A DNA stretch of 64,000 nt, taken from assembly GCF_008364845.1 (NCBI RefSeq), contig NZ_VTTP01000003.1, positions 62,001-126,000 on the forward strand. The letters run 5' to 3'. The notes under the pieces were generated by a model. The model ran no database searches. It saw only the letters and a program-made list of their open reading frames with translations, and had not been told where the DNA came from. A program made the position numbers and the translations under genes. This document shows, piece by piece, positions 1 through 64,000 of this stretch. The stretch's first letter is position 1. Each line of letters starts with the position of its first letter. The stretch is from Actinotalea subterranea. Lineage in GTDB: Bacteria > Actinomycetota > Actinomycetes > Actinomycetales > Cellulomonadaceae.

Positions 1-3000
1 CTCACCGGCCGGCCCGCCGGGGAACGAGGCTGTGAAGGACCCCGAGCCACCCGTCGCCGGCGCGGTCGCGACGACCCGGCCACCGTCGAGGAACCGCACC
101 TCGCCGGTCGCTGCCGCGGGCGAGAGCCGTGCGGTCAGCGTGACCATCTGCCCGACGACGACGCTGCCCGAGCTCGCGGTGAGCGTGAGCGTGGTCGCCG
201 CGGGGCCGGTCACCGGGGCCTGGACGCGCACCGTGGTGCTCGCCGGGGTCGCGGACACCGCGCCGAGCGCCGACAGCGGGTACGTCCCGCTCGCCGAACC
301 CGCGGGCACGGTGACCTGGGCGGACACCTCACCCTGCGCGGACGCCACGGCGCTGACCTGGACCTGCGGGGTCGACGCGAGCGTGAAGACCACGGTCTCC
401 CCGGCCGCGAAGCCCTGCCCGGTCACCGTGACGTCAGCCCCGGGTGCGACGGCGTCGCCGCTGACCGCGATGGTGGGCGTGTAGACCGCGGGCGGCGTCT
501 GGACCACGATCTGGAGCTGCGTCGTCGCGGACGTCGCTCCGTCGTCCACGGTCACGGTCACGGTGTACGTGCCGACGGCCGTGTACGTGTGGTGCCCGCG
601 AACAGCGCCGGAGGTCAGGGTGACCTCGTCGACGACCGTCCCGTCGCCCCAGCTCACGACGGCTGTCGCGGAGTCGAGCCCGATGCCGCCCGTCGCGACC
701 GCGAGCTCGGCGTCGAACGCCGTGCCCACGACCTGGGTGCCCACCGCGGACGCGGTGACGGCGAGCGGGCTGCTGCCCGTCCGGGTGCCGTCCGACGCGA
801 TCGCGAACAGGTGCATGCGCCCGTCACGCAGCGCCCCGGCCTCGACCGGGAGCGTCAGGCTCACGGCCTGCTTGGTGACGCCGTCGCCGTCCTTGGGCAG
901 GTCGAACGGCGCCGTCGCGTAGACGGCGGTGTTCTTGATGCTGCCCTCCGCGCCAACTCCCGAGAGGCGGCCGGCCGAGAGGCCGACGACCACGTTGCCG
1001 TACGAGGGGTTCCCGGACGCACCGACCCAGTCGCCGAACTGCAGCGGGACCGTCCCGGTGGAGCCGTCGGCGTAGGTGAGCGTGCCGGTCAGGTCCTTGC
1101 CCGACTCGGTGCCCGTGCCGATGAACGCGATCTGCTCGGCACCCGTGCCGAGGTCGAGCCGGATCACCTGACCGGCACCCGTGGCGTTGTCCGGGTCGCC
1201 GGGGGCGACGTCGGGCAGCGTGTAGGTGAGGTCCGTACCGGGGATGGTGGCCGTGGCGCCCTGGACGAACCCGGTGGCCGCGAGCTTGGCCCGGTCGTAG
1301 CCGTACCCCTGACCGTCGCAGCTCGCCGGGGTCGTGCCCAGGTCGCCGATGCAGGTGTTGTCGAACGCGCCCACGAGGGTCGCGTCACGGGTCACCCGGA
1401 TGGTGATCGTCGCCGTGCGGACGGCCGGCTGGCCGACCTCGGACGCCGTCACGAGCGCGTCGTACGTGCCGGGCCGCGTGAAGACGTGCGGTGCGGTGAC
1501 CGCCCACCCGCCGAGCCCGTTGGGCGCAAGCGTCGCCGGCTGCGGGCCGTCGCCGTCCCGGAAGTCGACGGTCACGGCGTAGTCGGTCGCGGCCGCCCCG
1601 CCCCCGACGACTGTCGCGAGCGTCGTGTCGAGCTCGACGTCGACCTTGGTGTCGATCGGACCCGTGGCCGCGGTGAGCGACAGGTCGCTCGCCGCCGCAG
1701 CCGTCGCGAAGAGCTCGACCTCCGCGAGGTCGAGTGCGGCCCCCTGCGCGGCCGAGAGGCTCAGCCGGTAGCTGGTGTACGCCTTCGGCTGGGCCGAGAT
1801 CGCGAACGGACGCGTCTGGGTGCTCCACCGGAACGCCTCGGACGTGCGGGTGTCGACCGGCGCCCACGCCTGCCCGTCGAGGGATCCCTCGAGCGTCCAG
1901 GCCGCGGGCGCCGTGCCGGTGCCACCGGCGTTGGTCAGCGTGTACTGGTCGACGACCACGGGTCCGCTCGCAGACGTCCACACGAGCTCGGTGGTGCCGT
2001 CGGCCACGTGGACCGTCGAGCGCGAGTTGTCGTCGCTCAGCGCGCCGACGGCGGTGCCGTCGGTCGCCGTGAGCGTGCCGTAGCCGGCCTTGGTCGCGTC
2101 GACGAGGGTCTGCGGGACGTCGAGCTGCTCGCCCAGGTCCTTGTCGCCCCACGTCGAGGGCGTGTCGCTCATCGAGAAGGCGAGCGTGCCGCCGTCGCGC
2201 AGCAGGTCGCCGTCGACGAGGGTGTCCGTCACGGGCGTCCCGTCGATGCTCACGCCGTCGACGTACACCTTGCCGGACGAGGCCCCCGGGGCGGTGACGA
2301 GCAGGTCGCCGCTGGGCAGGTGGACCGTCGCCTTGTCGAAGACGGGCGAGCCGATCGTGTAGTCGCCGGAGCCGACCTCGAGCGGGTACAGGCCCAGGGC
2401 CGAGAACACGTACCAGGACGACATCTCGCCGTTGTCCTCGTCGCCGAGGTACCCCTGGCCGATGTCGCTGCCCGCGAAGAGGCGCTGGGTGATCTCACGG
2501 ACCAGCTCCTGCGTCTTCGAGGCGTCGCCCGCCGCCGCGTACACGTACGGGATGTGGTGGGCGACCTGGTTGCTCATGCCGAGCATCCCGAGCCGGACGT
2601 CACGAGCCTCGTACGCCTCGTGGATGCCCGAGTGGCTCGCCGTCTCCGGCGTCGCGAAGAACTTGTCGAGGTCGGCGAGCAGCCCCGAGCGTCCGCCGTA
2701 GAGCGCGGCCAGCCCGTCGACGTCGTAGGGGGCGTGGAAGCCGAAGGTCCAGCCGCTCGCCTCCGTGTACGCGCCGCCCCACGCGGTCTTGTCGAAGCTC
2801 GCGTCACCGTTGAAGGTGCCGTCCGCGTTGCGGGACGTGAAGATCTGCGCCTCGGAGTTGAACATGTTGACGTAGTTCTTAGACCGGGCCTGGAAGTACC
2901 TGGCCTCCTCCTCGAGCTGCGCCACGCGGTCCGCGGGCGTCGCCGGGTCGACCGCGAGCGCGGCCGCCATCTCGCCGATGCCGAAGTCGTTGATGAACCC

Positions 3001-5574
3001 CTCGAGGCCCCACGAGGCGCTCTGGTGGGTGCTCTCCTGCGTGTAGCCGAGGAAGATCGACGTGTCGAGGCCCTTGCGCCCGACGGCCTCGGACGTGGGC
3101 AGCACCGTCGCGTTCTTCAGGGCTGCGTCGTACGCGTCGAGCGCGACGTCGGTGCTCAGCGCACCCGCGAGGTAGGCCTCGGCGAACGACGCGTCCGAGC
3201 TGGTCCCGGTCATGAGGTCCGCGTAGCCCGGGGAGGACCAGCGCGCGACCCAGCCGCCGTCGCGGTACTGCTGCACGAACCCGTCGACGAGCTCCTGCGC
3301 GACGTCCGGGTACAGCAGCGAGTAGAGCGGCCACACGGTGCGGTACGTGTCCCAGAACCCGTTGTTGACGTAGACCTTGCCGGCCACGACCTTCGCGTTC
3401 GTCGTCGTCGCGGTCGCCGCACCCGTCTTGGGCGCGACGGGGCTCGCGTACCGGTAGTCCGGGTCCGCGGCCGTGCCCGTGTTCTCGAACTGCGAGTTCG
3501 GGTAGAGGTTCAGGCGGTACAGGTTCGAGTACAGCGTGGTGCGCTCGACGTCGGTCGCACCCTCGACCTCGATGACGCCCAGGCGGTCGTTCCACGCGTC
3601 CTGCGCGGCCTGCTGCACGTCGTCGAACGTCCGGCCGGTCGCCTCGAGGTCGAGGTTCGCCTTCGCCTGGTCCAGCGAGATGAACGACGTCGCGATGCGC
3701 AGCTCGACGTCCTTGTCGCTCGACACGTCGAACGCGGCGAACCGCGCCGAGGCGGCCCGGTCGCCCGTGGCCGCGCCGGTCGTCGTCGGACGGGCGTCGA
3801 ACACGCCGTAGACGAACATGCGGCTGCGGCCCGCGGACAGCCCGCTGCCGTTGTCGACCCAGCCCGTCAGGACGCCCTCGGCGTCGACGGCCAGGCCGGA
3901 GTCCCCGGCGACCTCGTCGACGAGCACGGACCCGACGGTCGCGGCCGTCGGGAACTCGAACCGGTAGACGCCCGCGTGGTCCGTCGGCGTGACCGCGGTG
4001 GTGATCCCGTTCTCGAACGCGACCTCGTACAGGTCCGGCCGCGCCGTCTCGTTCGCGTGCGTGAACGCCAGCTCACGGTCCGTCAGCGTGGACGTGGGGG
4101 TCGCCGAGAGGGACGGCAGCACGGCCAGCTGGTTGCGGTCGCCCATCCACGGGCTCGGCTCGTGCGAGATGCCGATGCCCTCGAGCTCGGGGAGGTTCTG
4201 GCTGCTGTTCTGCCGGCTGTACTCGTACAGCGTCCCCTCGGACCCACCGTTGGTCATGGGGACGAAGAAGTTGAAGCCGTTCGGCACGGCCGTCGCGGGG
4301 ATGTTGTTGCCCCGGGAGTAGGAGGTCGAGGAGTTGGTCCCGCGCCGCGTGTCGACGTGGCTCACCAGGCCGGCGGCCGTGTCACGGACCGGCGCGGCGT
4401 CGATGCGCACGTCGTCGACCCACCCGGAGAACGCGGTGGACCCGCTGCCGTCGGGGTTGGAGTAGGACAGGAGCACCTGGTCCACGGTCCGGTCCGCGAG
4501 GCCCGGGAGGCCGCCGACGTCGACCGTCACGGAGTTCCACTGGTTCGGGACGAGGACGTCCGACTCGCCCTGCGCCCGCGCCGTGGCGCCGTAGCCGTAG
4601 GCGTCGGTCGGGTCGTGCGCGGACAGCAGGCTCCCGTCGTCGAGCAGCAGGTCGACCGCGACGTACGTCGCCGGGTAGCTGAGGTCGCTGTCGAGGACGG
4701 GGAAGACCGTGTAGGAGAGCTGGGTGTCCGCCGCGACGTCCACGTCGACGTCGAACAGCGCGTTGGTCGCCGTCGCCTCACCGGCCGCGAGGTGCGCGCC
4801 CGCGTACTGCAGCGCCTTGCTCCCTGTGAAGCCCATGCCGGTCTTCGCGGTGGGCGAGCTGATGGGGCCGTTGCCGACGGCAGTCACGATCGGCGCCAGC
4901 GGGACCTGCCCGTCCGACTCCCCGAGGAGCTCCCAGTCGGCGAGCTGGATGATGTTGCCGCTGCCGTTGTTGGCGCTGATGTTGAGCCGGTAGTGGGCGT
5001 ACGCGGCGGGCGTGCCGGGCACGGTGTACGTCTTGGTGACGCCACGGTTCTCGACGGTGCCGGCCTTCCACGCCTGGTCCGTCCGGGTGTCCAGCACGGT
5101 CCAGGTCAGGCCGTCGTCGGAGCCCTCGAGCGTGAAGTTCTTGGGGTCCCGCGACGGGTCGTCGTTCGCGGACGTCAGCGTGTACGTCTGCACGGCGACG
5201 GGTGCGTCGAGCGAGTACTGCGCCCAGCCTGTCGTCGCGAACACGAGCCACTTGGTGGACTTGTTGCCGTCGGTGAGGAACGTGACGACCTCACCGGGCG
5301 CGTTCTGGCCCGACGCCGTGACGCCGGTGAGCTGCGGCAGCAGGCTCCCCGGGGTGTACCGCTTGCCGACCACGTTGACCGGGGCGGTGAACGAGGTGCT
5401 GGCCGCGGGCTGGTCCTGGCCGCTCTCGAACGAGGACGTGAACGAGGCGACGGGCGCGGCCGAGGCCGGCGTCGCGGTGAGCATCGTGGCGACGGTCGCG
5501 GCGGCCGCGAGGGCCGCGGTCGCCCCGCGACGCGCATGACGTGCGCGCCGCGGTGGCTGGGACAGAGCTGACAT
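1..5574 (-). CDS. Secreted multidomain GH92 alpha-mannosidase (3' end outside window)
   Basis: The gene reads leftward from ATG 5574 with AGAGGA six bases upstream, and stays open to base 1, giving at least 1858 residues. The N-terminus has an Arg-rich stretch, a long Ala-rich hydrophobic core and an ASA cleavage site, so it is secreted. A discoidin-like (F5/8C) module spans about 60-185, a second beta-sandwich about 190-390, and the GH92 catalytic region about 398-1110. Family hallmarks there are WDTYRTVWPLYSLLYPD, HQSASWGLEGFINDFGIG near 855, and GDEDNGEMSSWYVFSALGLY near 1045, which holds conserved acidic residues. Another discoidin-like module, PKD-like and Ig-like repeats follow. GH92 enzymes are calcium-dependent exo-mannosidases acting on N-glycans or yeast mannan; the exact linkage cannot be read here. 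The divergent LacI gene and the operator at 5862-5877 suggest induction by a sugar. No surface-anchor signal is visible because the end is missing. Confidence 0.93.
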   Translation of the reverse strand, partial: MSALSQPPRRARHARRGATAALAAAATVATMLTATPASAAPVASFTSSFESGQDQPAASTSFTAPVNVVGKRYTPGSLLPQLTGVTASGQNAPGEVVTFLTDGNKSTKWLVFATTGWAQYSLDAPVAVQTYTLTSANDDPSRDPKNFTLEGSDDGLTWTVLDTRTDQAWKAGTVENRGVTKTYTVPGTPAAYAHYRLNISANNGSGNIIQLADWELLGESDGQVPLAPIVTAVGNGPISSPTAKTGMGFTGSKALQYAGAHLAAGEATATNALFDVDVDVAADTQLSYTVFPVLDSDLSYPATYVAVDLLLDDGSLLSAHDPTDAYGYGATARAQGESDVLVPNQWNSVTVDVGGLPGLADRTVDQVLLSYSNPDGSGSTAFSGWVDDVRIDAAPVRDTAAGLVSHVDTRRGTNSSTSYSRGNNIPATAVPNGFNFFVPMTNGGSEGTLYEYSRQNSSQNLPELEGIGISHEPSPWMGDRNQLAVLPSLSATPTSTLTDRELAFTHANETARPDLYEVAFENGITTAVTPTDHAGVYRFEFPTAATVGSVLVDEVAGDSGLAVDAEGVLTGWVDNGSGLSAGRSRMFVYGVFDARPTTTGAATGDRAASARFAAFDVSSDKDVELRIATSFISLDQAKANLDLEATGRTFDDVQQAAQDAWNDRLGVIEVEGATDVERTTLYSNLYRLNLYPNSQFENTGTAADPDYRYASPVAPKTGAATATTTNAKVVAGKVYVNNGFWDTYRTVWPLYSLLYPDVAQELVDGFVQQYRDGGWVARWSSPGYADLMTGTSSDASFAEAYLAGALSTDVALDAYDAALKNATVLPTSEAVGRKGLDTSIFLGYTQESTHQSASWGLEGFINDFGIGEMAAALAVDPATPADRVAQLEEEARYFQARSKNYVNMFNSEAQIFTSRNADGTFNGDASFDKTAWGGAYTEASGWTFGFHAPYDVDGLAALYGGRSGLLADLDKFFATPETASHSGIHEAYEARDVRLGMLGMSNQVAHHIPYVYAAAGDASKTQELVREITQRLFAGSDIGQGYLGDEDNGEMSSWYVFSALGLYPLEVGSGDYTIGSPVFDKATVHLPSGDLLVTAPGASSGKVYVDGVSIDGTPVTDTLVDGDLLRDGGTLAFSMSDTPSTWGDKDLGEQLDVPQTLVDATKAGYGTLTATDGTAVGALSDDNSRSTVHVADGTTELVWTSASGPVVVDQYTLTNAGGTGTAPAAWTLEGSLDGQAWAPVDTRTSEAFRWSTQTRPFAISAQPKAYTSYRLSLSAAQGAALDLAEVELFATAAAASDLSLTAATGPIDTKVDVELDTTLATVVGGGAAATDYAVTVDFRDGDGPQPATLAPNGLGGWAVTAPHVFTRPGTYDALVTASEVGQPAVRTATITIRVTRDATLVGAFDNTCIGDLGTTPASCDGQGYGYDRAKLAATGFVQGATATIPGTDLTYTLPDVAPGDPDNATGAGQVIRLDLGTGAEQIAFIGTGTESGKDLTGTLTYADGSTGTVPLQFGDWVGASGNPSYGNVVVGLSAGRLSGVGAEGSIKNTAVYATAPFDLPKDGDGVTKQAVSLTLPVEAGALRDGRMHLFAIASDGTRTGSSPLAVTASAVGTQVVGTAFDAELAVATGGIGLDSATAVVSWGDGTVVDEVTLTSGAVRGHHTYTAVGTYTVTVTVDDGATSATTQLQIVVQTPPAVYTPTIAVSGDAVAPGADVTVTGQGFAAGETVVFTLASTPQVQVSAVASAQGEVSAQVTVPAGSASGTYPLSALGAVSATPASTTVRVQAPVTGPAATTLTLTASSGSVVVGQMVTLTARLSPAAATGEVRFLDGGRVVATAPATGGSGSFTASFPGGPAGE

Positions 5575-5690
5575 CGGGGTCCTCTCGTGGGGTGCTGCCG
5601 GGGGCGTGGTGCGCAGGCGCCGACGCTGACGGGCCTGGTCGTGCTGCGGTGCAGGGGGTCGAGCGGTCCGGTGCGCCCAGCGGGGCGGGG

Positions 5691-5759
5691 CTCAGCGGGT
5701 CGGGTTCAGCAGGTGGGGCTCAGCGGGTCGGGCTCAGCGGGCGGGCTCAGCCGTGGGGG
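5691..5759. repeat. Degenerate 14-bp tandem repeat in mannosidase upstream region
   Basis: About five head-to-tail copies of a unit close to CTCAGCGGGTCGGG lie between the mannosidase start and the LacI operator (copies begin near 5691, 5705, 5719, 5733 and 5746). A weaker copy may precede them at 5677. The stretch would be in the 5' leader or promoter of the mannosidase gene. No function is evident. Confidence 0.6.
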
Positions 5760-5861
5760 TGCGGGGGCGTGCGGTGGCCCGCTCGGGGGTACTGCCGTCC
5801 GCGTCCTCGCAGACTCACGTGGTCATCTCCTCGTCGAGACCCATAACGGCACGGATGCCGC

Positions 5862-5877
5862 ATGACAGCGTTGTCAT
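5862..5877. promoter_or_regulatory. LacI-type operator between mannosidase and its regulator
   Basis: The sequence ATGACAGCGTTGTCAT is a near-perfect dyad centred on CG, with one mismatched pair. Central CG and TGACA/TGTCA arms are the usual form of operators bound by LacI/GalR proteins in actinobacteria. It lies about 85 bases upstream of the divergent LacI gene and 290 bases upstream of the GH92 gene, so one site could control both. Binding by the neighbouring protein is inference. Confidence 0.72.
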
Positions 5878-5962
5878 CGCGTGACTCTAGCAGGTCCTGA
5901 CGGGGCGTAAAGGGCATACGCCCCAAGGCCCGGACGGCCCCGCCATCGGCCACAATCGGTCC

Positions 5963-7006
5963 ATGAACCCGCGCGCGGACGGCCCCGCACCCGCTCCTCG
6001 CAGGACCACGCTCGTGCAGGTCGCGCAGCTCGCCGGGGTGAGCCTCAAGACGGCGTCGCGCGCGCTCGGCGGTGAGCCGCACATCCGCCCAGCGACGCGC
6101 GACCAGGTCCTCGCGGCCGCACGCGAGCTCGGCTACCGGCGCAACACCGCGGCGAGCCTCCTCGCCCGCGGGCACCACTCCGACTCCTTCGGGCTCATCA
6201 CGGGCGACCTGACCAACCCGTTCTACAGCGCCCTCGCGCAGGGCCTCGAGGACGAGATCCGCACCGAGGGGCTGCACCTGACGGTCGCCAACTCACGCGA
6301 GTCGCCCGAGCTCGAGCGCTCCGTCGCGCAGAGCCTCGCCGACTGGCAGACCAAGGCCGTCGTCGTCGCCTCCGCCATGCCGGACCACAGCAGCTACGCC
6401 GCGCTCCAGGAGCACGGCATCCCCGTGGTCTTCGTCGACCGCGCCGCCCAGCAGATCGAGGCCGACTCCGTCGTGTTCGACAACGCGGGCGGCGGCGAGA
6501 CCGCGGCCCGGCACCTGCTCGCCGGCGGGCACCGGCGGATCGCCTTCATCGGCGACTACACGTGGCTGCCCACCTACCAGGAGCGGCTCGCCGGGATGGC
6601 GGGCGCCATGGACGCCGCAGGGATCGAGGGCTGGCGACGCTGGGTGCGCGCCGGCGCCCACGACGTGCCGTCCGCGCGCGCCGCGACCGCCGAGCTGCTC
6701 GACGGTGACGACCCGCCGACCGCGTTCTTCGCGGGCAACAACCGGGCCGCGCTCGGGGTCATCGAGGAGCTCGTCGGCCGGTCGGTGGACGGCGGGGCGC
6801 CGGCCGTCGTCGGGTTCGACGACTTCGAGGGCGCGCGCGCGCTCGGCGTCACCGTCATCGCGAACGACCCCCAGGAGATGGGCCGACGCGCGGGACGCCT
6901 CGCCCTCGACCGGCTCGCCGACCGGGACCTGCCCGTCCAGACGGTCACCCTGCCGACGACGCTCGTGACCCGGGGCTCGGGCGAACGCCCGCCACCGCGC
7001 GACTGA
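5963..7006 (+). CDS. LacI family transcriptional regulator
   Basis: A 347-residue protein with an N-terminal LacI helix-turn-helix at about 17-37 (VAQLAGVSLKTASRALGG), the hinge helix (TAASLLARGHHSDSFGLI) and a periplasmic-binding-protein-like ligand domain to the end (SVVFDNAGGGETAARHLLAGGHRRIAFIG; VVGFDDFEGA). Length is normal for the family. It is divergent from the GH92 mannosidase gene with a LacI-like operator between them, so it probably represses that gene, and itself, until a mannose-containing sugar or a breakdown product binds. The ligand is not identifiable from sequence. Confidence 0.92.
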   Translation: MNPRADGPAPAPRRTTLVQVAQLAGVSLKTASRALGGEPHIRPATRDQVLAAARELGYRRNTAASLLARGHHSDSFGLITGDLTNPFYSALAQGLEDEIRTEGLHLTVANSRESPELERSVAQSLADWQTKAVVVASAMPDHSSYAALQEHGIPVVFVDRAAQQIEADSVVFDNAGGGETAARHLLAGGHRRIAFIGDYTWLPTYQERLAGMAGAMDAAGIEGWRRWVRAGAHDVPSARAATAELLDGDDPPTAFFAGNNRAALGVIEELVGRSVDGGAPAVVGFDDFEGARALGVTVIANDPQEMGRRAGRLALDRLADRDLPVQTVTLPTTLVTRGSGERPPPRD

Positions 7007-7094
7007 TCGCCGGGCGGCGCCGCGACCGGCGCCGGACGGCGTCGGACTGCCTCCGCACGCCGGTCCGGCCTGCGACCGCGGGGCTTGGACGCTC

Positions 7095-8567
7095 CTACGC
7101 GCGCAGCGCCACCGATGTCGCGGTCACCGGCACCGGGAGCTCGCTGCCACCGGTGAGGTACGCGTCGACGGCCGCCGCGGCCGCGCGCCCCTCGGCGATG
7201 GCCCAGACGATGAGCGACTGCCCGCGGCCCGCGTCGCCGGCGACGAAGACGCCCGGCACGCCCGTGGCGAACTCCTCGTCGCGCACCACCGTGCCGCGAC
7301 CCGTGAGCGACACCCCGAGCTGGTCGAGGAGCTGCCCCTGCTCCGGGCCCGTGAAGCCCATCGCGAGCAGCACGAGCTGGGCGGGCAGCTCCCGCTCGGT
7401 CCCCGGGATCGGCGTCGGGCGGCCGTCGACGAGCTCGATGTCGACGAGGCTGAGCGCCCGGACGGCGCCGTCGTCGTCGCCCTTGAGCTCCTGGGTGCTG
7501 ACCGCGTAGACGCGCTCGCCGCCCTCCTCGTGGGCGCTCGCGACGCGGTACAGGATCGGGTACGTCGGCCACGGCTGGTCGTCCGGGCGCTCCTGCGGGG
7601 GACGCGGGAGGATCTCGAGCTGCGTGATCGAGCGGGCACCCTGGCGCACGGCCGTGCCCACGCAGTCCGCGCCCGTGTCACCGCCGCCGATGACGACGAC
7701 GTCCTTGCCCGTCGCGAGCACCTGGCCCTCGACGGTGTCGCCCACCGCGACCCGGTTCGCGGGCGGCAGGTACTCCATGGCCTGCAGGATCCCGGTGAGC
7801 TCACGCCCGGGCACGGGGAGGTCGCGCGGCGTCGTCGAGCCCACGGCCAGCAGGATCGCGTCGTAGCGCTCGCGCAGCTCCTGGCCCGTCACGTCGCGGC
7901 CCACGTCGACGCCCGCGCGGAACCGGGTGCCCTCGGCCTCCATCTGCTCCAGCCGACGGTCGATGAACTGCTTCTCCATCTTGAACTCGGGGATCCCGTA
8001 CCGCAGCAGGCCGCCCACCCGGTCGGCACGCTCGTACACCGCGACCGTGTGCCCCGCGCGCGTGAGCTGCTGCGCCGCCGCGAGGCCCGCAGGCCCGGAG
8101 CCGACGACGGCGACCGTCTTGCCCGTGAGCCACTCGGGCACCTGCGGGACGACGAGGCCGCGGTCGAACGCCTCCTCGACGATCGACACCTCGATGTTCT
8201 TGATCGTGATCGGCGGCTGGTTGATGCCCAGCACGCACGACGTCTCGCAGGGCGCCGGGCACAGCCGGCCCGTGAACTCGGGGAAGTTGTTCGTCGCGTG
8301 GAGCCGGTCCGACGCCTCGGCCCACTGCTCGCGCCAGACGAGCGTGTTCCAGTCCGGCACCAGGTTGCCGAGCGGGCAGCCCTGGTGGCAGAAGGGGATG
8401 CCGCAGTCCATGCAACGGCTGGCCTGACGGCCCAGGACCGCGAGGTCCTCGGGGTTGCCGGCGCGGTGCTCGTGCACCTCACGCCAGTCCAGGATGCGCA
8501 CCGGCACGGGACGGTTGCTCGGGAGCTCGCGCTCGCGCGTCTTCAGGAATCCTCGCGGGTCGGCCAC
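7095..8567 (-). CDS. gltD: Glutamate synthase small subunit
   Basis: A 490-residue protein matching the NADPH-dependent beta subunit of GOGAT, which passes electrons from NADPH through FAD to the large subunit for glutamate synthesis. I chose GTG 8567 because GGAGGTG lies just upstream and the protein then opens VADPRGFLKTRERE, as expected; the frame stays open further upstream but without family similarity. Two cysteine clusters for iron-sulfur centres (CMDCGIPFCHQGCP near 51; CPAPCETSC near 100) precede the FAD site GSGPAGLAAA near 152 and the NADPH site GGGDTGADC near 290. The usual partner gltB is not on either side, so the large subunit must be encoded elsewhere, or the protein serves another acceptor. 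Confidence 0.93.
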   Translation of the reverse strand: MADPRGFLKTRERELPSNRPVPVRILDWREVHEHRAGNPEDLAVLGRQASRCMDCGIPFCHQGCPLGNLVPDWNTLVWREQWAEASDRLHATNNFPEFTGRLCPAPCETSCVLGINQPPITIKNIEVSIVEEAFDRGLVVPQVPEWLTGKTVAVVGSGPAGLAAAQQLTRAGHTVAVYERADRVGGLLRYGIPEFKMEKQFIDRRLEQMEAEGTRFRAGVDVGRDVTGQELRERYDAILLAVGSTTPRDLPVPGRELTGILQAMEYLPPANRVAVGDTVEGQVLATGKDVVVIGGGDTGADCVGTAVRQGARSITQLEILPRPPQERPDDQPWPTYPILYRVASAHEEGGERVYAVSTQELKGDDDGAVRALSLVDIELVDGRPTPIPGTERELPAQLVLLAMGFTGPEQGQLLDQLGVSLTGRGTVVRDEEFATGVPGVFVAGDAGRGQSLIVWAIAEGRAAAAAVDAYLTGGSELPVPVTATSVALRA

Positions 8568-8781
8568 GGGGGCACCTCCAGGGGCGGGCCCGGCAGCGGG
8601 CGCGTCGGAACGGGGTCCACCCCGGCCGGCACCGGTTCGCGGCGGGCAGGGCACGGACGACGCCGTGGCGGACCGCGCCGGGGTCAGCGCCGGGCACGCA
8701 CACGTACCGTCGGAGCGTACGTGGCGCCGAGGGGTGCCCGTGGCCCGAACGTCCCTTCGTGGACAGGCTGGAGGCGGTGGC

Positions 8782-8952
8782 GTGGCGATCCACGAGGGGG
8801 ACCTGGTCACCGTGCGCGGACACCCCGGCGTCTGGCGCGTGCTCCGGGTGCGCCGGGGGACGGCACGCCTGGGGGCCGTCGCCGGCACGGACGGCGTCAC
8901 GGGGACGACCGTCGCGGTCGGGCTGCTCGAGCCGTGGGACCAGGAGGACTGA
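8782..8952 (+). CDS. Small hypothetical protein, SH3/KOW-like
   Basis: A possible 56-residue protein from GTG 8782 with GGAGG seven bases upstream. It reads VAIHEGDLVTVRGHPGVW at the start and ends GLLEPWDQED. The GDxVxVxGxPGxW pattern with alternating hydrophobic residues resembles a small SH3- or KOW-like beta-barrel, but I do not recognise a named family. The frame is also open upstream. It is divergent from gltD and followed by a strong hairpin that could end its transcript. No role can be assigned. Confidence 0.5.
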   Translation: MAIHEGDLVTVRGHPGVWRVLRVRRGTARLGAVAGTDGVTGTTVAVGLLEPWDQED

Positions 8953-9002
8953 GGGGCGGACGCGCGCACTGGCCGTGCGGTGCGCGGGCCGGGCGGTGCG
9001 TG

Positions 9003-9060
9003 GGCCGGGCAGGCCAAGGGGGCCGGGCAGGCCGAGGGGGCCGGGCAGGCCGAGGGGGCC
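9003..9060. repeat. 18-bp tandem repeat, three copies
   Basis: Three adjacent copies of a unit close to GGCCGGGCAGGCCGAGGG lie after the small ORF. The last copy forms the left arm of the hairpin at 9050-9085. It lies in noncoding DNA between convergent genes, and looks like slippage expansion around a terminator. Confidence 0.7.
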
Positions 9061-9085
9061 GGACGTCGCCGTCCGACCCCCTCGG
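9050..9085. terminator. Bidirectional hairpin between small ORF and chitinase
   Basis: An inverted repeat pairs CCGAGGGGGCCGGACG with CGTCCGACCCCCTCGG around a four-base TCGC loop, with one mismatch. It lies between convergent genes, 28 bases beyond the chitinase stop. There is no T tract, which is usual for actinobacterial terminators. Confidence 0.7.
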
Positions 9086-9112
9086 GCAGTGCTGCGCCTC
9101 ACTCGGCGCCCG

Positions 9113-10762
<1,650 letters not shown>

Positions 10763-11132
10763 CTGGGTTTCTCCTCCTCGTCGGACGGAACGCCGTGCGG
10801 CTCGCACCCACGCCTCGCCCCCTGGGGCGGACCGGCACCGTCACCGCGCGACGCGCGTCACGATAGGGAGCGCGGGGTGCCCCTGTACCTGAGGGATCCC
10901 TCGTAGCGCCGGCCCCGGAGGGCGCCTCGCGTGCGGCGGCACGGCATCGACCTACGGGGAACCTCCTAGGTCCGCTGGTCCTCCCGCCGTGCCCCATACC
11001 CGGCGCGCGACCTCGGCCGCCGAAGGGTGAGGAGCGTCGACATGGCGCCACCGCGGCTCGCAAGATCCCCGCCCGTGCCCGTGTCGTGGTCCAGGATGGT
11101 CGTGATCCCCGGCGACGACCGGGTAAAACTCG
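10763..11132. promoter_or_regulatory. Divergent intergenic region, chitinase / cytochrome fusion
   Basis: This 370-base region must hold the promoters of both divergent genes. I see no convincing protein. Two dyads are visible: a perfect 12-base palindrome GAGGGATCCCTC at 10891-10902, and GACCTA/TAGGTC arms 12 bases apart at 10949-10972. Either could be an operator. I could not pick out -35/-10 boxes with confidence. Confidence 0.4.
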
Positions 11133-12698
11133 GTGGACGAGACAGGGGAGCATGTCGTGCTCGGTGTGGTGAACGACGCCGGTCAGGGCGCCGTGGTGCT
11201 GGGGTTTCCGTGGTGGCTCCAGGTCACCCACTTCGTGAACTTCCTGTTCCTCGGCCTGCTGATCCGGTCAGGGTGGGAGGTGCTCGCGTCGCACCCGCGC
11301 CTGTACTGGCGTAACGACTGCGGCCCGGGCACGGAGTGGCTCAAGTTCACCAGGGACGAGGTGCCCAGCGAGATCGGGGCCTTCACGGCTCGCGACGACC
11401 AACGCAGCCTGCACCCGATGGTCTCCCTGCCGGGTCGCGGGAAGATCGGCATCGGGCGGGCGTGGCACGGGCTCGTCACTGGCCTGTGGATCCTCAACGG
11501 CCTGGTCTACGTCGTGCTGCTCTTCGCCACCGGCCAGTGGCGGCGCATCGTGCCGACGTCGTGGGATGTCTTCGGGCAGGCGTGGGAGTCGGCGAAGATC
11601 TACGCGACGTTCGCCGTGCCCTCCCTCGAGCACTTCAACCCATACGACGGGCTGCAGAAGCTCGGCTACTTCGCCGTGATCTTCATCCTCGCGCCGCTCA
11701 TGATCGCCACGGGCGCGGCCATGTCACCCGCGATCGCGGGCCGGTTCCCCTGGTACCCGCGGCTCTTCGGCGGACGGCAGGCCGCCCGGTCGATCCACTT
11801 CCTCGGCATGGCCGCGTTCCTCGGGTTCACGCTCATGCACGTGACGCTCGTCCTCCTCGTGCATCCCGAGCACAACCTCGTGCACATGATGATGGGTGAG
11901 ACGGAGTTCCGCCGGGCCCTGGTCGCCCAGGCGATCATCCGCGTGATCCTCGGGGTGACGGTCGTCGTCATGCTGTGGATCCTCGCGTCCTACTGGTCCC
12001 TCGCTGACCTGCGCCGGTCCCAGCGGCTGCTCTACCGTCTCCAGCGGCCGTTCAAGCGGCTGCTCCCGCGGGCGACCCGGCAGCGGACCGCCTACACCGA
12101 GGCGGACATCTCGCCCTTCCACTGGGTCAACACCCGCCCGCCGGACGCGAACCAGTCCCCGGACTGGCTCGCTCTGCGCGAGCGCGGGTTCGCCGACTAT
12201 CGCCTGGAGGTGGGTGGCCTCGTCGCCGCTCCCGCGACGTTCTCGGTCGAGGAGCTCAAGGCTCTCGCCGAGCAGGACCAGATCACCCTGCACACGTGCA
12301 TGCAGGGGTGGACGGGCATCGCGAAGTGGTCCGGCATCCCCCTCCGGGCACTCCTCGCTCAGGTGGAGCCGTTGGCGGGCGCCGAGTTCGTGATGATCGA
12401 GTCCTTCGGCACGGCGCAGCACATGGCGGACGGGCGGCCCGTCGAGCCCTACTACACGGTCCTGCCCAAGGCGGTCGCGATGGAGGACGAGACCATCCTG
12501 GCGTGGGGCATGAACGGCGCGCCCCTGCCCGAGATGTACGGGGCGCCCCTGCGCCTGCGCGTCGAGTCCATGCACGGCTACAAGATGGTCAAGTGGGTCC
12601 GGTCGGTCTCGTGGATCCGCGACTACGCCGACGTCGGCGACGGCATGGGCGGGACGCGCGAGGACTCGGGGTACCAGGACATCGACGCCCGGATCTGA
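11133..12698 (+). CDS. Cytochrome b561-like / sulfite-oxidase-fold molybdopterin fusion protein
   Basis: A 521-residue protein from GTG 11133. The first 300 residues form a hydrophobic region of about five membrane helices with histidines placed as haem ligands (THFVNFLF; RSIHFLGMAAF; TLMHVTLVLLVH), like the di-haem cytochrome b subunits of hydrogenases and formate dehydrogenases. Residues about 330-521 match the molybdopterin domain of the sulfite oxidase/MsrP superfamily; LHTCMQGWTGIAKWSGIPL near 390 supplies the conserved cysteine expected to bind molybdenum, and HGYKMVKWVRSVSWI fits the end of the fold. No Tat or Sec signal precedes the catalytic part, so its side of the membrane depends on the number of helices. 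In effect an MsrQ-like haem protein and an MsrP-like enzyme are joined in one chain. The substrate is unknown. GTG 11157 is an alternative start. Confidence 0.85.
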   Translation: MDETGEHVVLGVVNDAGQGAVVLGFPWWLQVTHFVNFLFLGLLIRSGWEVLASHPRLYWRNDCGPGTEWLKFTRDEVPSEIGAFTARDDQRSLHPMVSLPGRGKIGIGRAWHGLVTGLWILNGLVYVVLLFATGQWRRIVPTSWDVFGQAWESAKIYATFAVPSLEHFNPYDGLQKLGYFAVIFILAPLMIATGAAMSPAIAGRFPWYPRLFGGRQAARSIHFLGMAAFLGFTLMHVTLVLLVHPEHNLVHMMMGETEFRRALVAQAIIRVILGVTVVVMLWILASYWSLADLRRSQRLLYRLQRPFKRLLPRATRQRTAYTEADISPFHWVNTRPPDANQSPDWLALRERGFADYRLEVGGLVAAPATFSVEELKALAEQDQITLHTCMQGWTGIAKWSGIPLRALLAQVEPLAGAEFVMIESFGTAQHMADGRPVEPYYTVLPKAVAMEDETILAWGMNGAPLPEMYGAPLRLRVESMHGYKMVKWVRSVSWIRDYADVGDGMGGTREDSGYQDIDARI

Positions 12699-12740
12699 CT
12701 GCGGGTGACCGCTGTCGGAGGCGATGTGGGTCTCCTCTTG

Positions 12741-15122
12741 TCAGACGACGCGCTCTGACCTCAGCACCAGGAGCGCGAGCTCGGTGCGGGACGCGACACC
12801 GAGCTTGCGGAAGATGCTCGTGAGGTGGACCTCCACCGTGCGCTCCGAGAGACCGAGGTGACGCGCCGCGAGCCGGTTCGACGTGCCGTCGGCGACGACG
12901 AGCGCGACCTCCGCCTCCCGCTCGGTCAGCGCATCGGCCCAGGTCGACTCGGCCTCGGCCGGAGCACGTCGGGCGCGCGCCGACACCGGCGCTCCTGCCA
13001 CGCGCAGCGCACCCGGATGGGGCTGTGCACGCTCCCGGAGCCGCCGGGCGAGCCGTGCGACCGCACCGGCACCGGCCCCGTCGAGGAGGCCCTCGGCGGC
13101 GCGCAGGTGCTCGATCCCCTCCTCGTCGCGCCCTGCGCGCGCGAACGCCCGCCCGACGACGAGCCGCGTGAGTCCCTGCTCGATCGGGCTGCCGGAAGGC
13201 TCGGCGGCGACCCGTTCCTCGGTGACGGCGGCGAGGTTGCCCTTGGCGACGGCGAGCCTGCCAGCGGCGCCCGGCGCGAGTGCCGCAGCGAGGTCCTCGG
13301 CGCACGGGACCTGCATGCCGGCGGTGGCCACGGGTGCCACGTGCGGCGCCGGAGTGCCCGCGGACGAGGCACCGCGCGTCGGCGACGTCGTCGGCGCCAC
13401 CGGACGGCGAGCGGAGCGGTGGAGCGGTGAGCCGGCAAGAAGCCGGACCTCCGCAGGGCGGAGCGTCGGGAGCGGAAGGGCACCCGGGCACGTCCGCTGC
13501 GCGCACAGGTCGAGCAGGGCTGCCGCTGCTGGCGCCTCGCCCTCGAGCAGCAGCGCGAGTGCCCGGTCCGTCAGGATGCCGGTGCGCACGGCCGGGCTCT
13601 GGGGCAGCGGGACGAGGCGTTCGAGTGCCTCGGCGAGGACGCCGCGCTCACCACGTGCAAGCACCGAGGCGCGACCGGCGACGACGCCTGCCGCCCCGTG
13701 GAGGCACAGACCGACCGGGAGTCGCAGCGACGCCCGGGTGATCGCCCCGAGCGCGCCGTCGAGGTTCCCGGCCCACATCTCGACGAACGCCTCGACCAGG
13801 CGGACGTGCGCCTCGACGAGAGGCGTCATCGCGCGCTCGCGGTCTCCTTGGGCGTCCGGCGCGCACTCGTGCGGCGCCCATGCCCGGTCGCCGGGGAGCG
13901 GTGCGAGCTCGGCGAGGACGGAGACGACGGCGCAGCGGGCCGCGTCGAGGTGGCCGTCGGCCGCGAGCGCGACGGCCCGAAGCACCCCGACCATGGCGCC
14001 GTGCACCGGGTCGCCGTCGTCCGGGGTCGCCGGCAGGATCGCCGGCAGGCGTCCCTCGAGGACCGCGACCGTGGCATTGGCAAGGGCCCGCGTCCCCGGT
14101 GCCACGAGGTCGTGATCCGCGTGGCCCGCCTCGCTGAGCGCCTCGCTGCCCACCGCTCGGCCGTCGGGCGTGCCTGGTGCCATGCCCTCACCCGCCCGGT
14201 CCACCTCGCCGCGCGCCGCGTGCAGCACCCGGACGACGAGGCGAGACCAGGGCGACCCGTCCCGGTCGACGATCTCCTGCGCCACCTGGCCGGTCAGGTG
14301 GCTCATGGCCACCAGCAGGGCGACGCGCAGGCCGTCCGCCTCGCCGGGCTCGCACGTGCGCAGCGCCTCACGGAGCAGGTCCGCGGCGTCCGACACGTGG
14401 CCCGCGTGCAGGGCGGCCCGGCCCGCCACGGCGACCGCGCGCGCCCGGTCGTCGCCCTCGGCGTGGCTCATGGCCTCGTGCGCCACACGCTGCGCCCACA
14501 CGGCGTCGCCTCTGGCCAGCATCCGCTCGGCGAGTGCGACGAGCGGAGGCGCGACGTCGGGCGCTCCCGCGAGGCAGGCGAGGGCGCGGTGCCACGTGGC
14601 GACGTCGCCGTTCCCGTCGTGCGCGTGGACCGCCGCGAGGCTGCGGTGGGCCGCGGTGCGCTCGGCGACGCTGGCGTCGTCGTGCACGACCGAACGGATC
14701 CGGGGGTCACGGATGCGGGCGTGCCCCGCGACAAGGTCGAGGTGGTCGACGGCGGGACCCGCCAGGAGCTCGTCGAGGGTCGTCGCCGCCCCGCGCAGCA
14801 GCACGTCCGTCCGGTCCACGACGGACACCGCCGCCACGAGGAGAACACGGCGCGCGTCGTCGGGCATCGAGGCGAGGACCGGCGCGACGCGTCGGCGAAG
14901 GGCGGGGACGGCCGGCAACGGGTCCGGCAGCAACGCCAGCCCGGCCAGCTGCTCCTCGCTCAGGAGCCGGGCGGTCTCCGTGACGGCGGCGGGGTCGCCG
15001 CCGAGCGAGGTGACGAGGAGCTCGGCGACGTGCGGGGCAAGAGGTGGGAGCTGGTGGTCCGCGAGGAGCGACAGCGCCCCGAGGGCGTCCAGGCTCGCGC
15101 CTGCACCGTCGTGCATGACCAC
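12741..15122 (-). CDS. LuxR family regulator, LAL-like but without P-loop domain
   Basis: About 793 residues if started at GTG 15122, which has a GAGGGGG sequence eight bases upstream; ATG 15116 is equally in frame. The last 65 residues are a LuxR/NarL helix-turn-helix (LTEREAEVALVVADGTSNRLA; LSERTVEVHLTSIFRKLGV). The rest is Ala/Leu-rich and helical, as in the TPR-like middle of MalT/LAL regulators, but I see no Walker A motif at the N-terminus where LAL proteins carry an ATPase. Such proteins sense ligands or partners through the helical repeats. It lies convergent with the cytochrome-molybdopterin gene, so a link is possible but unproven. Confidence 0.8.
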   Translation of the reverse strand: MVMHDGAGASLDALGALSLLADHQLPPLAPHVAELLVTSLGGDPAAVTETARLLSEEQLAGLALLPDPLPAVPALRRRVAPVLASMPDDARRVLLVAAVSVVDRTDVLLRGAATTLDELLAGPAVDHLDLVAGHARIRDPRIRSVVHDDASVAERTAAHRSLAAVHAHDGNGDVATWHRALACLAGAPDVAPPLVALAERMLARGDAVWAQRVAHEAMSHAEGDDRARAVAVAGRAALHAGHVSDAADLLREALRTCEPGEADGLRVALLVAMSHLTGQVAQEIVDRDGSPWSRLVVRVLHAARGEVDRAGEGMAPGTPDGRAVGSEALSEAGHADHDLVAPGTRALANATVAVLEGRLPAILPATPDDGDPVHGAMVGVLRAVALAADGHLDAARCAVVSVLAELAPLPGDRAWAPHECAPDAQGDRERAMTPLVEAHVRLVEAFVEMWAGNLDGALGAITRASLRLPVGLCLHGAAGVVAGRASVLARGERGVLAEALERLVPLPQSPAVRTGILTDRALALLLEGEAPAAAALLDLCAQRTCPGALPLPTLRPAEVRLLAGSPLHRSARRPVAPTTSPTRGASSAGTPAPHVAPVATAGMQVPCAEDLAAALAPGAAGRLAVAKGNLAAVTEERVAAEPSGSPIEQGLTRLVVGRAFARAGRDEEGIEHLRAAEGLLDGAGAGAVARLARRLRERAQPHPGALRVAGAPVSARARRAPAEAESTWADALTEREAEVALVVADGTSNRLAARHLGLSERTVEVHLTSIFRKLGVASRTELALLVLRSERVV

Positions 15123-15357
15123 AGCCCAGACCCCCTCGTCGGCCGTGCCGTACCGGCGGGCGGGCGACCGCGCCCCACCCTTGCACGGTCGACAGTAGCG
15201 AGGCCGGAAGGTCCGGTGAAGGGACCCAGTGACACGAGTCAATGATCAGACGACTGCCCTGGGGCACTGACGAGCGCTGGTCGGAACGAGCCCGTTGCGG
15301 CGACCATGGCCGCTAGGGTGCGGTGGTCGAGGTCGGGGTCGGCGACGAGGGGGGCTC

Positions 15358-15822
15358 GTGGCGAGGGTGTCGTCGAGCGCGACCGATCCGATCGCGCTCG
15401 GCGCGAGCATCCTCTACGCGACCGGCGCGGGGGTCGCCGTCGCGTGCGTGACAGCGGGCCTGACCACCCGGACCTGGCTGCTCGCGGCAGGTGCGTTCGT
15501 GATGCTCGTCGTCTTTGCCGCGCAGGTGCACGGGTGGACGCAGGCTGCGCGGTGCCGCATCACCGTCGACGAAGGTGCCGTGCTGCGGGCGGGTCCGCTC
15601 GGGTGGCGCGTCGCGCGCACCGACGTCGAGCACTGGGAGACGGTCGAGGCGCTGGGCCGGACGTACCTGGCGGTGGTGCCGCGTGCACACCCCCCGCGGA
15701 CCGCGATGTCTCGTGCCCTGCTCGGGTCGTCGATGCCGAAGGGGTCGGTGGTGGGGCCGCTCGCCGCGCGCTCCGTCGAGGCGGTCCGCGAGGCTCTCGT
15801 CGTCCCCGGTCGGTGCAGCTAG
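15358..15822 (+). CDS. Small membrane protein of unknown function, PH-like tail
   Basis: A 154-residue protein from GTG 15358 with GAGGGGG just upstream. Two hydrophobic segments at about 14-36 and 40-60 should form a membrane hairpin. A soluble C-terminal half (ARCRITVDEGAVLRAGPLGWRVARTDVEHWE) resembles the small bacterial PH-like domains that follow two-helix anchors. It is divergent from the LuxR regulator. No specific function is recognised. Confidence 0.72.
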   Translation: MARVSSSATDPIALGASILYATGAGVAVACVTAGLTTRTWLLAAGAFVMLVVFAAQVHGWTQAARCRITVDEGAVLRAGPLGWRVARTDVEHWETVEALGRTYLAVVPRAHPPRTAMSRALLGSSMPKGSVVGPLAARSVEAVREALVVPGRCS

Positions 15823-15877
15823 CCCGCGCCGAGCGCCGGCTCGGCGCTGGTGCACATGTGGAGGGGGTGGTGGCACC

Positions 15878-16285
15878 GTGAAGCTCCTCGTGATGTCGCC
15901 GATCGGGGCGACGCTCGTCGACGGACCGACGCTCGTGGCCGCGGCGGTGGAGCAGTTTGGGGCGAAGGCGCGCGCGCAGCCCTCGCCACCGGGCTGGGAG
16001 ACCGACGTCAGCATCCATGTGACGCTCGAACGCGACAGCCTCGGGTTGTTCCACTTCGCCGACAACAGACTGGGCAGCTTCGAGTCCGGCAGCCTGCCCC
16101 TGCGAGAAGCAGTCGCCTGGTACCGCTCGCTGCTCCCGGCCGACTTCCCCAGACTCATCGCCTGCGACCAGGGGTGGAACGGGCACGTCGACCTCCACCA
16201 CGGGATCACCGCTCAGGAGATCGCCGACCGCTGGGTCGACCACGCCGTCGAGGGGTGGGACGCGGGCGACCCAGACCTCGGATGA
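15878..16285 (+). CDS. Hypothetical protein
   Basis: A 135-residue protein from GTG 15878 with GAGGGGG about ten bases upstream. It is a mixed alpha/beta soluble protein (VKLLVMSPIGATLVDGPTLV at the start, LIACDQGWNGHVDLHHGITA near 105) with no signal peptide or membrane segment. I do not recognise the family. The size and the Trp/Asp-rich pattern recall small immunity or SUKH-like proteins, but that is weak. It follows the membrane protein by 55 bases and could be cotranscribed with it. Confidence 0.65.
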   Translation: MKLLVMSPIGATLVDGPTLVAAAVEQFGAKARAQPSPPGWETDVSIHVTLERDSLGLFHFADNRLGSFESGSLPLREAVAWYRSLLPADFPRLIACDQGWNGHVDLHHGITAQEIADRWVDHAVEGWDAGDPDLG

Positions 16286-16382
16286 CCTCGACCATGCCGA
16301 CCGGCACGAGTGCTCGCGGCCGGGCCGCGCCTCCGCGCACCGCATCGCTCACGAGCGGAGGGGGCCGGCCGATGAGCACGCC

Positions 16383-17666
16383 GTGCGCACCCCCGATGTC
16401 GTGCCCGCATCGCACGAGGACGTCGACGCCGACGTCGACCCCGACGCCCCGCTCGGCGCGCTCCTGCGGGGCGGCGGGCTCCACTGCGTGTACCAGGCGG
16501 TCGTCGACCTCGACACCGGGGCGACCCTCGCCCACGAGGCGTTGCTCCGCGGGCCGGCAGGCACCGCGTGGGCGTCACCGTTGGTCCTGCTCGAGGCCGC
16601 GCGGGCGAGCGGCCGGCTGGTCGACGTCGAGCGGGCATCCCTGCGCGGCTCGGTCGCCGACGCGTCGAGGGGTGCGCGGGAACGGCCTACGACCCTGTTC
16701 GTCAACGTCGAACCCTCCACGCTGACCGCGCATGTCGACGTGATCCTCGAGGAGGTCGGCCGGCGGGCGCCGAACGTGCAGGTGGTCGTCGAGATCACCG
16801 AGCGCGCGCTGGCCAACGACCTCGCGGGCGTCCTCGCCGCGACGGAGCGCCTACGCATGGCCGGGTGCGCGATCGCCCTGGACGACGTCGGCGTCGCGCC
16901 CGAGTCCCTCGCTCTGATCCCCCTGCTCAGGCCCGAGGTCGTCAAGCTCGACCTCGGCCTGCTCCGCACGGTCAGCGACGTCGCGACCCTGACCGTCGCC
17001 GGCGCGGTGGGCGCCTACGCCGAGGAGTCCGGCGCCGAGGTGGTCGCCGAGGGCGTCGAGACCGCCGCCGACCTGGGGCGGGCGCGGGTGCTCGGTGCCA
17101 CGCTCGGCCAGGGCTGGTTCTGGGGCCGGGGCGAGCGCGACATCCGACCCACGACGTCCCGTCCCGAGCGGTTCGCGGCGAAGCCTCTCGACACGTCGCC
17201 GCACACGAGTCCGTACCTGCTGTGCGAGGCAGCCCGAGGCGTGCGACGTGCGCCGAAGCGTCTGCTCCTGCCGTTGTCCCTGACCCTCGAGACCATGGCG
17301 CTGCAGCAGAGGGTCCCGCCCGTCCTGCTCGCCGGGTTCGAGCATGCGCGGTTCTTCACCCCCGCCACCACCCGCCGGTTCACGGAGTACGCCGCCCGGC
17401 TACCGTTCGTCGGCGCGCTCGGGGTGGACATGCCGGCGGAGCCGGCGCCCGGGGTGCGGGGCGCGGCGCTGTCGCCACAGGACCCGCTCGCGACGGAGTG
17501 GACGGTGGTCGTGCTCGGCGCGCACACCGCGGCCGCCCTCGTCGCGCGCGAGCTCGCCGGGAGCAACCCCGACGGCGACCGCGAGTTCGACTTCGTCGTC
17601 ACCTACGACCGGGCCCTCGTCGGCGCGGCCGCGCACGCGCTCGTCGCACGCCTCGCCCTGTCGTAG
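16383..17666 (+). CDS. EAL-DICT protein, cyclic-di-GMP phosphodiesterase or sensor
   Basis: A 427-residue protein from GTG 16383. Residues about 30-255 are an EAL domain with the expected chain of metal and substrate residues: EALLRG near 53, FVNVEPS, EITERA, ALDDVG, VKLD, AEGVET and GQGW. The Phe of DDFG is Val, but the acidic pair is kept, so hydrolysis of c-di-GMP to pGpG is plausible. Residues about 280-420 match the DICT domain found in diguanylate-cyclase and two-component proteins (KRLLLPLSLTLE; PPVLLAGFEHARFF; EWTVVVLG), a presumed sensor. It has no membrane segment. Confidence 0.85.
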   Translation: MRTPDVVPASHEDVDADVDPDAPLGALLRGGGLHCVYQAVVDLDTGATLAHEALLRGPAGTAWASPLVLLEAARASGRLVDVERASLRGSVADASRGARERPTTLFVNVEPSTLTAHVDVILEEVGRRAPNVQVVVEITERALANDLAGVLAATERLRMAGCAIALDDVGVAPESLALIPLLRPEVVKLDLGLLRTVSDVATLTVAGAVGAYAEESGAEVVAEGVETAADLGRARVLGATLGQGWFWGRGERDIRPTTSRPERFAAKPLDTSPHTSPYLLCEAARGVRRAPKRLLLPLSLTLETMALQQRVPPVLLAGFEHARFFTPATTRRFTEYAARLPFVGALGVDMPAEPAPGVRGAALSPQDPLATEWTVVVLGAHTAAALVARELAGSNPDGDREFDFVVTYDRALVGAAAHALVARLALS

Positions 17667-17881
17667 CGGCTTCCCGGCGTCGAACGCTCACGCACCGCCG
17701 CCGGGCGTGCGACGGCATGGGCAGCTCGCCGCAGAACGCTGCCGCAGCACGGACCTGCGCAACCCGGAGCACCAGCGCGTCACGTGGAGCGCGCGCCGCC
17801 GCGCTCGGTCTCCTGGGTACCGTAGGCGACACCACCTTCATGCTCGGTCTCGAGACACGTCCTACTCGATGGAGTGAGCCG

Positions 17882-18097
17882 ATGAGCAACGACGGCCTCA
17901 GGATCCTCGTCGTCCTCGACGCACTGGTGATCGTCGGCTATGCGATCGTCGCCTGGGGCGCGGAGGTGTCGCCGCTCGCGCTCACGATCGCAGTCGTGGC
18001 GGCCATGGTCACCCAGATCGCGGTCGTCATCCGACCTGGACGGGCTGCGCCCGCGCCGCCACCACCTCCGGCGGGAGGCACCACCGACGTGGCGTGA
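17882..18097 (+). CDS. Small two-helix membrane protein
   Basis: A 71-residue protein from ATG 17882 with a GGAG sequence just upstream. Two hydrophobic segments (LRILVVLDALVIVGYAIVAW and LALTIAVVAAMVTQIAVVI) form a membrane hairpin, and a Pro-rich tail ends the chain. Size and layout are like many uncharacterised actinobacterial small membrane proteins. No function can be given. Confidence 0.6.
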   Translation: MSNDGLRILVVLDALVIVGYAIVAWGAEVSPLALTIAVVAAMVTQIAVVIRPGRAAPAPPPPPAGGTTDVA

Positions 18098-18193
18098 TGC
18101 GCTGAGCGCCGGGTCGACCGCGAGCCACAGCGCGGGGAACGCCATCGCTGAGGTCGGATCGGCCGAGGACGTGCGGGTCGCGCCGTGAACGGG

Positions 18194-18283
18194 CGGAGGG
18201 CAAGGGATTCGAACCCTTGAGTACGGGGTTACCGCACTAACGGTTTTCAAGACCGTCGCTTTCGGCCGCTCAGCCAGCCCTCC
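18194..18283 (-). tRNA. tRNA-Ser (anticodon UGA)
   Basis: The reverse strand folds into a 90-nt tRNA. The acceptor stem pairs GGAGGGC with GCCCTCC, the anticodon arm CGGTCTTGAAAACCG places TGA at the anticodon, a long variable arm typical of class II serine tRNAs follows, and the T arm reads GGGTTCGAATCCC. CCA is not encoded. It should read UCA and related serine codons. Confidence 0.97.
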
Positions 18284-18349
18284 CCGCGCCGTCGGGCCTC
18301 ACGGCCGGCGGCGCGCACCCATTGTGCCAGCGACGCGAGGTCGCCAGGA

Positions 18350-18760
18350 TCAGGCCTCCCACCAGCCGTCCGGCCGGCCCGGCGAGATCACGGCCAGGCC
18401 GTAGATGATCGCGACGCGGGCGAGCAGGGGGTCGTACGTGGCGACGCGGCCGACGTCGGGGTGCGCCTCGGCGATGCCCAGGTGGATCGCCGCGAACGGG
18501 GACAGGACGGTCGAGGCCATCGCCGCGGACTTCAGGGACTGGTCGAAGAAGCGGACCACCGTGATCTGCTCGGCGATCGCATGCGCCTTCTCGCGGGCCA
18601 GGGCGTCCAGCCCGTCCGCCGCACGGCGCAGCTCGGTCAGGCCCAGGGGCGAGGTCACCAGCTCGGCCGAGTGCTCGCTCGACCAGCGCAACCAGGACGC
18701 CGACTCGACGCCCGTCATCAACGACCGGCTCAGCGCCGAGCCGTCGGCGTAGGTCAGCAT
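18350..18760 (-). CDS. PIN-domain protein, VapC-like
   Basis: A 136-residue protein from ATG 18760. It opens MLTYADGSALSR, with the first PIN-domain aspartate in place, and has a conserved-looking acidic residue in LGLTELRRA and a late aspartate in VATYDPLLARVA, as in metal-dependent PIN ribonucleases such as VapC toxins. There is no antitoxin gene beside it: the upstream neighbour is more than 100 bases away and belongs to the conservon. It lies 67 bases from tRNA-Ser. It may be an orphan toxin, a housekeeping nuclease or a toxin relic. Confidence 0.75.
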   Translation of the reverse strand: MLTYADGSALSRSLMTGVESASWLRWSSEHSAELVTSPLGLTELRRAADGLDALAREKAHAIAEQITVVRFFDQSLKSAAMASTVLSPFAAIHLGIAEAHPDVGRVATYDPLLARVAIIYGLAVISPGRPDGWWEA

Positions 18761-18873
18761 TGCGGTCCGTCCTGCTCTGGCGCCCGTCGGTGTGCTCCGA
18801 GCCTAGCCACGAGCCGATCGGGGACCGACCACGACGACGGCGCGGGGCCTGGCCCACGCGCCGTCGTCGGGCG

Positions 18874-19488
18874 TCATCCGCGCAGCCGCTCCATGGCGAG
18901 CTGCACCAGAGCGATGAGCGTCTGCTTCGTGGCGGCACGCGAGCGCGCGTCCGTGTACATGAGCGGGACGTGCGGCGGGACCGACAGCGCCTCACGGACG
19001 TCGTCGAGCTGGTGCCGCGCGACGCCGTCGAAGCAGTTGACCGCGACGACGAACGGGATGCCCCGGCTCTCGAAGTAGTCGACCGCCGGGAAGCACTGGT
19101 CGAGCCGCTCGGTGTCGACCAGCACGACGGCGCCGATGGCACCGCGGACCAGGTCGTCCCACATGAACAGGAAGCGGTCCTGCCCGGGAGTGCCGAACAG
19201 GTACAGCCACAGGGAGCCCGGCAGCGCGATGCGGCCGAAGTCCATGGCGACCGTGGTCGTCGTCTTGCGGTCGGTCACGCCACCGGCGTCGTCGACGCCG
19301 ACGGAGTGCTCGGTCATCGCCGCTTCGGTGTTGAGCGGCTCGATGTCGGAGATCGAGCCGATGAAGGTCGTCTTGCCGACGGCGAAGCCACCGGCCACGA
19401 CGATCTTGACGACAGTGGGCGCAACACCCCCGCCGACGGCAGGAGTGCTGCGGTCGGTCACAGCGGTATCAGAGGGCTGAAATGCCAT
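18874..19488 (-). CDS. cvnD: Conservon Ras-like GTPase
   Basis: A 204-residue small GTPase. The P-loop GGFAVGKTTFIG, the DFGRI/FGTPGQDRF switch region and AVNCFDG guanine-specificity loop are clear; NCFD replaces the usual NKxD, which is typical of this prokaryotic family. ATG 19488 has GGAGAG eight bases upstream; a GTG nine bases earlier is possible. It overlaps the end of cvnC. In conservons the GTPase, a roadblock protein, a DUF742 protein and a sensor kinase form a membrane-linked switch complex resembling eukaryotic G-protein signalling. It is the last gene of the operon. Confidence 0.93.
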   Translation of the reverse strand: MAFQPSDTAVTDRSTPAVGGGVAPTVVKIVVAGGFAVGKTTFIGSISDIEPLNTEAAMTEHSVGVDDAGGVTDRKTTTTVAMDFGRIALPGSLWLYLFGTPGQDRFLFMWDDLVRGAIGAVVLVDTERLDQCFPAVDYFESRGIPFVVAVNCFDGVARHQLDDVREALSVPPHVPLMYTDARSRAATKQTLIALVQLAMERLRG

Positions 19489-19909
19489 TGAGAACACTCT
19501 CCAGCACGCTCAGGGACAGGGCGGGGGACTGGCCGGTGTGGACACTGACCGGCGTTGACGTGTGGACGCGGATGAACCCGGACTCGGACAGGTCCGTGAC
19601 CAGGACGCGCACCACGCCGAGCGGGAGCCGCAGCAGCGCGGACAGCTCGGCGACGGACACGAACGTGTGGGCGGCGTGCTGCAGGATCGCACGCTTCTCG
19701 GGCGGCAGGCCGTGGCTGCTGACCGCACCAGGAAGGACCTCGACGAGGGCCTCGAGGGGCAGGTCCGAGTTCGCCGCACGGACGCGACCACCGGTGACCG
19801 CGTACGGGCGCACGGTACGTGCCTCGTACTCGCCGTGGTCGTCAGCCGGGTCGGAGTGCCGACCCGGCGTCCCGAACATCTCCTCGATGTTGGACATGGG
19901 TGCAGTCAC
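19469..19909 (-). CDS. cvnC: Conservon DUF742 protein
   Basis: A 146-residue protein starting at GTG 19909, whose start overlaps the cvnB stop as GTGA; ATG 19897 is an alternative. The DUF742 region is seen in VRPYAVTGGRVRAA, the winged-helix-like PLGVVRVLVTDLSESGFIRVH and the conserved tail SVLESVLNGISAL, the last residues of which overlap cvnD. The role is scaffolding or coupling in the conservon complex; DNA binding by the winged-helix-like part is not established. Confidence 0.92.
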   Translation of the reverse strand: MTAPMSNIEEMFGTPGRHSDPADDHGEYEARTVRPYAVTGGRVRAANSDLPLEALVEVLPGAVSSHGLPPEKRAILQHAAHTFVSVAELSALLRLPLGVVRVLVTDLSESGFIRVHTSTPVSVHTGQSPALSLSVLESVLNGISAL

Positions 19910-20355
19910 CCGACCGTCGCGCGAACCGCACCGTCGACCGGCAGGTGCCCGCGCATCTCGGTCACGAGCTGCGGGGTGAGAGTGGTCTCCGTGCGGGAGA
20001 CCAGCATCGCCATCTCGTAGCCGATGAGGCCGACGTCGCACGTCGCCTCGGCCACGACCGCGAGGACCGAGCCGTTGGAGACGCTCATGAGGAAGACGAA
20101 CAGCTCGTCCATCTCGATGATGGCCTGACGGACGTCGCCCGCGTGGAGCTGACGCGCAGCACCCCGGGTGAGGCTCGACATGCCCGCGACGATCGCCGCC
20201 ATCTGGTCGCCGCTGGTGCGGTCCAGGTTGTCGGACATCGCCATCAGCAGACCGTCTGCCGACACGACGAGCGTGTGCTTGGTGCCGGGCACCGTCTTGA
20301 CGAAGTTGTCCAGAAGCCAGCCGAAGTTGGCTGCCTCTGAGCTGAGTGCTGTCAC
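19906..20355 (-). CDS. cvnB: Conservon roadblock/LC7 protein
   Basis: A 149-residue roadblock/LC7-domain protein from GTG 20355, with GAGGAGGACA upstream. It reads LSSEAANFGWLLDNFVKTVP, then HTLVVSADGLLMAMS, the typical start of bacterial roadblock proteins, which act as regulators of their partner GTPase. It follows the kinase by 49 bases and is translationally coupled to cvnC. Confidence 0.93.
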   Translation of the reverse strand: MTALSSEAANFGWLLDNFVKTVPGTKHTLVVSADGLLMAMSDNLDRTSGDQMAAIVAGMSSLTRGAARQLHAGDVRQAIIEMDELFVFLMSVSNGSVLAVVAEATCDVGLIGYEMAMLVSRTETTLTPQLVTEMRGHLPVDGAVRATVG

Positions 20356-20404
20356 TTGTCCTCCTCGAGGTTGCCGGCCTGGCGGCGGCTGGGTGTGCAC
20401 GCGG

Positions 20405-23400
20405 TCACCATGAGGTGCTCCGCTGGGTCAGGTCGGTGTCCGGCGTCGTCACGGGTTCCCCGTGCACGACGTCCGAACCGTCCTCGTCACCGACGCGGTA
20501 GGCCGCGTCGGTCGCCTGGTGGTTCTCCCGGCCGGTCGCGTCCGAGGCCTGGCGGCCCCGGCTCGTGCCGGACTGGAAGCTGGAGAGCAGCGAACGCACC
20601 TGGTTGGCGTCGCGCTCGGTGCGCTGGCCCGTCGCCGGGGCCTTGATCTCCGGCGCCGCCGGGACGCTGGCCGGGGTGCGGCGGGTGAGCGAGGCCCCTC
20701 CGCCGGACACCGCCTTGGGCCGGTACGACGACAGCTGGCTCAGCTCGGCGAGCGCCTGCTGGGCGATGTCCGCCCGCTGCGCCAGCATGTTCGTGACCTC
20801 GTCGTCGAACGCCCCGGACATCGGCTGGGGGCTGAACGTCGTCTGCGGCGAGAACGGCTGGTGCGGCGACGGCACGGCGGGTGCCGGGGCGGCCGGTCGC
20901 TGCGGTGCGGCGGCCGGCGCTGCCGGTGCCCACCCCGCGGGCGGACCCTGGTGTGCTGCGGGCTCCGGCACGGCCGGGGCGGCGGGTCGCTGGGGCGCAC
21001 CGTCGTTGCCCGGCCAGAACGGCGCGGGTGCCGCCGCAGCAGGGGGCGCGGCAGGTGCCGGGTCCGACGCCCAGCCGTTGCCGGGCTGCCACGTCGGGAC
21101 GGCTGCGGGGGCTGCCGCGGCGGGTGCCTCGGGTGCCGGCGCGAACACCGCCGGTCCGGCTGCGGGAGCGGCCGGCGGGTTCGACAGCGCGTGCGCGCCG
21201 ACGTCCGTGGTCCCCCAGGCCGACTGACGGACCGGAGCGACCGACGGCTGCTCCGCGACGGGCGCGAACACGGCGGGCGCGGCGACCGGCGGGCGCGAGG
21301 GTGCCGCCAGGCCGGGTGCCGACGACGGGGCGGGCGCCGGGGCCGGCGCCTCCTTGTCGCGGCGGCGACCGAAGAGACCGCGGCGCTTGGGCTCACGCAC
21401 CTCGCGGCGCGTCGGTCCGCGGACGAGGTCGGTGAAGCCCGCGCTCTCCGCTTCGTCGCTCACGGCGAGGCCTGCGAGAGGTGCGGGTGCGGCCGCGGGC
21501 GGCGCGGCAGGCACCGCGGGGGCCGTCGGCTGGACCTGCGACCACGGGTGGCCGTCGGTCGCCTGCGGCTCGACGGGCGCCGCGACGGGCTGCGCAGCCC
21601 AGGCACCTGCGGCCTCGGGCGCCTGCGCCACGGGTGCGGACCAGGTCGCGGCAGGCGCGGCCGGGGCCGACGTCGGCGCCCACGCGGGGGGTGCGGACGG
21701 GGCGACGGGTGCGGCCTGCTGGACCGGCTCGGGCGTGGCCCAGGGCTGCGGCTCGGGCGTGGCCCAGGCCTGCGGCTCGGCCGGCGCGACGGGGTGACCG
21801 TTGGGGCTCTGCTGCCCGACGGGCGCCCACGGCTGCGCCGGCTCGGTCCACGCGGCGGGCTCGGGTGCGGCAGCGGGCTGGACCGGGGCCCAGGGCTCCT
21901 GCACCGGCTGGGCCTGCGCGGCCCACGGCTGGGCCTCGACGGGCTGCTGCGGCGCCCACGGCTGCGGCTCGACCGGCTGCGCCTGCGCCCACGGCTGAGG
22001 CTCAGCAGGCTGCTGCGCGGCCCACTGCTCCTGCGCGTACTGCTGCTCCTGCGCGTACTGCTGCTCCTGGGCGTACTGCTGCTCCTGGGCGTACTGCTGC
22101 TCGCCGTGCTGCGGGCCCGGCCACGCCTGTGCGGCGGCGTCCGGCGCGACAGGCGTCTCGACGGGCCACGCCTGCTGGGCGGCGGGGAACGGCACGCCCG
22201 GCGCGAACGCGGGGTCGCCGTACTCGTCGTCGTCCTCCACGAGGCCGGGGATCACCATGACCTCGGGCTCGGCGGCGACCTCGGCGGGCGCCTGCTCGGC
22301 CCACTCGGGAGCGGCCTCGGCGTCGGGCGCCGCGACCTCCTGCTCGGCGGGCGCCGCCGGCGCGTCGGCGGCGTGCGCACCGTGGCTCGGGGCGCTGCGG
22401 CCGAAGAACGCGGCGGCACCGGCGGCCGCCGCGGCGAGGCGCTCGGCGGCGTCGAACGGCTCGGGTGTCCCCTCGGGCGCCGCGGCCTCGTGCGCGGGAC
22501 CGTGGCCGGTGTCGACGTGCACGGACGCCGCGGCGAGCTCGGCGCGCCGCGAGCGGAAGCCCGTGAAGACGGCGGAACGGGCCTGCGGGTCGACCGGGCC
22601 GGCGTCCGCGAGCGGTGCGGCGGACGGTGCGGGCGCTGCGGGCTGACGGGCCGGGAGGCCCGCGGCCGGCGCTGCCGCCTGACGCGTCGGCAGAGCCGGT
22701 GCGTCCTCGGCGGGCCGGAGCGTCGGGGGTGCGGGTGCCTCGGCGGCGGGTCGGCGCGTCGGCAGGTCGTCCGTCGCGGGCTGGCGTGTCGGCAGGGCCG
22801 GTGCGTCGCCGGCCGGCTGGCGGGTCGGGAGGGCGAGCCCTCCGGTCGCGGGCTGACGCGTCGGCAGGGCCGGCGCGGCGGCTGCGGGCGCCTCGGGGGC
22901 GCGGCGCGAGACGAGGGGGGCGGACGCCCGGACGACGGGTGGCGTCCAGACCTCGCTGTCGTCGAGGGTCACGCCGGCGAACGCCTCGGCGCGGGGTGCG
23001 AGCGGGATCGACGGCGCAGCGGCGGCGTCGTCCTCCTCACGGTGGCTGCGGGGCGCGGGCGCCTCGGCCTCGCCGCCACGGGACCGGCGACGCGGCAGGC
23101 CGAGCCCGGTCGTGCCGTCCGTCAGTGCGGTGAGGTCGACGGCCTCGGCCGGGTTCTCGGCGGAGCCGTACGCGCCTGCGGCGACGTCCTGGACGTTCGC
23201 GGGCGCCGGAGCGTACGCGGCGTCGTGGACGACCTCGGCGGCCTCCTCCGGGAGCACGAACGTCTCGACGACCGCGGCCGGGCGGGTCGGTGCCGTGAGC
23301 GGCAGCGAGCCCGGGTCGACGAAGAGCACGAGGGGCATGCGGATCGTGGCGAGCGTGCCCTTGCCGTCGGGGCCGAGCGAGAGGTGGACGCTCGCGCCGA

Positions 23401-25207
23401 GGCGCGCGGCGATGCGGCCGACGACGAACATGCCGAGGCGCTGGGCACCGAGCACGTCGGACGCGGACGTCGCACGGATCTTCTCGTTCGCCTCGGCGAG
23501 CTCCTCCGGGGTCATCCCGAGGCCCTGGTCGAGGATCGTGATGAGGACGCTCTCCTGGTCGACACCCGTCGAGACCTGCACGGGGGTGCCCGGCTCGGAG
23601 AACACCGTCGCGTTCTCGAGCAGCTCGGCCATGAGGTGGGCGGCGGGCAGCGCGGTGTGGCCGAGCATCATCGGGTCGACGGGCAGGTCGAGCTGCACGC
23701 GCTCGTAGTGCTCGATCTCGGAGGAGGCGGTGCGGATGACGTCCGAGAGCGGCAGCGTCTCGCGCAGGCGCCGGCCCGTGTCGATGCCCGCGAGCACGAG
23801 GAGCGACTCGGCGTTGCGGCGCATCCGGGTCGCGAGGTGGTCGAGGCGGAAGAGGTCGGCCAGGGTCTTCGGGTCTTCCTCGGAGCGCTCGAGCGCGTCG
23901 ATGAAGGAGAGCTGGCGGTTGAGGAGCACCTGGTCGCGGCGCGCGACGTTGACGAACATCTCCGCGATGGACCCACGCAGGGCGGCCTGCTCCTGGGCGA
24001 CCTGGATGGTCGTCGCGTTGACCTCGTTGAACGCCGTCGCGAGCTGGCCGATCTCGTCGCGGCTGTCCACGGGGATGTGCGCGAGCGTGAGGTCGGGTCC
24101 CTGGCCGGGGATCGCCACCTGGTCGACGAGGCGGGGCAGCTCGTCGCGGACGGTTCCGGCGGCCTCCGTGAGGCGGCGCAGCGGGTTGACGATCTGACGG
24201 GCGATGGCGAGGGCCGCGGCGATCGAGAGGGCGACGGCCGCGAGCGCGCCACCGATCGTCACGATGGCGGTGCGCAGCGCGGCGGACGCGACCTGGGAGG
24301 CCCGCGCGTTGGCGGCCTGGCGCAGCTCGCCCTGCAGGGGGTCGAAGGCCACGATCTCGGCGTCGGCGGCGATGTTCCAGTCCTCGGCCGCGATGAAGTC
24401 GTAGAACTCGGCCTCGCCGGTCTCGATGAGGGTCCGGTAGGAGTCGTAGGACTGCGAGCCGTTGAACGAGGCGCCGAGCGGCGGGACGAGGATGCCCTCG
24501 CCGAGGTCGAGCTGGCGGACCGCGGTCGCGGTCTGCTCGTGGACGGTGTCCGAGATCGGGAAGAGACCGGCCAGGTAGAGCACGTCGCTCTCGCTCGGGT
24601 CGGTTCCCGAGAGGATCGCGCCACCGAGCGCCTGCTCCTCGCGGTAGTCCTCGATCAGGTTCGTCAGGTCGCTCTGCGCGGAGACGATGGCCGCGAGCCG
24701 TCGGTCGTCGAGCGCGTCGGCGACCTTTCCCGGGAAGTCCGCGGCGTCCTCGACGACCCGCGTGTAGTTGTTGATGATCGACTTCACGGGGATGTTCTGG
24801 GCGTCGACGCGGGTGCGCACACCCTCGATGCTCGAGACGCTCGCGCGGACCTCGGTGAACGCCTTCGCGACCTGCGGGTCGAGCGCGTCGAGGTTGACCT
24901 CGTCCAGGCTGCGGTTGAACGCCGCCGCCGCGTCGTCGACGCCGCGACGGGTCTTCTCGAGCTCGGCGCGCACGTCGAGCGAGCCGTCGTTGCCCGAGTA
25001 CGGGAGGGCGGCGACGCGCTCCTCCTCGACAGCCGCCGCGAGCTCGCGGGACTCCTGCAGCGCGGTGAGCAGCGTGATGACCGTGCGGCTCGTCTGCACC
25101 TCGCGCAGCGCCTCGAGCGAGATGAGCCCGGCGAGCACGAAGAGGACGAGCACAGGCACGGAGAGGGCCGCGAGGACCTTCCCGCGGATGCCCAACCTGC
25201 GAAGCAT
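20405..25207 (-). CDS. cvnA: Conservon sensor histidine kinase with giant repetitive C-terminal tail
   Basis: About 1600 residues from ATG 25207, with GAAGGAGA upstream. It has a first membrane helix at about 10-30, an extracellular nitrate/nitrite-sensor-like (NIT) region to about 300, a second helix at 306-339, then HAMP. The HisKA-like part keeps FRLDHLATRMRRNAESLL, the probable phospho-acceptor region, and the ATPase part about 500-650 has the N box LLENATVFS and a DQGLGMT box. Beyond 650 about 950 residues are Ala/Pro/Gln/Trp-rich, with LPTRQPA repeats, four YAQEQQ units and many QPWA units; cvnA tails are often disordered but rarely this long. It is the first gene of the cvnABCD operon. 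A usual fifth gene, a P450, is absent. Confidence 0.92.
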   Translation of the reverse strand: MLRRLGIRGKVLAALSVPVLVLFVLAGLISLEALREVQTSRTVITLLTALQESRELAAAVEEERVAALPYSGNDGSLDVRAELEKTRRGVDDAAAAFNRSLDEVNLDALDPQVAKAFTEVRASVSSIEGVRTRVDAQNIPVKSIINNYTRVVEDAADFPGKVADALDDRRLAAIVSAQSDLTNLIEDYREEQALGGAILSGTDPSESDVLYLAGLFPISDTVHEQTATAVRQLDLGEGILVPPLGASFNGSQSYDSYRTLIETGEAEFYDFIAAEDWNIAADAEIVAFDPLQGELRQAANARASQVASAALRTAIVTIGGALAAVALSIAAALAIARQIVNPLRRLTEAAGTVRDELPRLVDQVAIPGQGPDLTLAHIPVDSRDEIGQLATAFNEVNATTIQVAQEQAALRGSIAEMFVNVARRDQVLLNRQLSFIDALERSEEDPKTLADLFRLDHLATRMRRNAESLLVLAGIDTGRRLRETLPLSDVIRTASSEIEHYERVQLDLPVDPMMLGHTALPAAHLMAELLENATVFSEPGTPVQVSTGVDQESVLITILDQGLGMTPEELAEANEKIRATSASDVLGAQRLGMFVVGRIAARLGASVHLSLGPDGKGTLATIRMPLVLFVDPGSLPLTAPTRPAAVVETFVLPEEAAEVVHDAAYAPAPANVQDVAAGAYGSAENPAEAVDLTALTDGTTGLGLPRRRSRGGEAEAPAPRSHREEDDAAAAPSIPLAPRAEAFAGVTLDDSEVWTPPVVRASAPLVSRRAPEAPAAAAPALPTRQPATGGLALPTRQPAGDAPALPTRQPATDDLPTRRPAAEAPAPPTLRPAEDAPALPTRQAAAPAAGLPARQPAAPAPSAAPLADAGPVDPQARSAVFTGFRSRRAELAAASVHVDTGHGPAHEAAAPEGTPEPFDAAERLAAAAAGAAAFFGRSAPSHGAHAADAPAAPAEQEVAAPDAEAAPEWAEQAPAEVAAEPEVMVIPGLVEDDDEYGDPAFAPGVPFPAAQQAWPVETPVAPDAAAQAWPGPQHGEQQYAQEQQYAQEQQYAQEQQYAQEQWAAQQPAEPQPWAQAQPVEPQPWAPQQPVEAQPWAAQAQPVQEPWAPVQPAAAPEPAAWTEPAQPWAPVGQQSPNGHPVAPAEPQAWATPEPQPWATPEPVQQAAPVAPSAPPAWAPTSAPAAPAATWSAPVAQAPEAAGAWAAQPVAAPVEPQATDGHPWSQVQPTAPAVPAAPPAAAPAPLAGLAVSDEAESAGFTDLVRGPTRREVREPKRRGLFGRRRDKEAPAPAPAPSSAPGLAAPSRPPVAAPAVFAPVAEQPSVAPVRQSAWGTTDVGAHALSNPPAAPAAGPAVFAPAPEAPAAAAPAAVPTWQPGNGWASDPAPAAPPAAAAPAPFWPGNDGAPQRPAAPAVPEPAAHQGPPAGWAPAAPAAAPQRPAAPAPAVPSPHQPFSPQTTFSPQPMSGAFDDEVTNMLAQRADIAQQALAELSQLSSYRPKAVSGGGASLTRRTPASVPAAPEIKAPATGQRTERDANQVRSLLSSFQSGTSRGRQASDATGRENHQATDAAYRVGDEDGSDVVHGEPVTTPDTDLTQRSTSW
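22027..22100. repeat. 18-bp coding tandem repeat inside cvnA
   Basis: Four adjacent 18-bp units on the kinase strand encode QEQQYA. The last units vary at one synonymous position. They extend the Gln-rich linker of the tail. Such units change copy number by slippage, so length may vary between strains. Confidence 0.8.
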
Positions 25208-25396
25208 GGATGTCTCCTTCACTGTGCGGCGGTGCACCACCGCACGAGGTGCTGGATGACGGCACGGGACCAGGTGGTCATCTGCCGTCGGGACACCATC
25301 GGCGCAGACGAGCCCTGGCATTAGGCCAATGGGGGAATCTCATGGAACGGGCCACACCATATCGGGCATTTTTCACCCGCCTGCAAGACTTCCGTC

Positions 25397-26371
25397 GTGA
25401 TTGCCGTGAGCGCGAACATCCCGGGGGGCCCGCAGGCCCTCGTCGCCACCGAGGTCCCGGACCCCGTCGCGGGCCCGGGAGAGGTCCTCGTGGAGGTCGT
25501 CGCGGCGGGCGTCAACAACGCCGACGTCCTGCAGCGGGAGGGTCGCTACCCCCCTCCGCCGGGCGCCCCCGCGTGGCCGGGGCTCGAGGTCTCGGGCGTC
25601 GTCGCGGACGTCGGTCCGGGCGTGTCGTGGGCCGTCGGCGATCCGGTCGTGGCGCTGCTCGCGGGGGGTGGGTACGCGACGCACGTCGTCGTCCCGGCGG
25701 GCCAGGTCCTTCCCCTGCCCGACGGCGTCACGCCCGTCGACGCCGCGGCGCTCCCCGAGGCGGTGTGCACGCTGTGGTCGACGCTCGTGGACGCCGCGGG
25801 GCTGCGCGCGGGCGAGTGGGTCCTCGTGCACGGCGGCTCGGGCGGGATCGGCACGGTCGCGATCCAGCTCGCGCGTGCCCTCGGCGCCCGGGTGGTGACG
25901 ACCGCGGGCGGTCCCGAGCGTGTCGCGCGGTGCCTCGCGCTCGGTGCGGACGTCGCGGTCGACCACCGCTCGCAGGACTTCGTCGCGGCCGCCATGGACG
26001 CGACCGACGGCCGCGGGGTCGACGTGGTGCTCGACGTCGTGGGAGCGGCCTACCTCGAGGCGAACCTGCGCGCGCTCGCGACCGGCGGGCGCCTCGCGGT
26101 CATCGGCATGCAGAAGGGCCGACGCGCGGAGCTCGACCTCGGGGTGCTCCTGGCGAAGCGCGCGACGGTGCTCGGCACCACGCTGCGGTCCCGGCCCGCT
26201 CCCCAGAAGGCGGCGATCGTCGCGAGCGTGCGCGAGCACGTGTGGCCGCTCGTCGCGGACGGCCGGGTGCGCCCCGTGGTGCACGCGCGCCTGCCGCTCA
26301 CACGCGCCGCGCAGGCCCACGAGCTCATGGCCTCGGGCGAGGTGTTCGGCAAGGTGCTGCTGCTGCCGTGA
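25397..26371 (+). CDS. Zinc-free quinone oxidoreductase, MDR superfamily
   Basis: A 324-residue protein from GTG 25397. The N-terminal GroES-like half (EVPDPVAGPGEVLVEVVAAGVNNADVLQREG) is followed by a Rossmann half with WVLVHGGSGGIGTVAIQLAR near 145. The zinc-binding cysteines of alcohol dehydrogenases are missing, which fits the NADPH:quinone reductase (QOR, PIG3-like) subfamily. It probably reduces quinones or other carbonyl compounds with NADPH. It is divergent from the conservon, and convergent with the AGE-family isomerase. Confidence 0.92.
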   Translation: MIAVSANIPGGPQALVATEVPDPVAGPGEVLVEVVAAGVNNADVLQREGRYPPPPGAPAWPGLEVSGVVADVGPGVSWAVGDPVVALLAGGGYATHVVVPAGQVLPLPDGVTPVDAAALPEAVCTLWSTLVDAAGLRAGEWVLVHGGSGGIGTVAIQLARALGARVVTTAGGPERVARCLALGADVAVDHRSQDFVAAAMDATDGRGVDVVLDVVGAAYLEANLRALATGGRLAVIGMQKGRRAELDLGVLLAKRATVLGTTLRSRPAPQKAAIVASVREHVWPLVADGRVRPVVHARLPLTRAAQAHELMASGEVFGKVLLLP

Positions 26372-26396
26372 GCCGCGCCGCCCTCCCCTGCCGGCT

Positions 26397-26481
26397 GTGC
26401 CGGTGGGTGTCGGGCCCTGAGGCCGTGCCGGTGGGTGTCGGGCCGTGCCGGCCCTGAGGCCGTGCCGGTGGGCGTCGGGCC
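26397..26481. repeat. Three copies of a 20-bp repeat between convergent genes
   Basis: GTGCCGGTGGGTGTCGGGCC occurs at 26397-26416 and 26425-26444, and once more with one change at 26462-26481. Copies are separated by CTGAGGCC-like spacers. The stretch fills the space between the stop codons of the quinone oxidoreductase and the isomerase and contains no convincing terminator stem of its own. Confidence 0.8.
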
Positions 26482-26502
26482 TGCCGGCCCTGCCAGCGGG
26501 TG

Positions 26503-27744
26503 TCAGCCCAGGTTGCCGGCGGCGAGCGACGGCGCCAGCACGGGCGCGAGCGGCAGACGCGGGATCAGGGTCGCCTGCACCGCGTGGTACAGGTCCGCCT
26601 TGCCGGCCCACACGGTGCGGGTCACGGTGTTGTCCACCCCGAGCTCGTGCCACCAGGAGCCGCCGACGCGGTCCATGAGGTGCTCGGACGCGTAGTCCCA
26701 CCACGTCCGGTACCAGGCGTCGAAGCGCGCGTCGCCGGTGACCGCGAAGAGGGCCGCGGCGGCGCCGAGGGCCTCGCACACCACCCAGTGCATGCGCTCG
26801 CGCACCACGGGCCGGCCCTCCCAGTCGACCGTGTAGACGAAGCCCGGGGCGCCGTCGACGTCCCAGCCCTCCGCGACGGACGCGTCGAACAGCGCGGTCG
26901 CGTCCTCGACCATCCACGCGTCGACGTCGTCGCCGAGGGCGAGGAGCGCCGCACGCACGTGCAGCGTCAGGCGCGCCCACTCGAGCCAGTGGCCGATCGT
27001 CGCGCCGTAGGGGCGGAACGGGTGCGCCGGGGCGTCCGCGTTGTAGTCCAGGACGGGCTGCCAGTCCGTGTCGAAGTGCTCGGGGATGCGCCACGCGTTG
27101 CCGCGCGCGAGCTGGTGGACGACGCGCTCCGTGATGCGCGCGGCGCGGTCCAGCCACGCGCGGTCGCCCGTCACGTCGGCCGCGGCGAGGTAGGCCTCGA
27201 CCGTGTGCATGTTCGCGTTGACCCCGCGGTACTCCTCGGACGTCGAGAACGTGCGGTCCCACGACTCGACGACCATGCCCGCCTCGTCGTCCCAGAAGTG
27301 CTCGAGGGACACGGCCAGGGCCTCGTCGAGCAGCTCACGCGCACCCGGCCGGCCGGCCGCGGCGGCGCTCGCCGTCGCGAGCACGACGAACGCGTGCGGG
27401 TAGGCGCCCTTGAGCTCGGCGTCCGCGCCCTCGGGGCCGTCGGGACCCACGGCCGCGAACCAGCCGCCGTGCCGGGCGTCCTTGAAGCGGCCCGCGAGCG
27501 CGGCGAGACCGTGGTCGGCCAGGGCCCCGCAGCCAGGCCGGCCCAGGAGCGAGCCCAGGGCGAAGACGTACGTCATGCGGCACGTGATCCACAGCTCGGT
27601 CGGGCGGCCCTCGACGAGCCGGCCGTCGTCGTCGAGCCACCCGAACCCGCCCTCGGGCACGCGCGCGCCCCGGCCGAACGTGAGCAGGCGGTCCGTCTCG
27701 CCCTCGAGCCAGCGGTGGTGGGCGGGGGCGTCGAGCCAGGTCAT
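26503..27744 (-). CDS. AGE-family aldose-ketose isomerase, mannose or sulfoquinovose type
   Basis: A 413-residue (alpha/alpha)6-barrel protein from ATG 27744, with GGAGC upstream. The start RWLEGETDRLLTFGRGARV, GGFGWLDDDGRL and ELWITCRMTYVFALG match the YihS/mannose isomerase branch more closely than GlcNAc 2-epimerases. The expected catalytic histidines can be placed in NANMHTVEAYL, TIGHWLEWARL and RMHWVVCEAL. The enzyme probably interconverts mannose and fructose, or sulfoquinovose and its ketose, in the cytoplasm. No sulfoquinovose genes surround it, so mannose is the simpler guess and would fit the GH92 enzyme. Confidence 0.88.
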   Translation of the reverse strand: MTWLDAPAHHRWLEGETDRLLTFGRGARVPEGGFGWLDDDGRLVEGRPTELWITCRMTYVFALGSLLGRPGCGALADHGLAALAGRFKDARHGGWFAAVGPDGPEGADAELKGAYPHAFVVLATASAAAAGRPGARELLDEALAVSLEHFWDDEAGMVVESWDRTFSTSEEYRGVNANMHTVEAYLAAADVTGDRAWLDRAARITERVVHQLARGNAWRIPEHFDTDWQPVLDYNADAPAHPFRPYGATIGHWLEWARLTLHVRAALLALGDDVDAWMVEDATALFDASVAEGWDVDGAPGFVYTVDWEGRPVVRERMHWVVCEALGAAAALFAVTGDARFDAWYRTWWDYASEHLMDRVGGSWWHELGVDNTVTRTVWAGKADLYHAVQATLIPRLPLAPVLAPSLAAGNLG

Positions 27745-27879
27745 CACGGTGCTCCAAGGACGGAGGGCAGCAGAGCGCGGGGCGGCACGCGGCCGTCGCG
27801 GTGTCGGCACACGGTACCGGGCGGTGCGGCGCCGCAGGGAGGACGTGTGCCCCGGGGTCGGCTGCACGACAATGGCTGG

Positions 27880-28449
27880 ATGAGCCCGACGCCGCAGCAG
27901 CCCAGCACGCCGGTCCCGCCGCACGACGCCCCCTCGGACGGCCCCGTCGTACCGCCCGACGACCGCCACCCGGGGACCTCCGCGGAGCAGCCCGCGGACG
28001 CGACGTTCATCGGCCAGCCCGCCAAGGTCATGCGCATCGGCACCATGGTCAAGCAGCTGCTCGACGAGGTGCGTGGCGCGCCTCTCGACGAGGCCGCCCG
28101 CGGCCGGCTCGCCGAGATCCACGACCTGTCGCTGCGCGAGCTCGAGGACGGCCTCTCCCCCGACCTCGTCGCCGAGCTGCGGCGCATCACGCTGCCGTTC
28201 AGCGACGAGACCAACCCGACCGAGGGCGAGCTCCGCGTCGCGCAGGCGCAGCTCGTGGGGTGGCTCGAGGGCCTGTTCCACGGCCTGCAGACGGCCCTCG
28301 TCGCGCAGCAGATGAGCACACAGGCCCAGCTCGCCCAGATGCGCCGGGCCCTGCCGCCCGGCACGATGCCCGCTCCCGGGCAGCAGCTGCGTGCCGACGG
28401 CAGGCCCGACGACGCCGACGACCGGCGGGCGCCCGGCCAGTACCTGTAG
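27880..28449 (+). CDS. bpa: Bacterial proteasome activator
   Basis: A 189-residue protein from ATG 27880. A disordered Pro-rich head is followed by a four-helix region (VMRIGTMVKQLLDEVRGAPL; LAEIHDLSLRELEDGL; LRRITLPFSDET) characteristic of the Bpa/PafE family (formerly DUF2587). The chain ends in GQYL, the Gly-Gln-Tyr-Leu tail that docks into the 20S proteasome alpha ring and opens the gate for ATP-independent degradation. The organism should therefore carry a proteasome; none of its genes are in this window. Monocistronic here, convergent with an EamA exporter. Confidence 0.95.
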   Translation: MSPTPQQPSTPVPPHDAPSDGPVVPPDDRHPGTSAEQPADATFIGQPAKVMRIGTMVKQLLDEVRGAPLDEAARGRLAEIHDLSLRELEDGLSPDLVAELRRITLPFSDETNPTEGELRVAQAQLVGWLEGLFHGLQTALVAQQMSTQAQLAQMRRALPPGTMPAPGQQLRADGRPDDADDRRAPGQYL

Positions 28450-28463
28450 GACGCGCGGGGCCG

Positions 28464-28510
28464 CGCCTCAGGCGGGCCCGCGCGCCTCAGGCCGCGTCGG
28501 CGCCTCAGGC
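28464..28510. repeat. Three copies of CGCCTCAGGC
   Basis: A 10-base motif CGCCTCAGGC is present at 28464-28473, 28483-28492 and 28501-28510. The last copy contains the EamA stop codon, and the others repeat a TGA on the same strand beyond it. This looks like duplicated stop-codon DNA between convergent genes. Confidence 0.6.
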
Positions 28511-29422
28511 CGCATCGGCGGGGTCGCCCGGTCCCGACGGGCCCTGCTCGGCCGGGCCGGGCCGGCGACGCACCGACGTGAGCACGATCGCGCCCGAGAC
28601 GAGCGCGAGCCCGGCAAGGTCCAGGGCGTGCGGCCACTGCCGGAGCACGACGGCGCCGATGATCGCCGCGGTGGCCGGCAGGAGCGCGAGGAGCACCGCG
28701 AAGGTCGCGGCGCTCACGCGGCGCAGGATGCCCTGCTCGAGCCCGTACGGGATCACCGACGACAGGACGGCGACGCCCACCACGGCGAGCGCGAGGGGCC
28801 ACGAGCTCAGGACGGGTGCGCTCGCGGGCGCGAGGAACGGCGCGTAGACGAGTGCGCCGGAGGCCATCGCGACGGACAGCGACGTCACGCCGTCGCCGCC
28901 GAGCGCGACCCGGCGGCCCAGGAGGATGTACCCGGCCCAGCACGCGGCCGCGGCGAGGATGAGCAGCAGCCCCGTGGCGGAGTCGGGCCCGCCCATCTCG
29001 AGCGTCACGCCGGCGAGGAGGACGACCCCGGCCGCAGCGAGGCCGATGCCGGCCCGCTCGCGCCAGCCCGAGCCGGTCACCGCGGCGACGGCGACGGGAC
29101 CGATGAACTCGATCGCGACGGCGGTGCCGAGCGGCAGGTGCTGGATCGCGAGGTAGAACACGACGTTCATGGTCGCGAGCACGGCACCGAAGAGCCCGGC
29201 GGCGACGAGCGTGCGGCGCGTCCACGTGACGCGCCAGGGGCGTCGCCACGCGACGAGCACGACCGCGGCGACCACGAGGCGCAGCCACGCGACGGACGCC
29301 GCCGGCACCTGCGTGAAGAGCCCGATGGCGAGCGCGGCACCGAGGTACTGCGCGAGGCCGGACGCGACGAACAGCGCGGGTGCGGGCACCCGGTCGAGGG
29401 CCCGGTCTGGATGCACGCGCAC
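28505..29422 (-). CDS. EamA/DMT family transporter
   Basis: A 305-residue protein from GTG 29422 (GTG 29416 is an alternative). Ten membrane helices are arranged as two EamA repeats, with typical helix sequence such as IQHLPLGTAVAIEFIGPVAVA and SSVIPYGLEQGILRRVSA, as in RhtA-like exporters of threonine, homoserine and related metabolites. A charged tail follows. The substrate is not determined. It is separated from the ABC importer by a strong terminator. Confidence 0.9.
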   Translation of the reverse strand: MRVHPDRALDRVPAPALFVASGLAQYLGAALAIGLFTQVPAASVAWLRLVVAAVVLVAWRRPWRVTWTRRTLVAAGLFGAVLATMNVVFYLAIQHLPLGTAVAIEFIGPVAVAAVTGSGWRERAGIGLAAAGVVLLAGVTLEMGGPDSATGLLLILAAAACWAGYILLGRRVALGGDGVTSLSVAMASGALVYAPFLAPASAPVLSSWPLALAVVGVAVLSSVIPYGLEQGILRRVSAATFAVLLALLPATAAIIGAVVLRQWPHALDLAGLALVSGAIVLTSVRRRPGPAEQGPSGPGDPADAA

Positions 29423-29500
29423 AGGCTACGGGGCGACGGTGGGCGGGCGGACCTCCGGTGTCCGGCGCCCGGCCCGGCCCGGCGGACGGACGCCGGACGC

Positions 29501-29533
29501 CGGACGGCCCGGGCTGTCCGCCCGGGCCGTCCG
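29501..29533 (-). terminator. Terminator of sugar ABC operon
   Basis: A perfect 13-bp inverted repeat, CGGACGGCCCGGG and its complement, closes a seven-base loop, 42 bases after the permease stop. There is no T tract. It lies where the ABC operon should end, and in the promoter side of the EamA gene. Confidence 0.8.
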
Positions 29534-29574
29534 TCGTGCACGTCGCTGCTGCGGGCCTGCGCCCTCGAGCGACC

Positions 29575-30528
29575 TCAGCCCTTGACCGACCCGGCCAGGA
29601 GGCCGCGGACGAAGTAGCGCTGGAGGAAGAGGAACACGAGCACCGGGACGATCATCGAGATGAACGCACCGGCCGTGAGGATCTCCCAGTCGCCGCCACG
29701 CGTGCCGGCCATCGACGCGACACGCACCGTGAGCGGTGCGACGTCGGGCGTCGCACCCGTGAACGTCAGCGAGACGAGCAGGTCGTTCCACACCCACAGG
29801 AACTGGAAGATCGCGAACGACGCGATCGCGGGCGTGAGCAGCGGGAGCATGATCTGGAAGAAGATCTTCACGTGCCCCGCGCCGTCCACGCGCGCCGCCT
29901 CGACGAGGGACTGCGGGATGTCCTTCATGAAGTTGTGCAGCAGGAAGATCGCGAGCGGCAGCGCGAAGATCGTGTGCGAGAGCCACAGGGTCCAGAACGA
30001 CCCGGCGATGCCCCAGTCGACGTACTGGGACAGGAGCGGGATGAGCGCGATCTGCAGGGGCACGACCTGCAGCGCGAACACCGCGACGAACAGGAAGTTG
30101 CGGCCCTTGAAGTCGATCCACGCGAAGCCGTACGCCGCGAGCAGCGCGATCGAGATGGGGATCACGACGGCGGGCAGCGTGATGACGACCGAGTTGATGA
30201 AGTAGTCGATGAGGCTCGTCGAGCTGCCGAAGAGCGCCTCCCGGTAGTTCTCGAGCGTGAAGGTCGGCGGCGCGAAGGCCGTCCACCAGCCGCCCCGCCG
30301 GATCTCGGAGTCCGGGCGGAACGAGGTCACGAGGAGCCCGAGGCTCGGCATGGTCCACAGGACCGCGAGGATGATCGCGATCAGCGACGCCCACGGCGAG
30401 GAGAGCTTGGTGCTCGACAGCGCGGCGCGGCGGCTCAGCCGGGACCTGCCGTCCTTCGGTGGCCCGGCGACGACGCCACCGTCGTCGGTCGCGACGACGC
30501 CCTGCGGGGGAAGCGGTGTCGTGGTCAT
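29575..30528 (-). CDS. Sugar ABC importer permease, MalG type
   Basis: A 317-residue protein from ATG 30528, whose start overlaps the stop of the other permease as ATGA. Six membrane helices are preceded by a cytoplasmic head. The EAA loop is EAARVDGAGHVKIFFQIMLP. The C-terminus RYFVRGLLAGSVKG is standard for CUT1 permeases. With the MalF-type partner it forms the channel for an oligosaccharide. No ATPase is encoded beside it, as usual in actinobacteria, where a shared MsiK ATPase serves many importers. Confidence 0.94.
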   Translation of the reverse strand: MTTTPLPPQGVVATDDGGVVAGPPKDGRSRLSRRAALSSTKLSSPWASLIAIILAVLWTMPSLGLLVTSFRPDSEIRRGGWWTAFAPPTFTLENYREALFGSSTSLIDYFINSVVITLPAVVIPISIALLAAYGFAWIDFKGRNFLFVAVFALQVVPLQIALIPLLSQYVDWGIAGSFWTLWLSHTIFALPLAIFLLHNFMKDIPQSLVEAARVDGAGHVKIFFQIMLPLLTPAIASFAIFQFLWVWNDLLVSLTFTGATPDVAPLTVRVASMAGTRGGDWEILTAGAFISMIVPVLVFLFLQRYFVRGLLAGSVKG

Positions 30529-31556
30529 CGGATCTCCTCGGACATCCGCATCTGGCGGACGTTGTAGATGATGATCGGGATCACGAGCACGAACAGGAGG
30601 ACCGCGAGCGCTGCGCCCAGGCCCTGGTTGTTCTGCCGGAACGCCTGGACGTAGAACTCGTTGGCGACCACGGACGTCTCGTACTGGCCGCCCGTCATCG
30701 TCCGCACGATGTCGAAGACCTTGAGCGTGCCCATGGCGATCGTGGTCAGGACCACGACCAGCGCGGGGCGGATGCTCGGAACCGTGATGTAGCGGAACAT
30801 CTTCATGCCCGTGAGGCCGTCGAGCTTCGCCGCCTCGACGATGTCGTCGGGGATCGCCTTGATCGCGGCCGAGAGCACGGTCATCGCGAACCCGGTCTGG
30901 ATCCAGATCATGACGACGATGAGGAAGATCGTGTTGATCGGTGGCGTCGCGAGCCTGGTGTCGAGCGGATCGAGACCGAACAGCCCGAGGAACGCGTTCA
31001 TCAGGCCGATCCGCCCGTTCGCCCCCGTGCGGGAGTCGTAGACGAGGCCCCAGATGATGCCCGCGCCGACCATCGAGATGGCCATGGGCAGGAAGATCAG
31101 CGTCTTGGCGATGCGCTCGAACCGGGTGCGGTCCACCACGACCGCGTAGATGAGGCCGACGAGCGTCGAGACGGTCGGGACGAGGAGCACCCACAGCGCC
31201 GTGTTCCGCAGGACGGCCTGGAAGGCCGGCGTCGTGAAGGCCGTCGTGTAGTTGTCGAGACCGATGTAGTCGATCCCGGTGCGGTCCTTGAAGGACGCGT
31301 TGATCGTGACGAGCGCCGGGTAGACGAGCCCGAAGATGAGCGCGAGCACCGCGGGCCCCACGAACCCGCTGGCCACCAGCCACCCAGGCATGCGTTTGGG
31401 CTTGTCGACGAGCCACAGGATGCCGCCCATGACGACGACGAACAGGACGATGGCGATGACCATCAGGGTGAGCTTGTGGCCGGGCTCGGTCGCGTCGAAG
31501 AGGAAGTGCCCGATCTCCCCGAACAACCAGCTGGCGTACTGCGAGATGTAGTCCAC
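30525..31556 (-). CDS. Sugar ABC importer permease, MalF type
   Basis: A 343-residue protein from GTG 31556, with GAGGAGG upstream. About eight hydrophobic segments include an N-terminal anchor and a helix at 30-55 before the six-helix core. The EAA loop is EAAKLDGLTGMKMFRYITVP. It pairs with the MalG-type protein, to which it is translationally coupled. The first two helices before the core recall the AglF group of alpha-glucoside permeases, so an alpha-glucoside or similar disaccharide is a reasonable guess for the cargo. Confidence 0.94.
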   Translation of the reverse strand: MDYISQYASWLFGEIGHFLFDATEPGHKLTLMVIAIVLFVVVMGGILWLVDKPKRMPGWLVASGFVGPAVLALIFGLVYPALVTINASFKDRTGIDYIGLDNYTTAFTTPAFQAVLRNTALWVLLVPTVSTLVGLIYAVVVDRTRFERIAKTLIFLPMAISMVGAGIIWGLVYDSRTGANGRIGLMNAFLGLFGLDPLDTRLATPPINTIFLIVVMIWIQTGFAMTVLSAAIKAIPDDIVEAAKLDGLTGMKMFRYITVPSIRPALVVVLTTIAMGTLKVFDIVRTMTGGQYETSVVANEFYVQAFRQNNQGLGAALAVLLFVLVIPIIIYNVRQMRMSEEIR

Positions 31557-31641
31557 ATCGACCTCCTCGAGTCCGGCGCCGTCGCCAGCGGCGAAGGGTC
31601 ACCGTGCCATGCCCAACATAGGGCCTGGGTGTGCCGTGACG

Positions 31642-31705
31642 GCCCGGGACGAGCGGTGCTCGTGCCCGGGCGCGGCAGGGGCCCGCGGTGTGCGCGGGCC
31701 CCTGC
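31642..31705 (-). terminator. Tandem intercistronic hairpins between binding protein and permeases
   Basis: Two strong stem-loops lie in the 205-base gap. The first read by RNA polymerase is a perfect 13-bp stem at 31675-31705 (GCAGGGGCCCGCG on the plus strand, loop GTGTG). The second, at 31642-31671, pairs GCCCGGGACGAGC with GCTCGTGCCCGGGC with one bulged base. Such structures after a binding-protein gene attenuate read-through and protect the 3' end, giving more binding protein than permease. Confidence 0.75.
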
Positions 31706-31761
31706 TGCGACCGTCGTGCTGCGTGCTGTGTCAGACGACCTGGACGGTCAGTCCTGGACGA

Positions 31762-33132
31762 TCACGGCCACGAGGCCTCGATGTCCGCGAGGACCTGCTC
31801 GGTCGGCTTGTCGCTCGCGAGCCAGTTGACCATCTCGGTCCAGAACGTGCCTGCACCGACCTCGCCCGGCATCAGGTCGGACGCGTCGAAGCGGATCACG
31901 GTCTCGGGGTCACCGAGCACCGATGCGGCCAGCTTGTCGAAGTCGGTCGCGAGGTTCTCGGTGTCGAGGCCGCTGTTCGCGGACACCCAGCCGCCGACCT
32001 CGGTGACCTTGGCCTTCTCGTTGGCCCACGTGTCGCTCGAGAGGAACTCCTGGAACGCGGCGACCTCGGGACGGTCCGCGAACGCGGCGACGAACTCGCC
32101 ACCACCGAGGACCGGCTTGTTGTCGGGCTCGATCGGCGGGAGGTAGAACGCGAAGACGTCGCCGTCCTCACCGATCTGCGTGCCCTCGGGCCACTGGTTC
32201 TGGTAGAAGTTCGCGGCGCGGTGCAGGTAGCACTGGCCGTCGAGGATCGGGAAGCCACCGTCGGTCCACGGGGTCGTCGCGATGGAGGCGACGTCGCCGA
32301 TGCCCGCGTTGACGTAGTCCGGGTTCTTCAGGATGGAGCCGACCGTGTCGAGCGCCTCGACGATCTGCGGGTCGTTGAACGGGATCTCGTGCGCGACCCA
32401 CTGGTCGTACACGTCGGCACCGGCAGAGCGGAGGACGACGTCCTCGACCCAGTCCGTGGCCGGCCAGCCGGTGGCGTCACCGGACTCGATGCCCGCGCAC
32501 CAGGGCTTGCCGCCGTCGGCGACGATCTGGTCGGACAGCGCGATCATGTCGTCCCACGTCTCGGGGACCTCGTAGCCCGCCTCGGTGAACATGCTCGGCG
32601 AGTACCAGACGAAGGACTTCATGTTGGCGCCGAGCGGAGCGGCGTAGAACTCGCCGTCGACCGTGCCGTACTCCTTCCAGGACTCCGAGAAGAACTCGTC
32701 GACGTTGGCCTCGGTGCCGTCGGACGCCGGGACGATCGTGTCGGGGAAGTCCTCCACGATGGTCTGCAGGAGGCCCGGCTGCGGGATGTACGCGATGTCC
32801 GGGGCGTTGCCGGCCTGGACGCGGACGAGCAGCTGCGCCTCGAACTCGCGCGAGCCCTCGTACGCGATGTCGGCGCCGGTGCAGCGCTCGAACTCGGCGT
32901 AGGACTCCTCCTGGTCGACCGACTCGGGCTCGACGATCGACGTGTAGACCGAGACGGTCGTGCCGGCCAGGTCGCCGTAGGCCTCGTAGGCCTCGCAGTT
33001 CTCCTTGGCCTCGCCACCGTCGGCCTCGCCGCCGCCGTCCGCCTCGTCGGCAGGCATACAGGCAGCCAGCGCGAGCGCCAGCCCCAGTCCTCCGGCGATC
33101 GCCGCGTAGCGGCGCCTGGTGTTGCTGTGCAT
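31762..33132 (-). CDS. Sugar ABC transporter substrate-binding lipoprotein
   Basis: A 456-residue protein from ATG 33132 with GGAGG upstream. A signal peptide ends in the lipobox LAAC, so the mature protein is lipid-anchored. An acidic Gly-rich linker precedes a CUT1-type binding fold (GTTVSVYTSIVEPESVDQEE; VQAGNAPDIAYIPQPGLLQT; ETWDDMIALSDQIV). It resembles AglE-type alpha-glucoside binding proteins. It is the first gene of the importer and has a LacI operator just upstream, so induction by its sugar is likely. Confidence 0.94.
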   Translation of the reverse strand: MHSNTRRRYAAIAGGLGLALALAACMPADEADGGGEADGGEAKENCEAYEAYGDLAGTTVSVYTSIVEPESVDQEESYAEFERCTGADIAYEGSREFEAQLLVRVQAGNAPDIAYIPQPGLLQTIVEDFPDTIVPASDGTEANVDEFFSESWKEYGTVDGEFYAAPLGANMKSFVWYSPSMFTEAGYEVPETWDDMIALSDQIVADGGKPWCAGIESGDATGWPATDWVEDVVLRSAGADVYDQWVAHEIPFNDPQIVEALDTVGSILKNPDYVNAGIGDVASIATTPWTDGGFPILDGQCYLHRAANFYQNQWPEGTQIGEDGDVFAFYLPPIEPDNKPVLGGGEFVAAFADRPEVAAFQEFLSSDTWANEKAKVTEVGGWVSANSGLDTENLATDFDKLAASVLGDPETVIRFDASDLMPGEVGAGTFWTEMVNWLASDKPTEQVLADIEASWP

Positions 33133-33211
33133 CGAGTTCCTCCACATCCTCGTGGGCGTCTCCCCCACAGACCGGTGCACGACGGATGCCGCGCCGGTGC
33201 GTTCTCACCCA

Positions 33212-33225
33212 TGCAAGCGCTTACA
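33212..33225. promoter_or_regulatory. LacI-type operator upstream of sugar importer
   Basis: TGCAAGCGCTTACA is a dyad with a central GCGC and six of seven positions symmetric, a form typical of LacI operators controlling actinobacterial sugar importers. It lies 80 bases upstream of the binding-protein start and downstream of the LacI gene. The adjacent LacI protein is the expected ligand. Confidence 0.8.
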
Positions 33226-33282
33226 GCGACTCTCGGCAAGCGCATCCGGCTACATCCGAGCCACAGGCGCGTAACGATTGGG

Positions 33283-34323
33283 TCACGACGCCGGGGCGAA
33301 CCCCGGCCGTGCGGCGGTTCGCGGCGGCGGCGCCGTGGAGCTGCGCTCGAGGAGGCGCGTCGGCACCACGGTCTGGTTGGGCGTGGGCACCCCGGCGATC
33401 ATGTCGAGGACGAGCCGCGCCGCCATCGCTCCCTGGTCGCTCGCTGGCTGCGCCATGGTCGTCAGCCCCACGAGCTCGCCCAGGTCGTGACCGTCGACGC
33501 CGATGACCGACACGTCCTGCGGCACCCGCAGGCCGGCGTCGCGCAGCGCGAGGATCGCACCCATCGCCATCTCGTCCGACGCCGCGAAGACGGCTGTCAC
33601 GTCGGGCGCACGGAGCAGCAGCGCACGCATCGACGCCCGGCCGCCCGCGACGTCGAAGTCCCCGTGCGCCTCGAGCCGCGGGTCGACGCCGATGCCGGCC
33701 GCGACGAGCGCGTCCCGCCACCCGGCCGCCCGGTCGACGGGCGGCGACCACAGCGCGACGTCGTCGGCGGCGCCCGTGATGTGCGCGATGCGCCGGTGGC
33801 CCAGGCCGATGAGGTGCTCGGTCGCCGCACGGGCCGTCGCCCGGTCGTCGAGGCGCACCGTGACCTGGCCGAACCCGCCCCACCCGATGCACACGAGGGG
33901 GTGCCCGAGGCCCAGGAGCGACTCGACCTCCTCCTCGGCGAGCGGGAGGCCGACCACCAGGATGCCGTCGACCCGGCGCCGCAGGACGTCCGCGTCGACG
34001 CGCGCCCCGCTCGTGCGGCGACGCCCGTCGAACGTGTAGAGCAGCACGTCGAACCCGTGCGCGCGCAGCGTGCCCTCAGCGCCCTCGATGACGTTGGAGA
34101 AGAACCACCGGCTGATCCAGGGGCTGATCAGCCCGATCGTGCGGGTCCGGCCCGACGCGAGGCTCGCGGCCGAAGGCGACGCGACGTAGCCGAGCTGCGC
34201 CGCGACCGTGCGCACCCGCTCACGCGTCGTCTTGTTGACGTTGGGCAGGTCGCGCAGCGCTCGGGACACCGTCGCCGTCGAGACGCCGGCGGCGCGGGCC
34301 ACGTCGTCGATACCTGCCGCCAT
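33283..34323 (-). CDS. LacI family regulator of the sugar importer
   Basis: A 346-residue protein from ATG 34323. The helix-turn-helix at 4-24 reads IDDVARAAGVSTATVSRALRD, followed by the hinge (ASPSAASLASGRTRTIGLI) and a ligand domain (PDVTAVFAASDEMAMGAILALRDAG; VIGVDGHDLGELVGLTTM). It is encoded directly upstream of the ABC importer on the same strand, with an operator in the gap. It most likely represses the importer in the absence of the transported sugar. Confidence 0.93.
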   Translation of the reverse strand: MAAGIDDVARAAGVSTATVSRALRDLPNVNKTTRERVRTVAAQLGYVASPSAASLASGRTRTIGLISPWISRWFFSNVIEGAEGTLRAHGFDVLLYTFDGRRRTSGARVDADVLRRRVDGILVVGLPLAEEEVESLLGLGHPLVCIGWGGFGQVTVRLDDRATARAATEHLIGLGHRRIAHITGAADDVALWSPPVDRAAGWRDALVAAGIGVDPRLEAHGDFDVAGGRASMRALLLRAPDVTAVFAASDEMAMGAILALRDAGLRVPQDVSVIGVDGHDLGELVGLTTMAQPASDQGAMAARLVLDMIAGVPTPNQTVVPTRLLERSSTAPPPRTAARPGFAPAS

Positions 34324-34461
34324 GGGGCGGATTGTGCTCCTCCGGGGCCGTCGCGGTCCACCGGGCTCATCAGCGCTCCCACGAGTCCCACCAGGTCGCA
34401 GGCTCGCCAACGCCTGCGAGGAGCCGTTCTCCCACCGGCTCCCACGCCGTTCCCACGGCGC

Positions 34462-35259
34462 TCAGGCGAGCAGCGACCGCAGGACCGGGACCGCGCCGGC
34501 CTCCTCGATCGGGCCCGTGACCTCGTCGGCGACCGCGCGCACGTGCTCGGGCGCGTGCCCCATCGCGACGCCGCGCGCCGCCCACCGCAGCATGTCGACG
34601 TCGTTGCTGCCGTCGCCGATCGCGACGGTCCGTGCGGACGCCACGCCGAGCTCCCCGCGGAGCCGCTCGAGCGCGCTCGCCTTCGTCACGCCCTCCGGTG
34701 CGACGTCCATCCACGCCGTCCAGCCGATCGCGTACGTCACGTCCGCGAGGCCCGTGCGTGCGACGAGGTCGTGGAACTCCTCGCTCGTGTGCCCGGGGCT
34801 GCGGACCACGAGGCGCGTGACGTGCGCGCCGGCGAGGTCGTCGATGCCGACGATCTCGTGGCGGCCGCCCAGCTCGCCCTCCGGGAACGGCTTGTTCATG
34901 CGGAAGCCGACGCCGACCTCCTCGACGGCGAAGTACGCGTCGGGGAACTCGGCGTGCATGAGGCGCAGCGCGGGCCCGGGGTCGAACGTGACGACGTCGG
35001 TCACCTCGTACCCGTCGGCCACATCGGGGTCCAGGCGCACCGTGACCGAGCCGTTGGAGCACACCGCCCAGCCGCGGTCGATGCCGAGCTCCTGCGCGAC
35101 CGGGACGGTCGCGTGCACCGAGCGGCCCGTGGACAGCACCACGTGGTGCCCGGCGTCGCGCAGCGCCTCCACGGCGGGCTGCACGCCGTCGGTCAGGACG
35201 CCCGTGTGGGTCAGGAGCGTCCCGTCGATGTCGAGCGCGACGAGCAGGGCACCCGTCAC
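34462..35259 (-). CDS. HAD-IIB (Cof-type) phosphatase
   Basis: A 265-residue protein from GTG 35259, which overlaps the serS stop as GTGA. HAD motif I is [10 protein letters not shown], motif [10 protein letters not shown], the motif III lysine lies in [11 protein letters not shown] and motif IV is [12 protein letters not shown] large Cof-type cap separates motifs II and III. Members dephosphorylate sugar phosphates, flavin mononucleotide or related small molecules; the substrate is not evident. Tight coupling to serS is common in actinobacteria and implies cotranscription. Confidence 0.93.
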
Positions 35260-36542
35260 GCGCCCGCGCCCGAGGCCTGCGGCGTCAGGACCTCGAGCCC
35301 ACCGAGGTAGGGCCGCAGCCCCTCGGGCACGCGCACCGACCCGTCGGCCTGCTGGTGGTTCTCGAGGATCGCGACGATCCACCGCGTGGTCCCCAGCGTC
35401 CCGTTGAGCGTCGCGACCGTCCGCGTCTCGCCCTCGACGCGCTCCCGGACGCCCAGCCGGCGTGCCTGGAACGTCGTGCAGTTCGACGTCGAGGTGAGCT
35501 CGAGGAACCGCTCCTGGCTCGGCAGCCACGCCTCGCAGTCGAACTTGCGCGCCGCGCTGGAGCCGAGGTCCCCCGCCGCCGTGTCGATGACCCGGTACGG
35601 GAGCTCGACCAGCGCGAGCATCTCCTCCTCGAGCGCGAGGAGACGCGCGTGCTCCGCCTGCGCGTCCTCGACCTTCGCGTAGCTGAACATCTCGACCTTG
35701 TGGAACTGGTGCACGCGGATGATGCCGCGCGTGTCCTTGCCGTACGAGCCCGCCTCGCGCCGGTAGCACGCCGACCAGCCCGCGTACCGGCGGGGGCCGT
35801 CGGCCAGGTCGAGGATCTCGTCCGAGTGGTAGCCCGCGAGCGCGACCTCCGAGGTCCCCACGAGGTACAGGTCGTCGGCCTCGAGCCGGTAGACCTCGTC
35901 CGCGTGCGCGCCGAGGAAGCCCGTGCCGCGCATGATCTCGGGCTTGACCAGCGTCGGCGTGATCATCGGCGTGAAGCCCGCGGCCATCGCCTTGTCCATC
36001 GCGGCCGTGAGCAGCGCGAGCTCGAGGCGGGCACCGATGCCCGTGAGGTAGTAGAAGCGCGCGCCGGAGACCTTGGCGCCCCGCTCCGTGTCGATCGCCG
36101 CGAGCATCTCGCCGAGCTCGAGGTGGTCCCGGGGGCGCAGGCCCTCGGCCGCGAAGTCGCGCGGGGTCCCGATATGGCGCAGCACGACGTAGTCGTCCTC
36201 GCCGCCCGCGGGCACGCCGTCGATGACCACGTTGCCGATCCGTGAGACGACCTCGTCGAGCTCGACGGCCGCCGCGTCGGCGTCCGCCTGGAGCGCCTTG
36301 ACCTGGTCGGCGAGCGTCTTCCCGCGGGTCAGCAGCTCCGCCTTCGCGTCGCCCTTGGCCTGCGCGACCTCCTTGCCGAGCGACTTCTGCTCGGCGCGCA
36401 GCCGCTCGTAGTCGGTCAGGGCCGCGCGGCGCCGGGCGTCGAGGTCCAGCACCGCGTCGACCAGGGAGGGGTCGTCGCCCCGCAGCCGCTGGCTCGTGCG
36501 GACGACGTCGGGGGTGTCCCGCAGGACGCGCAGGTCGATCAC
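35256..36542 (-). CDS. serS: Seryl-tRNA synthetase
   Basis: A 428-residue class II synthetase, the usual length. The N-terminal coiled-coil arm ([20 protein letters not shown]) that reads the long variable arm of tRNA-Ser is followed by the catalytic core with motif 2 [18 protein letters not shown] and the motif 3 region [20 protein letters not shown] 36542 gives the standard start [12 protein letters not shown]. No Shine-Dalgarno is visible, but a perfect 13-bp inverted repeat lies 15 bases upstream. It charges tRNA-Ser such as the one at 18194-18283. Confidence 0.97.
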
Positions 36543-36556
36543 GTGACGAGGGTATC

Positions 36557-36586
36557 CACTGACCGACGTGTGGACGTCGGTCAGTG
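36557..36586. promoter_or_regulatory. Perfect 13-bp inverted repeat in serS / lipid-kinase divergent promoter
   Basis: CACTGACCGACGT and its exact complement are separated by GTGG. The repeat lies almost midway between the two start codons: 14 bases separate it from the serS start and 16 from the lipid-kinase start. It may be a shared operator for an unknown regulator or, in RNA, a hairpin close to the ribosome site of either message. Confidence 0.75.
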
Positions 36587-36602
36587 CCCGTACGGTGGCG
36601 CC

Positions 36603-37784
36603 ATGACTTGGGTCGGCTGGGTGGCCATCGTCGGTGCGCTGCTCGCTGCGGTCGCCGTCCATCTCGCGCTGCAGAACAGGCGCGCCCTGCTCGGGCACGG
36701 CATCGCGCTCAAGCCGTCGATCGGCGCGGCAGGGCAGCCGGGTACGGCGTCGGGCGCAGGGTCGGACGCCGCGCACACGCTCGTGGCGTTCGTCGCCAAC
36801 CCGACCAAGCCCGGTGTGCCCGCGCTCCGCGACGCCGCCGTCCAGGCGTGCGCCGCCCGCTACCTGCCCGAGCCGCTGTGGTTCGACACCACGGAGGACG
36901 ACCCGGGCATCGGGCAGACGCGCGAGGCCGTGGCGCGGGGCGCGGAGGTGGTCATCGCGATCGGCGGTGACGGCACGGTCCGCGCCGTCGCCGAGGGCCT
37001 GGCGGGCACGGGCGCGTCCATGGGCCTCATCCCGCAGGGCACGGGCAACCTCCTTGCACGGAACCTCGACCTGCCCATCAACGACGTCGACGCGCTGCTC
37101 CGCATCGCGCTGACCGGTCGCGACCGCAAGATCGACGTCGGCTGGCTCACCGTGGTGCGCGACGAGTCCGACGTCGCCGACGACATCGCGCAGGCCGACC
37201 CGCAGGCCGTGGCGCCCGAGAAGACGCCGCCGGGCACCTCGGAGCCCGCACGCGACCACATCTTCCTGGTGATCGCGGGCCTCGGGTTCGACGCCGCGAT
37301 GGTCGCCGACACCGACGAGGAGCTCAAGGCGCGCGTCGGCTGGATCGCCTACTTCGTGGCGGGCGTCAAGCACCTGCACGCGCGACGCATGCGCCTCGAG
37401 CTGTCCTTCGACGGCCGGCCCTGGCGCAGCGTGCGCCTGCGCAGCGTGCTCATCGGCAACTGCGGCCGGCTGCCCGGAGGCATCACGCTGCTGCCCGACG
37501 CCGAGCTCGACGACGGCTGGCTCGACATCGGCACGATCGACACGCGCGGCGGCCTCGTCGGCTGGGCCCAGCTGCTCGGCGAGGTCGCCATGCAGCGGTT
37601 CGGCGTGATCACGGACCTGCCCAACAAGATCGGGCGCATCGACCACGCACGCGTCCGGACCATGGGGGTGCGCTCGCGCTCACCCGAGCAGGTGCAGGTC
37701 GACGGCGACACGATCGGCGAGGCGCTCGAGGTCTCCGCCCGCGTCGACGAGCGCGCGCTCACCGTGCGGGTCGACGGCGCCTGA
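36603..37784 (+). CDS. Diacylglycerol-kinase-family lipid kinase
   Basis: A 393-residue protein from ATG 36603. A membrane helix at about 3-25 anchors it. The catalytic domain has the glycine-rich loop [16 protein letters not shown] near 120 and [14 protein letters not shown], as in DagK/YegS/BmrU-type kinases, followed by the beta-sandwich domain. It should phosphorylate diacylglycerol or a related lipid with ATP, on the inner membrane face. It is divergent from serS and convergent with pheA. Confidence 0.94.
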
Positions 37785-37802
37785 CGGCACCACGCGCCGG
37801 CC

Positions 37803-38789
37803 TCAGTGGCCGGTGCCCTCACGCAGCGTCTCGACCCAAGCCCGCGCCGCGTGGAAGTCGGCGTCGAACGTGCCCGGCCTGACCTCGCCCTGCGGCGCGT
37901 CGACGCGCGGGTAGGAGCCGAGGAACCGGACGTGCGGGCACACCCGGTGCAGGCCCATGAGCGCCTCCGCCATCCGCTCGTCCTCGACGTGCCCCTCCGC
38001 GTCCATCGAGAACGAGTAGCGGCCCAAGGAGTCCCCGATGGGGCGCGACTCGATGCGCGACAGGTTCACGCCGCGCGCCGAGAACTGCTCGAGCATCTCG
38101 AGCAGGGCGCCCGCCTGGTTGCTCGGCAGGTGCACCACGAGCGTCGTCTTGTCCGCGCCGGTGCGCGCCGGGACGGCACCCGGCCGCCCGACGAGGACGA
38201 ACCGGGTGACCGCGCTCTCGTTGTCCGCGACGTGCTCGGCGAGCGCCTCGAGCCCGTAGTGCTCGAGGGCCGGCGGCGGCACGAGGGCCGCCTCGAACCC
38301 CAGGTTCTCGGCGGAGCCGGCGAGGAGGGCGGCGGGCGCGGTGTTCGACGTCGCCGGGACGTGGACCACGCCCGGCAGGTTCCCCGCGAGCCAGCGCCGG
38401 CACTGCGCCCAGGCGTGCGGGTGCGCCGAGATCCGCCGGATGTCCTCGATGCGCGTGCCCGGGCGTGCCGCGAGCACGAACCCGACGCGCACGAGCATCT
38501 CCCGGAGCAGGACGAGCGGGGTCCCGACGGCGAGCGTGTCGAGCACCGCCGTGACGCCGCCCTCGACCGAGTTCTCGATCGCGACGACGGCGAAGTCCGC
38601 GTCGCCCGTGCGGACGGCCTCGATGGCCGAGACGACGTCCGTCTGCGGCAGGTACGTGGCGTCCTCGGGGGCGACGACCTGACGCAGCGCGGCCTCGGTG
38701 AACGTCCCGGCGGGGCCCAGGTACGCGTACCGGTCGCCCGCTCGTGGCGTGCCCGCCGCACCGTCCGTGGGAACGACGTCGGCCGTCAT
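37803..38789 (-). CDS. pheA: Prephenate dehydratase
   Basis: A 328-residue protein from ATG 38789 with GAGAGGAG upstream. The dehydratase domain begins RYAYLGPAGTFTEAAL and contains IENSVEGGV, a conserved substrate-site motif. An ACT domain at about 205-290 (TLVVHLPSNQAGALLEMLEQF; NLSRIESRPIGDSLGRYSF) gives phenylalanine feedback. It converts prephenate to phenylpyruvate. The single-function form without chorismate mutase is usual in actinobacteria. Confidence 0.96.
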   Translation of the reverse strand: MTADVVPTDGAAGTPRAGDRYAYLGPAGTFTEAALRQVVAPEDATYLPQTDVVSAIEAVRTGDADFAVVAIENSVEGGVTAVLDTLAVGTPLVLLREMLVRVGFVLAARPGTRIEDIRRISAHPHAWAQCRRWLAGNLPGVVHVPATSNTAPAALLAGSAENLGFEAALVPPPALEHYGLEALAEHVADNESAVTRFVLVGRPGAVPARTGADKTTLVVHLPSNQAGALLEMLEQFSARGVNLSRIESRPIGDSLGRYSFSMDAEGHVEDERMAEALMGLHRVCPHVRFLGSYPRVDAPQGEVRPGTFDADFHAARAWVETLREGTGH

Positions 38790-38889
38790 GTGCGCTCCTC
38801 TCAGGCGGGAGGTGCAGGTCCTGTGGGGATCGCACGGGCCCGCCGCTCGCTCGCCGCCGCCCGAGCGTAGTGCGCCCTAGGCTGGTCGC

Positions 38890-41370
38890 GTGCCCCGATC
38901 CCGCCGTACCGCGCCCCTGCGCACCCTGGTGACGGCGCTCGGCATCGGCGCCCTGCTCGCGGCCTCGGCGACGGCGGCAGGTGCCGGCGCAGGCACGGTC
39001 GGGGGCGCGGGGCAGGCGTCCGTGCCCGCGGCCGACGCGTCAGCGACCGACCCCGCCGTCGTGCTCATCGGCGTGACCGGGCTGCGGTGGGACGACGTGC
39101 ACACGTTGTCGACGCCCGCCCTGTGGGACGTGTCCCGCCGCGCGTCCATCGGGACCGTCGCCGCGCGCAGCATCCGCTCCTCGGCGTGCCCCGCCGACGG
39201 GTGGCTCGCGCTGTCCGCCGGGGCTCGGGCTGGCGACCTGCCGGGAGCCGCCTACGGAGAGTGCCGCACCCTGACCAACCCCACGGAGGACGGCCGGGTG
39301 CGCGGGTGGGCCGACTTCGTCCAGTCCGCCGAGGAGGAGAGCTACGACCCGGTGCTGGGCCTGCTCGGCTCGACCCTCACCGACGCGGGGGTCGCCGCGA
39401 CGGCGATCGGCCCGGGCGCCGCCATCGCGCTCGCCGGGCCCGACGGGGTGCTGACGGTCCCCTACGAGGCCCGCTCCGTCGAGCCGTCAGGGGTGCGCCG
39501 CTCCGTCGAGCAGGCCCTCGAGACGTCCGACCTCGTCGTCGTCGACGCGGGCTCGGTGCGGGACACCGGGCGCGCGACCGTGGGGCGTGCCGACCCCACG
39601 GAACCCGTCCCGACCCCGGACGGCACACCCGGGACGGGCGAGGCGCCCGCGCAGCCGGAGCCGGCACCGACCGGTGAGGAGCCCGCCGGCCCCGAGGTCA
39701 TCATGGAGCCGACCCGGACCGAGCAGGTCAAGCCCCTCGACGCGCGGATCGGCGCCGTCCTCGAGGCGGTCGAGGACAGCGACCGCGAGGTCACGGTCCT
39801 GCTCGTCTCGCTCGCGGACTCGGGGACGCGCGCACGCATGCAGCTCGCGGCGGCGCTCGGCCCCGTGCCCGGCGGCGACGAGGCCTACGGCGCGACGCTC
39901 CTGGGTTCCCGCTCGACCCGCCAGCCCGGCATGCTCCAGGCCACCGACGTCACGCCCACGGTGCTCGCCGCGCTCGGCCTCACCGACCAGGCGCCCGCGG
40001 GCGCGCTCGTCGGCGCACCCGTGACACCCGTCGGCGGCGCGAGCGACGCCAACGCGCGCCTGACGGCCGTGCTCGACATCGACCAGCACTCGGCCGCGGT
40101 CCGGCCCATCACGCCGACGTTCTACACGCTGCTCATCTCGATCAACCTCGTGCTGTACCTCCTGGTCAGCCTGGGGCTCAACGGCCGGTTCCTCACCGCC
40201 GTCGGGCGCCTCGCGGGACGGTGGACGCCCGGGCGCCTCGGGCGGTGGGCCAGCACGCTCACCAACCACCCGACCGCCGCGCTGCGCACCCTGCGGGCGG
40301 CGGGCGTCGTCGTCGGATCGCTGCCCGTCGCGAGCGTCCTCGCGAACCTCGCGCCCTGGTGGCGCGCCCCCTCACCGGGCTGGGCGATCACCGGGCTGAT
40401 CGCCGGCTGGATCGCCGTGATCTCGACGCTCGCGCTCGCCCCGCGGTGGCGCCACCCGCTCCTCGCCCCCATGGCTGTCGTGGCCGGAGCGACGGCCCTC
40501 GTCATCGCGGTCGACGTCGCCACCGGTGCGACGCTCCAGATCTCCGCGCCGATGGGCGTCCAGCCGGTCGTCGCCGGCCGGTTCTACGGGTTCAACAACA
40601 CGGCGTTCTCGCTCTTCGCCGCCGCGACCCTCATGACGGCGGTCGCCGTCGCGGACCCCCTCGTGCGTGCCGGACGCCGTCGGCTCGCTGCGGGTCTCGT
40701 CGCCCTCATCGGTGTCGTCGCGACGGTGCTCGACGGCATGCCCGGGCTCGGCAGCGACTTCGGTGGGCCGCCCGCGCTCGTCCCGGGCTTCGCGGTGCTC
40801 GCGCTCCTCGCCGCCGGGATCCGCCTCTCCTGGGTGCGCCTCGTGGGCGTGCTCGGCGCCGGCGGCCTCGTGGTGACCGGGTTCGCCGTGCTCGACTGGC
40901 TGCGGCCGGCCGAGGACCGCACGCACCTCGGCCGCTTCGTCGACACGGTGCTCGACGGGGGCCTGGGTGCCGTCGTCGGCCGCAAGCTCGCGCAGAACCT
41001 CGCGAACCTCGGCGGGACGTGGCTGACCCTGCTCGCCCTCGCGGGCATCGCCCTGGTCGCGCTCGTCCTCGCGCGACCCTTGCGCTGGGCGGCGACCGCG
41101 TCCGACGGCGGGGCCTTCGCGTGGCTGTCCTCAGGTGCACCCCTGACGAGCCTCGGCTCGGAGGCACCCATGCTGCGGCCCGGCATCGTGGCGCTCTCGG
41201 TGACGCTGGGCATCGGCTTCGCGGTCAACGACTCCGGGATCGTCATCCCCGCGCTCGGCATCTCGCTCGCCGTGCCGCTGCTCGTCACCGTGTGCGCGGC
41301 ATGGCTGCTGCGGCTGCGCGAGACGCTCCAGCCGGACGGTGCCACGGACGCCCGGGCGTCGCGGGCCTGA
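38890..41370 (+). CDS. Large membrane protein with alkaline-phosphatase-like ectodomain
   Basis: An 826-residue protein from GTG 38890. A signal-like helix is followed by a Pro-rich extracytoplasmic half of about 380 residues that resembles the alkaline phosphatase-like fold (DPAVVLIGVTGLRWDDV; TDVTPTVLAALGL), but I cannot confirm its metal ligands. About ten membrane helices fill 410-810 (for example FYTLLISINLVLYLLVSLGL), and FYGFNNTAFSLF is a motif seen in this actinobacterial group. No function is established. It may process an envelope polymer. Confidence 0.78.
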   Translation: MPRSRRTAPLRTLVTALGIGALLAASATAAGAGAGTVGGAGQASVPAADASATDPAVVLIGVTGLRWDDVHTLSTPALWDVSRRASIGTVAARSIRSSACPADGWLALSAGARAGDLPGAAYGECRTLTNPTEDGRVRGWADFVQSAEEESYDPVLGLLGSTLTDAGVAATAIGPGAAIALAGPDGVLTVPYEARSVEPSGVRRSVEQALETSDLVVVDAGSVRDTGRATVGRADPTEPVPTPDGTPGTGEAPAQPEPAPTGEEPAGPEVIMEPTRTEQVKPLDARIGAVLEAVEDSDREVTVLLVSLADSGTRARMQLAAALGPVPGGDEAYGATLLGSRSTRQPGMLQATDVTPTVLAALGLTDQAPAGALVGAPVTPVGGASDANARLTAVLDIDQHSAAVRPITPTFYTLLISINLVLYLLVSLGLNGRFLTAVGRLAGRWTPGRLGRWASTLTNHPTAALRTLRAAGVVVGSLPVASVLANLAPWWRAPSPGWAITGLIAGWIAVISTLALAPRWRHPLLAPMAVVAGATALVIAVDVATGATLQISAPMGVQPVVAGRFYGFNNTAFSLFAAATLMTAVAVADPLVRAGRRRLAAGLVALIGVVATVLDGMPGLGSDFGGPPALVPGFAVLALLAAGIRLSWVRLVGVLGAGGLVVTGFAVLDWLRPAEDRTHLGRFVDTVLDGGLGAVVGRKLAQNLANLGGTWLTLLALAGIALVALVLARPLRWAATASDGGAFAWLSSGAPLTSLGSEAPMLRPGIVALSVTLGIGFAVNDSGIVIPALGISLAVPLLVTVCAAWLLRLRETLQPDGATDARASRA

Positions 41371-41371
41371 G

Positions 41372-42616
41372 TCAGGGGGCGAGGTCAAGGATCGAGACCA
41401 CGTTCACCCCGTCGGGGCGGCGGTACGACGGGCCCGTGGCTGTGACCACGGCGAGGGCGACCGGCGGCGTCCTCATGGTCTTGGCGATCCGCAGCAGCGC
41501 GGCGGAGGCCATGTCCACGACCTCCGGCCGTGCAGAGAGCTTCACCTCGATGCCGAGCCACTGGTCGTCCCGGACCACTACCGCGTCGATCTCGGCGCCC
41601 GACCCGTCCTGATACGCGCGAACCGTGGCGCCCGCCGCCTGCGCATGGACCACGAGGTCGCGGAAGACCAGGCTCTCGAACTGCTGACCGAAGGCCTCCG
41701 GATCGGCGACCAGAGCCCGCGGCGTCGCCCCGAGCGCGGCGACCGCGAGAGACGGGTCGACCAGGTGCCGCTTCGGGGCCTTGCGGACCTGGGCGCTCGA
41801 GCGCAGGTGCTGTCCCCATGCGGGTTGCTCGACGGCGATCCACAGCCTGCACAGGGCGTCCAGGTACGACGCGAGCGTCCGCGGCGCGAGAGTCTCCCCA
41901 CGACCATTCACATCGGCCTGCAGGGTCTTGTCCGTCACGTACGTGCCGTTGCTGCACGCCAGGGCATAGATCAGCGCAGACACCTTGCGGGGATCGCGTC
42001 GGACCCCGTCCACCGTGACGATGTCCGCGCCGGCAATGGTCGCCAGGTAGTCGCGGTTCGCGTTGAGCGCGTCCCCCAGCTCACGGTTGAGGTTCCCGGG
42101 CCAGCCACCACGGCACAGAAGCTCGGCGATGTCCGAGATCCCGGCCTCGGACGCGGAGCTCGACGGCTGCTCGCCGTCGAGCAGGCCGGCGAGCGACACC
42201 GCACCGGTGCCGTGCCCAGCCTCGTGCAGTGTCATGGGCGACATCCGCACCCTGGCGACACGGCCTGCGCCGGTGTGGCGCGTGACGTCATCGGCAGGGG
42301 TCGCCGAGCCGGTGAGGATGAACTGGCCATCAGCCTGGCGCTCGTCGACCTGGTACCGGACCGCGTTCCACACGCCGGGGACGAGCTGCCACTCGTCGAT
42401 CAGGCGTGGCGTCGCTCCGTCGAGCAGGGTGTTCGGATCAGCCTCGCCGGCCGCACGGATCTGCGGCGAGGCGTCCAGGCGAACGATCGATCCGGCTTGC
42501 CGACGCGCGGTCGAGGTCTTGCCGCACGCCTTCGGCCCCTCGATGAGTACAGCGCCGGCGGAGCGGAGGCCGCGCGCGAGCTGGTCGTCGACGAGCCGCG
42601 GGCGGTAGTCAGCCAT
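41372..42616 (-). CDS. AAA ATPase with DUF4143 domain
   Basis: A 414-residue protein from ATG 42616. Walker A is EGPKACGKTSTA near 28 and Walker B LIDEWQLVPG. ILTGSATPAD is the sensor. The C-terminal DUF4143 region carries a PD-(D/E)xK-like pattern, GAEIDAVVVRDDQWLGIEVKLS, suggesting a nuclease fold. It stops one base from the end of the upstream convergent gene, and has an AT-rich promoter unlike its neighbours. The function of this widespread and horizontally mobile family is not known. Confidence 0.92.
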   Translation of the reverse strand: MADYRPRLVDDQLARGLRSAGAVLIEGPKACGKTSTARRQAGSIVRLDASPQIRAAGEADPNTLLDGATPRLIDEWQLVPGVWNAVRYQVDERQADGQFILTGSATPADDVTRHTGAGRVARVRMSPMTLHEAGHGTGAVSLAGLLDGEQPSSSASEAGISDIAELLCRGGWPGNLNRELGDALNANRDYLATIAGADIVTVDGVRRDPRKVSALIYALACSNGTYVTDKTLQADVNGRGETLAPRTLASYLDALCRLWIAVEQPAWGQHLRSSAQVRKAPKRHLVDPSLAVAALGATPRALVADPEAFGQQFESLVFRDLVVHAQAAGATVRAYQDGSGAEIDAVVVRDDQWLGIEVKLSARPEVVDMASAALLRIAKTMRTPPVALAVVTATGPSYRRPDGVNVVSILDLAP

Positions 42617-42656
42617 GACACTCCACTGCCGATGTTAGTTGCACTTGGGTGCCAAT

Positions 42657-42662
42657 AATATA
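42657..42662 (-). promoter_or_regulatory. Candidate -10 element of the DUF4143 ATPase
   Basis: TATATT on the minus strand lies in an AT-rich patch 41 bases upstream of the ATPase start and is the best -10 match in the area. No clear -35 hexamer stands 16-18 bases upstream. A short dyad, GCAC/GTGC at 42641-42652, lies just downstream of it. Confidence 0.45.
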
Positions 42663-42718
42663 CGCCATTGAGATGGCCTCCGGCCACAGGGTCGGGGTCA
42701 CCCGTCCGCACGCGCCGG

Positions 42719-43525
42719 TCAGCGGGTCGGCGTCGCCTTGCGACCGAGCCGGCCGCGGACACCGCGCGCGACACCACGGACCTTGCGCGCGTTGACCGCG
42801 AGGAGCACGTCGCGGTATTGCGCCGCCCGGTGCATCTGCCCGCGCAGGTCGGTGCCCGAGGCGCGGTGCCGCAGGTCGCACGGGACCTCGACGGGCACGA
42901 ACCCCTTGCTCACGAGGTCGATCGTCATGCCGGTCTCCACGCCCCAGCCGCGCGCGAGTGGCGTCGCCGCCTCGAACGCCTCACGCGTCAGGCACCGCAT
43001 GCCCGACAGCGGCTGCGTGGGCGTCCACCCGGTCAGCGACTGGATGGACCGCCGCGCGAGCCCGACGACGATGCCGCGCCCGCCCGCGCCCGGCTGCGGC
43101 GGCAGGAGCGCGATCGACAGGTCGGCCGAGCCCTCGAGGACGGGGGGCACGAGGGGTGCGGCGTTGACCGCGGACTCCGCGAGGTCGCCGTCGAGGAACA
43201 GCAGCAGGCGCGGGGGCCGGTCCTCGGTGTCGCGCATCGCGACGACGGCCGCGCCGGTCTCCATCGCGGCCGCCTTGCCGCGGTTGTGGGAGTGCCGCAC
43301 GACGACGGCGCCGGCCTCCCGGGCGACGTGCTGCGTCGCGTCCTCGCTCCCGTCGTCGACCACCAGGACGAGGTCGACGTGCGGGATCGCGCGGGCCGCG
43401 CGGACCGTCGCGGCGATGCGCCGGGACTCGTCCTTCGCGGGGATCACGACGGCGACGCGCTGCTTCGGCGCGGCACCGGGGCCCTTCGCATCGCCTGGGG
43501 TTCGACGTCCGCGAGTGGTGGCCAC
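42719..43525 (-). CDS. GT2 family glycosyltransferase
   Basis: A 268-residue GT-A protein from GTG 43525. It has VAVVIPAKDESRRIAATVRA, the nucleotide-sugar aspartates of LVVDDGSEDAT and LLFLDGDLAES, and no membrane helix. It resembles dolichyl-phosphate-type and glucosyl-3-phosphoglycerate synthase-like enzymes. A basic tail (RKVRGVARGVRGRLGRK) could hold it at the membrane. The acceptor is not known. It is monocistronic. Confidence 0.88.
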   Translation of the reverse strand: MATTRGRRTPGDAKGPGAAPKQRVAVVIPAKDESRRIAATVRAARAIPHVDLVLVVDDGSEDATQHVAREAGAVVVRHSHNRGKAAAMETGAAVVAMRDTEDRPPRLLLFLDGDLAESAVNAAPLVPPVLEGSADLSIALLPPQPGAGGRGIVVGLARRSIQSLTGWTPTQPLSGMRCLTREAFEAATPLARGWGVETGMTIDLVSKGFVPVEVPCDLRHRASGTDLRGQMHRAAQYRDVLLAVNARKVRGVARGVRGRLGRKATPTR

Positions 43526-43672
43526 GGGACCAGCCTAACGACGTTCGGGCGCCCTGCCACAGCCGGGCCAGGAGAAGGTCAAGGGCGGGTCATCCGCGGG
43601 GCGACGACGGGCCGCCCGGCCGCCACGGCCGGGACCTGTCCCGGCTCGCCGCCGGCGCCGGGTCGCCCGCGG

Positions 43673-44512
43673 TCAGCGCAGCGTGAGCTGCCGCGCGACG
43701 AGCCCGGCCCGCGCACGGCGCTCGTTCGCGTCGAGGGGCGTGTCCACCGCGAGCGCCGCCTCGAGCCGCTCCCCGAGCACCGCGACGGGCGCCTCGAGGG
43801 CGTCGGCCTCGGTCCCGGGTGCGAGGTCCCAGACGGGCACGAGGATCCCGCACGAGCGGAACGCGCCGATGAACTTGCCCAGGTCGCCCTGGTCGCCGAG
43901 GCCGGACTCGCGGCGGGCGTGGAGCCGCGCGAGGGCGTCGAGGAACTTCTGCTCGTCGTGCGGGACGGCCCAGCGCAGGTACTCGCGCTCGCCCATGCGG
44001 GCCCAGTACGCACCCTCGACGCCGGTGAGGCGGTGGGTGGGCACGATCGTCTCGTTCATGCGCTCGAGCGAGGCCTGGACGTCAGGCGTGAGGTCGACGC
44101 CGGCCGCGGTCCAGTAGTCGAAACCCTCGTGGACGGTCACCTCGAAGGGGACCGTGAGGTCGAGCACGTCCTGCAGGCGCGGGCCCGGCTCGGGCAGCGG
44201 CGCCGACGTGATGGGTGTGCCGGCGGGCAGCTCGAGCGCCTGGAGCAGGAGCGCCGCGAGGTCGCGCGACGCGTCCCCCGAGCCGGCGTGCTGCTGCAGG
44301 GCCAGGAAGATCGCGCCGTCGCCGCGGTGCAGGGCGGGCCACGCCATCGGCAGGACCGTCGTGACGACGACGTCGCGCGAGCCGTGCTCCGCGGTGGTGC
44401 GCGCGGTGGCGGTCGCCGCGGGGACGACCTCACGCATCGCGACCCAGTCGGGCTCGCCCGGGAGCCCCTCGAACGGACGCAGCACGAACTCGACAGACGG
44501 TCTCCTGGCCAT
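43673..44512 (-). CDS. DUF5926 family protein
   Basis: A 279-residue protein from ATG 44512. It opens [20 protein letters not shown], the hallmark start of this actinobacterial family, and continues [16 protein letters not shown]. It has no membrane helix, signal or recognised catalytic motif. It is conserved but has no known role. It is divergent from phosphoglucomutase. Confidence 0.87.
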
Positions 44513-44585
44513 GGGCAGCGAGACTACCGGTACCCGCCGGGCGTCACCCGTGCGGCGGAGCACCACCTGGTGCGAGGATCGGCCC

Positions 44586-46289
44586 ATGCATGAGCGCGCC
44601 GGAACCCCCGCCCTGCCCGAGGACCTCATCGACGTGGACGCCGTGCTCGGCGCCTACTACGACATCACGCCCGACGTGAACGACCCGGCCCAGCAGGTCG
44701 TCTTCGGCACCTCAGGGCACCGCGGCTCGAGCCTCGACGGCGCGTTCAACGAGGCGCACATCATCGCGATCACGAGCGCGATCATCGAGTACCGGCGCGG
44801 CCAGGGCACCGACGGCCCGCTGTTCATCGGGCGTGACACGCACGCGCTGTCGAAGCCCGCGTGGCAGACCGCGCTCGAGGTGCTCGCCGCCGCCGGCGTC
44901 GAGGTCCACGTCGACGCCCGCAACGGCTACACGCCGACGCCCGCCGTGTCGCACGCGATCCTGCTGCACAACGGCGCGGGGACGGCCGAGGGGGTCCGGA
45001 CGGGCGGGTCGGGCACCAGCAGCTCGGGCCTCGCGGACGGCATCGTCGTGACCCCGTCGCACAACCCGCCGCGTGACGGGGGCTTCAAGTACAACCCCCC
45101 GCACGGCGGGCCCGCGGATTCGGAGGCGACCGGCTGGATCGCGCGTCGCGCCAACGACCTGCTGCGCAGCGGCCTTGCGGGCGTGCGCCGCGTGAACCTC
45201 GACCAGGCCCTGGCGGCGTCGACGACGCGCCGCCACGACTTCATGTCCGCGTACGTCGCGGACCTCCCGAACGTGCTCGACCTCGAGCTGGTCCGGGCCA
45301 GCGGCGTGCGCATCGGCGCCGACCCGCTGGGCGGCGCGTCCGTCGACTACTGGGGCGAGATCGCGGAGCGGCACGGCCTGGACCTGACGGTCGTGAACCC
45401 GCACGTCGACCCCCGCTGGGCGTTCATGACGCTCGACTGGGACGGCAAGATCCGCATGGACTGCTCGTCGCCGTCGGCCATGGCCTCCCTGGTGCGTGCG
45501 ATGTCGGTGCGCGACGCCGACGGCGGCACGCCGTTCGACATCGCGACGGGCAACGACGCCGACGCGGACCGGCACGGCATCGTCACGCCCGACGCCGGGC
45601 TGATGAACCCCAACCACTACCTCGCGGTCGCCATCAGCTACCTGTACGGCGGCGCCCGGCCGGGCTGGCCCCAGGATGCCGCGATCGGCAAGACGCTCGT
45701 GTCCTCCGCGCTCATCGACCGGGTCGCTGCGCGCCTCGACCGTCGTCTCCTCGAGGTCCCCGTGGGCTTCAAGTGGTTCGTCCCCGGCCTGCTCGACGGC
45801 TCGGTCGGTTTCGGCGGCGAGGAGTCCGCCGGCGCGTCCTTCCTGCGCCACGACGGCAGCGTCTGGACCACCGACAAGGACGGGATCCTCCTGGCGCTGC
45901 TCGGCGCCGAGATCACGGCCCGCACGGGGTCGTCCCCGTCCCAGCTGCACGCGCGGCTGGTCGAGCAGCACGGCGAGTCCTGGTACGCCCGCGTCGACGC
46001 CCCGGCGACCCGTGAGCAGAAGGCCGCGCTCGGCTCGCTGCGGCCCGAGCAGGTCACGGCCTTGACGCTCGCGGGCGAGGAGATCACGGCGCGCCTCGTG
46101 GAGGCGCCCGGGAACGGTGCGGCCATCGGCGGCCTCAAGGTCACGACGCCGCACGCCTGGTTCGCCGCGCGCCCGTCGGGCACCGAGGACGTCTACAAGG
46201 TCTACGCCGAGTCCTTCGTGTCCGCCGAGCACCTCACGCAGGTGCAGCAGGCCGCGCAGGAGCTCGTCACGCAGACGCTCGCCGGCTGA
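44586..46289 (+). CDS. pgm: Phosphoglucomutase, alpha-D-glucose specific
   Basis: A 567-residue protein from ATG 44586 with GAGGA upstream, slightly longer than the usual 546. The family start [13 protein letters not shown], the phosphoserine loop [21 protein letters not shown], the metal loop [12 protein letters not shown], the sugar loop [10 protein letters not shown] and the phosphate loop [14 protein letters not shown] are all intact. It interconverts glucose-1-phosphate and glucose-6-phosphate. About 25 residues with no obvious function in the range 125-140 ([19 protein letters not shown]) include a short low-complexity loop. Confidence 0.97.
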
Positions 46290-46379
46290 CGGCCTGACGG
46301 GCCGACGGGCTGCCGTCGCGCGCTCAGGCGAAGGTGACAGCCGTCGGGCACAGGGAGCGACGTCGGGCGCCGCGCGCGC

Positions 46380-49133
46380 TCAGGCGCGGGCCGACGCGTG
46401 CAGGCGCTCCCAGAACTCGGCCTCCGGGACCGGCCGGCACCACAGGTAGCCCTGGCCCGTCGTGCACCCGAGCAGGCGCAGCGCCTGGGCCTGCTCCGCG
46501 GTCTCGACGCCCTCGGCGACGAGCGCCAGGCCGAGGGAGTCGCTCAGCCGCACGAGGGTCGTCACCACGGCCTGGCTGCGCACGTCGTCGAGCATCGCCG
46601 CGACGAAGCGCCGGTCGATCTTGATCATCGAGATGGGCAGGTCGATCACGCGGGTCAGGGGGCTGTAGCCCGTGCCGTAGTCGTCCGCGGCGAGGCCGAT
46701 GCCCAGGTCACGCAGCGAGGCGAGGTCGGCGAGCAGGCGGTCGCTCACGGTGTCCAGGTGGGTCTCCGTGAACTCGAGCACGAGCCGGCCGGGTTCGAGG
46801 CCCGTCGCCTCGAGCACGGCGCGGACGTCGTCGACGAACCCGGCGACCTCGAGCTGGCGGGCCGAGACGTTGACGTGGATGGCGGGCGCCTCCTGGCCGC
46901 GCAGCTCCGGCCACGTCGCCGCGATCTCGCACGAGCGGCGCAGCACCCAGGCGCCGATCTGCGGCATGAGGCCCGACGACTCGGCGACGTCGAGCCACTC
47001 GCCGGGCGCGAGGAGGCCCCGCTCCGGGTGCCACCACCGCACGAGCGCCTCGGCGGCGACGGTGCGGCCGTCCCGCAGGTCCGTGACGGGCTGGAGGAAC
47101 ATCTCGAGCTCGCCCCGCTCGACGGCCGTCCGGAGCTCCTGCTCGAGCCGGGCGGAGCGGACGGCGCTGGCCCGGTGCTCGTCGGAGAAGACGACCGCCC
47201 GCCGCTTGCCCTCGGCCTTGGCCGCGTACATCGCGGCGTCGGCGTCCCGCAGGAGGTCGTCCGCCGTCGTGCCGTGCGTGCCCCAGGCGATGCCGATCGA
47301 GGCGCCGAGCGCGAAGGCCTGGTCGGCGACGACCACGGGCTCGCGGAAGACCCCCAGCACCTCCTCGGCGAGCGCGCGGGCCTCGAGGGTGTCGCCCGCG
47401 CGTGGTCGCAGCACCACGAACTCGTCCCCGCCGAGGCGTGCGGCGACGTCGCCCGGTCGCAGCACGGCACGCAGGCGTGACGCGACCTCGACGAGCGCCT
47501 CGTCCCCGCTCGTGTGCCCCGCGGAGTCGTTGACGAGCTTGAAGTCGTCCAGGTCGCAGAACAGGAGCGCGACGCCGGGCGCGGCCGGTGGCGGACCACC
47601 GTCGCCGCGGTCCTGGCCCTCGTCGTGCGGCCCGTCGTGCGTCCCGCCGACAGGCCCCGGCGTCGGCAGGGCGGCGATCGCGGCGTCGATCCTCTGCTGG
47701 AGCAGCACCCGGTTGCCGAGGCCCGTGAGGCTGTCCCGCAGCGCCTGCGCGCGCAGGCGATCCTCGGCCTCGCGGCGGCCCGTGACGTCGACGACCTGCG
47801 CGACGAAGAGCCCGTCGCCCGCCTGCGCGGACAGCGGGGACAGCGCCACCTCGACCCAGCGCCGGCCGAGCGCCGACGTGAGGGAGACCTCCCCGTGCCA
47901 GCCCGCGAGGTCGCCGTCGACCATCGCGCGGGCCGCCTCGAGGAGCTCCGGCCGGTGCTCCTCGTCGACGGCGTCCGTCCAGGAGGACCCGACGAGCTCG
48001 TCGTGCCCGCCGCCCAGGAGGCGCGCAGCGATGTCGTTGAGCTCCACCACGTCGAGGCCACGCTCCTCGCGGCCGCCCGAGCCGGGGTCGCCGGGCCGGG
48101 CAGGCTCGGACCGGCGCAGCAGGACCATCCCGAGGAGGGCGTCGCTGAAGCCGCGCCGGAACAGCCGCTCGCTCGCGGCGACCCGCTCCAGCGCGGCCCG
48201 GCGCTGACCGACCGAGACCGCGAGCGGCAGCGTGATGACGGCGAGCACCACGACGTACGTCTGGACGAGCGACGCCGCGAGCGTCGACTCGCCCTCGAAG
48301 CCGGCGGCGAACGGACCGCCGCCCAGCCGTGTGAGGACGTTGATGAGCAGCGCCGCGAGGAACAGCTGCACGCTCACGGTGCGCACGCTGAGCCGCAGCG
48401 CTCCCCACACGAGGAGCGCCGGTGGCAGGAAGCTCAGGGGCAGGGACTGCCCGGGCATGAACACAAGGCCGACGGCGGCGAGCAGGCAGCACCACTGCGC
48501 GGTGACCTCGAGCCGTCTCCCGACGTCGGCGCCACGCGGCATGGCCGCCCCCCGCAGGCCCAGCGGCACCAGGACGAGCACCGCCGCGCCGTGGCTCGAG
48601 ATGACGGTGCGCGCCGTGATCCACGGGTCGCCCGTGGCGGTGAGCAGCGTGGTGAGCCCCGCGCCCAGCCCCATGACGAGCGCACCGACGACCGTCGCGC
48701 CGACGAGCAGCGTGACGTCCTCGAGGGACTGCAGCCGGGGCGCGGACCGGCCGCGCCGCAGCAGGTGGGCGACGACCACGGCCTCGCTGGCGTTGGACAG
48801 CGACAGCCCTGCGGCGAGCGGCCAGGTGCGCCCGACGACGAGGTTGGCGGCGAGGCTCGCGAGGACGACGGCGCCGACGACGGCCACGCGGCGGTCCCGC
48901 GGCGCCCACAGCAGCGCGATGATCGAGAGCCCTGCCGCCGGCCACCACGTCGCGAGGTGGTGGTCCTGCGGTGCGAGCGCCACGGCGAGGAAGGCCAGGC
49001 AGAAGAGGGCCACGACGAGCACGAGGAGGCCGGGCACGCTGTAGACGAGACGGGGCCAGGCCCGGCGGCGTCGCCGTGCCCTCGCCCGGTCCGCGGCCGG
49101 CGTCCCCGTGCCCTCCGCGATGCTCAGCGCCAT
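46380..49133 (-). CDS. MASE1-PAS-GGDEF-EAL membrane protein
   Basis: A 917-residue protein from ATG 49133. An Arg-rich N-terminus is followed by about eight membrane helices to residue 300 (MASE1-like, for example HHLATWWPAAGLSIIALLWA). A PAS domain covers about 320-450, GGDEF about 460-640 with intact LGGDEFVVL near 568, and EAL about 660-900 with EALVRW near 694, ADDYGTGYS and VEGVE-type motifs. Both activities could work: c-di-GMP synthesis and hydrolysis. The membrane sensor suggests response to an unknown ligand. Confidence 0.94.
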   Translation of the reverse strand: MALSIAEGTGTPAADRARARRRRRAWPRLVYSVPGLLVLVVALFCLAFLAVALAPQDHHLATWWPAAGLSIIALLWAPRDRRVAVVGAVVLASLAANLVVGRTWPLAAGLSLSNASEAVVVAHLLRRGRSAPRLQSLEDVTLLVGATVVGALVMGLGAGLTTLLTATGDPWITARTVISSHGAAVLVLVPLGLRGAAMPRGADVGRRLEVTAQWCCLLAAVGLVFMPGQSLPLSFLPPALLVWGALRLSVRTVSVQLFLAALLINVLTRLGGGPFAAGFEGESTLAASLVQTYVVVLAVITLPLAVSVGQRRAALERVAASERLFRRGFSDALLGMVLLRRSEPARPGDPGSGGREERGLDVVELNDIAARLLGGGHDELVGSSWTDAVDEEHRPELLEAARAMVDGDLAGWHGEVSLTSALGRRWVEVALSPLSAQAGDGLFVAQVVDVTGRREAEDRLRAQALRDSLTGLGNRVLLQQRIDAAIAALPTPGPVGGTHDGPHDEGQDRGDGGPPPAAPGVALLFCDLDDFKLVNDSAGHTSGDEALVEVASRLRAVLRPGDVAARLGGDEFVVLRPRAGDTLEARALAEEVLGVFREPVVVADQAFALGASIGIAWGTHGTTADDLLRDADAAMYAAKAEGKRRAVVFSDEHRASAVRSARLEQELRTAVERGELEMFLQPVTDLRDGRTVAAEALVRWWHPERGLLAPGEWLDVAESSGLMPQIGAWVLRRSCEIAATWPELRGQEAPAIHVNVSARQLEVAGFVDDVRAVLEATGLEPGRLVLEFTETHLDTVSDRLLADLASLRDLGIGLAADDYGTGYSPLTRVIDLPISMIKIDRRFVAAMLDDVRSQAVVTTLVRLSDSLGLALVAEGVETAEQAQALRLLGCTTGQGYLWCRPVPEAEFWERLHASARA

Positions 49134-49361
49134 GCTGCGCCTCCCTCCGCGCCCCGCTGACGACGCTCGGCCGGCGCACGCGACTGCGGCGATCCTCGCA
49201 CGGCCCCTCGCGGGTGCGCAGTCCGGCAGGGCCGTGCGGGTGACGCCGCCCCGTGGACCTCACCCGCAGCCCGTCGGTCCGCCGATGACGACGGCCTCGG
49301 CGGCCGGGGCGCCGGCCGTCACGACGCCGGGCGTGTCACCGCCTGCTGCGATGATGAGGCC

Positions 49362-50609
49362 ATGCTCCAGCCGTACCGCGAGGTCCTGTCACGCCCCGGT
49401 GCGCTCGCGTTCTCCTCCGCAGGCGTCCTCGCACGCCTGCCCATGTCGATGGTCGGCATCGGCATCGTCCTGATGGTCTCCGAGATCTACGGCTCGTACG
49501 GCCTCGCGGGGCGGGTCGCTGCCGTCGAGGTCGTGGCGCACGCCATCTGCTCCCCGCTGCTGGCCCGGCTCGTCGACCGCTACGGCCAGGCCCGGATCAT
49601 GCGCCCTGCGCTCGCGGTCACCGTCCTCGGGCTCGCCGCACTGGTCGCCATCGCGCTGCTGCGCGCGTCGCCCTGGTTCCTCTACGCGGCGGCCGCCGTC
49701 TCGGGCGCGAGCATCGGGTCGGTCGGCGCCCTGATCCGCGCCCGGTGGTCCCACCTGCTGCGGGACCCACGGGACGTCCACACGGCCTACTCGCTCGAGT
49801 CGGCCCTCGACGAGCTCGTCTTCATCATCGGACCCGTCCTCGCGACGCTCCTCGCGACCGGGGTCCAGCCCGTGGCGGGCCTCGTCGTGCCCCTCGTCGC
49901 CGTCGTCGTCGGCGGCCTCCTGCTCTACGGGCAGCGCGCGACCGAGCCGCCACCCGTGCAGCGCAACCCGGACGTGCGCCACACGCACGTGATGCGCTCG
50001 GGCGGCATGATCGTGCTCGCCGTCGTCTTCATCGCCATGGGCTCGATCTTCGGCGCGACGGACGTCGCGACGGTCGCGTTCGCGGAGGAGGAGGGCAGCA
50101 AGGGCTCGGCGGGCGTGATCCTCGCCGTGTTCGCGGCCGGGTCCATGATCTCGGGCCTCATCTACGGCGCCCACCACTGGGCGAGCCCCCTGTGGCGCCG
50201 CTTCGCGATCGGGATGGTCGCGCTCGCCCTCGGCGTGAGCCTGTTCTTCTTCGTCACGAGCCTGCCGGTGCTGGCCGCCGTCATGTTCGTCGCGGGGTTC
50301 GCCATCGCACCGACCCTCGTCAACGGCAACGGCCTGGTGCAGGAGCTCGTCCCGCGGGCGCAGCTGACGGAGGGCCTCACCTGGGTCGGCACCTCGCTGG
50401 GCATCGGCGTCTCGGTGGGGTCCTCGGTCGCCGGCGCGCTCATCGACAGGAGCGGGTCGCACAGCGGGTTCGTCGTGGTCGTCGTGAGCGCAGGCTTCGC
50501 GGTGCTCGCGGTCCTGGCCTCCCTGCGGACCCTGCGCGCGGGCCCCAGGGAGTCCGGGACGGTCCTGCTCCGCGAGCCGACCACCGACCCCATGGGCGAC
50601 CCCGCGTGA
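49362..50609 (+). CDS. MFS transporter
   Basis: A 415-residue protein from ATG 49362 with about twelve membrane helices. The loop LLARLVDRYGQARIMRPAL corresponds to the MFS signature between helices 2 and 3. No substrate is indicated. The last codons are Pro/Asp-rich and its TGA overlaps the start GTG of the APH-like kinase, so the two are translationally coupled. Drug or sugar efflux is possible. Confidence 0.88.
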   Translation: MLQPYREVLSRPGALAFSSAGVLARLPMSMVGIGIVLMVSEIYGSYGLAGRVAAVEVVAHAICSPLLARLVDRYGQARIMRPALAVTVLGLAALVAIALLRASPWFLYAAAAVSGASIGSVGALIRARWSHLLRDPRDVHTAYSLESALDELVFIIGPVLATLLATGVQPVAGLVVPLVAVVVGGLLLYGQRATEPPPVQRNPDVRHTHVMRSGGMIVLAVVFIAMGSIFGATDVATVAFAEEEGSKGSAGVILAVFAAGSMISGLIYGAHHWASPLWRRFAIGMVALALGVSLFFFVTSLPVLAAVMFVAGFAIAPTLVNGNGLVQELVPRAQLTEGLTWVGTSLGIGVSVGSSVAGALIDRSGSHSGFVVVVVSAGFAVLAVLASLRTLRAGPRESGTVLLREPTTDPMGDPA

Positions 50610-51649
50610 CGCCCTCGACCCGGCGCCCGCTCACGCGGACCGAGCTGAGCGCCGTGCTGGCGCCCCTGGGCGGCGTCGTCGCCGACCGGGTCCTCACTGG
50701 CGGCCTGTTCGCGTCCGTCCAGGCGGCCGAGCTGACGGACGGCCGCACCGTCGTCGTGAAGACCGGGACGCCCGACGACGCCGCGACCCAGTGCCTGCTC
50801 ACGTACGAGCGGGACCTGCTGCGCGGCGAGGCGTTCATGCTCGGCCACGCCGGCCGCGCACCAGGCGTCCCGTCCCCCGCCGTCCTGCTCCTGGACCTCG
50901 ACCGGGCCGTCGTTGACGTCGACGTGCTGGTCGTCGAGCACCTCCCCGGCGTCGCGTGGGAAGGCGTGCGTGCGGAGCTCGACCCGAGCGTCGACGCGCG
51001 GCTCGGGCAGGGCGTCGGCCGCGTGCTCGCCGCCCTCCACGCCGTGCCGCTCGCCGACGACGGCGCCGTCGGCCCCGCACGCTTCGGCTACCCCGCCGAC
51101 GGCTTCGCCCTCGGGGCCGGGACGTGGCCCGAGGCCGTCGCACTCCTTGTCGACGCCGTGCTGCGCGACGCCGACCGCTGGGGCGTCGACGTCCAGGCCG
51201 GCGCCGTGCTCCGCGCAGTCGGGCGCGCCGGCGAGGCGCTCGCCGAGGTCGTCGCGCCGCGCCTGGTCCACATGGACATGTGGCCGGGCAACGTGCTCGT
51301 CGACGCCGCCCGGGGCACGGTGACCGGGGTGGTCGACTTCGAACGCGGCCTGTTCGCGGACCCGCTCATGGACCTCGTGGGGGCCGAACCCCTCAACGTC
51401 GGTGCGCCGTCACCGACCCTGCTCGCCGGGTACCGCTCCGGCGGCGGCACGCTCCCGCTCGACCCGGCCGCGGGCACGGTCAGCGGCCTCACGGCGGCCG
51501 CCGACGTCCGCCTCGCCCTCTACCGCCTCTACCTCAACCTGATCATGACGGTCGAGACGGTTCCCCGGGCGTACGACGGCGCCTGGGTCGGCCCGTACCT
51601 CACCTCGCTCGCGCAGGGCCGCGCCACGCTCCTCGCACACCTCGGCTGA
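50606..51649 (+). CDS. APH-family kinase (aminoglycoside phosphotransferase-like)
   Basis: A 347-residue kinase from GTG 50606, four bases into the MFS end. TVVVKTG holds the ATP-binding lysine, LVHMDMWPGNVLVD is the Brenner HxDxxxxN catalytic loop and VVDFERGLFADPLMDL supplies the metal aspartate. Like fructosamine and choline kinase relatives, it should phosphorylate a small hydroxyl compound. Coupling to an MFS protein suggests that the two handle the same compound, as in some antibiotic resistance pairs, but the substrate cannot be known from sequence. Confidence 0.87.
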   Translation: MTPSTRRPLTRTELSAVLAPLGGVVADRVLTGGLFASVQAAELTDGRTVVVKTGTPDDAATQCLLTYERDLLRGEAFMLGHAGRAPGVPSPAVLLLDLDRAVVDVDVLVVEHLPGVAWEGVRAELDPSVDARLGQGVGRVLAALHAVPLADDGAVGPARFGYPADGFALGAGTWPEAVALLVDAVLRDADRWGVDVQAGAVLRAVGRAGEALAEVVAPRLVHMDMWPGNVLVDAARGTVTGVVDFERGLFADPLMDLVGAEPLNVGAPSPTLLAGYRSGGGTLPLDPAAGTVSGLTAAADVRLALYRLYLNLIMTVETVPRAYDGAWVGPYLTSLAQGRATLLAHLG

Positions 51650-51687
51650 GCCGGCGACCCGCCGGGCAACCCCCGGACGCGGCAACC

Positions 51688-53964
51688 TCAGCGGTGACCC
51701 GCGAGACCGAGCTCCCGGTCCTCGTCGGAGCTGCCGTGGTCCCTGCCGAGCCGCGCCACGGCCCCCCGGGGCGCGCTGCCCGCCGCGAGCGCGCGAGCCG
51801 ACCCGCGGTCGGGCCCGTCCCGGCGCGAGTCGGCCGCCAGCAGCTGGGCGACCTCGCCGTGCGACAACGGCTGGCCGAGCAGGAAGCCCTGCCCGTCGTC
51901 GCACGCCATCTCGATGAGCTCACGCAGCTGCGCCGGCGTCTCGATGCCCTCGCCGACGACGCTCATGCCCAGCCCGTGCGCCATCGCGATGACCGCACCG
52001 ACGAGGTTGCGGTGCCACTCCTCGTCGGCGCCGCGCTCGACCTTGACCACGCTCACGGGGAACCGGGGCAGGCGCGCGAGCGACGTGTACGTCGCCCCGA
52101 AGTCGTCGACCGCGAGGCGCACACCCAGCAGGTTCAGCGCCTCGAGGGTCTCGCGGGCGTCCGGCCCGTCCTGGACGAGCGAGCGCTCGCTGAACTCGAG
52201 GCAGAGCTGCTCGGGGGCGAGCCCGTGCCGGTCGAGGACCGTGCACACCTGCTCGAGCAGGTCGGGCTCGCGCAGCTGCCGACCCGAGACGTTGACGGCC
52301 ATCGACAGGGGGCGCGCCGTCGGGCCGCGCTGCGCGCACCACAGGGCGAGCTGGGCGCAGGCCGCGTCGAGCACCCACGCGCCGATCGGCCCGATCAGGC
52401 CGCGGCTCTCGGCGGCCGCGAGGAAGTCCTTGGGCCCGAGGAGGCCGCGCTCGGGGTGCTCCCAGCGCAGGAGTGCCTCGAACCCGAGGAGGCGCTGGTC
52501 GCTCAGGCTCAGCAGGGGCTGGTACCGCAGCCGCAGCTCGTGGCGCTCGAGCGCACCCCGGAGCTCGGCCTCGAGGGTCATGCACTCCGTGGTGCCCTCG
52601 TGCTCGCGCGGGTCGAACACCTGGAACCGGTTGCGCCCGCCCTGCTTCGCCTTGTACATCGCGGCGTCGGCGCTGCGGATGAGCTCGCCCGGGTCCGACG
52701 TGGGGTCGTCGGTGATCACCGCGCCGACGCTGCCCGACAGGCGCAGGTGGAGCTTGCCCTCCACGAGGGGCTGGCCGAGCGCGTGGACGATGCGGTCGGC
52801 GATGTCGGACGCGTCCTCGTCCGTGAGCACCCGGTCGCACAGCACGACGAACTCGTCACCACCGAGGCGCGCGACCGTGTCCTGCTTGCGCGCGACGCCC
52901 TCGAGCCGGCGCGCGACGTCCGCGAGCACGCGGTCGCCGACGTCGTGCCCGTACGTGTCGTTGACGTCCTTGAAGTAGTCCAGGTCGATGAAGAACAGGG
53001 CGATGCGCGCGGGGTAGCGCTCCATGCGGACCAGCGCCTGGGCGAGGCGGTCCGTGAGGAGGTAGCGGTTCGCCAGGCCCGTGACCGAGTCGTGCATCGC
53101 CTGGTGGGCGAGCGCCTGCTCGGCGCGCTTGACCTCGGTGATGTCACGCGTCGACGTCAGCACGCCGACGACGTCCCCCGTGGTGTCGCGGTCCGGGGAG
53201 ATCGTCGTGTGGAACCAGGTCTCCTCGCCGTCCGCACCGTCGGGCACGCTGAACTCGACCTCGTCGGGCTCGCCCGTCTCCAGGACGCGGCGCAGCGCCG
53301 GCTCCCAGATCTCCAGGGACGCCTCGGCCATGCCCGTCTCACGGTCGGTGCGCCCGAGGAGCTCCGCGAGGCTCGTCCCGCGGGAGCGCTCACCGGCGGG
53401 GTTCATGTACTGGTAGCGCAGCTCGTGGTCGTAGCGTGCGATCGCGTCCGTCGAGCCGTCGAGCACCGCCCGGAGCTGCGACTCGACCCGGCTGAGCTCC
53501 GCGTTGGCCTCGACGGTCATGTCCGCGAGGCGCGCCATCTCCTGCTCGTTCTGCACCAGGGACGTGACGTCGCGCGAGATGCCGAAGGTGCCGATGATCG
53601 ACCCGTCGGGCGCGCGGAGCGGGAACTTGCTGCTCGAGACGAACGTGTCGGGCCGGTCGACCCAGCGCTCACGCTCCTGCTTGTTGAGCATCGGCTCACC
53701 CGTGGCGATGATCTGCTGCTCGTCCGCGTACGCGGCGCTCGCGTGCTTCTCGTCGAACAGGTCGAAGTCGCTCAGGCCCAGGAGCGCGTCCTGCGTGGTC
53801 CGGTGGAGCTCGGCGCAGCCCAGGCTGACCCGGATGAACCGGCTCTCGAGGTCCTTGAAGTAGATGACCTCGCGTGACGAGTCCAGGAGGTTGCTCGTCC
53901 AGATGTGGTCGAGGCCGGGGTCGAGGCCGTTCGGCGCCGAGCCCGTGCCAGGTTCGTGGCTCAT
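51688..53964 (-). CDS. PAS-PAS-GGDEF-EAL signalling protein
   Basis: A 758-residue soluble protein from ATG 53964. PAS domains at about 20-130 and 160-290 precede GGDEF (LGGDEFVVL near 366) and EAL (FEALLRW near 496; NVSGRQL; EFSERSL; AVDDFGATYTS; GEGIET; GQG). The usual K-x-D motif of EAL domains is KVE here, and a Ser replaces Thr in ExTE, so phosphodiesterase activity may be weak. The PAS pair could sense redox, light or ligands. No membrane segment is present. Confidence 0.93.
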   Translation of the reverse strand: MSHEPGTGSAPNGLDPGLDHIWTSNLLDSSREVIYFKDLESRFIRVSLGCAELHRTTQDALLGLSDFDLFDEKHASAAYADEQQIIATGEPMLNKQERERWVDRPDTFVSSSKFPLRAPDGSIIGTFGISRDVTSLVQNEQEMARLADMTVEANAELSRVESQLRAVLDGSTDAIARYDHELRYQYMNPAGERSRGTSLAELLGRTDRETGMAEASLEIWEPALRRVLETGEPDEVEFSVPDGADGEETWFHTTISPDRDTTGDVVGVLTSTRDITEVKRAEQALAHQAMHDSVTGLANRYLLTDRLAQALVRMERYPARIALFFIDLDYFKDVNDTYGHDVGDRVLADVARRLEGVARKQDTVARLGGDEFVVLCDRVLTDEDASDIADRIVHALGQPLVEGKLHLRLSGSVGAVITDDPTSDPGELIRSADAAMYKAKQGGRNRFQVFDPREHEGTTECMTLEAELRGALERHELRLRYQPLLSLSDQRLLGFEALLRWEHPERGLLGPKDFLAAAESRGLIGPIGAWVLDAACAQLALWCAQRGPTARPLSMAVNVSGRQLREPDLLEQVCTVLDRHGLAPEQLCLEFSERSLVQDGPDARETLEALNLLGVRLAVDDFGATYTSLARLPRFPVSVVKVERGADEEWHRNLVGAVIAMAHGLGMSVVGEGIETPAQLRELIEMACDDGQGFLLGQPLSHGEVAQLLAADSRRDGPDRGSARALAAGSAPRGAVARLGRDHGSSDEDRELGLAGHR

Positions 53965-54079
53965 CGTCGCGCCTGTCAGTCATGTCGGAGGTTGTGTGGA
54001 GGTTACTAGACCGTGCGGCCACGATCGGGCACCTGTGAGCGTTTCACGCCACGCAACCGCGCAGGTGCGTCAGTTCGGC

Positions 54080-55162
54080 CTAGCCGAGCGTGGCACCGAA
54101 GGCCGTACCCAGGCCGTAGGTCACGGCCGCCGCGCCGGCACCGATGGCGAGCTGACGCAGGGCCCGGCGCACCGGCGGACCGCCCGAGATGAGGCCGACG
54201 ATCGCACCCGTGACCAGGAGCGCGACGCCGACCGCGACGGTCGCGGCCACCAGGGCGGCGGTCGAGGACAGGCCGAGCAGGAACGGCAGCACCGGGATCA
54301 GCGCGCCGGAGCCGAAGAAGCAGAAGCTCGACAGCGCCGCACCGACGTCCGTGCCCACGACCTCGTGCTGGTCGGCGGCCGGGTAGTCCGCGTGGAACTC
54401 GCGGCTCGCGGGGCCCAGCGCGGCGATGTCGTCGAGGACCTCGGTCGCGCGCCGCTGGGCCTCCTCGGGCGTCATGCCCCGGGCCCGGTAGACGAGGGTC
54501 AGCTCGTTGCGGTCGACGTCCAGGTGCGGCAGGGCACCGGCCGCCTCGGCGCTCGGGTTCGACGCCGCGAGGAGCTCGCGCTGCGACCGCACGGAGATGA
54601 ACTCCCCGGCGCCCATCGACAGGGCGCCGGAGAGCAGGCCGGCGAGCCCGGTGATGAGCACCGTCCCCGTGGGCGTGCCCGCGGCGGCCACGCCGATGAC
54701 CAGGGCGAGGTTGGACACGAGGCCGTCGTTCGCGCCGAACACGGCGGCACGGAAGGTCCCCGAGAGCTGGTTGCGGCCGCGCGTCGCGAGCGCACGCACG
54801 ACCTCCTCGTGGATGCGCTCGTCGGCGGCCATGGCGGGCGTCGCGTCGATGTCCACCTCGTACGTCGCGCGGGCCTCGGCACGCTGGGCTAGCGCGAGGA
54901 CGAACACGGACCCGAAGCGCCTGGCGAGCCACACGAGGATGCGGAAGCGCGGGTCGCTGCGGCGGGGCTCGCCGACCTGGTCGCCGAGAAGCCGCTCCCA
55001 GTGCTCGGCGTGGCGCCCCTCGGCGTCCGCGAGCGCGAGCAGGATCTCCTGCTCCTCGCCGCTGCGGTGCCGGGCGAGCTCGCGGTACACGCCGGCCTCG
55101 GCGCGCTCGTCGGCCAGGTGACGGCGCCAGCGGCGCAGGTCGGCCGGGGTGGGGGCGCTCAC
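54080..55162 (-). CDS. Ferritin-like / VIT1-CCC1 fusion, iron or manganese transporter
   Basis: A 360-residue protein from GTG 55162. Residues 1-140 form a ferritin-like four-helix domain whose Glu/His residues (ERAEAGVYRELARH; EGRHAEHWERLL; DERIHEEVVRAL) could bind di-iron, as in MbfA. Residues about 150-360 are the VIT1/CCC1 metal transporter with five helices (AAVFGANDGLVSNLALVIGV; LSGALSMGAGEFISVRSQ). In MbfA the same fusion exports iron. The Mn/Fe choice is not evident here. Confidence 0.92.
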   Translation of the reverse strand: MSAPTPADLRRWRRHLADERAEAGVYRELARHRSGEEQEILLALADAEGRHAEHWERLLGDQVGEPRRSDPRFRILVWLARRFGSVFVLALAQRAEARATYEVDIDATPAMAADERIHEEVVRALATRGRNQLSGTFRAAVFGANDGLVSNLALVIGVAAAGTPTGTVLITGLAGLLSGALSMGAGEFISVRSQRELLAASNPSAEAAGALPHLDVDRNELTLVYRARGMTPEEAQRRATEVLDDIAALGPASREFHADYPAADQHEVVGTDVGAALSSFCFFGSGALIPVLPFLLGLSSTAALVAATVAVGVALLVTGAIVGLISGGPPVRRALRQLAIGAGAAAVTYGLGTAFGATLG

Positions 55163-55202
55163 GCCGTCAGCCTGCCACGGTCACGTCATGGTCAGGTCGC
55201 GG

Positions 55203-56219
55203 TCACGCCACGGGGACGCCGCGGGCCCGGGCGGCGCGTGCGGCCGGGTCGGCGAGCCCGGCGCCCTCGAGGAGGTCGACGACGTCACGCGACTGGTTGA
55301 ACGCGTAGAGGTGGAGGCCTGGCGCACCCGCGTCGAGGACCGCCTCGACGAGCTCGACGCCCATCGCGACACCTGCGGCACGGCGGCGCTCGTCGTCCTG
55401 CTCGGCGTCGAGGCGGGCCAGGATCGTGGCCGGGACGTCGACGCCGCTGATCTCCTGCAGCCGGCGCAGACGCTGCGGGTCGGCGAGCGGGACGATGCCC
55501 GGGAGCAGCGGGATGTCGACGCCCGAGGCGCGCGCGACCTCGACGTACCGCACGTAGTCCTCGGGGCGGAAGAACACCTGCGTGATGGCGTGGTCGGCGC
55601 CGGCGGCCTGCTTGGCGACGAGCGCCTGGAGGTCGCCGCAGCTCGCCGGGCCTCCGCCGTCGGCCGTGGCCGCGACGAGCGCCGCGGGGCTCGCTGCGAC
55701 GGCGATGCTCAGGGGCTCGCCGGCCGCGCGCTCGACGTCGCGGAGCAGCTCGACGAGCTCGCTCGCGCGCTGGAGGCCCGCCGGGTCGGGGCGCCAGTCC
55801 GGGACGCCCGCGGGCGGGTCCCCGCGCAGCGCGAGGAAGTCGCGGACGCCGTCGGCGACGAGCTGCTCCGCGACGGCACGCACCTGCGCGTGGGGCGAGC
55901 CCAGGCACGTGAGGTGCGCGACCGTCGTCGTCGCCGTGTGCTCGAGGATCCACTGGACGACGGCGCGGGACGTCTCCCGGGACGACCCGGAGGCGCCGTA
56001 GGTGACGGAGAAGAAGTCGGGCGTGACCTCGGCGAGCCGCGGGATCGTGCGCCACAGGGACGCGGTCGCGGCCTCGCTGCGCGGTGGGTAGAGCTCGAAC
56101 GACACGGTGGGGCCGGCGTCCGACGCGCGGAGCCGTGAGGGCAGGGCCGGGAAGGCGGCCGGGCCGGTGGGTGCCGCGGGCGCGGAGGCGGTGGTCGGGT
56201 GGGCGGGTGCGTCGCTCAT
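55203..56219 (-). CDS. metF: Methylenetetrahydrofolate reductase
   Basis: A 338-residue protein from ATG 56219, with GGAG five bases upstream. It contains FELYPPRSEAA, DFFSVTYGASGSSRE, the folate and FAD site HLTCLGSP, DFLALRGDPP and the tail LHLYAFNQSRDVVDLL. A flexible Ala/Pro-rich head of about 35 residues is unusual. It reduces 5,10-methylene-THF to 5-methyl-THF for methionine synthesis. The SAM riboswitch directly upstream explains its control. Confidence 0.95.
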   Translation of the reverse strand: MSDAPAHPTTASAPAAPTGPAAFPALPSRLRASDAGPTVSFELYPPRSEAATASLWRTIPRLAEVTPDFFSVTYGASGSSRETSRAVVQWILEHTATTTVAHLTCLGSPHAQVRAVAEQLVADGVRDFLALRGDPPAGVPDWRPDPAGLQRASELVELLRDVERAAGEPLSIAVAASPAALVAATADGGGPASCGDLQALVAKQAAGADHAITQVFFRPEDYVRYVEVARASGVDIPLLPGIVPLADPQRLRRLQEISGVDVPATILARLDAEQDDERRRAAGVAMGVELVEAVLDAGAPGLHLYAFNQSRDVVDLLEGAGLADPAARAARARGVPVA

Positions 56220-56225
56220 GCTGCT

Positions 56226-56315
56226 CCATCGGTTCTGGCGTGAGCACCCGCACCCTGTCGCGAGGGGGGTTGCTGCGGCGTCGACGAGCCAGATCTCTCG
56301 GCCGCTCTTGATGGG
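56226..56315 (-). ncRNA. SAM riboswitch (SAM-I/IV clan) controlling metF
   Basis: The metF leader contains the S-box core: a closing stem CCATC/GATGG, AAGAGCGGC followed by GCCGCAGCAACC, a P3 stem ACCC/GGGT and a GGTGCTCACGCC segment. The 3' arm GATGG of the closing stem overlaps the Shine-Dalgarno GGAG (56224-56227). When SAM is bound, stem formation would block ribosome entry; no separate terminator is seen. A clear assignment to SAM-I or the actinobacterial SAM-IV/SAM-I-IV form needs a covariance model. Confidence 0.82.
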
Positions 56316-56323
56316 TCGCCCAC

Positions 56324-56353
56324 ACTGTAGGGCGTCCCGGGCCGCGATCCCAA
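56324..56353 (-). promoter_or_regulatory. Candidate metF promoter
   Basis: On the minus strand TTGGGA (56353-56348) and TACAGT (56329-56324) are spaced by 18 bases. Transcription would start about seven bases beyond, just before the first stem of the SAM riboswitch. The match to sigma-70-type boxes is fair. Confidence 0.5.
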
Positions 56354-56496
56354 GGCCAACCGTCCCGGCTGTCGAGACACGCCGTCTCACGTCGGCATCG
56401 ACCTCCGACGGCGCGCCACCGTCCGCGGGGCCCGGCACGACCCGGCGGCGCGCCGGCACAGGCCGTGATGCCGCCGACGACGCGGGCCCTACCTCC

Positions 56497-57483
56497 TCAT
56501 CCCCCCGGGGACGCCGCGCGCAGTCGCTCGAGCAGCGGGCCCGCGGCGTCGTCCAGGAACTCCTGCTGCTTCTCGTCCCCCACCTGGAGGATCGCGAGAT
56601 CGGTGAACCCGGCCTCCCAGAACGCTGACGCCGCCTCGACGACCGCGTCGAGGTCCGGCCCGCACGGGATGGTCTGCGCGACGTCGTCGGGCCGCACGTA
56701 CTGCGACGCCGCGTCGAACGCCTGCGTCGTCGGCAGGTCGGCGTTGACCTTCCAGCCGCCGCCGAACCACCGGAGCTGCTCGTGCGCCCGGGCCTTCGCG
56801 GCGGCGGGGTCCGGGTCCCAGGAGATCGGGAGCTGCCCGATCTTGCGGGACGGGCCCAACCCGGCGCCCTCCCGCACGCGGTCCCACCGGCCGACCACGT
56901 CGGCGTCGGGTTCCGTGGTCACCAGGTGGTCGGCCATCGTCGCGAACCGCTCCACGGACTCCGGCCCGGACACGGCGACGCCGATCTCGACGGGCGCCTC
57001 GGGCCTGTCCCACACGTACGCCTGGTCGACACGGAAGTGCTCACCCTCGAAGGTCACGTGCTCGCCGTCGAGGAGCGGGCGGATCACCTGGAGCGCCTCG
57101 TCGAGCATGTCGTGCCGCTCGGCCACGGCCGGCCACCGCTCACCGACCACGTGCTCGTTGAGGTTCTCGCCGGCGCCGACGTTGAGCTGGAACCGTCCGT
57201 CGCTCAGCACCCCGAGCGTCGCCGCCTTCTGCGCGACGACGGCGGGGTGGTACCGCATCGTCGGGCACGTCACGTACGTCATGAGCTCGGTGCGGGACGT
57301 CGCCTGCGCGACCGCGCCCAGGACCGACCAGGCGTAGGGCGAGTGGCCCTGGGCGTCGAGCCACGGGAAGTAGTGGTCGCTCGAGACCTGGAAGTCGAAG
57401 CCCACCCGCTCGGCCCCGACCGCGTACCCGACGAGCTCGCGCGGCCCGCTCTGCTCGGTCATCAGCGTGTATCCGAATCGCAT
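56497..57483 (-). CDS. LLM-class F420-dependent oxidoreductase
   Basis: A 328-residue TIM-barrel protein from ATG 57483. It resembles F420-dependent glucose-6-phosphate dehydrogenase and its TIGR03557 relatives: FGYTLMTEQSGPRELV, SSDHYFPWLDAQGHSP, TYVTCPTMRYHPAVVAQKAA, NVGAGENLNEHVVG. It probably reduces or oxidises a small substrate with coenzyme F420. The substrate is open. It is divergent from the FKBP lipoprotein gene. Confidence 0.9.
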   Translation of the reverse strand: MRFGYTLMTEQSGPRELVGYAVGAERVGFDFQVSSDHYFPWLDAQGHSPYAWSVLGAVAQATSRTELMTYVTCPTMRYHPAVVAQKAATLGVLSDGRFQLNVGAGENLNEHVVGERWPAVAERHDMLDEALQVIRPLLDGEHVTFEGEHFRVDQAYVWDRPEAPVEIGVAVSGPESVERFATMADHLVTTEPDADVVGRWDRVREGAGLGPSRKIGQLPISWDPDPAAAKARAHEQLRWFGGGWKVNADLPTTQAFDAASQYVRPDDVAQTIPCGPDLDAVVEAASAFWEAGFTDLAILQVGDEKQQEFLDDAAGPLLERLRAASPGG

Positions 57484-57698
57484 GCCCCCAGGCTCACACC
57501 GCGAGCGCCGCCCGGCATCCCGGGGCCGGCCGCGCGGGCGGGCGGCCCGTCGGCGCACGCAGGATCTCCACACGGCTCCGAGGCTGCTCCCAGGCAGAGC
57601 ACGTAGAGTCGGCGGGTCCGCACGAGCGGACACGTTCCCGCGCCACCGGCCACGTCCGGTGACAGCGGCTTCGATGACCGATCACGAAGGACCTGCCC

Positions 57699-58631
57699 GT
57701 GCGCCGACTGGCTGCCGCACTCATCGCCACGACCCTGCTCCTCGCCGGATGCTCCGGCGGCTCCGGGGACGCCGAGGCCGAGAAGACGAACGACTCGACA
57801 GCGACGCCCGACGACGCCGCGACGCTCGAGGCCGTGGAGGTCGAGGGCGACCTCGGGGCCGCCCCCACGCTGACCTTCGAGCAGCCCTTCACGATCAGCG
57901 AGCCCGTCGCCCGCGTGGACGTCGAGGGTGAGGGCGAGCCGCTCGAGGACGGCCAGACCCTGAGCATCCACTACGTCGCCGTGTCGGGCGACGACGGCAC
58001 CTCGTTCGGGTCGACCTGGGACCTCGGCACGCCCGAGTCGCTCATCCTCGGCGACGAGGCGATCCTGCCGGCGCTGACCGAGGCCCTCACGGGCCAGAAG
58101 GTCGGCGCGCGCGTCCTGTTCGCCGCACCCGGTGGTGCGGCGACCGAGACGTCGGAGGCCTACCCGGCGACGATCATGGCCATCGAGGTCCTCGCGGCGA
58201 AGACGCTCCCGACGCGCGCCGAGGGCGAGGCCGTCGCGCCGGCCGAGGGCCTGCCGACCGTGACCCTCGCGGAGAACGGCGAGCCGTCGATCTCGATCCC
58301 CGCCGGCTACCCGACGCCCGCCGACCTCGTGGTCCAGCCCCTCATCGAGGGCACCGGGCCCGTCGTCGAGACCGGGCAGAGCGTGACCGTGCAGTACAGC
58401 GGCTGGACCCTCGACGGCGAGCAGTTCGACTCGTCGTGGGCGCGGTCACCCTTCACCACCACGATCGGCGCTGGCGCGGTCATCACCGGCTGGGACGAGG
58501 CGATCGTCGGGCGCACCGTCGGCAGCCAGCTGCTGCTCGTGGTCCCGAAGGAGAAGGCGTACGCGGGCACGGAGAACGCGCTCGCGGAGGAGACCCTCGT
58601 CTTCGTCGTGGACATCCTCGACGCGAGCTGA
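57699..58631 (+). CDS. Lipoprotein with two FKBP-type domains
   Basis: A 310-residue protein from GTG 57699, with GAAGGA upstream. A signal peptide ends in the lipobox LLAGC. Residues about 60-165 are a diverged FKBP-like domain (LSIHYVAVSGDDGTSFGSTW; ALTGQKVGARVLFAAP), and residues about 200-308 a canonical one (VTVQYSGWTLDGEQFDSSW; VITGWDEAIVGRTVGSQLLLVVP). The second should be an active peptidyl-prolyl isomerase on the outer membrane face that helps fold secreted proteins. Confidence 0.94.
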   Translation: MRRLAAALIATTLLLAGCSGGSGDAEAEKTNDSTATPDDAATLEAVEVEGDLGAAPTLTFEQPFTISEPVARVDVEGEGEPLEDGQTLSIHYVAVSGDDGTSFGSTWDLGTPESLILGDEAILPALTEALTGQKVGARVLFAAPGGAATETSEAYPATIMAIEVLAAKTLPTRAEGEAVAPAEGLPTVTLAENGEPSISIPAGYPTPADLVVQPLIEGTGPVVETGQSVTVQYSGWTLDGEQFDSSWARSPFTTTIGAGAVITGWDEAIVGRTVGSQLLLVVPKEKAYAGTENALAEETLVFVVDILDAS

Positions 58632-58646
58632 CCTCCGCACGACCGA

Positions 58647-58696
58647 GACGAGGCCCCGGCCGGACCGCCCCACAGGCGGCCGACCGGGGCCTCGTC
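58647..58696 (+). terminator. Hairpin after FKBP lipoprotein gene
   Basis: GACGAGGCCCCGG pairs with CCGGGGCCTCGTC, and the inner bases CCGCC/GGCGG extend the stem with small mismatches. It begins 16 bases after the stop codon and could end both the FKBP gene and the convergent ABC operon. Confidence 0.8.
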
Positions 58697-58714
58697 GCGT
58701 CCGGGGCCGCGCCC

Positions 58715-59362
58715 TCAGAGGTCTTTGCGCCCGTAGATGCGTCGGCTCACGAGGCAGGACGCGACGAGCACGGCGAGCGAGGTGACCACGACCACGGCTC
58801 CGGCGCCTGCGGACGGCTCCAGCCAGGCGGGCAGGCTCTGGGCGTCCGGGGCGGCCTGCGTGAACGCCACGACCGCTGCGAAAACCAGCAGGAACGGCAG
58901 GTACGCGAGGAGCTTGGCGCGCGTGTAGCCGAGCGCGAAGAACAGCGGGAACTGCACGCCGATCGTGAACGCGAAGATCGCGAAGGACACCGCGAGGACG
59001 GCGAGCACCTCGGTGGCCGTCAGCGTCTCGCCCTGGAAGGCCGAGAGCAGCGCCGCGAGCGCCGTGGAGACCGCGCCGATGACGACGAACATGAGGAGCG
59101 CACCGACGTAGCGGCCGACCACCACGACGTCGCGCGGCACCCGGAGCGTCCCGTACAGGACGGAGAGACCGTCCTTGTCCTCGATGGCGAACGCGTATGA
59201 CGACGTGAGGATCCCGTAGACCACGGAGATCGCGATGACCGAGGACGAGTCCTCGAGCATGAGCCCGAACAGGACGCCCATGCCCAGCAGGAACAGGTAG
59301 GACCGCAGCTGGGGGCGCACCGTGAGCGCGTCCAGCCGCACGAATGCTGCGACGGTCGACAT
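58715..59362 (-). CDS. ABC-2 type membrane protein
   Basis: A 215-residue protein from ATG 59362; the first base of its ATG is the last base of the ATPase stop. It has about six membrane helices (SVVYGILTSSYAFAIEDKDG between helices 2 and 3 is a motif of the YtrC/ABC2-membrane-5 group). With the preceding ATPase it forms an exporter. It is the last gene of the operon, 18 bases from the shared terminator. Confidence 0.88.
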   Translation of the reverse strand: MSTVAAFVRLDALTVRPQLRSYLFLLGMGVLFGLMLEDSSSVIAISVVYGILTSSYAFAIEDKDGLSVLYGTLRVPRDVVVVGRYVGALLMFVVIGAVSTALAALLSAFQGETLTATEVLAVLAVSFAIFAFTIGVQFPLFFALGYTRAKLLAYLPFLLVFAAVVAFTQAAPDAQSLPAWLEPSAGAGAVVVVTSLAVLVASCLVSRRIYGRKDL

Positions 59363-60252
59363 CACAGGCTCCCTTCTGCATGGTCGAACGCGCCGTCGGA
59401 CGCACGTCCGACGTGGATGACGATGTCGTCGAGGCTCGCGGGCTCGACGACGACGCCGTCGGGCAGGTCCCGGACCGCTTCCGCGCGGGCGAGCGCCTCG
59501 AAGCCGCTCCCGTGGCGGCGCGTGCTGACGAACCCGGGCGTCCCCGGGGGTGGCGCGTCCTGCGGCCCGCCGCGCACCACGCGGTAGGCGTCGAGCAGGT
59601 CGTCCTTGGTGCCGGTGGACACGATGGCGCCGTCGCGGATGAACGTGACGTAGTCGGCGATGCGCTCGAGGTCGGTCGTGATGTGCGTGGAGAACAGGAC
59701 GCTGTGCTGCTCGTCCTCGAGGAACTCGGAGAGGATGGTCAGGAGCTCGTCGCGCGCGGCAGGGTCCAGGCCGCTGGTCGGCTCGTCGAGCACGAGCAGG
59801 CGTGCGTCGTGCGACAGGGCGGCCGCGACCATGAGCTTCATGCCCATGCCACGTGAGAGGTCCTTGACCTTGCGGCGCCGGTCCAGCTCGAACCGGTCGA
59901 GCAACGAGGACCAGCGGTCGCCGTCCCAGCGCGAGTAGAACGGGCGGAGCGCGCTCTCGACGTCGTCCAGCCGCCAGTCCGAGACGTAGTAGGGGCGGTC
60001 GAGCACGACGCCGACGTCGTCCGCCGGGCCCGGCGCACCGGCGTCGACCCGGCGGCCGAGGACCTCGACGGTCCCGCCGTCGATCCGCAGCATGCCGAGC
60101 AGGCACTTGATGGTCGTCGTCTTGCCCGCGCCGTTGGGCCCGACGAACCCCATGACGTACCCCGTGGGGAGCGTCAGGGTGACGTCGCGGAGCGCGAAGC
60201 CGCCGAACGACTTGGTGAGCCCCTGTACGGCCAGGGCGTTCTCGGTGGTCAC
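59362..60252 (-). CDS. ABC transporter ATPase, NatA/YtrB-like
   Basis: A 296-residue ATPase from GTG 60252, overlapping the GntR stop as GTGA. Walker A GPNGAGKTTT, signature LSRGMGMKL and Walker B LLVLDEPTSGLD are intact. A C-terminal extension of about 70 residues is typical of the group. In YtrB-type systems the exporter protects against cell-wall-active compounds or exports small toxic molecules. The signature LSRGM lacks the second Gly of LSGGQ. Confidence 0.93.
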   Translation of the reverse strand: MTTENALAVQGLTKSFGGFALRDVTLTLPTGYVMGFVGPNGAGKTTTIKCLLGMLRIDGGTVEVLGRRVDAGAPGPADDVGVVLDRPYYVSDWRLDDVESALRPFYSRWDGDRWSSLLDRFELDRRRKVKDLSRGMGMKLMVAAALSHDARLLVLDEPTSGLDPAARDELLTILSEFLEDEQHSVLFSTHITTDLERIADYVTFIRDGAIVSTGTKDDLLDAYRVVRGGPQDAPPPGTPGFVSTRRHGSGFEALARAEAVRDLPDGVVVEPASLDDIVIHVGRASDGAFDHAEGSL

Positions 60253-60638
60253 TGGTTCCCTTCCTCGTGGATGGTCAGGAGCTGGTCGAGGACCGCGACG
60301 ACCTCGTCCCGGCCCAGGCCGGCGACGCGTGCCGCGGTGAGCGCCGCCGTCAGGCCGTCCTCGACGTCGCGGAGCAGCTGCTCGCGCACGAGCTCGGAGC
60401 TCGCGGGGAGCACGAAGCTGCCCTTGCCCTGGACGTTGGTGACGAACCCCTCGCGGGCGAGGTCCGCGTAGGCGCGCGTGGTGGTGATGACGCTGATGCG
60501 CAGGTCCTTGGCGAGGGAGCGCACGGACGGCAGGGCGTCGCCCTCACGCAGCTCGCCGGCGAGGATCGCGGCCTTGACCTGCTCCTTGATCTGCTCGTAG
60601 AGGGGCACTCCGGCCGTGTTCGAGATGACGACCCGCAT
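60249..60638 (-). CDS. GntR family regulator, YtrA subfamily
   Basis: A 129-residue protein from ATG 60638 with GGGAGG upstream. The winged helix reads PLYEQIKEQVKAAILAGELR and PSVRSLAKDLRISVITTTRAY. The short C-terminal helices are typical of YtrA. It is the first gene of a GntR-ATPase-permease operon and probably represses it through the dyad at 60690-60723. Confidence 0.93.
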   Translation of the reverse strand: MRVVISNTAGVPLYEQIKEQVKAAILAGELREGDALPSVRSLAKDLRISVITTTRAYADLAREGFVTNVQGKGSFVLPASSELVREQLLRDVEDGLTAALTAARVAGLGRDEVVAVLDQLLTIHEEGNQ

Positions 60639-60689
60639 GCTGCCTCCCGCCTGTCATGTGTCGACGCCTCGTGCGCCGCTCGCTGCCTC

Positions 60690-60723
60690 ACTGTATATGT
60701 GCAGTACGAACAGTATGCACAGT
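60690..60723. promoter_or_regulatory. Candidate operator of the YtrA-type operon
   Basis: An AT-rich patch in GC-rich DNA holds ACTGT/ACAGT outer arms (60690-60694 and 60719-60723) and an inner dyad GTGCAGTAC/GTATGCAC (60699-60720) with one bulged base. It lies about 50 bases upstream of the GntR gene. A TACAGT on the minus strand within it could be the -10 box, so binding would block transcription. Confidence 0.6.
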
Positions 60724-60792
60724 CAGGGCGGGACCGACGCCGGGACCATCGACCCACCCCCCCACCCCCACCCCTTCGCCCCCTGCACCCCG

Positions 60793-60860
60793 CGAGATCG
60801 CACATCCGCACCCAGATCGCACCGTCACATGGCCGGCCTCGGTGCGGATGTGCGATCTCG
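60793..60860. repeat. 20-bp perfect inverted repeat with 28-base loop
   Basis: CGAGATCGCACATCCGCACC at 60793-60812 and its exact complement at 60841-60860 flank 28 bases. Outside, CCCTGC (60781-60786) and GCAGGG (60861-60866) extend the stem after a six-base bulge on the left. It lies between two divergent GntR operons. It may be a REP/MITE-like element, a long hairpin or a regulator site. Confidence 0.85.
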
Positions 60861-60980
60861 GCAGGGCGACCTGGGGCTGGCGCCGGGGGCGGGGGCGGGT
60901 GTCGACGGTGGGGCCGGGCGGGCGGGTGGATGCCGGCAGGCAGACGGCGAGGCGTTGCGCCGTGCGCTCAGGCCTGATTC

Positions 60981-61004
60981 AATGCATCAACTCATTGATT
61001 CATT
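60981..61004. promoter_or_regulatory. Candidate GntR operator before second operon
   Basis: AATGCATCA and TGATTCATT form an eight-of-nine inverted repeat around ACTCAT. It ends nine bases before the start codon of the membrane protein gene, in an AT-rich patch. The GntR protein encoded at the end of this operon is the expected ligand. Confidence 0.65.
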
Positions 61005-61012
61005 GGAGCGTC

Positions 61013-61936
61013 ATGGCTGGTGTGGTCCTTCTCGTCCTGCTCACCTTCGTGGTGGGCCTTCTCGCGCTCGTCGCCCTTGTGGTGGCGGCCGTCGTCGCCG
61101 GCAGCCCGGCCGCCGACGCCCCCACCGTGGCGCGCGCCGCCCGCCGCCACGAGGCCCTGATGTCGCTCGGAGCCGCCGTCGCGAGCCTCGGGTCGGTCAT
61201 CGGGGTGACGACGCTCCCGGTCGTGTGGACGTCCGGCTTCGAGCCGACCCCCGCGGCGCCGGGCATGCTGGTCTACACCAGCCCGTTCCTGGGAGCCGTC
61301 GTCTTCTGCCTGGCCCGCGCCCTCGGGGAGCTCTGGTGGCCGCGGCCGAGCGGGACGGTTCGGACGGCGACGCTCGCGCGGCGCACCGTGCGCGAGCTCG
61401 GCGGCCGCCGGCTCCTCGCGCTCGCGGCGACGGTGGCGCTGGGCCTGGTCGCCGTCGTGGCGTACGGGCTGACAGCCGCACCGGGCGGGCGCACCGTCGC
61501 GCACGTGCCGACGCTCGACACCGACGGCACGGTGATCGGCACCGGGGCGTCAGGCCCCTACCCCGGGTGGCCCTTCGGTGTGCCGATCGCCGTCGGGATG
61601 CTCGTGTCTCTCGCAGCGGCGGTGCTCGTGCTGTGGGTGGTCGCCCGGCGACCGGCGCTCGCACTGGTCCCGCGCGAGCACGACGACGCCGTGCGCCGCA
61701 CCTCCGCGGCACGCGTGCTCGCCGGGGTCCAGGCCTGGGTCGGCGGCGCGACGGCGCTGATGATGGCCGTCGCCGCAGTGCCGCTCCACGGTGCAGAGCA
61801 CACGGGCGGCGCACTCGTCTCGCTCGTCGGCGCGCTCGCCGTCGGCGCTGCGTCCCTCGCGCTCGGTGCGTCCGCCCTCCCGGGGCTGCGCGCTCGCCCG
61901 TCACTCACCACCGCGACGGGGACCGCGAGGGCATGA
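61013..61936 (+). CDS. Membrane protein of unknown function, GntR-linked
   Basis: A 307-residue protein from ATG 61013 with TTGGAG upstream. About six membrane helices lie in two groups (residues 5-30, 47-70, 80-105, 128-150, 188-212 and 240-295). A loop near 170 has DTDGTVIGTGASGPYPGWPFG. It resembles the DUF1648-type membrane proteins often paired with YtrA-like regulators, but the family is not certain. It is coupled to the GntR gene by an ATGA overlap. Confidence 0.82.
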   Translation: MAGVVLLVLLTFVVGLLALVALVVAAVVAGSPAADAPTVARAARRHEALMSLGAAVASLGSVIGVTTLPVVWTSGFEPTPAAPGMLVYTSPFLGAVVFCLARALGELWWPRPSGTVRTATLARRTVRELGGRRLLALAATVALGLVAVVAYGLTAAPGGRTVAHVPTLDTDGTVIGTGASGPYPGWPFGVPIAVGMLVSLAAAVLVLWVVARRPALALVPREHDDAVRRTSAARVLAGVQAWVGGATALMMAVAAVPLHGAEHTGGALVSLVGALAVGAASLALGASALPGLRARPSLTTATGTARA

Positions 61937-62367
61937 CCGAGCTCCGCGTGGACCTGGCCGCGCCCACCCCCGTCTACGAGCAGATCCGGGCCCAGGTCGC
62001 CGGGCTGGTCGCGGTCGGCGCGCTCACCGTCGGGGAGCGGCTGCCCGCGTCGCGGGACCTCGCCCGCGACCTCGGCGTCGCCGTCGGCACCGTGCAGCGG
62101 GCCTACCGCGAGCTCGAGGCCGCCGGCGTCGTGACGTCCCGGCGCCGCACGGGCACGGTCGTGGCCGGGCTTGCCGTGGCGGGGCCGGACCCCGGGCCGG
62201 CGGACCCCGGCGCGCCCCGCGCCGGGGACGCGGGACCCCTCGACGACCTGCTCGAGGACGTCGCTGCGCTCGTCGCGCGTGCACGCGCTGGCGGGCTGGG
62301 CGACGGCGAGCTGCTCGCGCTCGTGCGCGGCGCGCAGGCGGGGTGGGGTGACGCCGGAGGGCAGTGA
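61933..62367 (+). CDS. GntR family regulator, YtrA-like
   Basis: A 144-residue protein from ATG 61933. The winged helix is PTPVYEQIRAQVAGLVAVGAL, then LPASRDLARDLGVAVGTVQRAY and VVTSRRRTGTVVAG. The tail is Ala/Gly/Asp-rich. It is the second gene of the operon and probably represses its own membrane-protein partner through the dyad at 60981-61004. Confidence 0.92.
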   Translation: MTELRVDLAAPTPVYEQIRAQVAGLVAVGALTVGERLPASRDLARDLGVAVGTVQRAYRELEAAGVVTSRRRTGTVVAGLAVAGPDPGPADPGAPRAGDAGPLDDLLEDVAALVARARAGGLGDGELLALVRGAQAGWGDAGGQ

Positions 62368-62631
62368 ACGTTGCCGGCGCGACGTTCCTCGCCACCGCAC
62401 TCAGAGCAGAAGAAGGCGCCATGGAGGTCGTGCAAGCCAGCGACCTGTCGGACGGCGACGAGAGAGCAGTCCAGATCCTCACTAACCACCGGTTGTCCGC
62501 GACATGAGGAGCGAACCGGCCCGGCTATCGAGCACAGCGACCGGACCGGCTCGCCGACACTGCGTGACGCGGCTGCGGGGTTCGACGCCCGGCAGCCGTC
62601 AGGGTTCGCAGGGCTCGACGCCCGGCAACCG
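62368..62631. other. Noncoding stretch with repeat, possibly a gene relic
   Basis: No intact gene is seen between the GntR gene and the DoxX gene. On the minus strand a short reading frame around 62372-62489 contains GAFFCSECGGEERRAGNVHC, reminiscent of a zinc ribbon, but has no start signal and runs into the GntR gene. TGTCCGCGACA (62494-62504) is a small dyad. Two 22-base near-identical direct repeats lie at 62581-62602 and 62614-62635. Confidence 0.45.
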
Positions 62632-62635
62632 TCAG
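62581..62635. repeat. Direct repeat of 22 bp, period 33 bp
   Basis: TTCGACGCCCGGCAGCCGTCAG at 62581-62602 (given here in part of its full arms) recurs at 62614-62635 with two changes. The second copy includes the DoxX stop codon. Confidence 0.7.
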
Positions 62636-63003
62636 AAGGCGTAGGGACCGAATCGGCCCCAGGCCACGAACAGCGCGAGCGCGAGCAGGACGACGTTGAC
62701 CGCGATCATCGGCCTCTCGCCGCGCCTGCCGTGGGTGACGATCGCGCCGACCATCACGACCGCCAGACCGACCGCAGCGAGCGGGGTCAGCACCTGGGCG
62801 ATCCCGGTCAGTGCAGGCAGGACTAGACCGAGGGCGCCGAGGACCTCGACCGCCCCGATGAGCTTGATCGAGGTGGGGCTGAAGCTCTCGGCCCACGCCA
62901 GCAACGTGACGAGCTTCTCCTTGGGCTGAGTCAGCTTCATGGCCCCGGCACCGAGGAAGGCGACGGCGAGCAGGGCCTGGACGATCCACAGAGCGATGTT
63001 CAC
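62632..63003 (-). CDS. DoxX family membrane protein
   Basis: A 123-residue protein from GTG 63003 with GGAG upstream. Four membrane helices (NIALWIVQALLAVAFLGAGA; IKLIGAVEVLGALGLVLPAL; LTPLAAVGLAVVMVGAIV; MIAVNVVLLALALFVAW) and the LGAGAMKLTQPKEKL motif are typical. DoxX proteins are linked to redox or stress, but their activity is not settled. It is divergent from a MarR gene with a palindrome between, so is probably under its control. Confidence 0.92.
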   Translation of the reverse strand: MNIALWIVQALLAVAFLGAGAMKLTQPKEKLVTLLAWAESFSPTSIKLIGAVEVLGALGLVLPALTGIAQVLTPLAAVGLAVVMVGAIVTHGRRGERPMIAVNVVLLALALFVAWGRFGPYAF

Positions 63004-63071
63004 AAGGACTCCTTCGGGGGGCACGCCGAGGCCGGCTTTGTTGCCGCGGAAAGCAACCTTGTCCGGCTTTC

Positions 63072-63087
63072 ACTTGCCGTGTCAAGT
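63072..63087. promoter_or_regulatory. Candidate MarR operator
   Basis: ACTTGCCGTGTCAAGT is a dyad of ACTTG/CAAGT with a six-base centre, a form often bound by MarR proteins. It ends 11 bases before the MarR start and is 69 bases upstream of the DoxX start. Confidence 0.72.
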
Positions 63088-63098
63088 AGTCTGAGTCC

Positions 63099-63602
63099 AT
63101 GAGCGCGACGGAGCCCCGGTGGCTCGACGAGGAGCAGACCAAGGCGTGGATCGCACTGTCCGCCGTGCTGGTCGAGCTGCCCACAGCCCTGGACGCCCAG
63201 CTCCAGCGCGACTCCGGGATCAGCCACGTCGACTACCAGGTGCTCTCGTGGCTGTCGATGACCCCGGGCCGCGCCGCGCGCATGAGCCAGATCGCCGAGA
63301 TGGCCAAGGTCAGCCTCTCCCACCTGTCACGCATCGCCGCCCGCCTCGAGCGGCAGGGCTGGCTCCGACGCACCCCCGACCCCCACGACGGCCGAGCCAC
63401 CCTCGCGGTGCTCACCGAGGCCGGGTGGGACAAGGTCGTGGCCGCCGCACCCGGCCACGTCGAGGAGGTGCAGCGTCTGGTCTTCGACAACCTCACGCCC
63501 GCGCAGGTCCGCCAGCTCGAGAGCATCGGGCACCGCGTGCTCAACGGCGTGCGCCCCGGCTTCTCCCTGCGGCTCCCCACCGCGTCCCCCCCGGCGGACT
63601 GA
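63099..63602 (+). CDS. MarR family transcriptional regulator
   Basis: A 167-residue protein from ATG 63099. The winged helix has SQIAEMAKVSLSHLSRIAARLERQGWLRRTPDPHDGRATLAVLT, split here only by its normal turns, including the DPHDGRA wing. It probably represses the divergent DoxX gene and itself. The ligand, possibly an oxidant or phenolic compound, is unknown. Confidence 0.94.
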   Translation: MSATEPRWLDEEQTKAWIALSAVLVELPTALDAQLQRDSGISHVDYQVLSWLSMTPGRAARMSQIAEMAKVSLSHLSRIAARLERQGWLRRTPDPHDGRATLAVLTEAGWDKVVAAAPGHVEEVQRLVFDNLTPAQVRQLESIGHRVLNGVRPGFSLRLPTASPPAD

Positions 63603-63625
63603 GCCGGACAGGCGGCGAACGGACG

Positions 63626-64000
63626 TCAGGCGTCCGGGAGCACCGGCCGACCGCCCTCCCAGGTCAGCGGGAGCACGTTCATCGCACGGTAGGTGGTCGA
63701 GCCGTACCAGGAGTGGAAGACGAGCCGGTCCTCGCCGTCCGGGCCGGCGACGACGTCCTGGCCGCCGGGCCCCGCGTACCTGCCCTCGAAGGTGTCGGTG
63801 GTGAACAGCGGCTCGGGAGCCTTCGTGTACGGGCCGAGCACCGACGTCGCAGTGGCGTAGCCGATCGCGTACGCGGGCCCGCCGTAGTCGTTCGCCGAGT
63901 AGAGCAGCACGTACGTCCCGTCCCGCTCGACGAGCGTCGGCGCCTCGACCAGGCTCCCCTCCCACGGCTGGTCCTGCTGCACGAGGCGCACCGGTTCACC
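63626..64000 (-). CDS. GH43-like glycoside hydrolase, C-terminal part (5' end outside window)
   Basis: The frame is open from the window edge and ends at 63626, giving the last 124 residues. LVEAPTLVERDGTYVLLYSA holds the EAP motif whose Glu is the catalytic acid of GH43. TSVLGPYTKAPEPLF and GPGGQDVVAG follow, as in the five-bladed propeller. The enzyme would be an arabinofuranosidase, xylosidase or related type. Confidence 0.85.
   Translation of the reverse strand, partial: GEPVRLVQQDQPWEGSLVEAPTLVERDGTYVLLYSANDYGGPAYAIGYATATSVLGPYTKAPEPLFTTDTFEGRYAGPGGQDVVAGPDGEDRLVFHSWYGSTTYRAMNVLPLTWEGGRPVLPDA

Follow-up and report, generated by a model that had tools for sequence, protein, structure and literature searches.

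Within a 64,000-nucleotide stretch of the Actinotalea subterranea genome (here called the window) lies a gene that joins a cytochrome b-type membrane protein and a molybdenum cofactor (Moco) enzyme domain in one chain. No N-terminal RR signal for Tat export is visible in its sequence, as a preliminary description of this DNA had already remarked. That description held that the orientation of the protein and the route of its cofactor loading need explaining; they do, and the questions taken up here are which side of the membrane the catalytic domain occupies, how it receives its cofactor, and what reaction it might carry out.

Gene structure and domains

The open reading frame is present as first described, at 11133..12698 on the + strand, with 521 codons when read from the GTG at 11133 (residue numbers below follow this reading). 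The true start may be an in-frame GTG at 11157, 24 bases downstream, which is favored because a Shine-Dalgarno-like GGGGAG (11145-11150; start region 11145..11159, +) lies six bases upstream of it. Translation from there would yield 513 residues, with neither Lys nor Arg ahead of helix 1. The neighboring genes, a GH18 chitinase and a LuxR-type regulator, are both on the opposite (-) strand, so the gene stands alone; the chitinase (9113-10807, -) has two CBM5/12 stretches. Clustering of the called genes from 64 loci gave no conserved partner gene that would name a substrate: apart from the window protein's own family, neighbor families occur at 12 loci or fewer each, and the most widely spread come mainly from close relatives or from the loci of stand-alone cytochromes described below.

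The single-chain cytochrome–Moco fusion is real, with two Pfam domains above their cut-offs in one ORF: Ni_hydr_CYTB (PF01292, prokaryotic cytochrome b561) at residues 25-254 (55.9 bits, cut-off 30.1) and Oxidored_molyb (PF00174, sulfite oxidase family) at residues 354-495 (109.6 bits, cut-off 24). The first of these, together with four heme His residues, supports the identification of the membrane part as a heme protein. Since the single-chain form recurs in many relatives, the fusion is neither an assembly artifact nor a chance event.

Helix borders were taken from hydropathy and from an AlphaFold2 model (pLDDT 81.2, pTM 0.80), which agree. They show five long helices, the last of which ends near residue 291 and is indeed followed by the catalytic part (all coordinates are on the + strand). 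Helix 1 (residues 27-53, 11211..11291; hydropathy, model, and conservation) carries the heme ligand H33; the tail ahead of it, lacking Lys and Arg, would be outside. Loop 1 (residues 54-104, 11292..11444) is rich in Lys and Arg, and from hydropathy and charge count is predicted to be cytoplasmic; matches to sulfite oxidase structures often begin within it, with aligned ranges starting at residues 77-90. From the model and conservation, helix 2 (residues 105-133, 11445..11531) holds the ligand H112 and helix 4 (residues 215-242, 11775..11858) the ligands H222 and H236, while helix 3 (residues 173-196, 11649..11720) was placed by the model. Between helices 3 and 4, the Arg/Lys-rich loop 3 (residues 197-214, 11721..11774; hydropathy, model, and charge count) is again predicted to be cytoplasmic. 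Helix 5 (residues 261-291, 11913..12005; hydropathy and model) is preceded by an unconserved Arg pair and has a Kyte-Doolittle peak of 2.6, the highest of the five. It is followed by a basic linker (residues 292-320, 12006..12092), by hydropathy and charge count probably cytoplasmic as well; by the Oxidored_molyb core, delimited by Pfam and alignment (residues 354-495, 12192..12617), with the Mo ligand C389 in the motif HTCMQGW and Gln391 at Cys+2; and by a C-terminal region recognized in alignments, with a GxGGxxED motif (12639..12695), which is common to fused and type A split relatives and is shortened in type B. The heme ligands H33, H222, and H236 are found in 55/55 aligned rows and H112 in 54/55; in a 44-row alignment that includes broken genes, H33 is Tyr in one row.

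In VIA-align 2 comparisons the membrane half matched FdnI (1kqf_C; Z 10.7, 181 residues aligned, 3.6 A) and HyaC (6g94_A; Z 9.4, 153 aligned, 3.6 A), Z values that helical bundles reach more easily but that are backed here by a shared Pfam family. FdnI, HyaC, and both split-pair cytochromes scanned belong to PF01292, and one of the stand-alone cytochromes falls slightly below its cut-off (29.8 vs. 30.1 bits). Direct HMM scores of FdnI, HyaC, and MsrQ against the family's membrane profile (3.3, -0.5, and 0.8 bits) are marginal and do not discriminate, so the kinship with FdnI and HyaC rests on shared Pfam family and fold. For the catalytic half the best match was SorA (2blf, Z 19.1), with MsrP (1xdy_B) at Z 15.7. 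A family profile run against solved structures matched through the catalytic half, MsrP first (1xdq, 2.1e-17), then sulfite dehydrogenases, sulfite oxidases, and nitrate reductases.

Membrane orientation and active site

Orientation was assessed by counting Lys and Arg in the segments flanking the helices, comparing the odd loops (1 and 3) with the N-terminal tail plus loops 2 and 4; of loop 1, the 12 residues at either end entered the count. As N-in controls we used FdnI and HyaC, which are separate subunits serving periplasmic catalytic partners; their helix borders were set by hand. Loops 1 and 3 were richer in 41/42 fused proteins (means 7.9 vs. 3.52), with one tie (L098, 5 vs. 5) and none reversed. 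Another, L026, has a margin of one residue (8 vs. 7), and loop 2 of the fused proteins retains one to three Lys/Arg. These 42 comprise an earlier count of 34 of the 37 fused proteins collected (34/34 rich in the odd loops), the remaining three, and five further ones. Stand-alone cytochromes, represented by four of ten cytochrome-only loci, have the same bias in 4/4 (means 9.0 vs. 3.25). In the cytochromes of split pairs, encoded next to a separate Moco gene, it is reversed in 9/9 (means 4.11 for loops 1 and 3 vs. 13.56 for the even sides); the 42 fused and nine split sequences share ancestry, however, and equal one inversion rather than many independent tests. The N-in controls side with the split proteins (FdnI 1 vs. 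17, HyaC 4 vs. 10).

A second line of evidence comes from relatives with an extra helix ahead of helix 1. In all 15, Lys/Arg are more numerous in the 20 residues preceding this helix (2-6) than in the stretch that follows (1-3), which places the start of helix 1 outside; two other flagged rows turned out to be helix 1 itself.

By the positive-inside rule, this bias would make the fused bundle N-out/C-in and the Moco domain cytoplasmic. From the sequences at hand we regard a cytoplasmic catalytic domain as very probable. Molybdenum cofactor is made in the cytoplasm, and three MoeA-family matches in the host genome point to its synthesis there. A Moco domain in this compartment would be loaded in place and would need no Tat signal, so both difficulties raised by the preliminary description find an answer in the charge bias: the C-terminal domain is put where its cofactor is accessible.

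The split pairs differ from this in more than charge. Nine of ten split loci fetched were used (an unannotated Halomonas locus was left out), and in these a cytochrome b/b6 gene precedes a separate Moco gene; the hosts are Rhizobium, Methylorubrum, Paroceanicella, Paraburkholderia, Sphingomonas, Rahnella, and Caballeronia. Their Moco subunits have a Tat-like signal in 9/9, with RR in the first 60 residues and then a hydrophobic stretch, and a lipobox-like Cys in 8/9.

The active sites differ as well. The conserved cysteine reported earlier is the Mo ligand C389, present in 30/30 rows of an alignment from which 14/43 relatives were excluded (ten as near-copies, four because their frames are broken or partial). 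The residue at Cys+2 is Gln in 42/42 fused proteins; E. coli MsrP, like 9/9 split proteins, has Glu there. The motif past the Mo cysteine resembles the C-V-E-A-W of MsrP, and the CSGNSR insert of SorA is absent at this position from the family. This suggests that the chemistry is MsrP-like with a fixed alteration, although Gln at Cys+2 may also mean a chemistry unlike that of MsrP. Among NCBIfam equivalogs the best match is MsrP, yet it is below cut-off (79.7 vs. 207 bits); SorA, SorT, and SoxC are far below theirs (59.2/600, 42.1/570, and 43.3/420 bits).

Distribution, side branches, and phylogeny

The fusion is patchily distributed in actinobacteria. Of 396 genomes sampled across the phylum, with up to three candidates scored in each, at least 12 have a full-length fused match, at least one more has it in two abutting frames, and at least six have the cytochrome part alone. 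Within the family to which the window's host belongs, 3/61 genomes carry the fusion, one has just the Moco part, and seven just the cytochrome part; three other genomes of the genus had no fused match (0/3). A relative in two abutting frames (G058:C18; L059, L089) probably reflects a frameshift in a draft assembly. A search of 72,556 plasmid records gave 545 matches; in 88 of them at least 80% of the query is covered at a single location, split pairs whose pieces were joined being counted among these. Among the matches listed, fused plasmid examples belong to actinobacteria, haloarchaea, and alpha- and betaproteobacteria, and in annotated records the fused members are mostly named just “molybdopterin-dependent oxidoreductase.” Such patchy presence suggests horizontal transfer.

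Some neighborhoods outside the window are more informative than its own. Five loci were fetched of the six haloarchaeal ones among the matches listed, and in all five (L106, L107, L122, L123, L124) a TDT/TehA-family transporter adjoins the fused gene. At four of six proteobacterial loci fetched (L108, L110, L126, L127), a DUF2945 gene is directly upstream. Two annotations deserve comment: in Paraburkholderia (L109, start at 3968) the annotated start probably omits an extra first helix encoded upstream in frame, and in Methylocystis (L125, 1960-4461) a fused protein with a long repeat-bearing N-terminal extension is annotated as a tetratricopeptide protein.

Some of the stand-alone cytochromes lie next to electron transfer genes. 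At six of the ten cytochrome-only loci (L079-L088), namely L079, L081, L085, L086, L087, and L088, the neighbors include etfB and etfA, joined at four by an acyl-CoA dehydrogenase gene. ETF is cytosolic, which agrees with a donor site facing the cytoplasm, and suggests the inverted stand-alone cytochrome as a candidate route for passing ETF electrons to quinone.

In a tree of the cytochrome part (50 rows, 37 of them fused), split proteins are separated from fused plus stand-alone ones with branch support of 100/99, and the stand-alone cytochromes are nested in the fused branch that bears the extra helix. In a tree of the Moco part (49 rows), the fused proteins are on one side of a branch with weaker support (82/89); its three outgroup rows are on long branches, and its root is unsure. 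The trees contain 37 of the 42 fused proteins whose charges were counted. Because the N-in state is that of FdnI and HyaC, the flip would most simply be placed on the fused side.

Possible functions and known systems

Taken as a joint statement, the best explanation is that of a one-chain, quinol-dependent oxide reductase with an inverted bundle and a cytoplasmic Moco domain, and we consider it probable, with some reserve; the functional part by itself, that the fused protein works as a quinol-dependent oxide reductase, is put forward tentatively, at slightly less than an even chance. It would have arisen when a split pair or its ancestor underwent fusion and an inversion of its membrane topology, the starting state being an N-in cytochrome b and a separate, Tat-exported Moco subunit. 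A cytochrome b561 bundle with four helices and two hemes would be inserted N-out/C-in together with a fifth helix, and the C-terminal sulfite-oxidase-fold domain would remain in the cytoplasm and receive molybdopterin there, without Tat export. Most likely, menaquinol would donate electrons at the outer-leaflet heme (H33/H236), to cross by way of the inner heme (H112/H222), facing the cytoplasm beside the Moco domain, to the Mo at C389, which would reduce a cytosolic S-oxide or similar oxide. Quinol as the donor, the direction of flow, the substrate, and the orientation in vivo are what we infer. In FdnI, quinol is oxidized at the membrane face opposite its catalytic partner. If the same holds here, protons would be released outside, electrons would move inward, and the substrate would take up protons inside; turnover would therefore be energy-conserving, and that of the split N-in pairs energy-spending.

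The same cytoplasmic orientation could also serve the opposite reaction, oxidation of sulfite or another reduced sulfur compound with electrons passed to quinone. This we consider unlikely, if less so than the alternatives that follow. The sulfite-oxidase fold and the best Z, to SorA, would suit it, as would the transporter gene next to 5/5 haloarchaeal fused genes: the TDT family includes sulfite exporters, and this neighbor is a hint of an anion substrate such as sulfite. However, the CSGNSR insert of SorA is missing; scores are far below the SorA, SoxC, and SorT cut-offs, MsrP being the best NCBIfam match, itself below cut-off; and some split homologues are in operons that resemble methionine-sulfoxide repair systems.

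Opposite in orientation is an assembly by dual Sec/Tat export, in which helices 1-4 would be inserted by Sec, helix 5 would be an internal Tat signal, and the Moco domain would end up outside. The study by Tooke et al. (2017, PMC5449189) describes Sco3746 of Streptomyces as a five-helix heme-Moco protein whose last helix is such a signal, and reports proteins of this type in actinobacteria and archaea, with conserved twin arginines right before TMD5, a TMD5 that is weakly hydrophobic on that paper's scale, and heme His in TMDs 2, 3, and 4. In the window protein, too, a Moco domain follows five helices, and helix 5 has an Arg pair ahead of it and positive charges behind. This export route, suggested by the Arg pair and the basic tail, was in fact our starting hypothesis, and was dropped when relatives were found to be without the pair. 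Among 46 fused or stand-alone sequences the pair is present in one, the window protein itself, whereas the paper describes it as conserved; the heme His are in helices 1, 2, 4, and 4 rather than in TMDs 2, 3, and 4; and the charge bias predicts N-out, the opposite of the N-in orientation required. On the Kyte-Doolittle scale helix 5 has the top peak in 19/42 fused proteins, the window protein included; this does not point to a weak helix, but the scale differs from the free-energy scale of the paper, and we count the hydrophobicity of helix 5 neither for nor against dual export. A separate protein of the same genome is a better candidate: L001 (1135-2946, -), another Moco protein with RR at 251 directly before its fifth and last hydrophobic stretch (257-275), fits the published dual-export design. 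(A third, L002, is a short Moco-domain protein of 199 residues.) For the window protein we think dual export very improbable.

The preliminary description likened the protein to MsrQ-MsrP, and this likeness does not extend to the membrane half, which is PF01292 cytochrome b561; E. coli MsrQ is PF01794 Ferric_reduct (60.5 bits), to which the window protein has no match. A periplasmic, MsrPQ-like methionine sulfoxide reductase in one chain, with its catalytic part outside, is the most doubtful reading of all, since the membrane parts belong to different families, there is no Tat signal, and the charge bias places the Moco domain inside, for all that this domain is nearest MsrP by phmmer and, below cut-off, by NCBIfam.

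Returning to an inverted oxide reductase, it is possible, though we would put it somewhat below an even chance, that one ancestral event flipped a two-heme cytochrome b561 and its Mo partner: Tat export would have been lost, the genes fused, the charges reversed, and Glu replaced by Gln, with the redox loop going from energy-spending to energy-conserving; one branch would later have dropped the Moco domain, its inverted cytochrome being taken over as a membrane acceptor of electrons from ETF. To our knowledge, homologous membrane enzymes of opposite orientation are rare, and among the matches listed in the open-licence literature (titles and abstract openings), no account of a fusion with inverted topology was found. 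Such enzymes are valuable test cases for the evolution of membrane topology. In the fused family the proposed flip coincides with gene fusion, a missing Tat signal, and an active site that differs in a fixed way; it leads to definite predictions about cofactor loading, the side of catalysis, and energy yield. If electrons flow as proposed, the redox loop after the flip would conserve energy rather than spend it. It also cautions that five helices and a C-terminal Moco domain do not by themselves mean export: one genome appears to hold both orientations.

Known systems share parts of this design. E. coli MsrP-MsrQ has the same sulfite-oxidase-fold domain, with C-x-[E/Q]-[AG]-W, and a heme membrane partner, but is encoded by two genes, with MsrP reaching the periplasm by Tat and MsrQ in PF01794. 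FdnI and HyaC have PF01292 and a four-helix, two-heme fold in common with the fused membrane half. A further resemblance is to the split pairs, and through them to MrpX/YedYZ (BcrXQP; c3566-c3568), likened to these pairs by operon layout and description. An annotated MXKDX repeat protein is found at 3/10 split loci (L105, L118, L120; L121 is without annotation), with a sigma factor and DUF1109 near the pairs of L105 and L120 and a kinase/regulator pair near that of L118; in these neighbors (sigma/DUF1109 or kinase/regulator, and MXKDX peptide) the three loci resemble published MrpX/YedYZ-type operons. Several reports (PMC8550376, PMC8315932, PMC5748585) connect such operons with methionine sulfoxide reduction and with resistance to hypochlorite or peroxide. 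Split pairs of this type and the fused proteins are built from the same homologous modules, with four heme His and an HxCx[EQ]GW motif. The split pairs differ in having two genes, four helices, a Tat-like Moco subunit, and Glu at Cys+2; their cytochromes are N-in by charge (9/9), and the fused window protein is predicted to be the opposite, in one chain and with no Tat-like signal.
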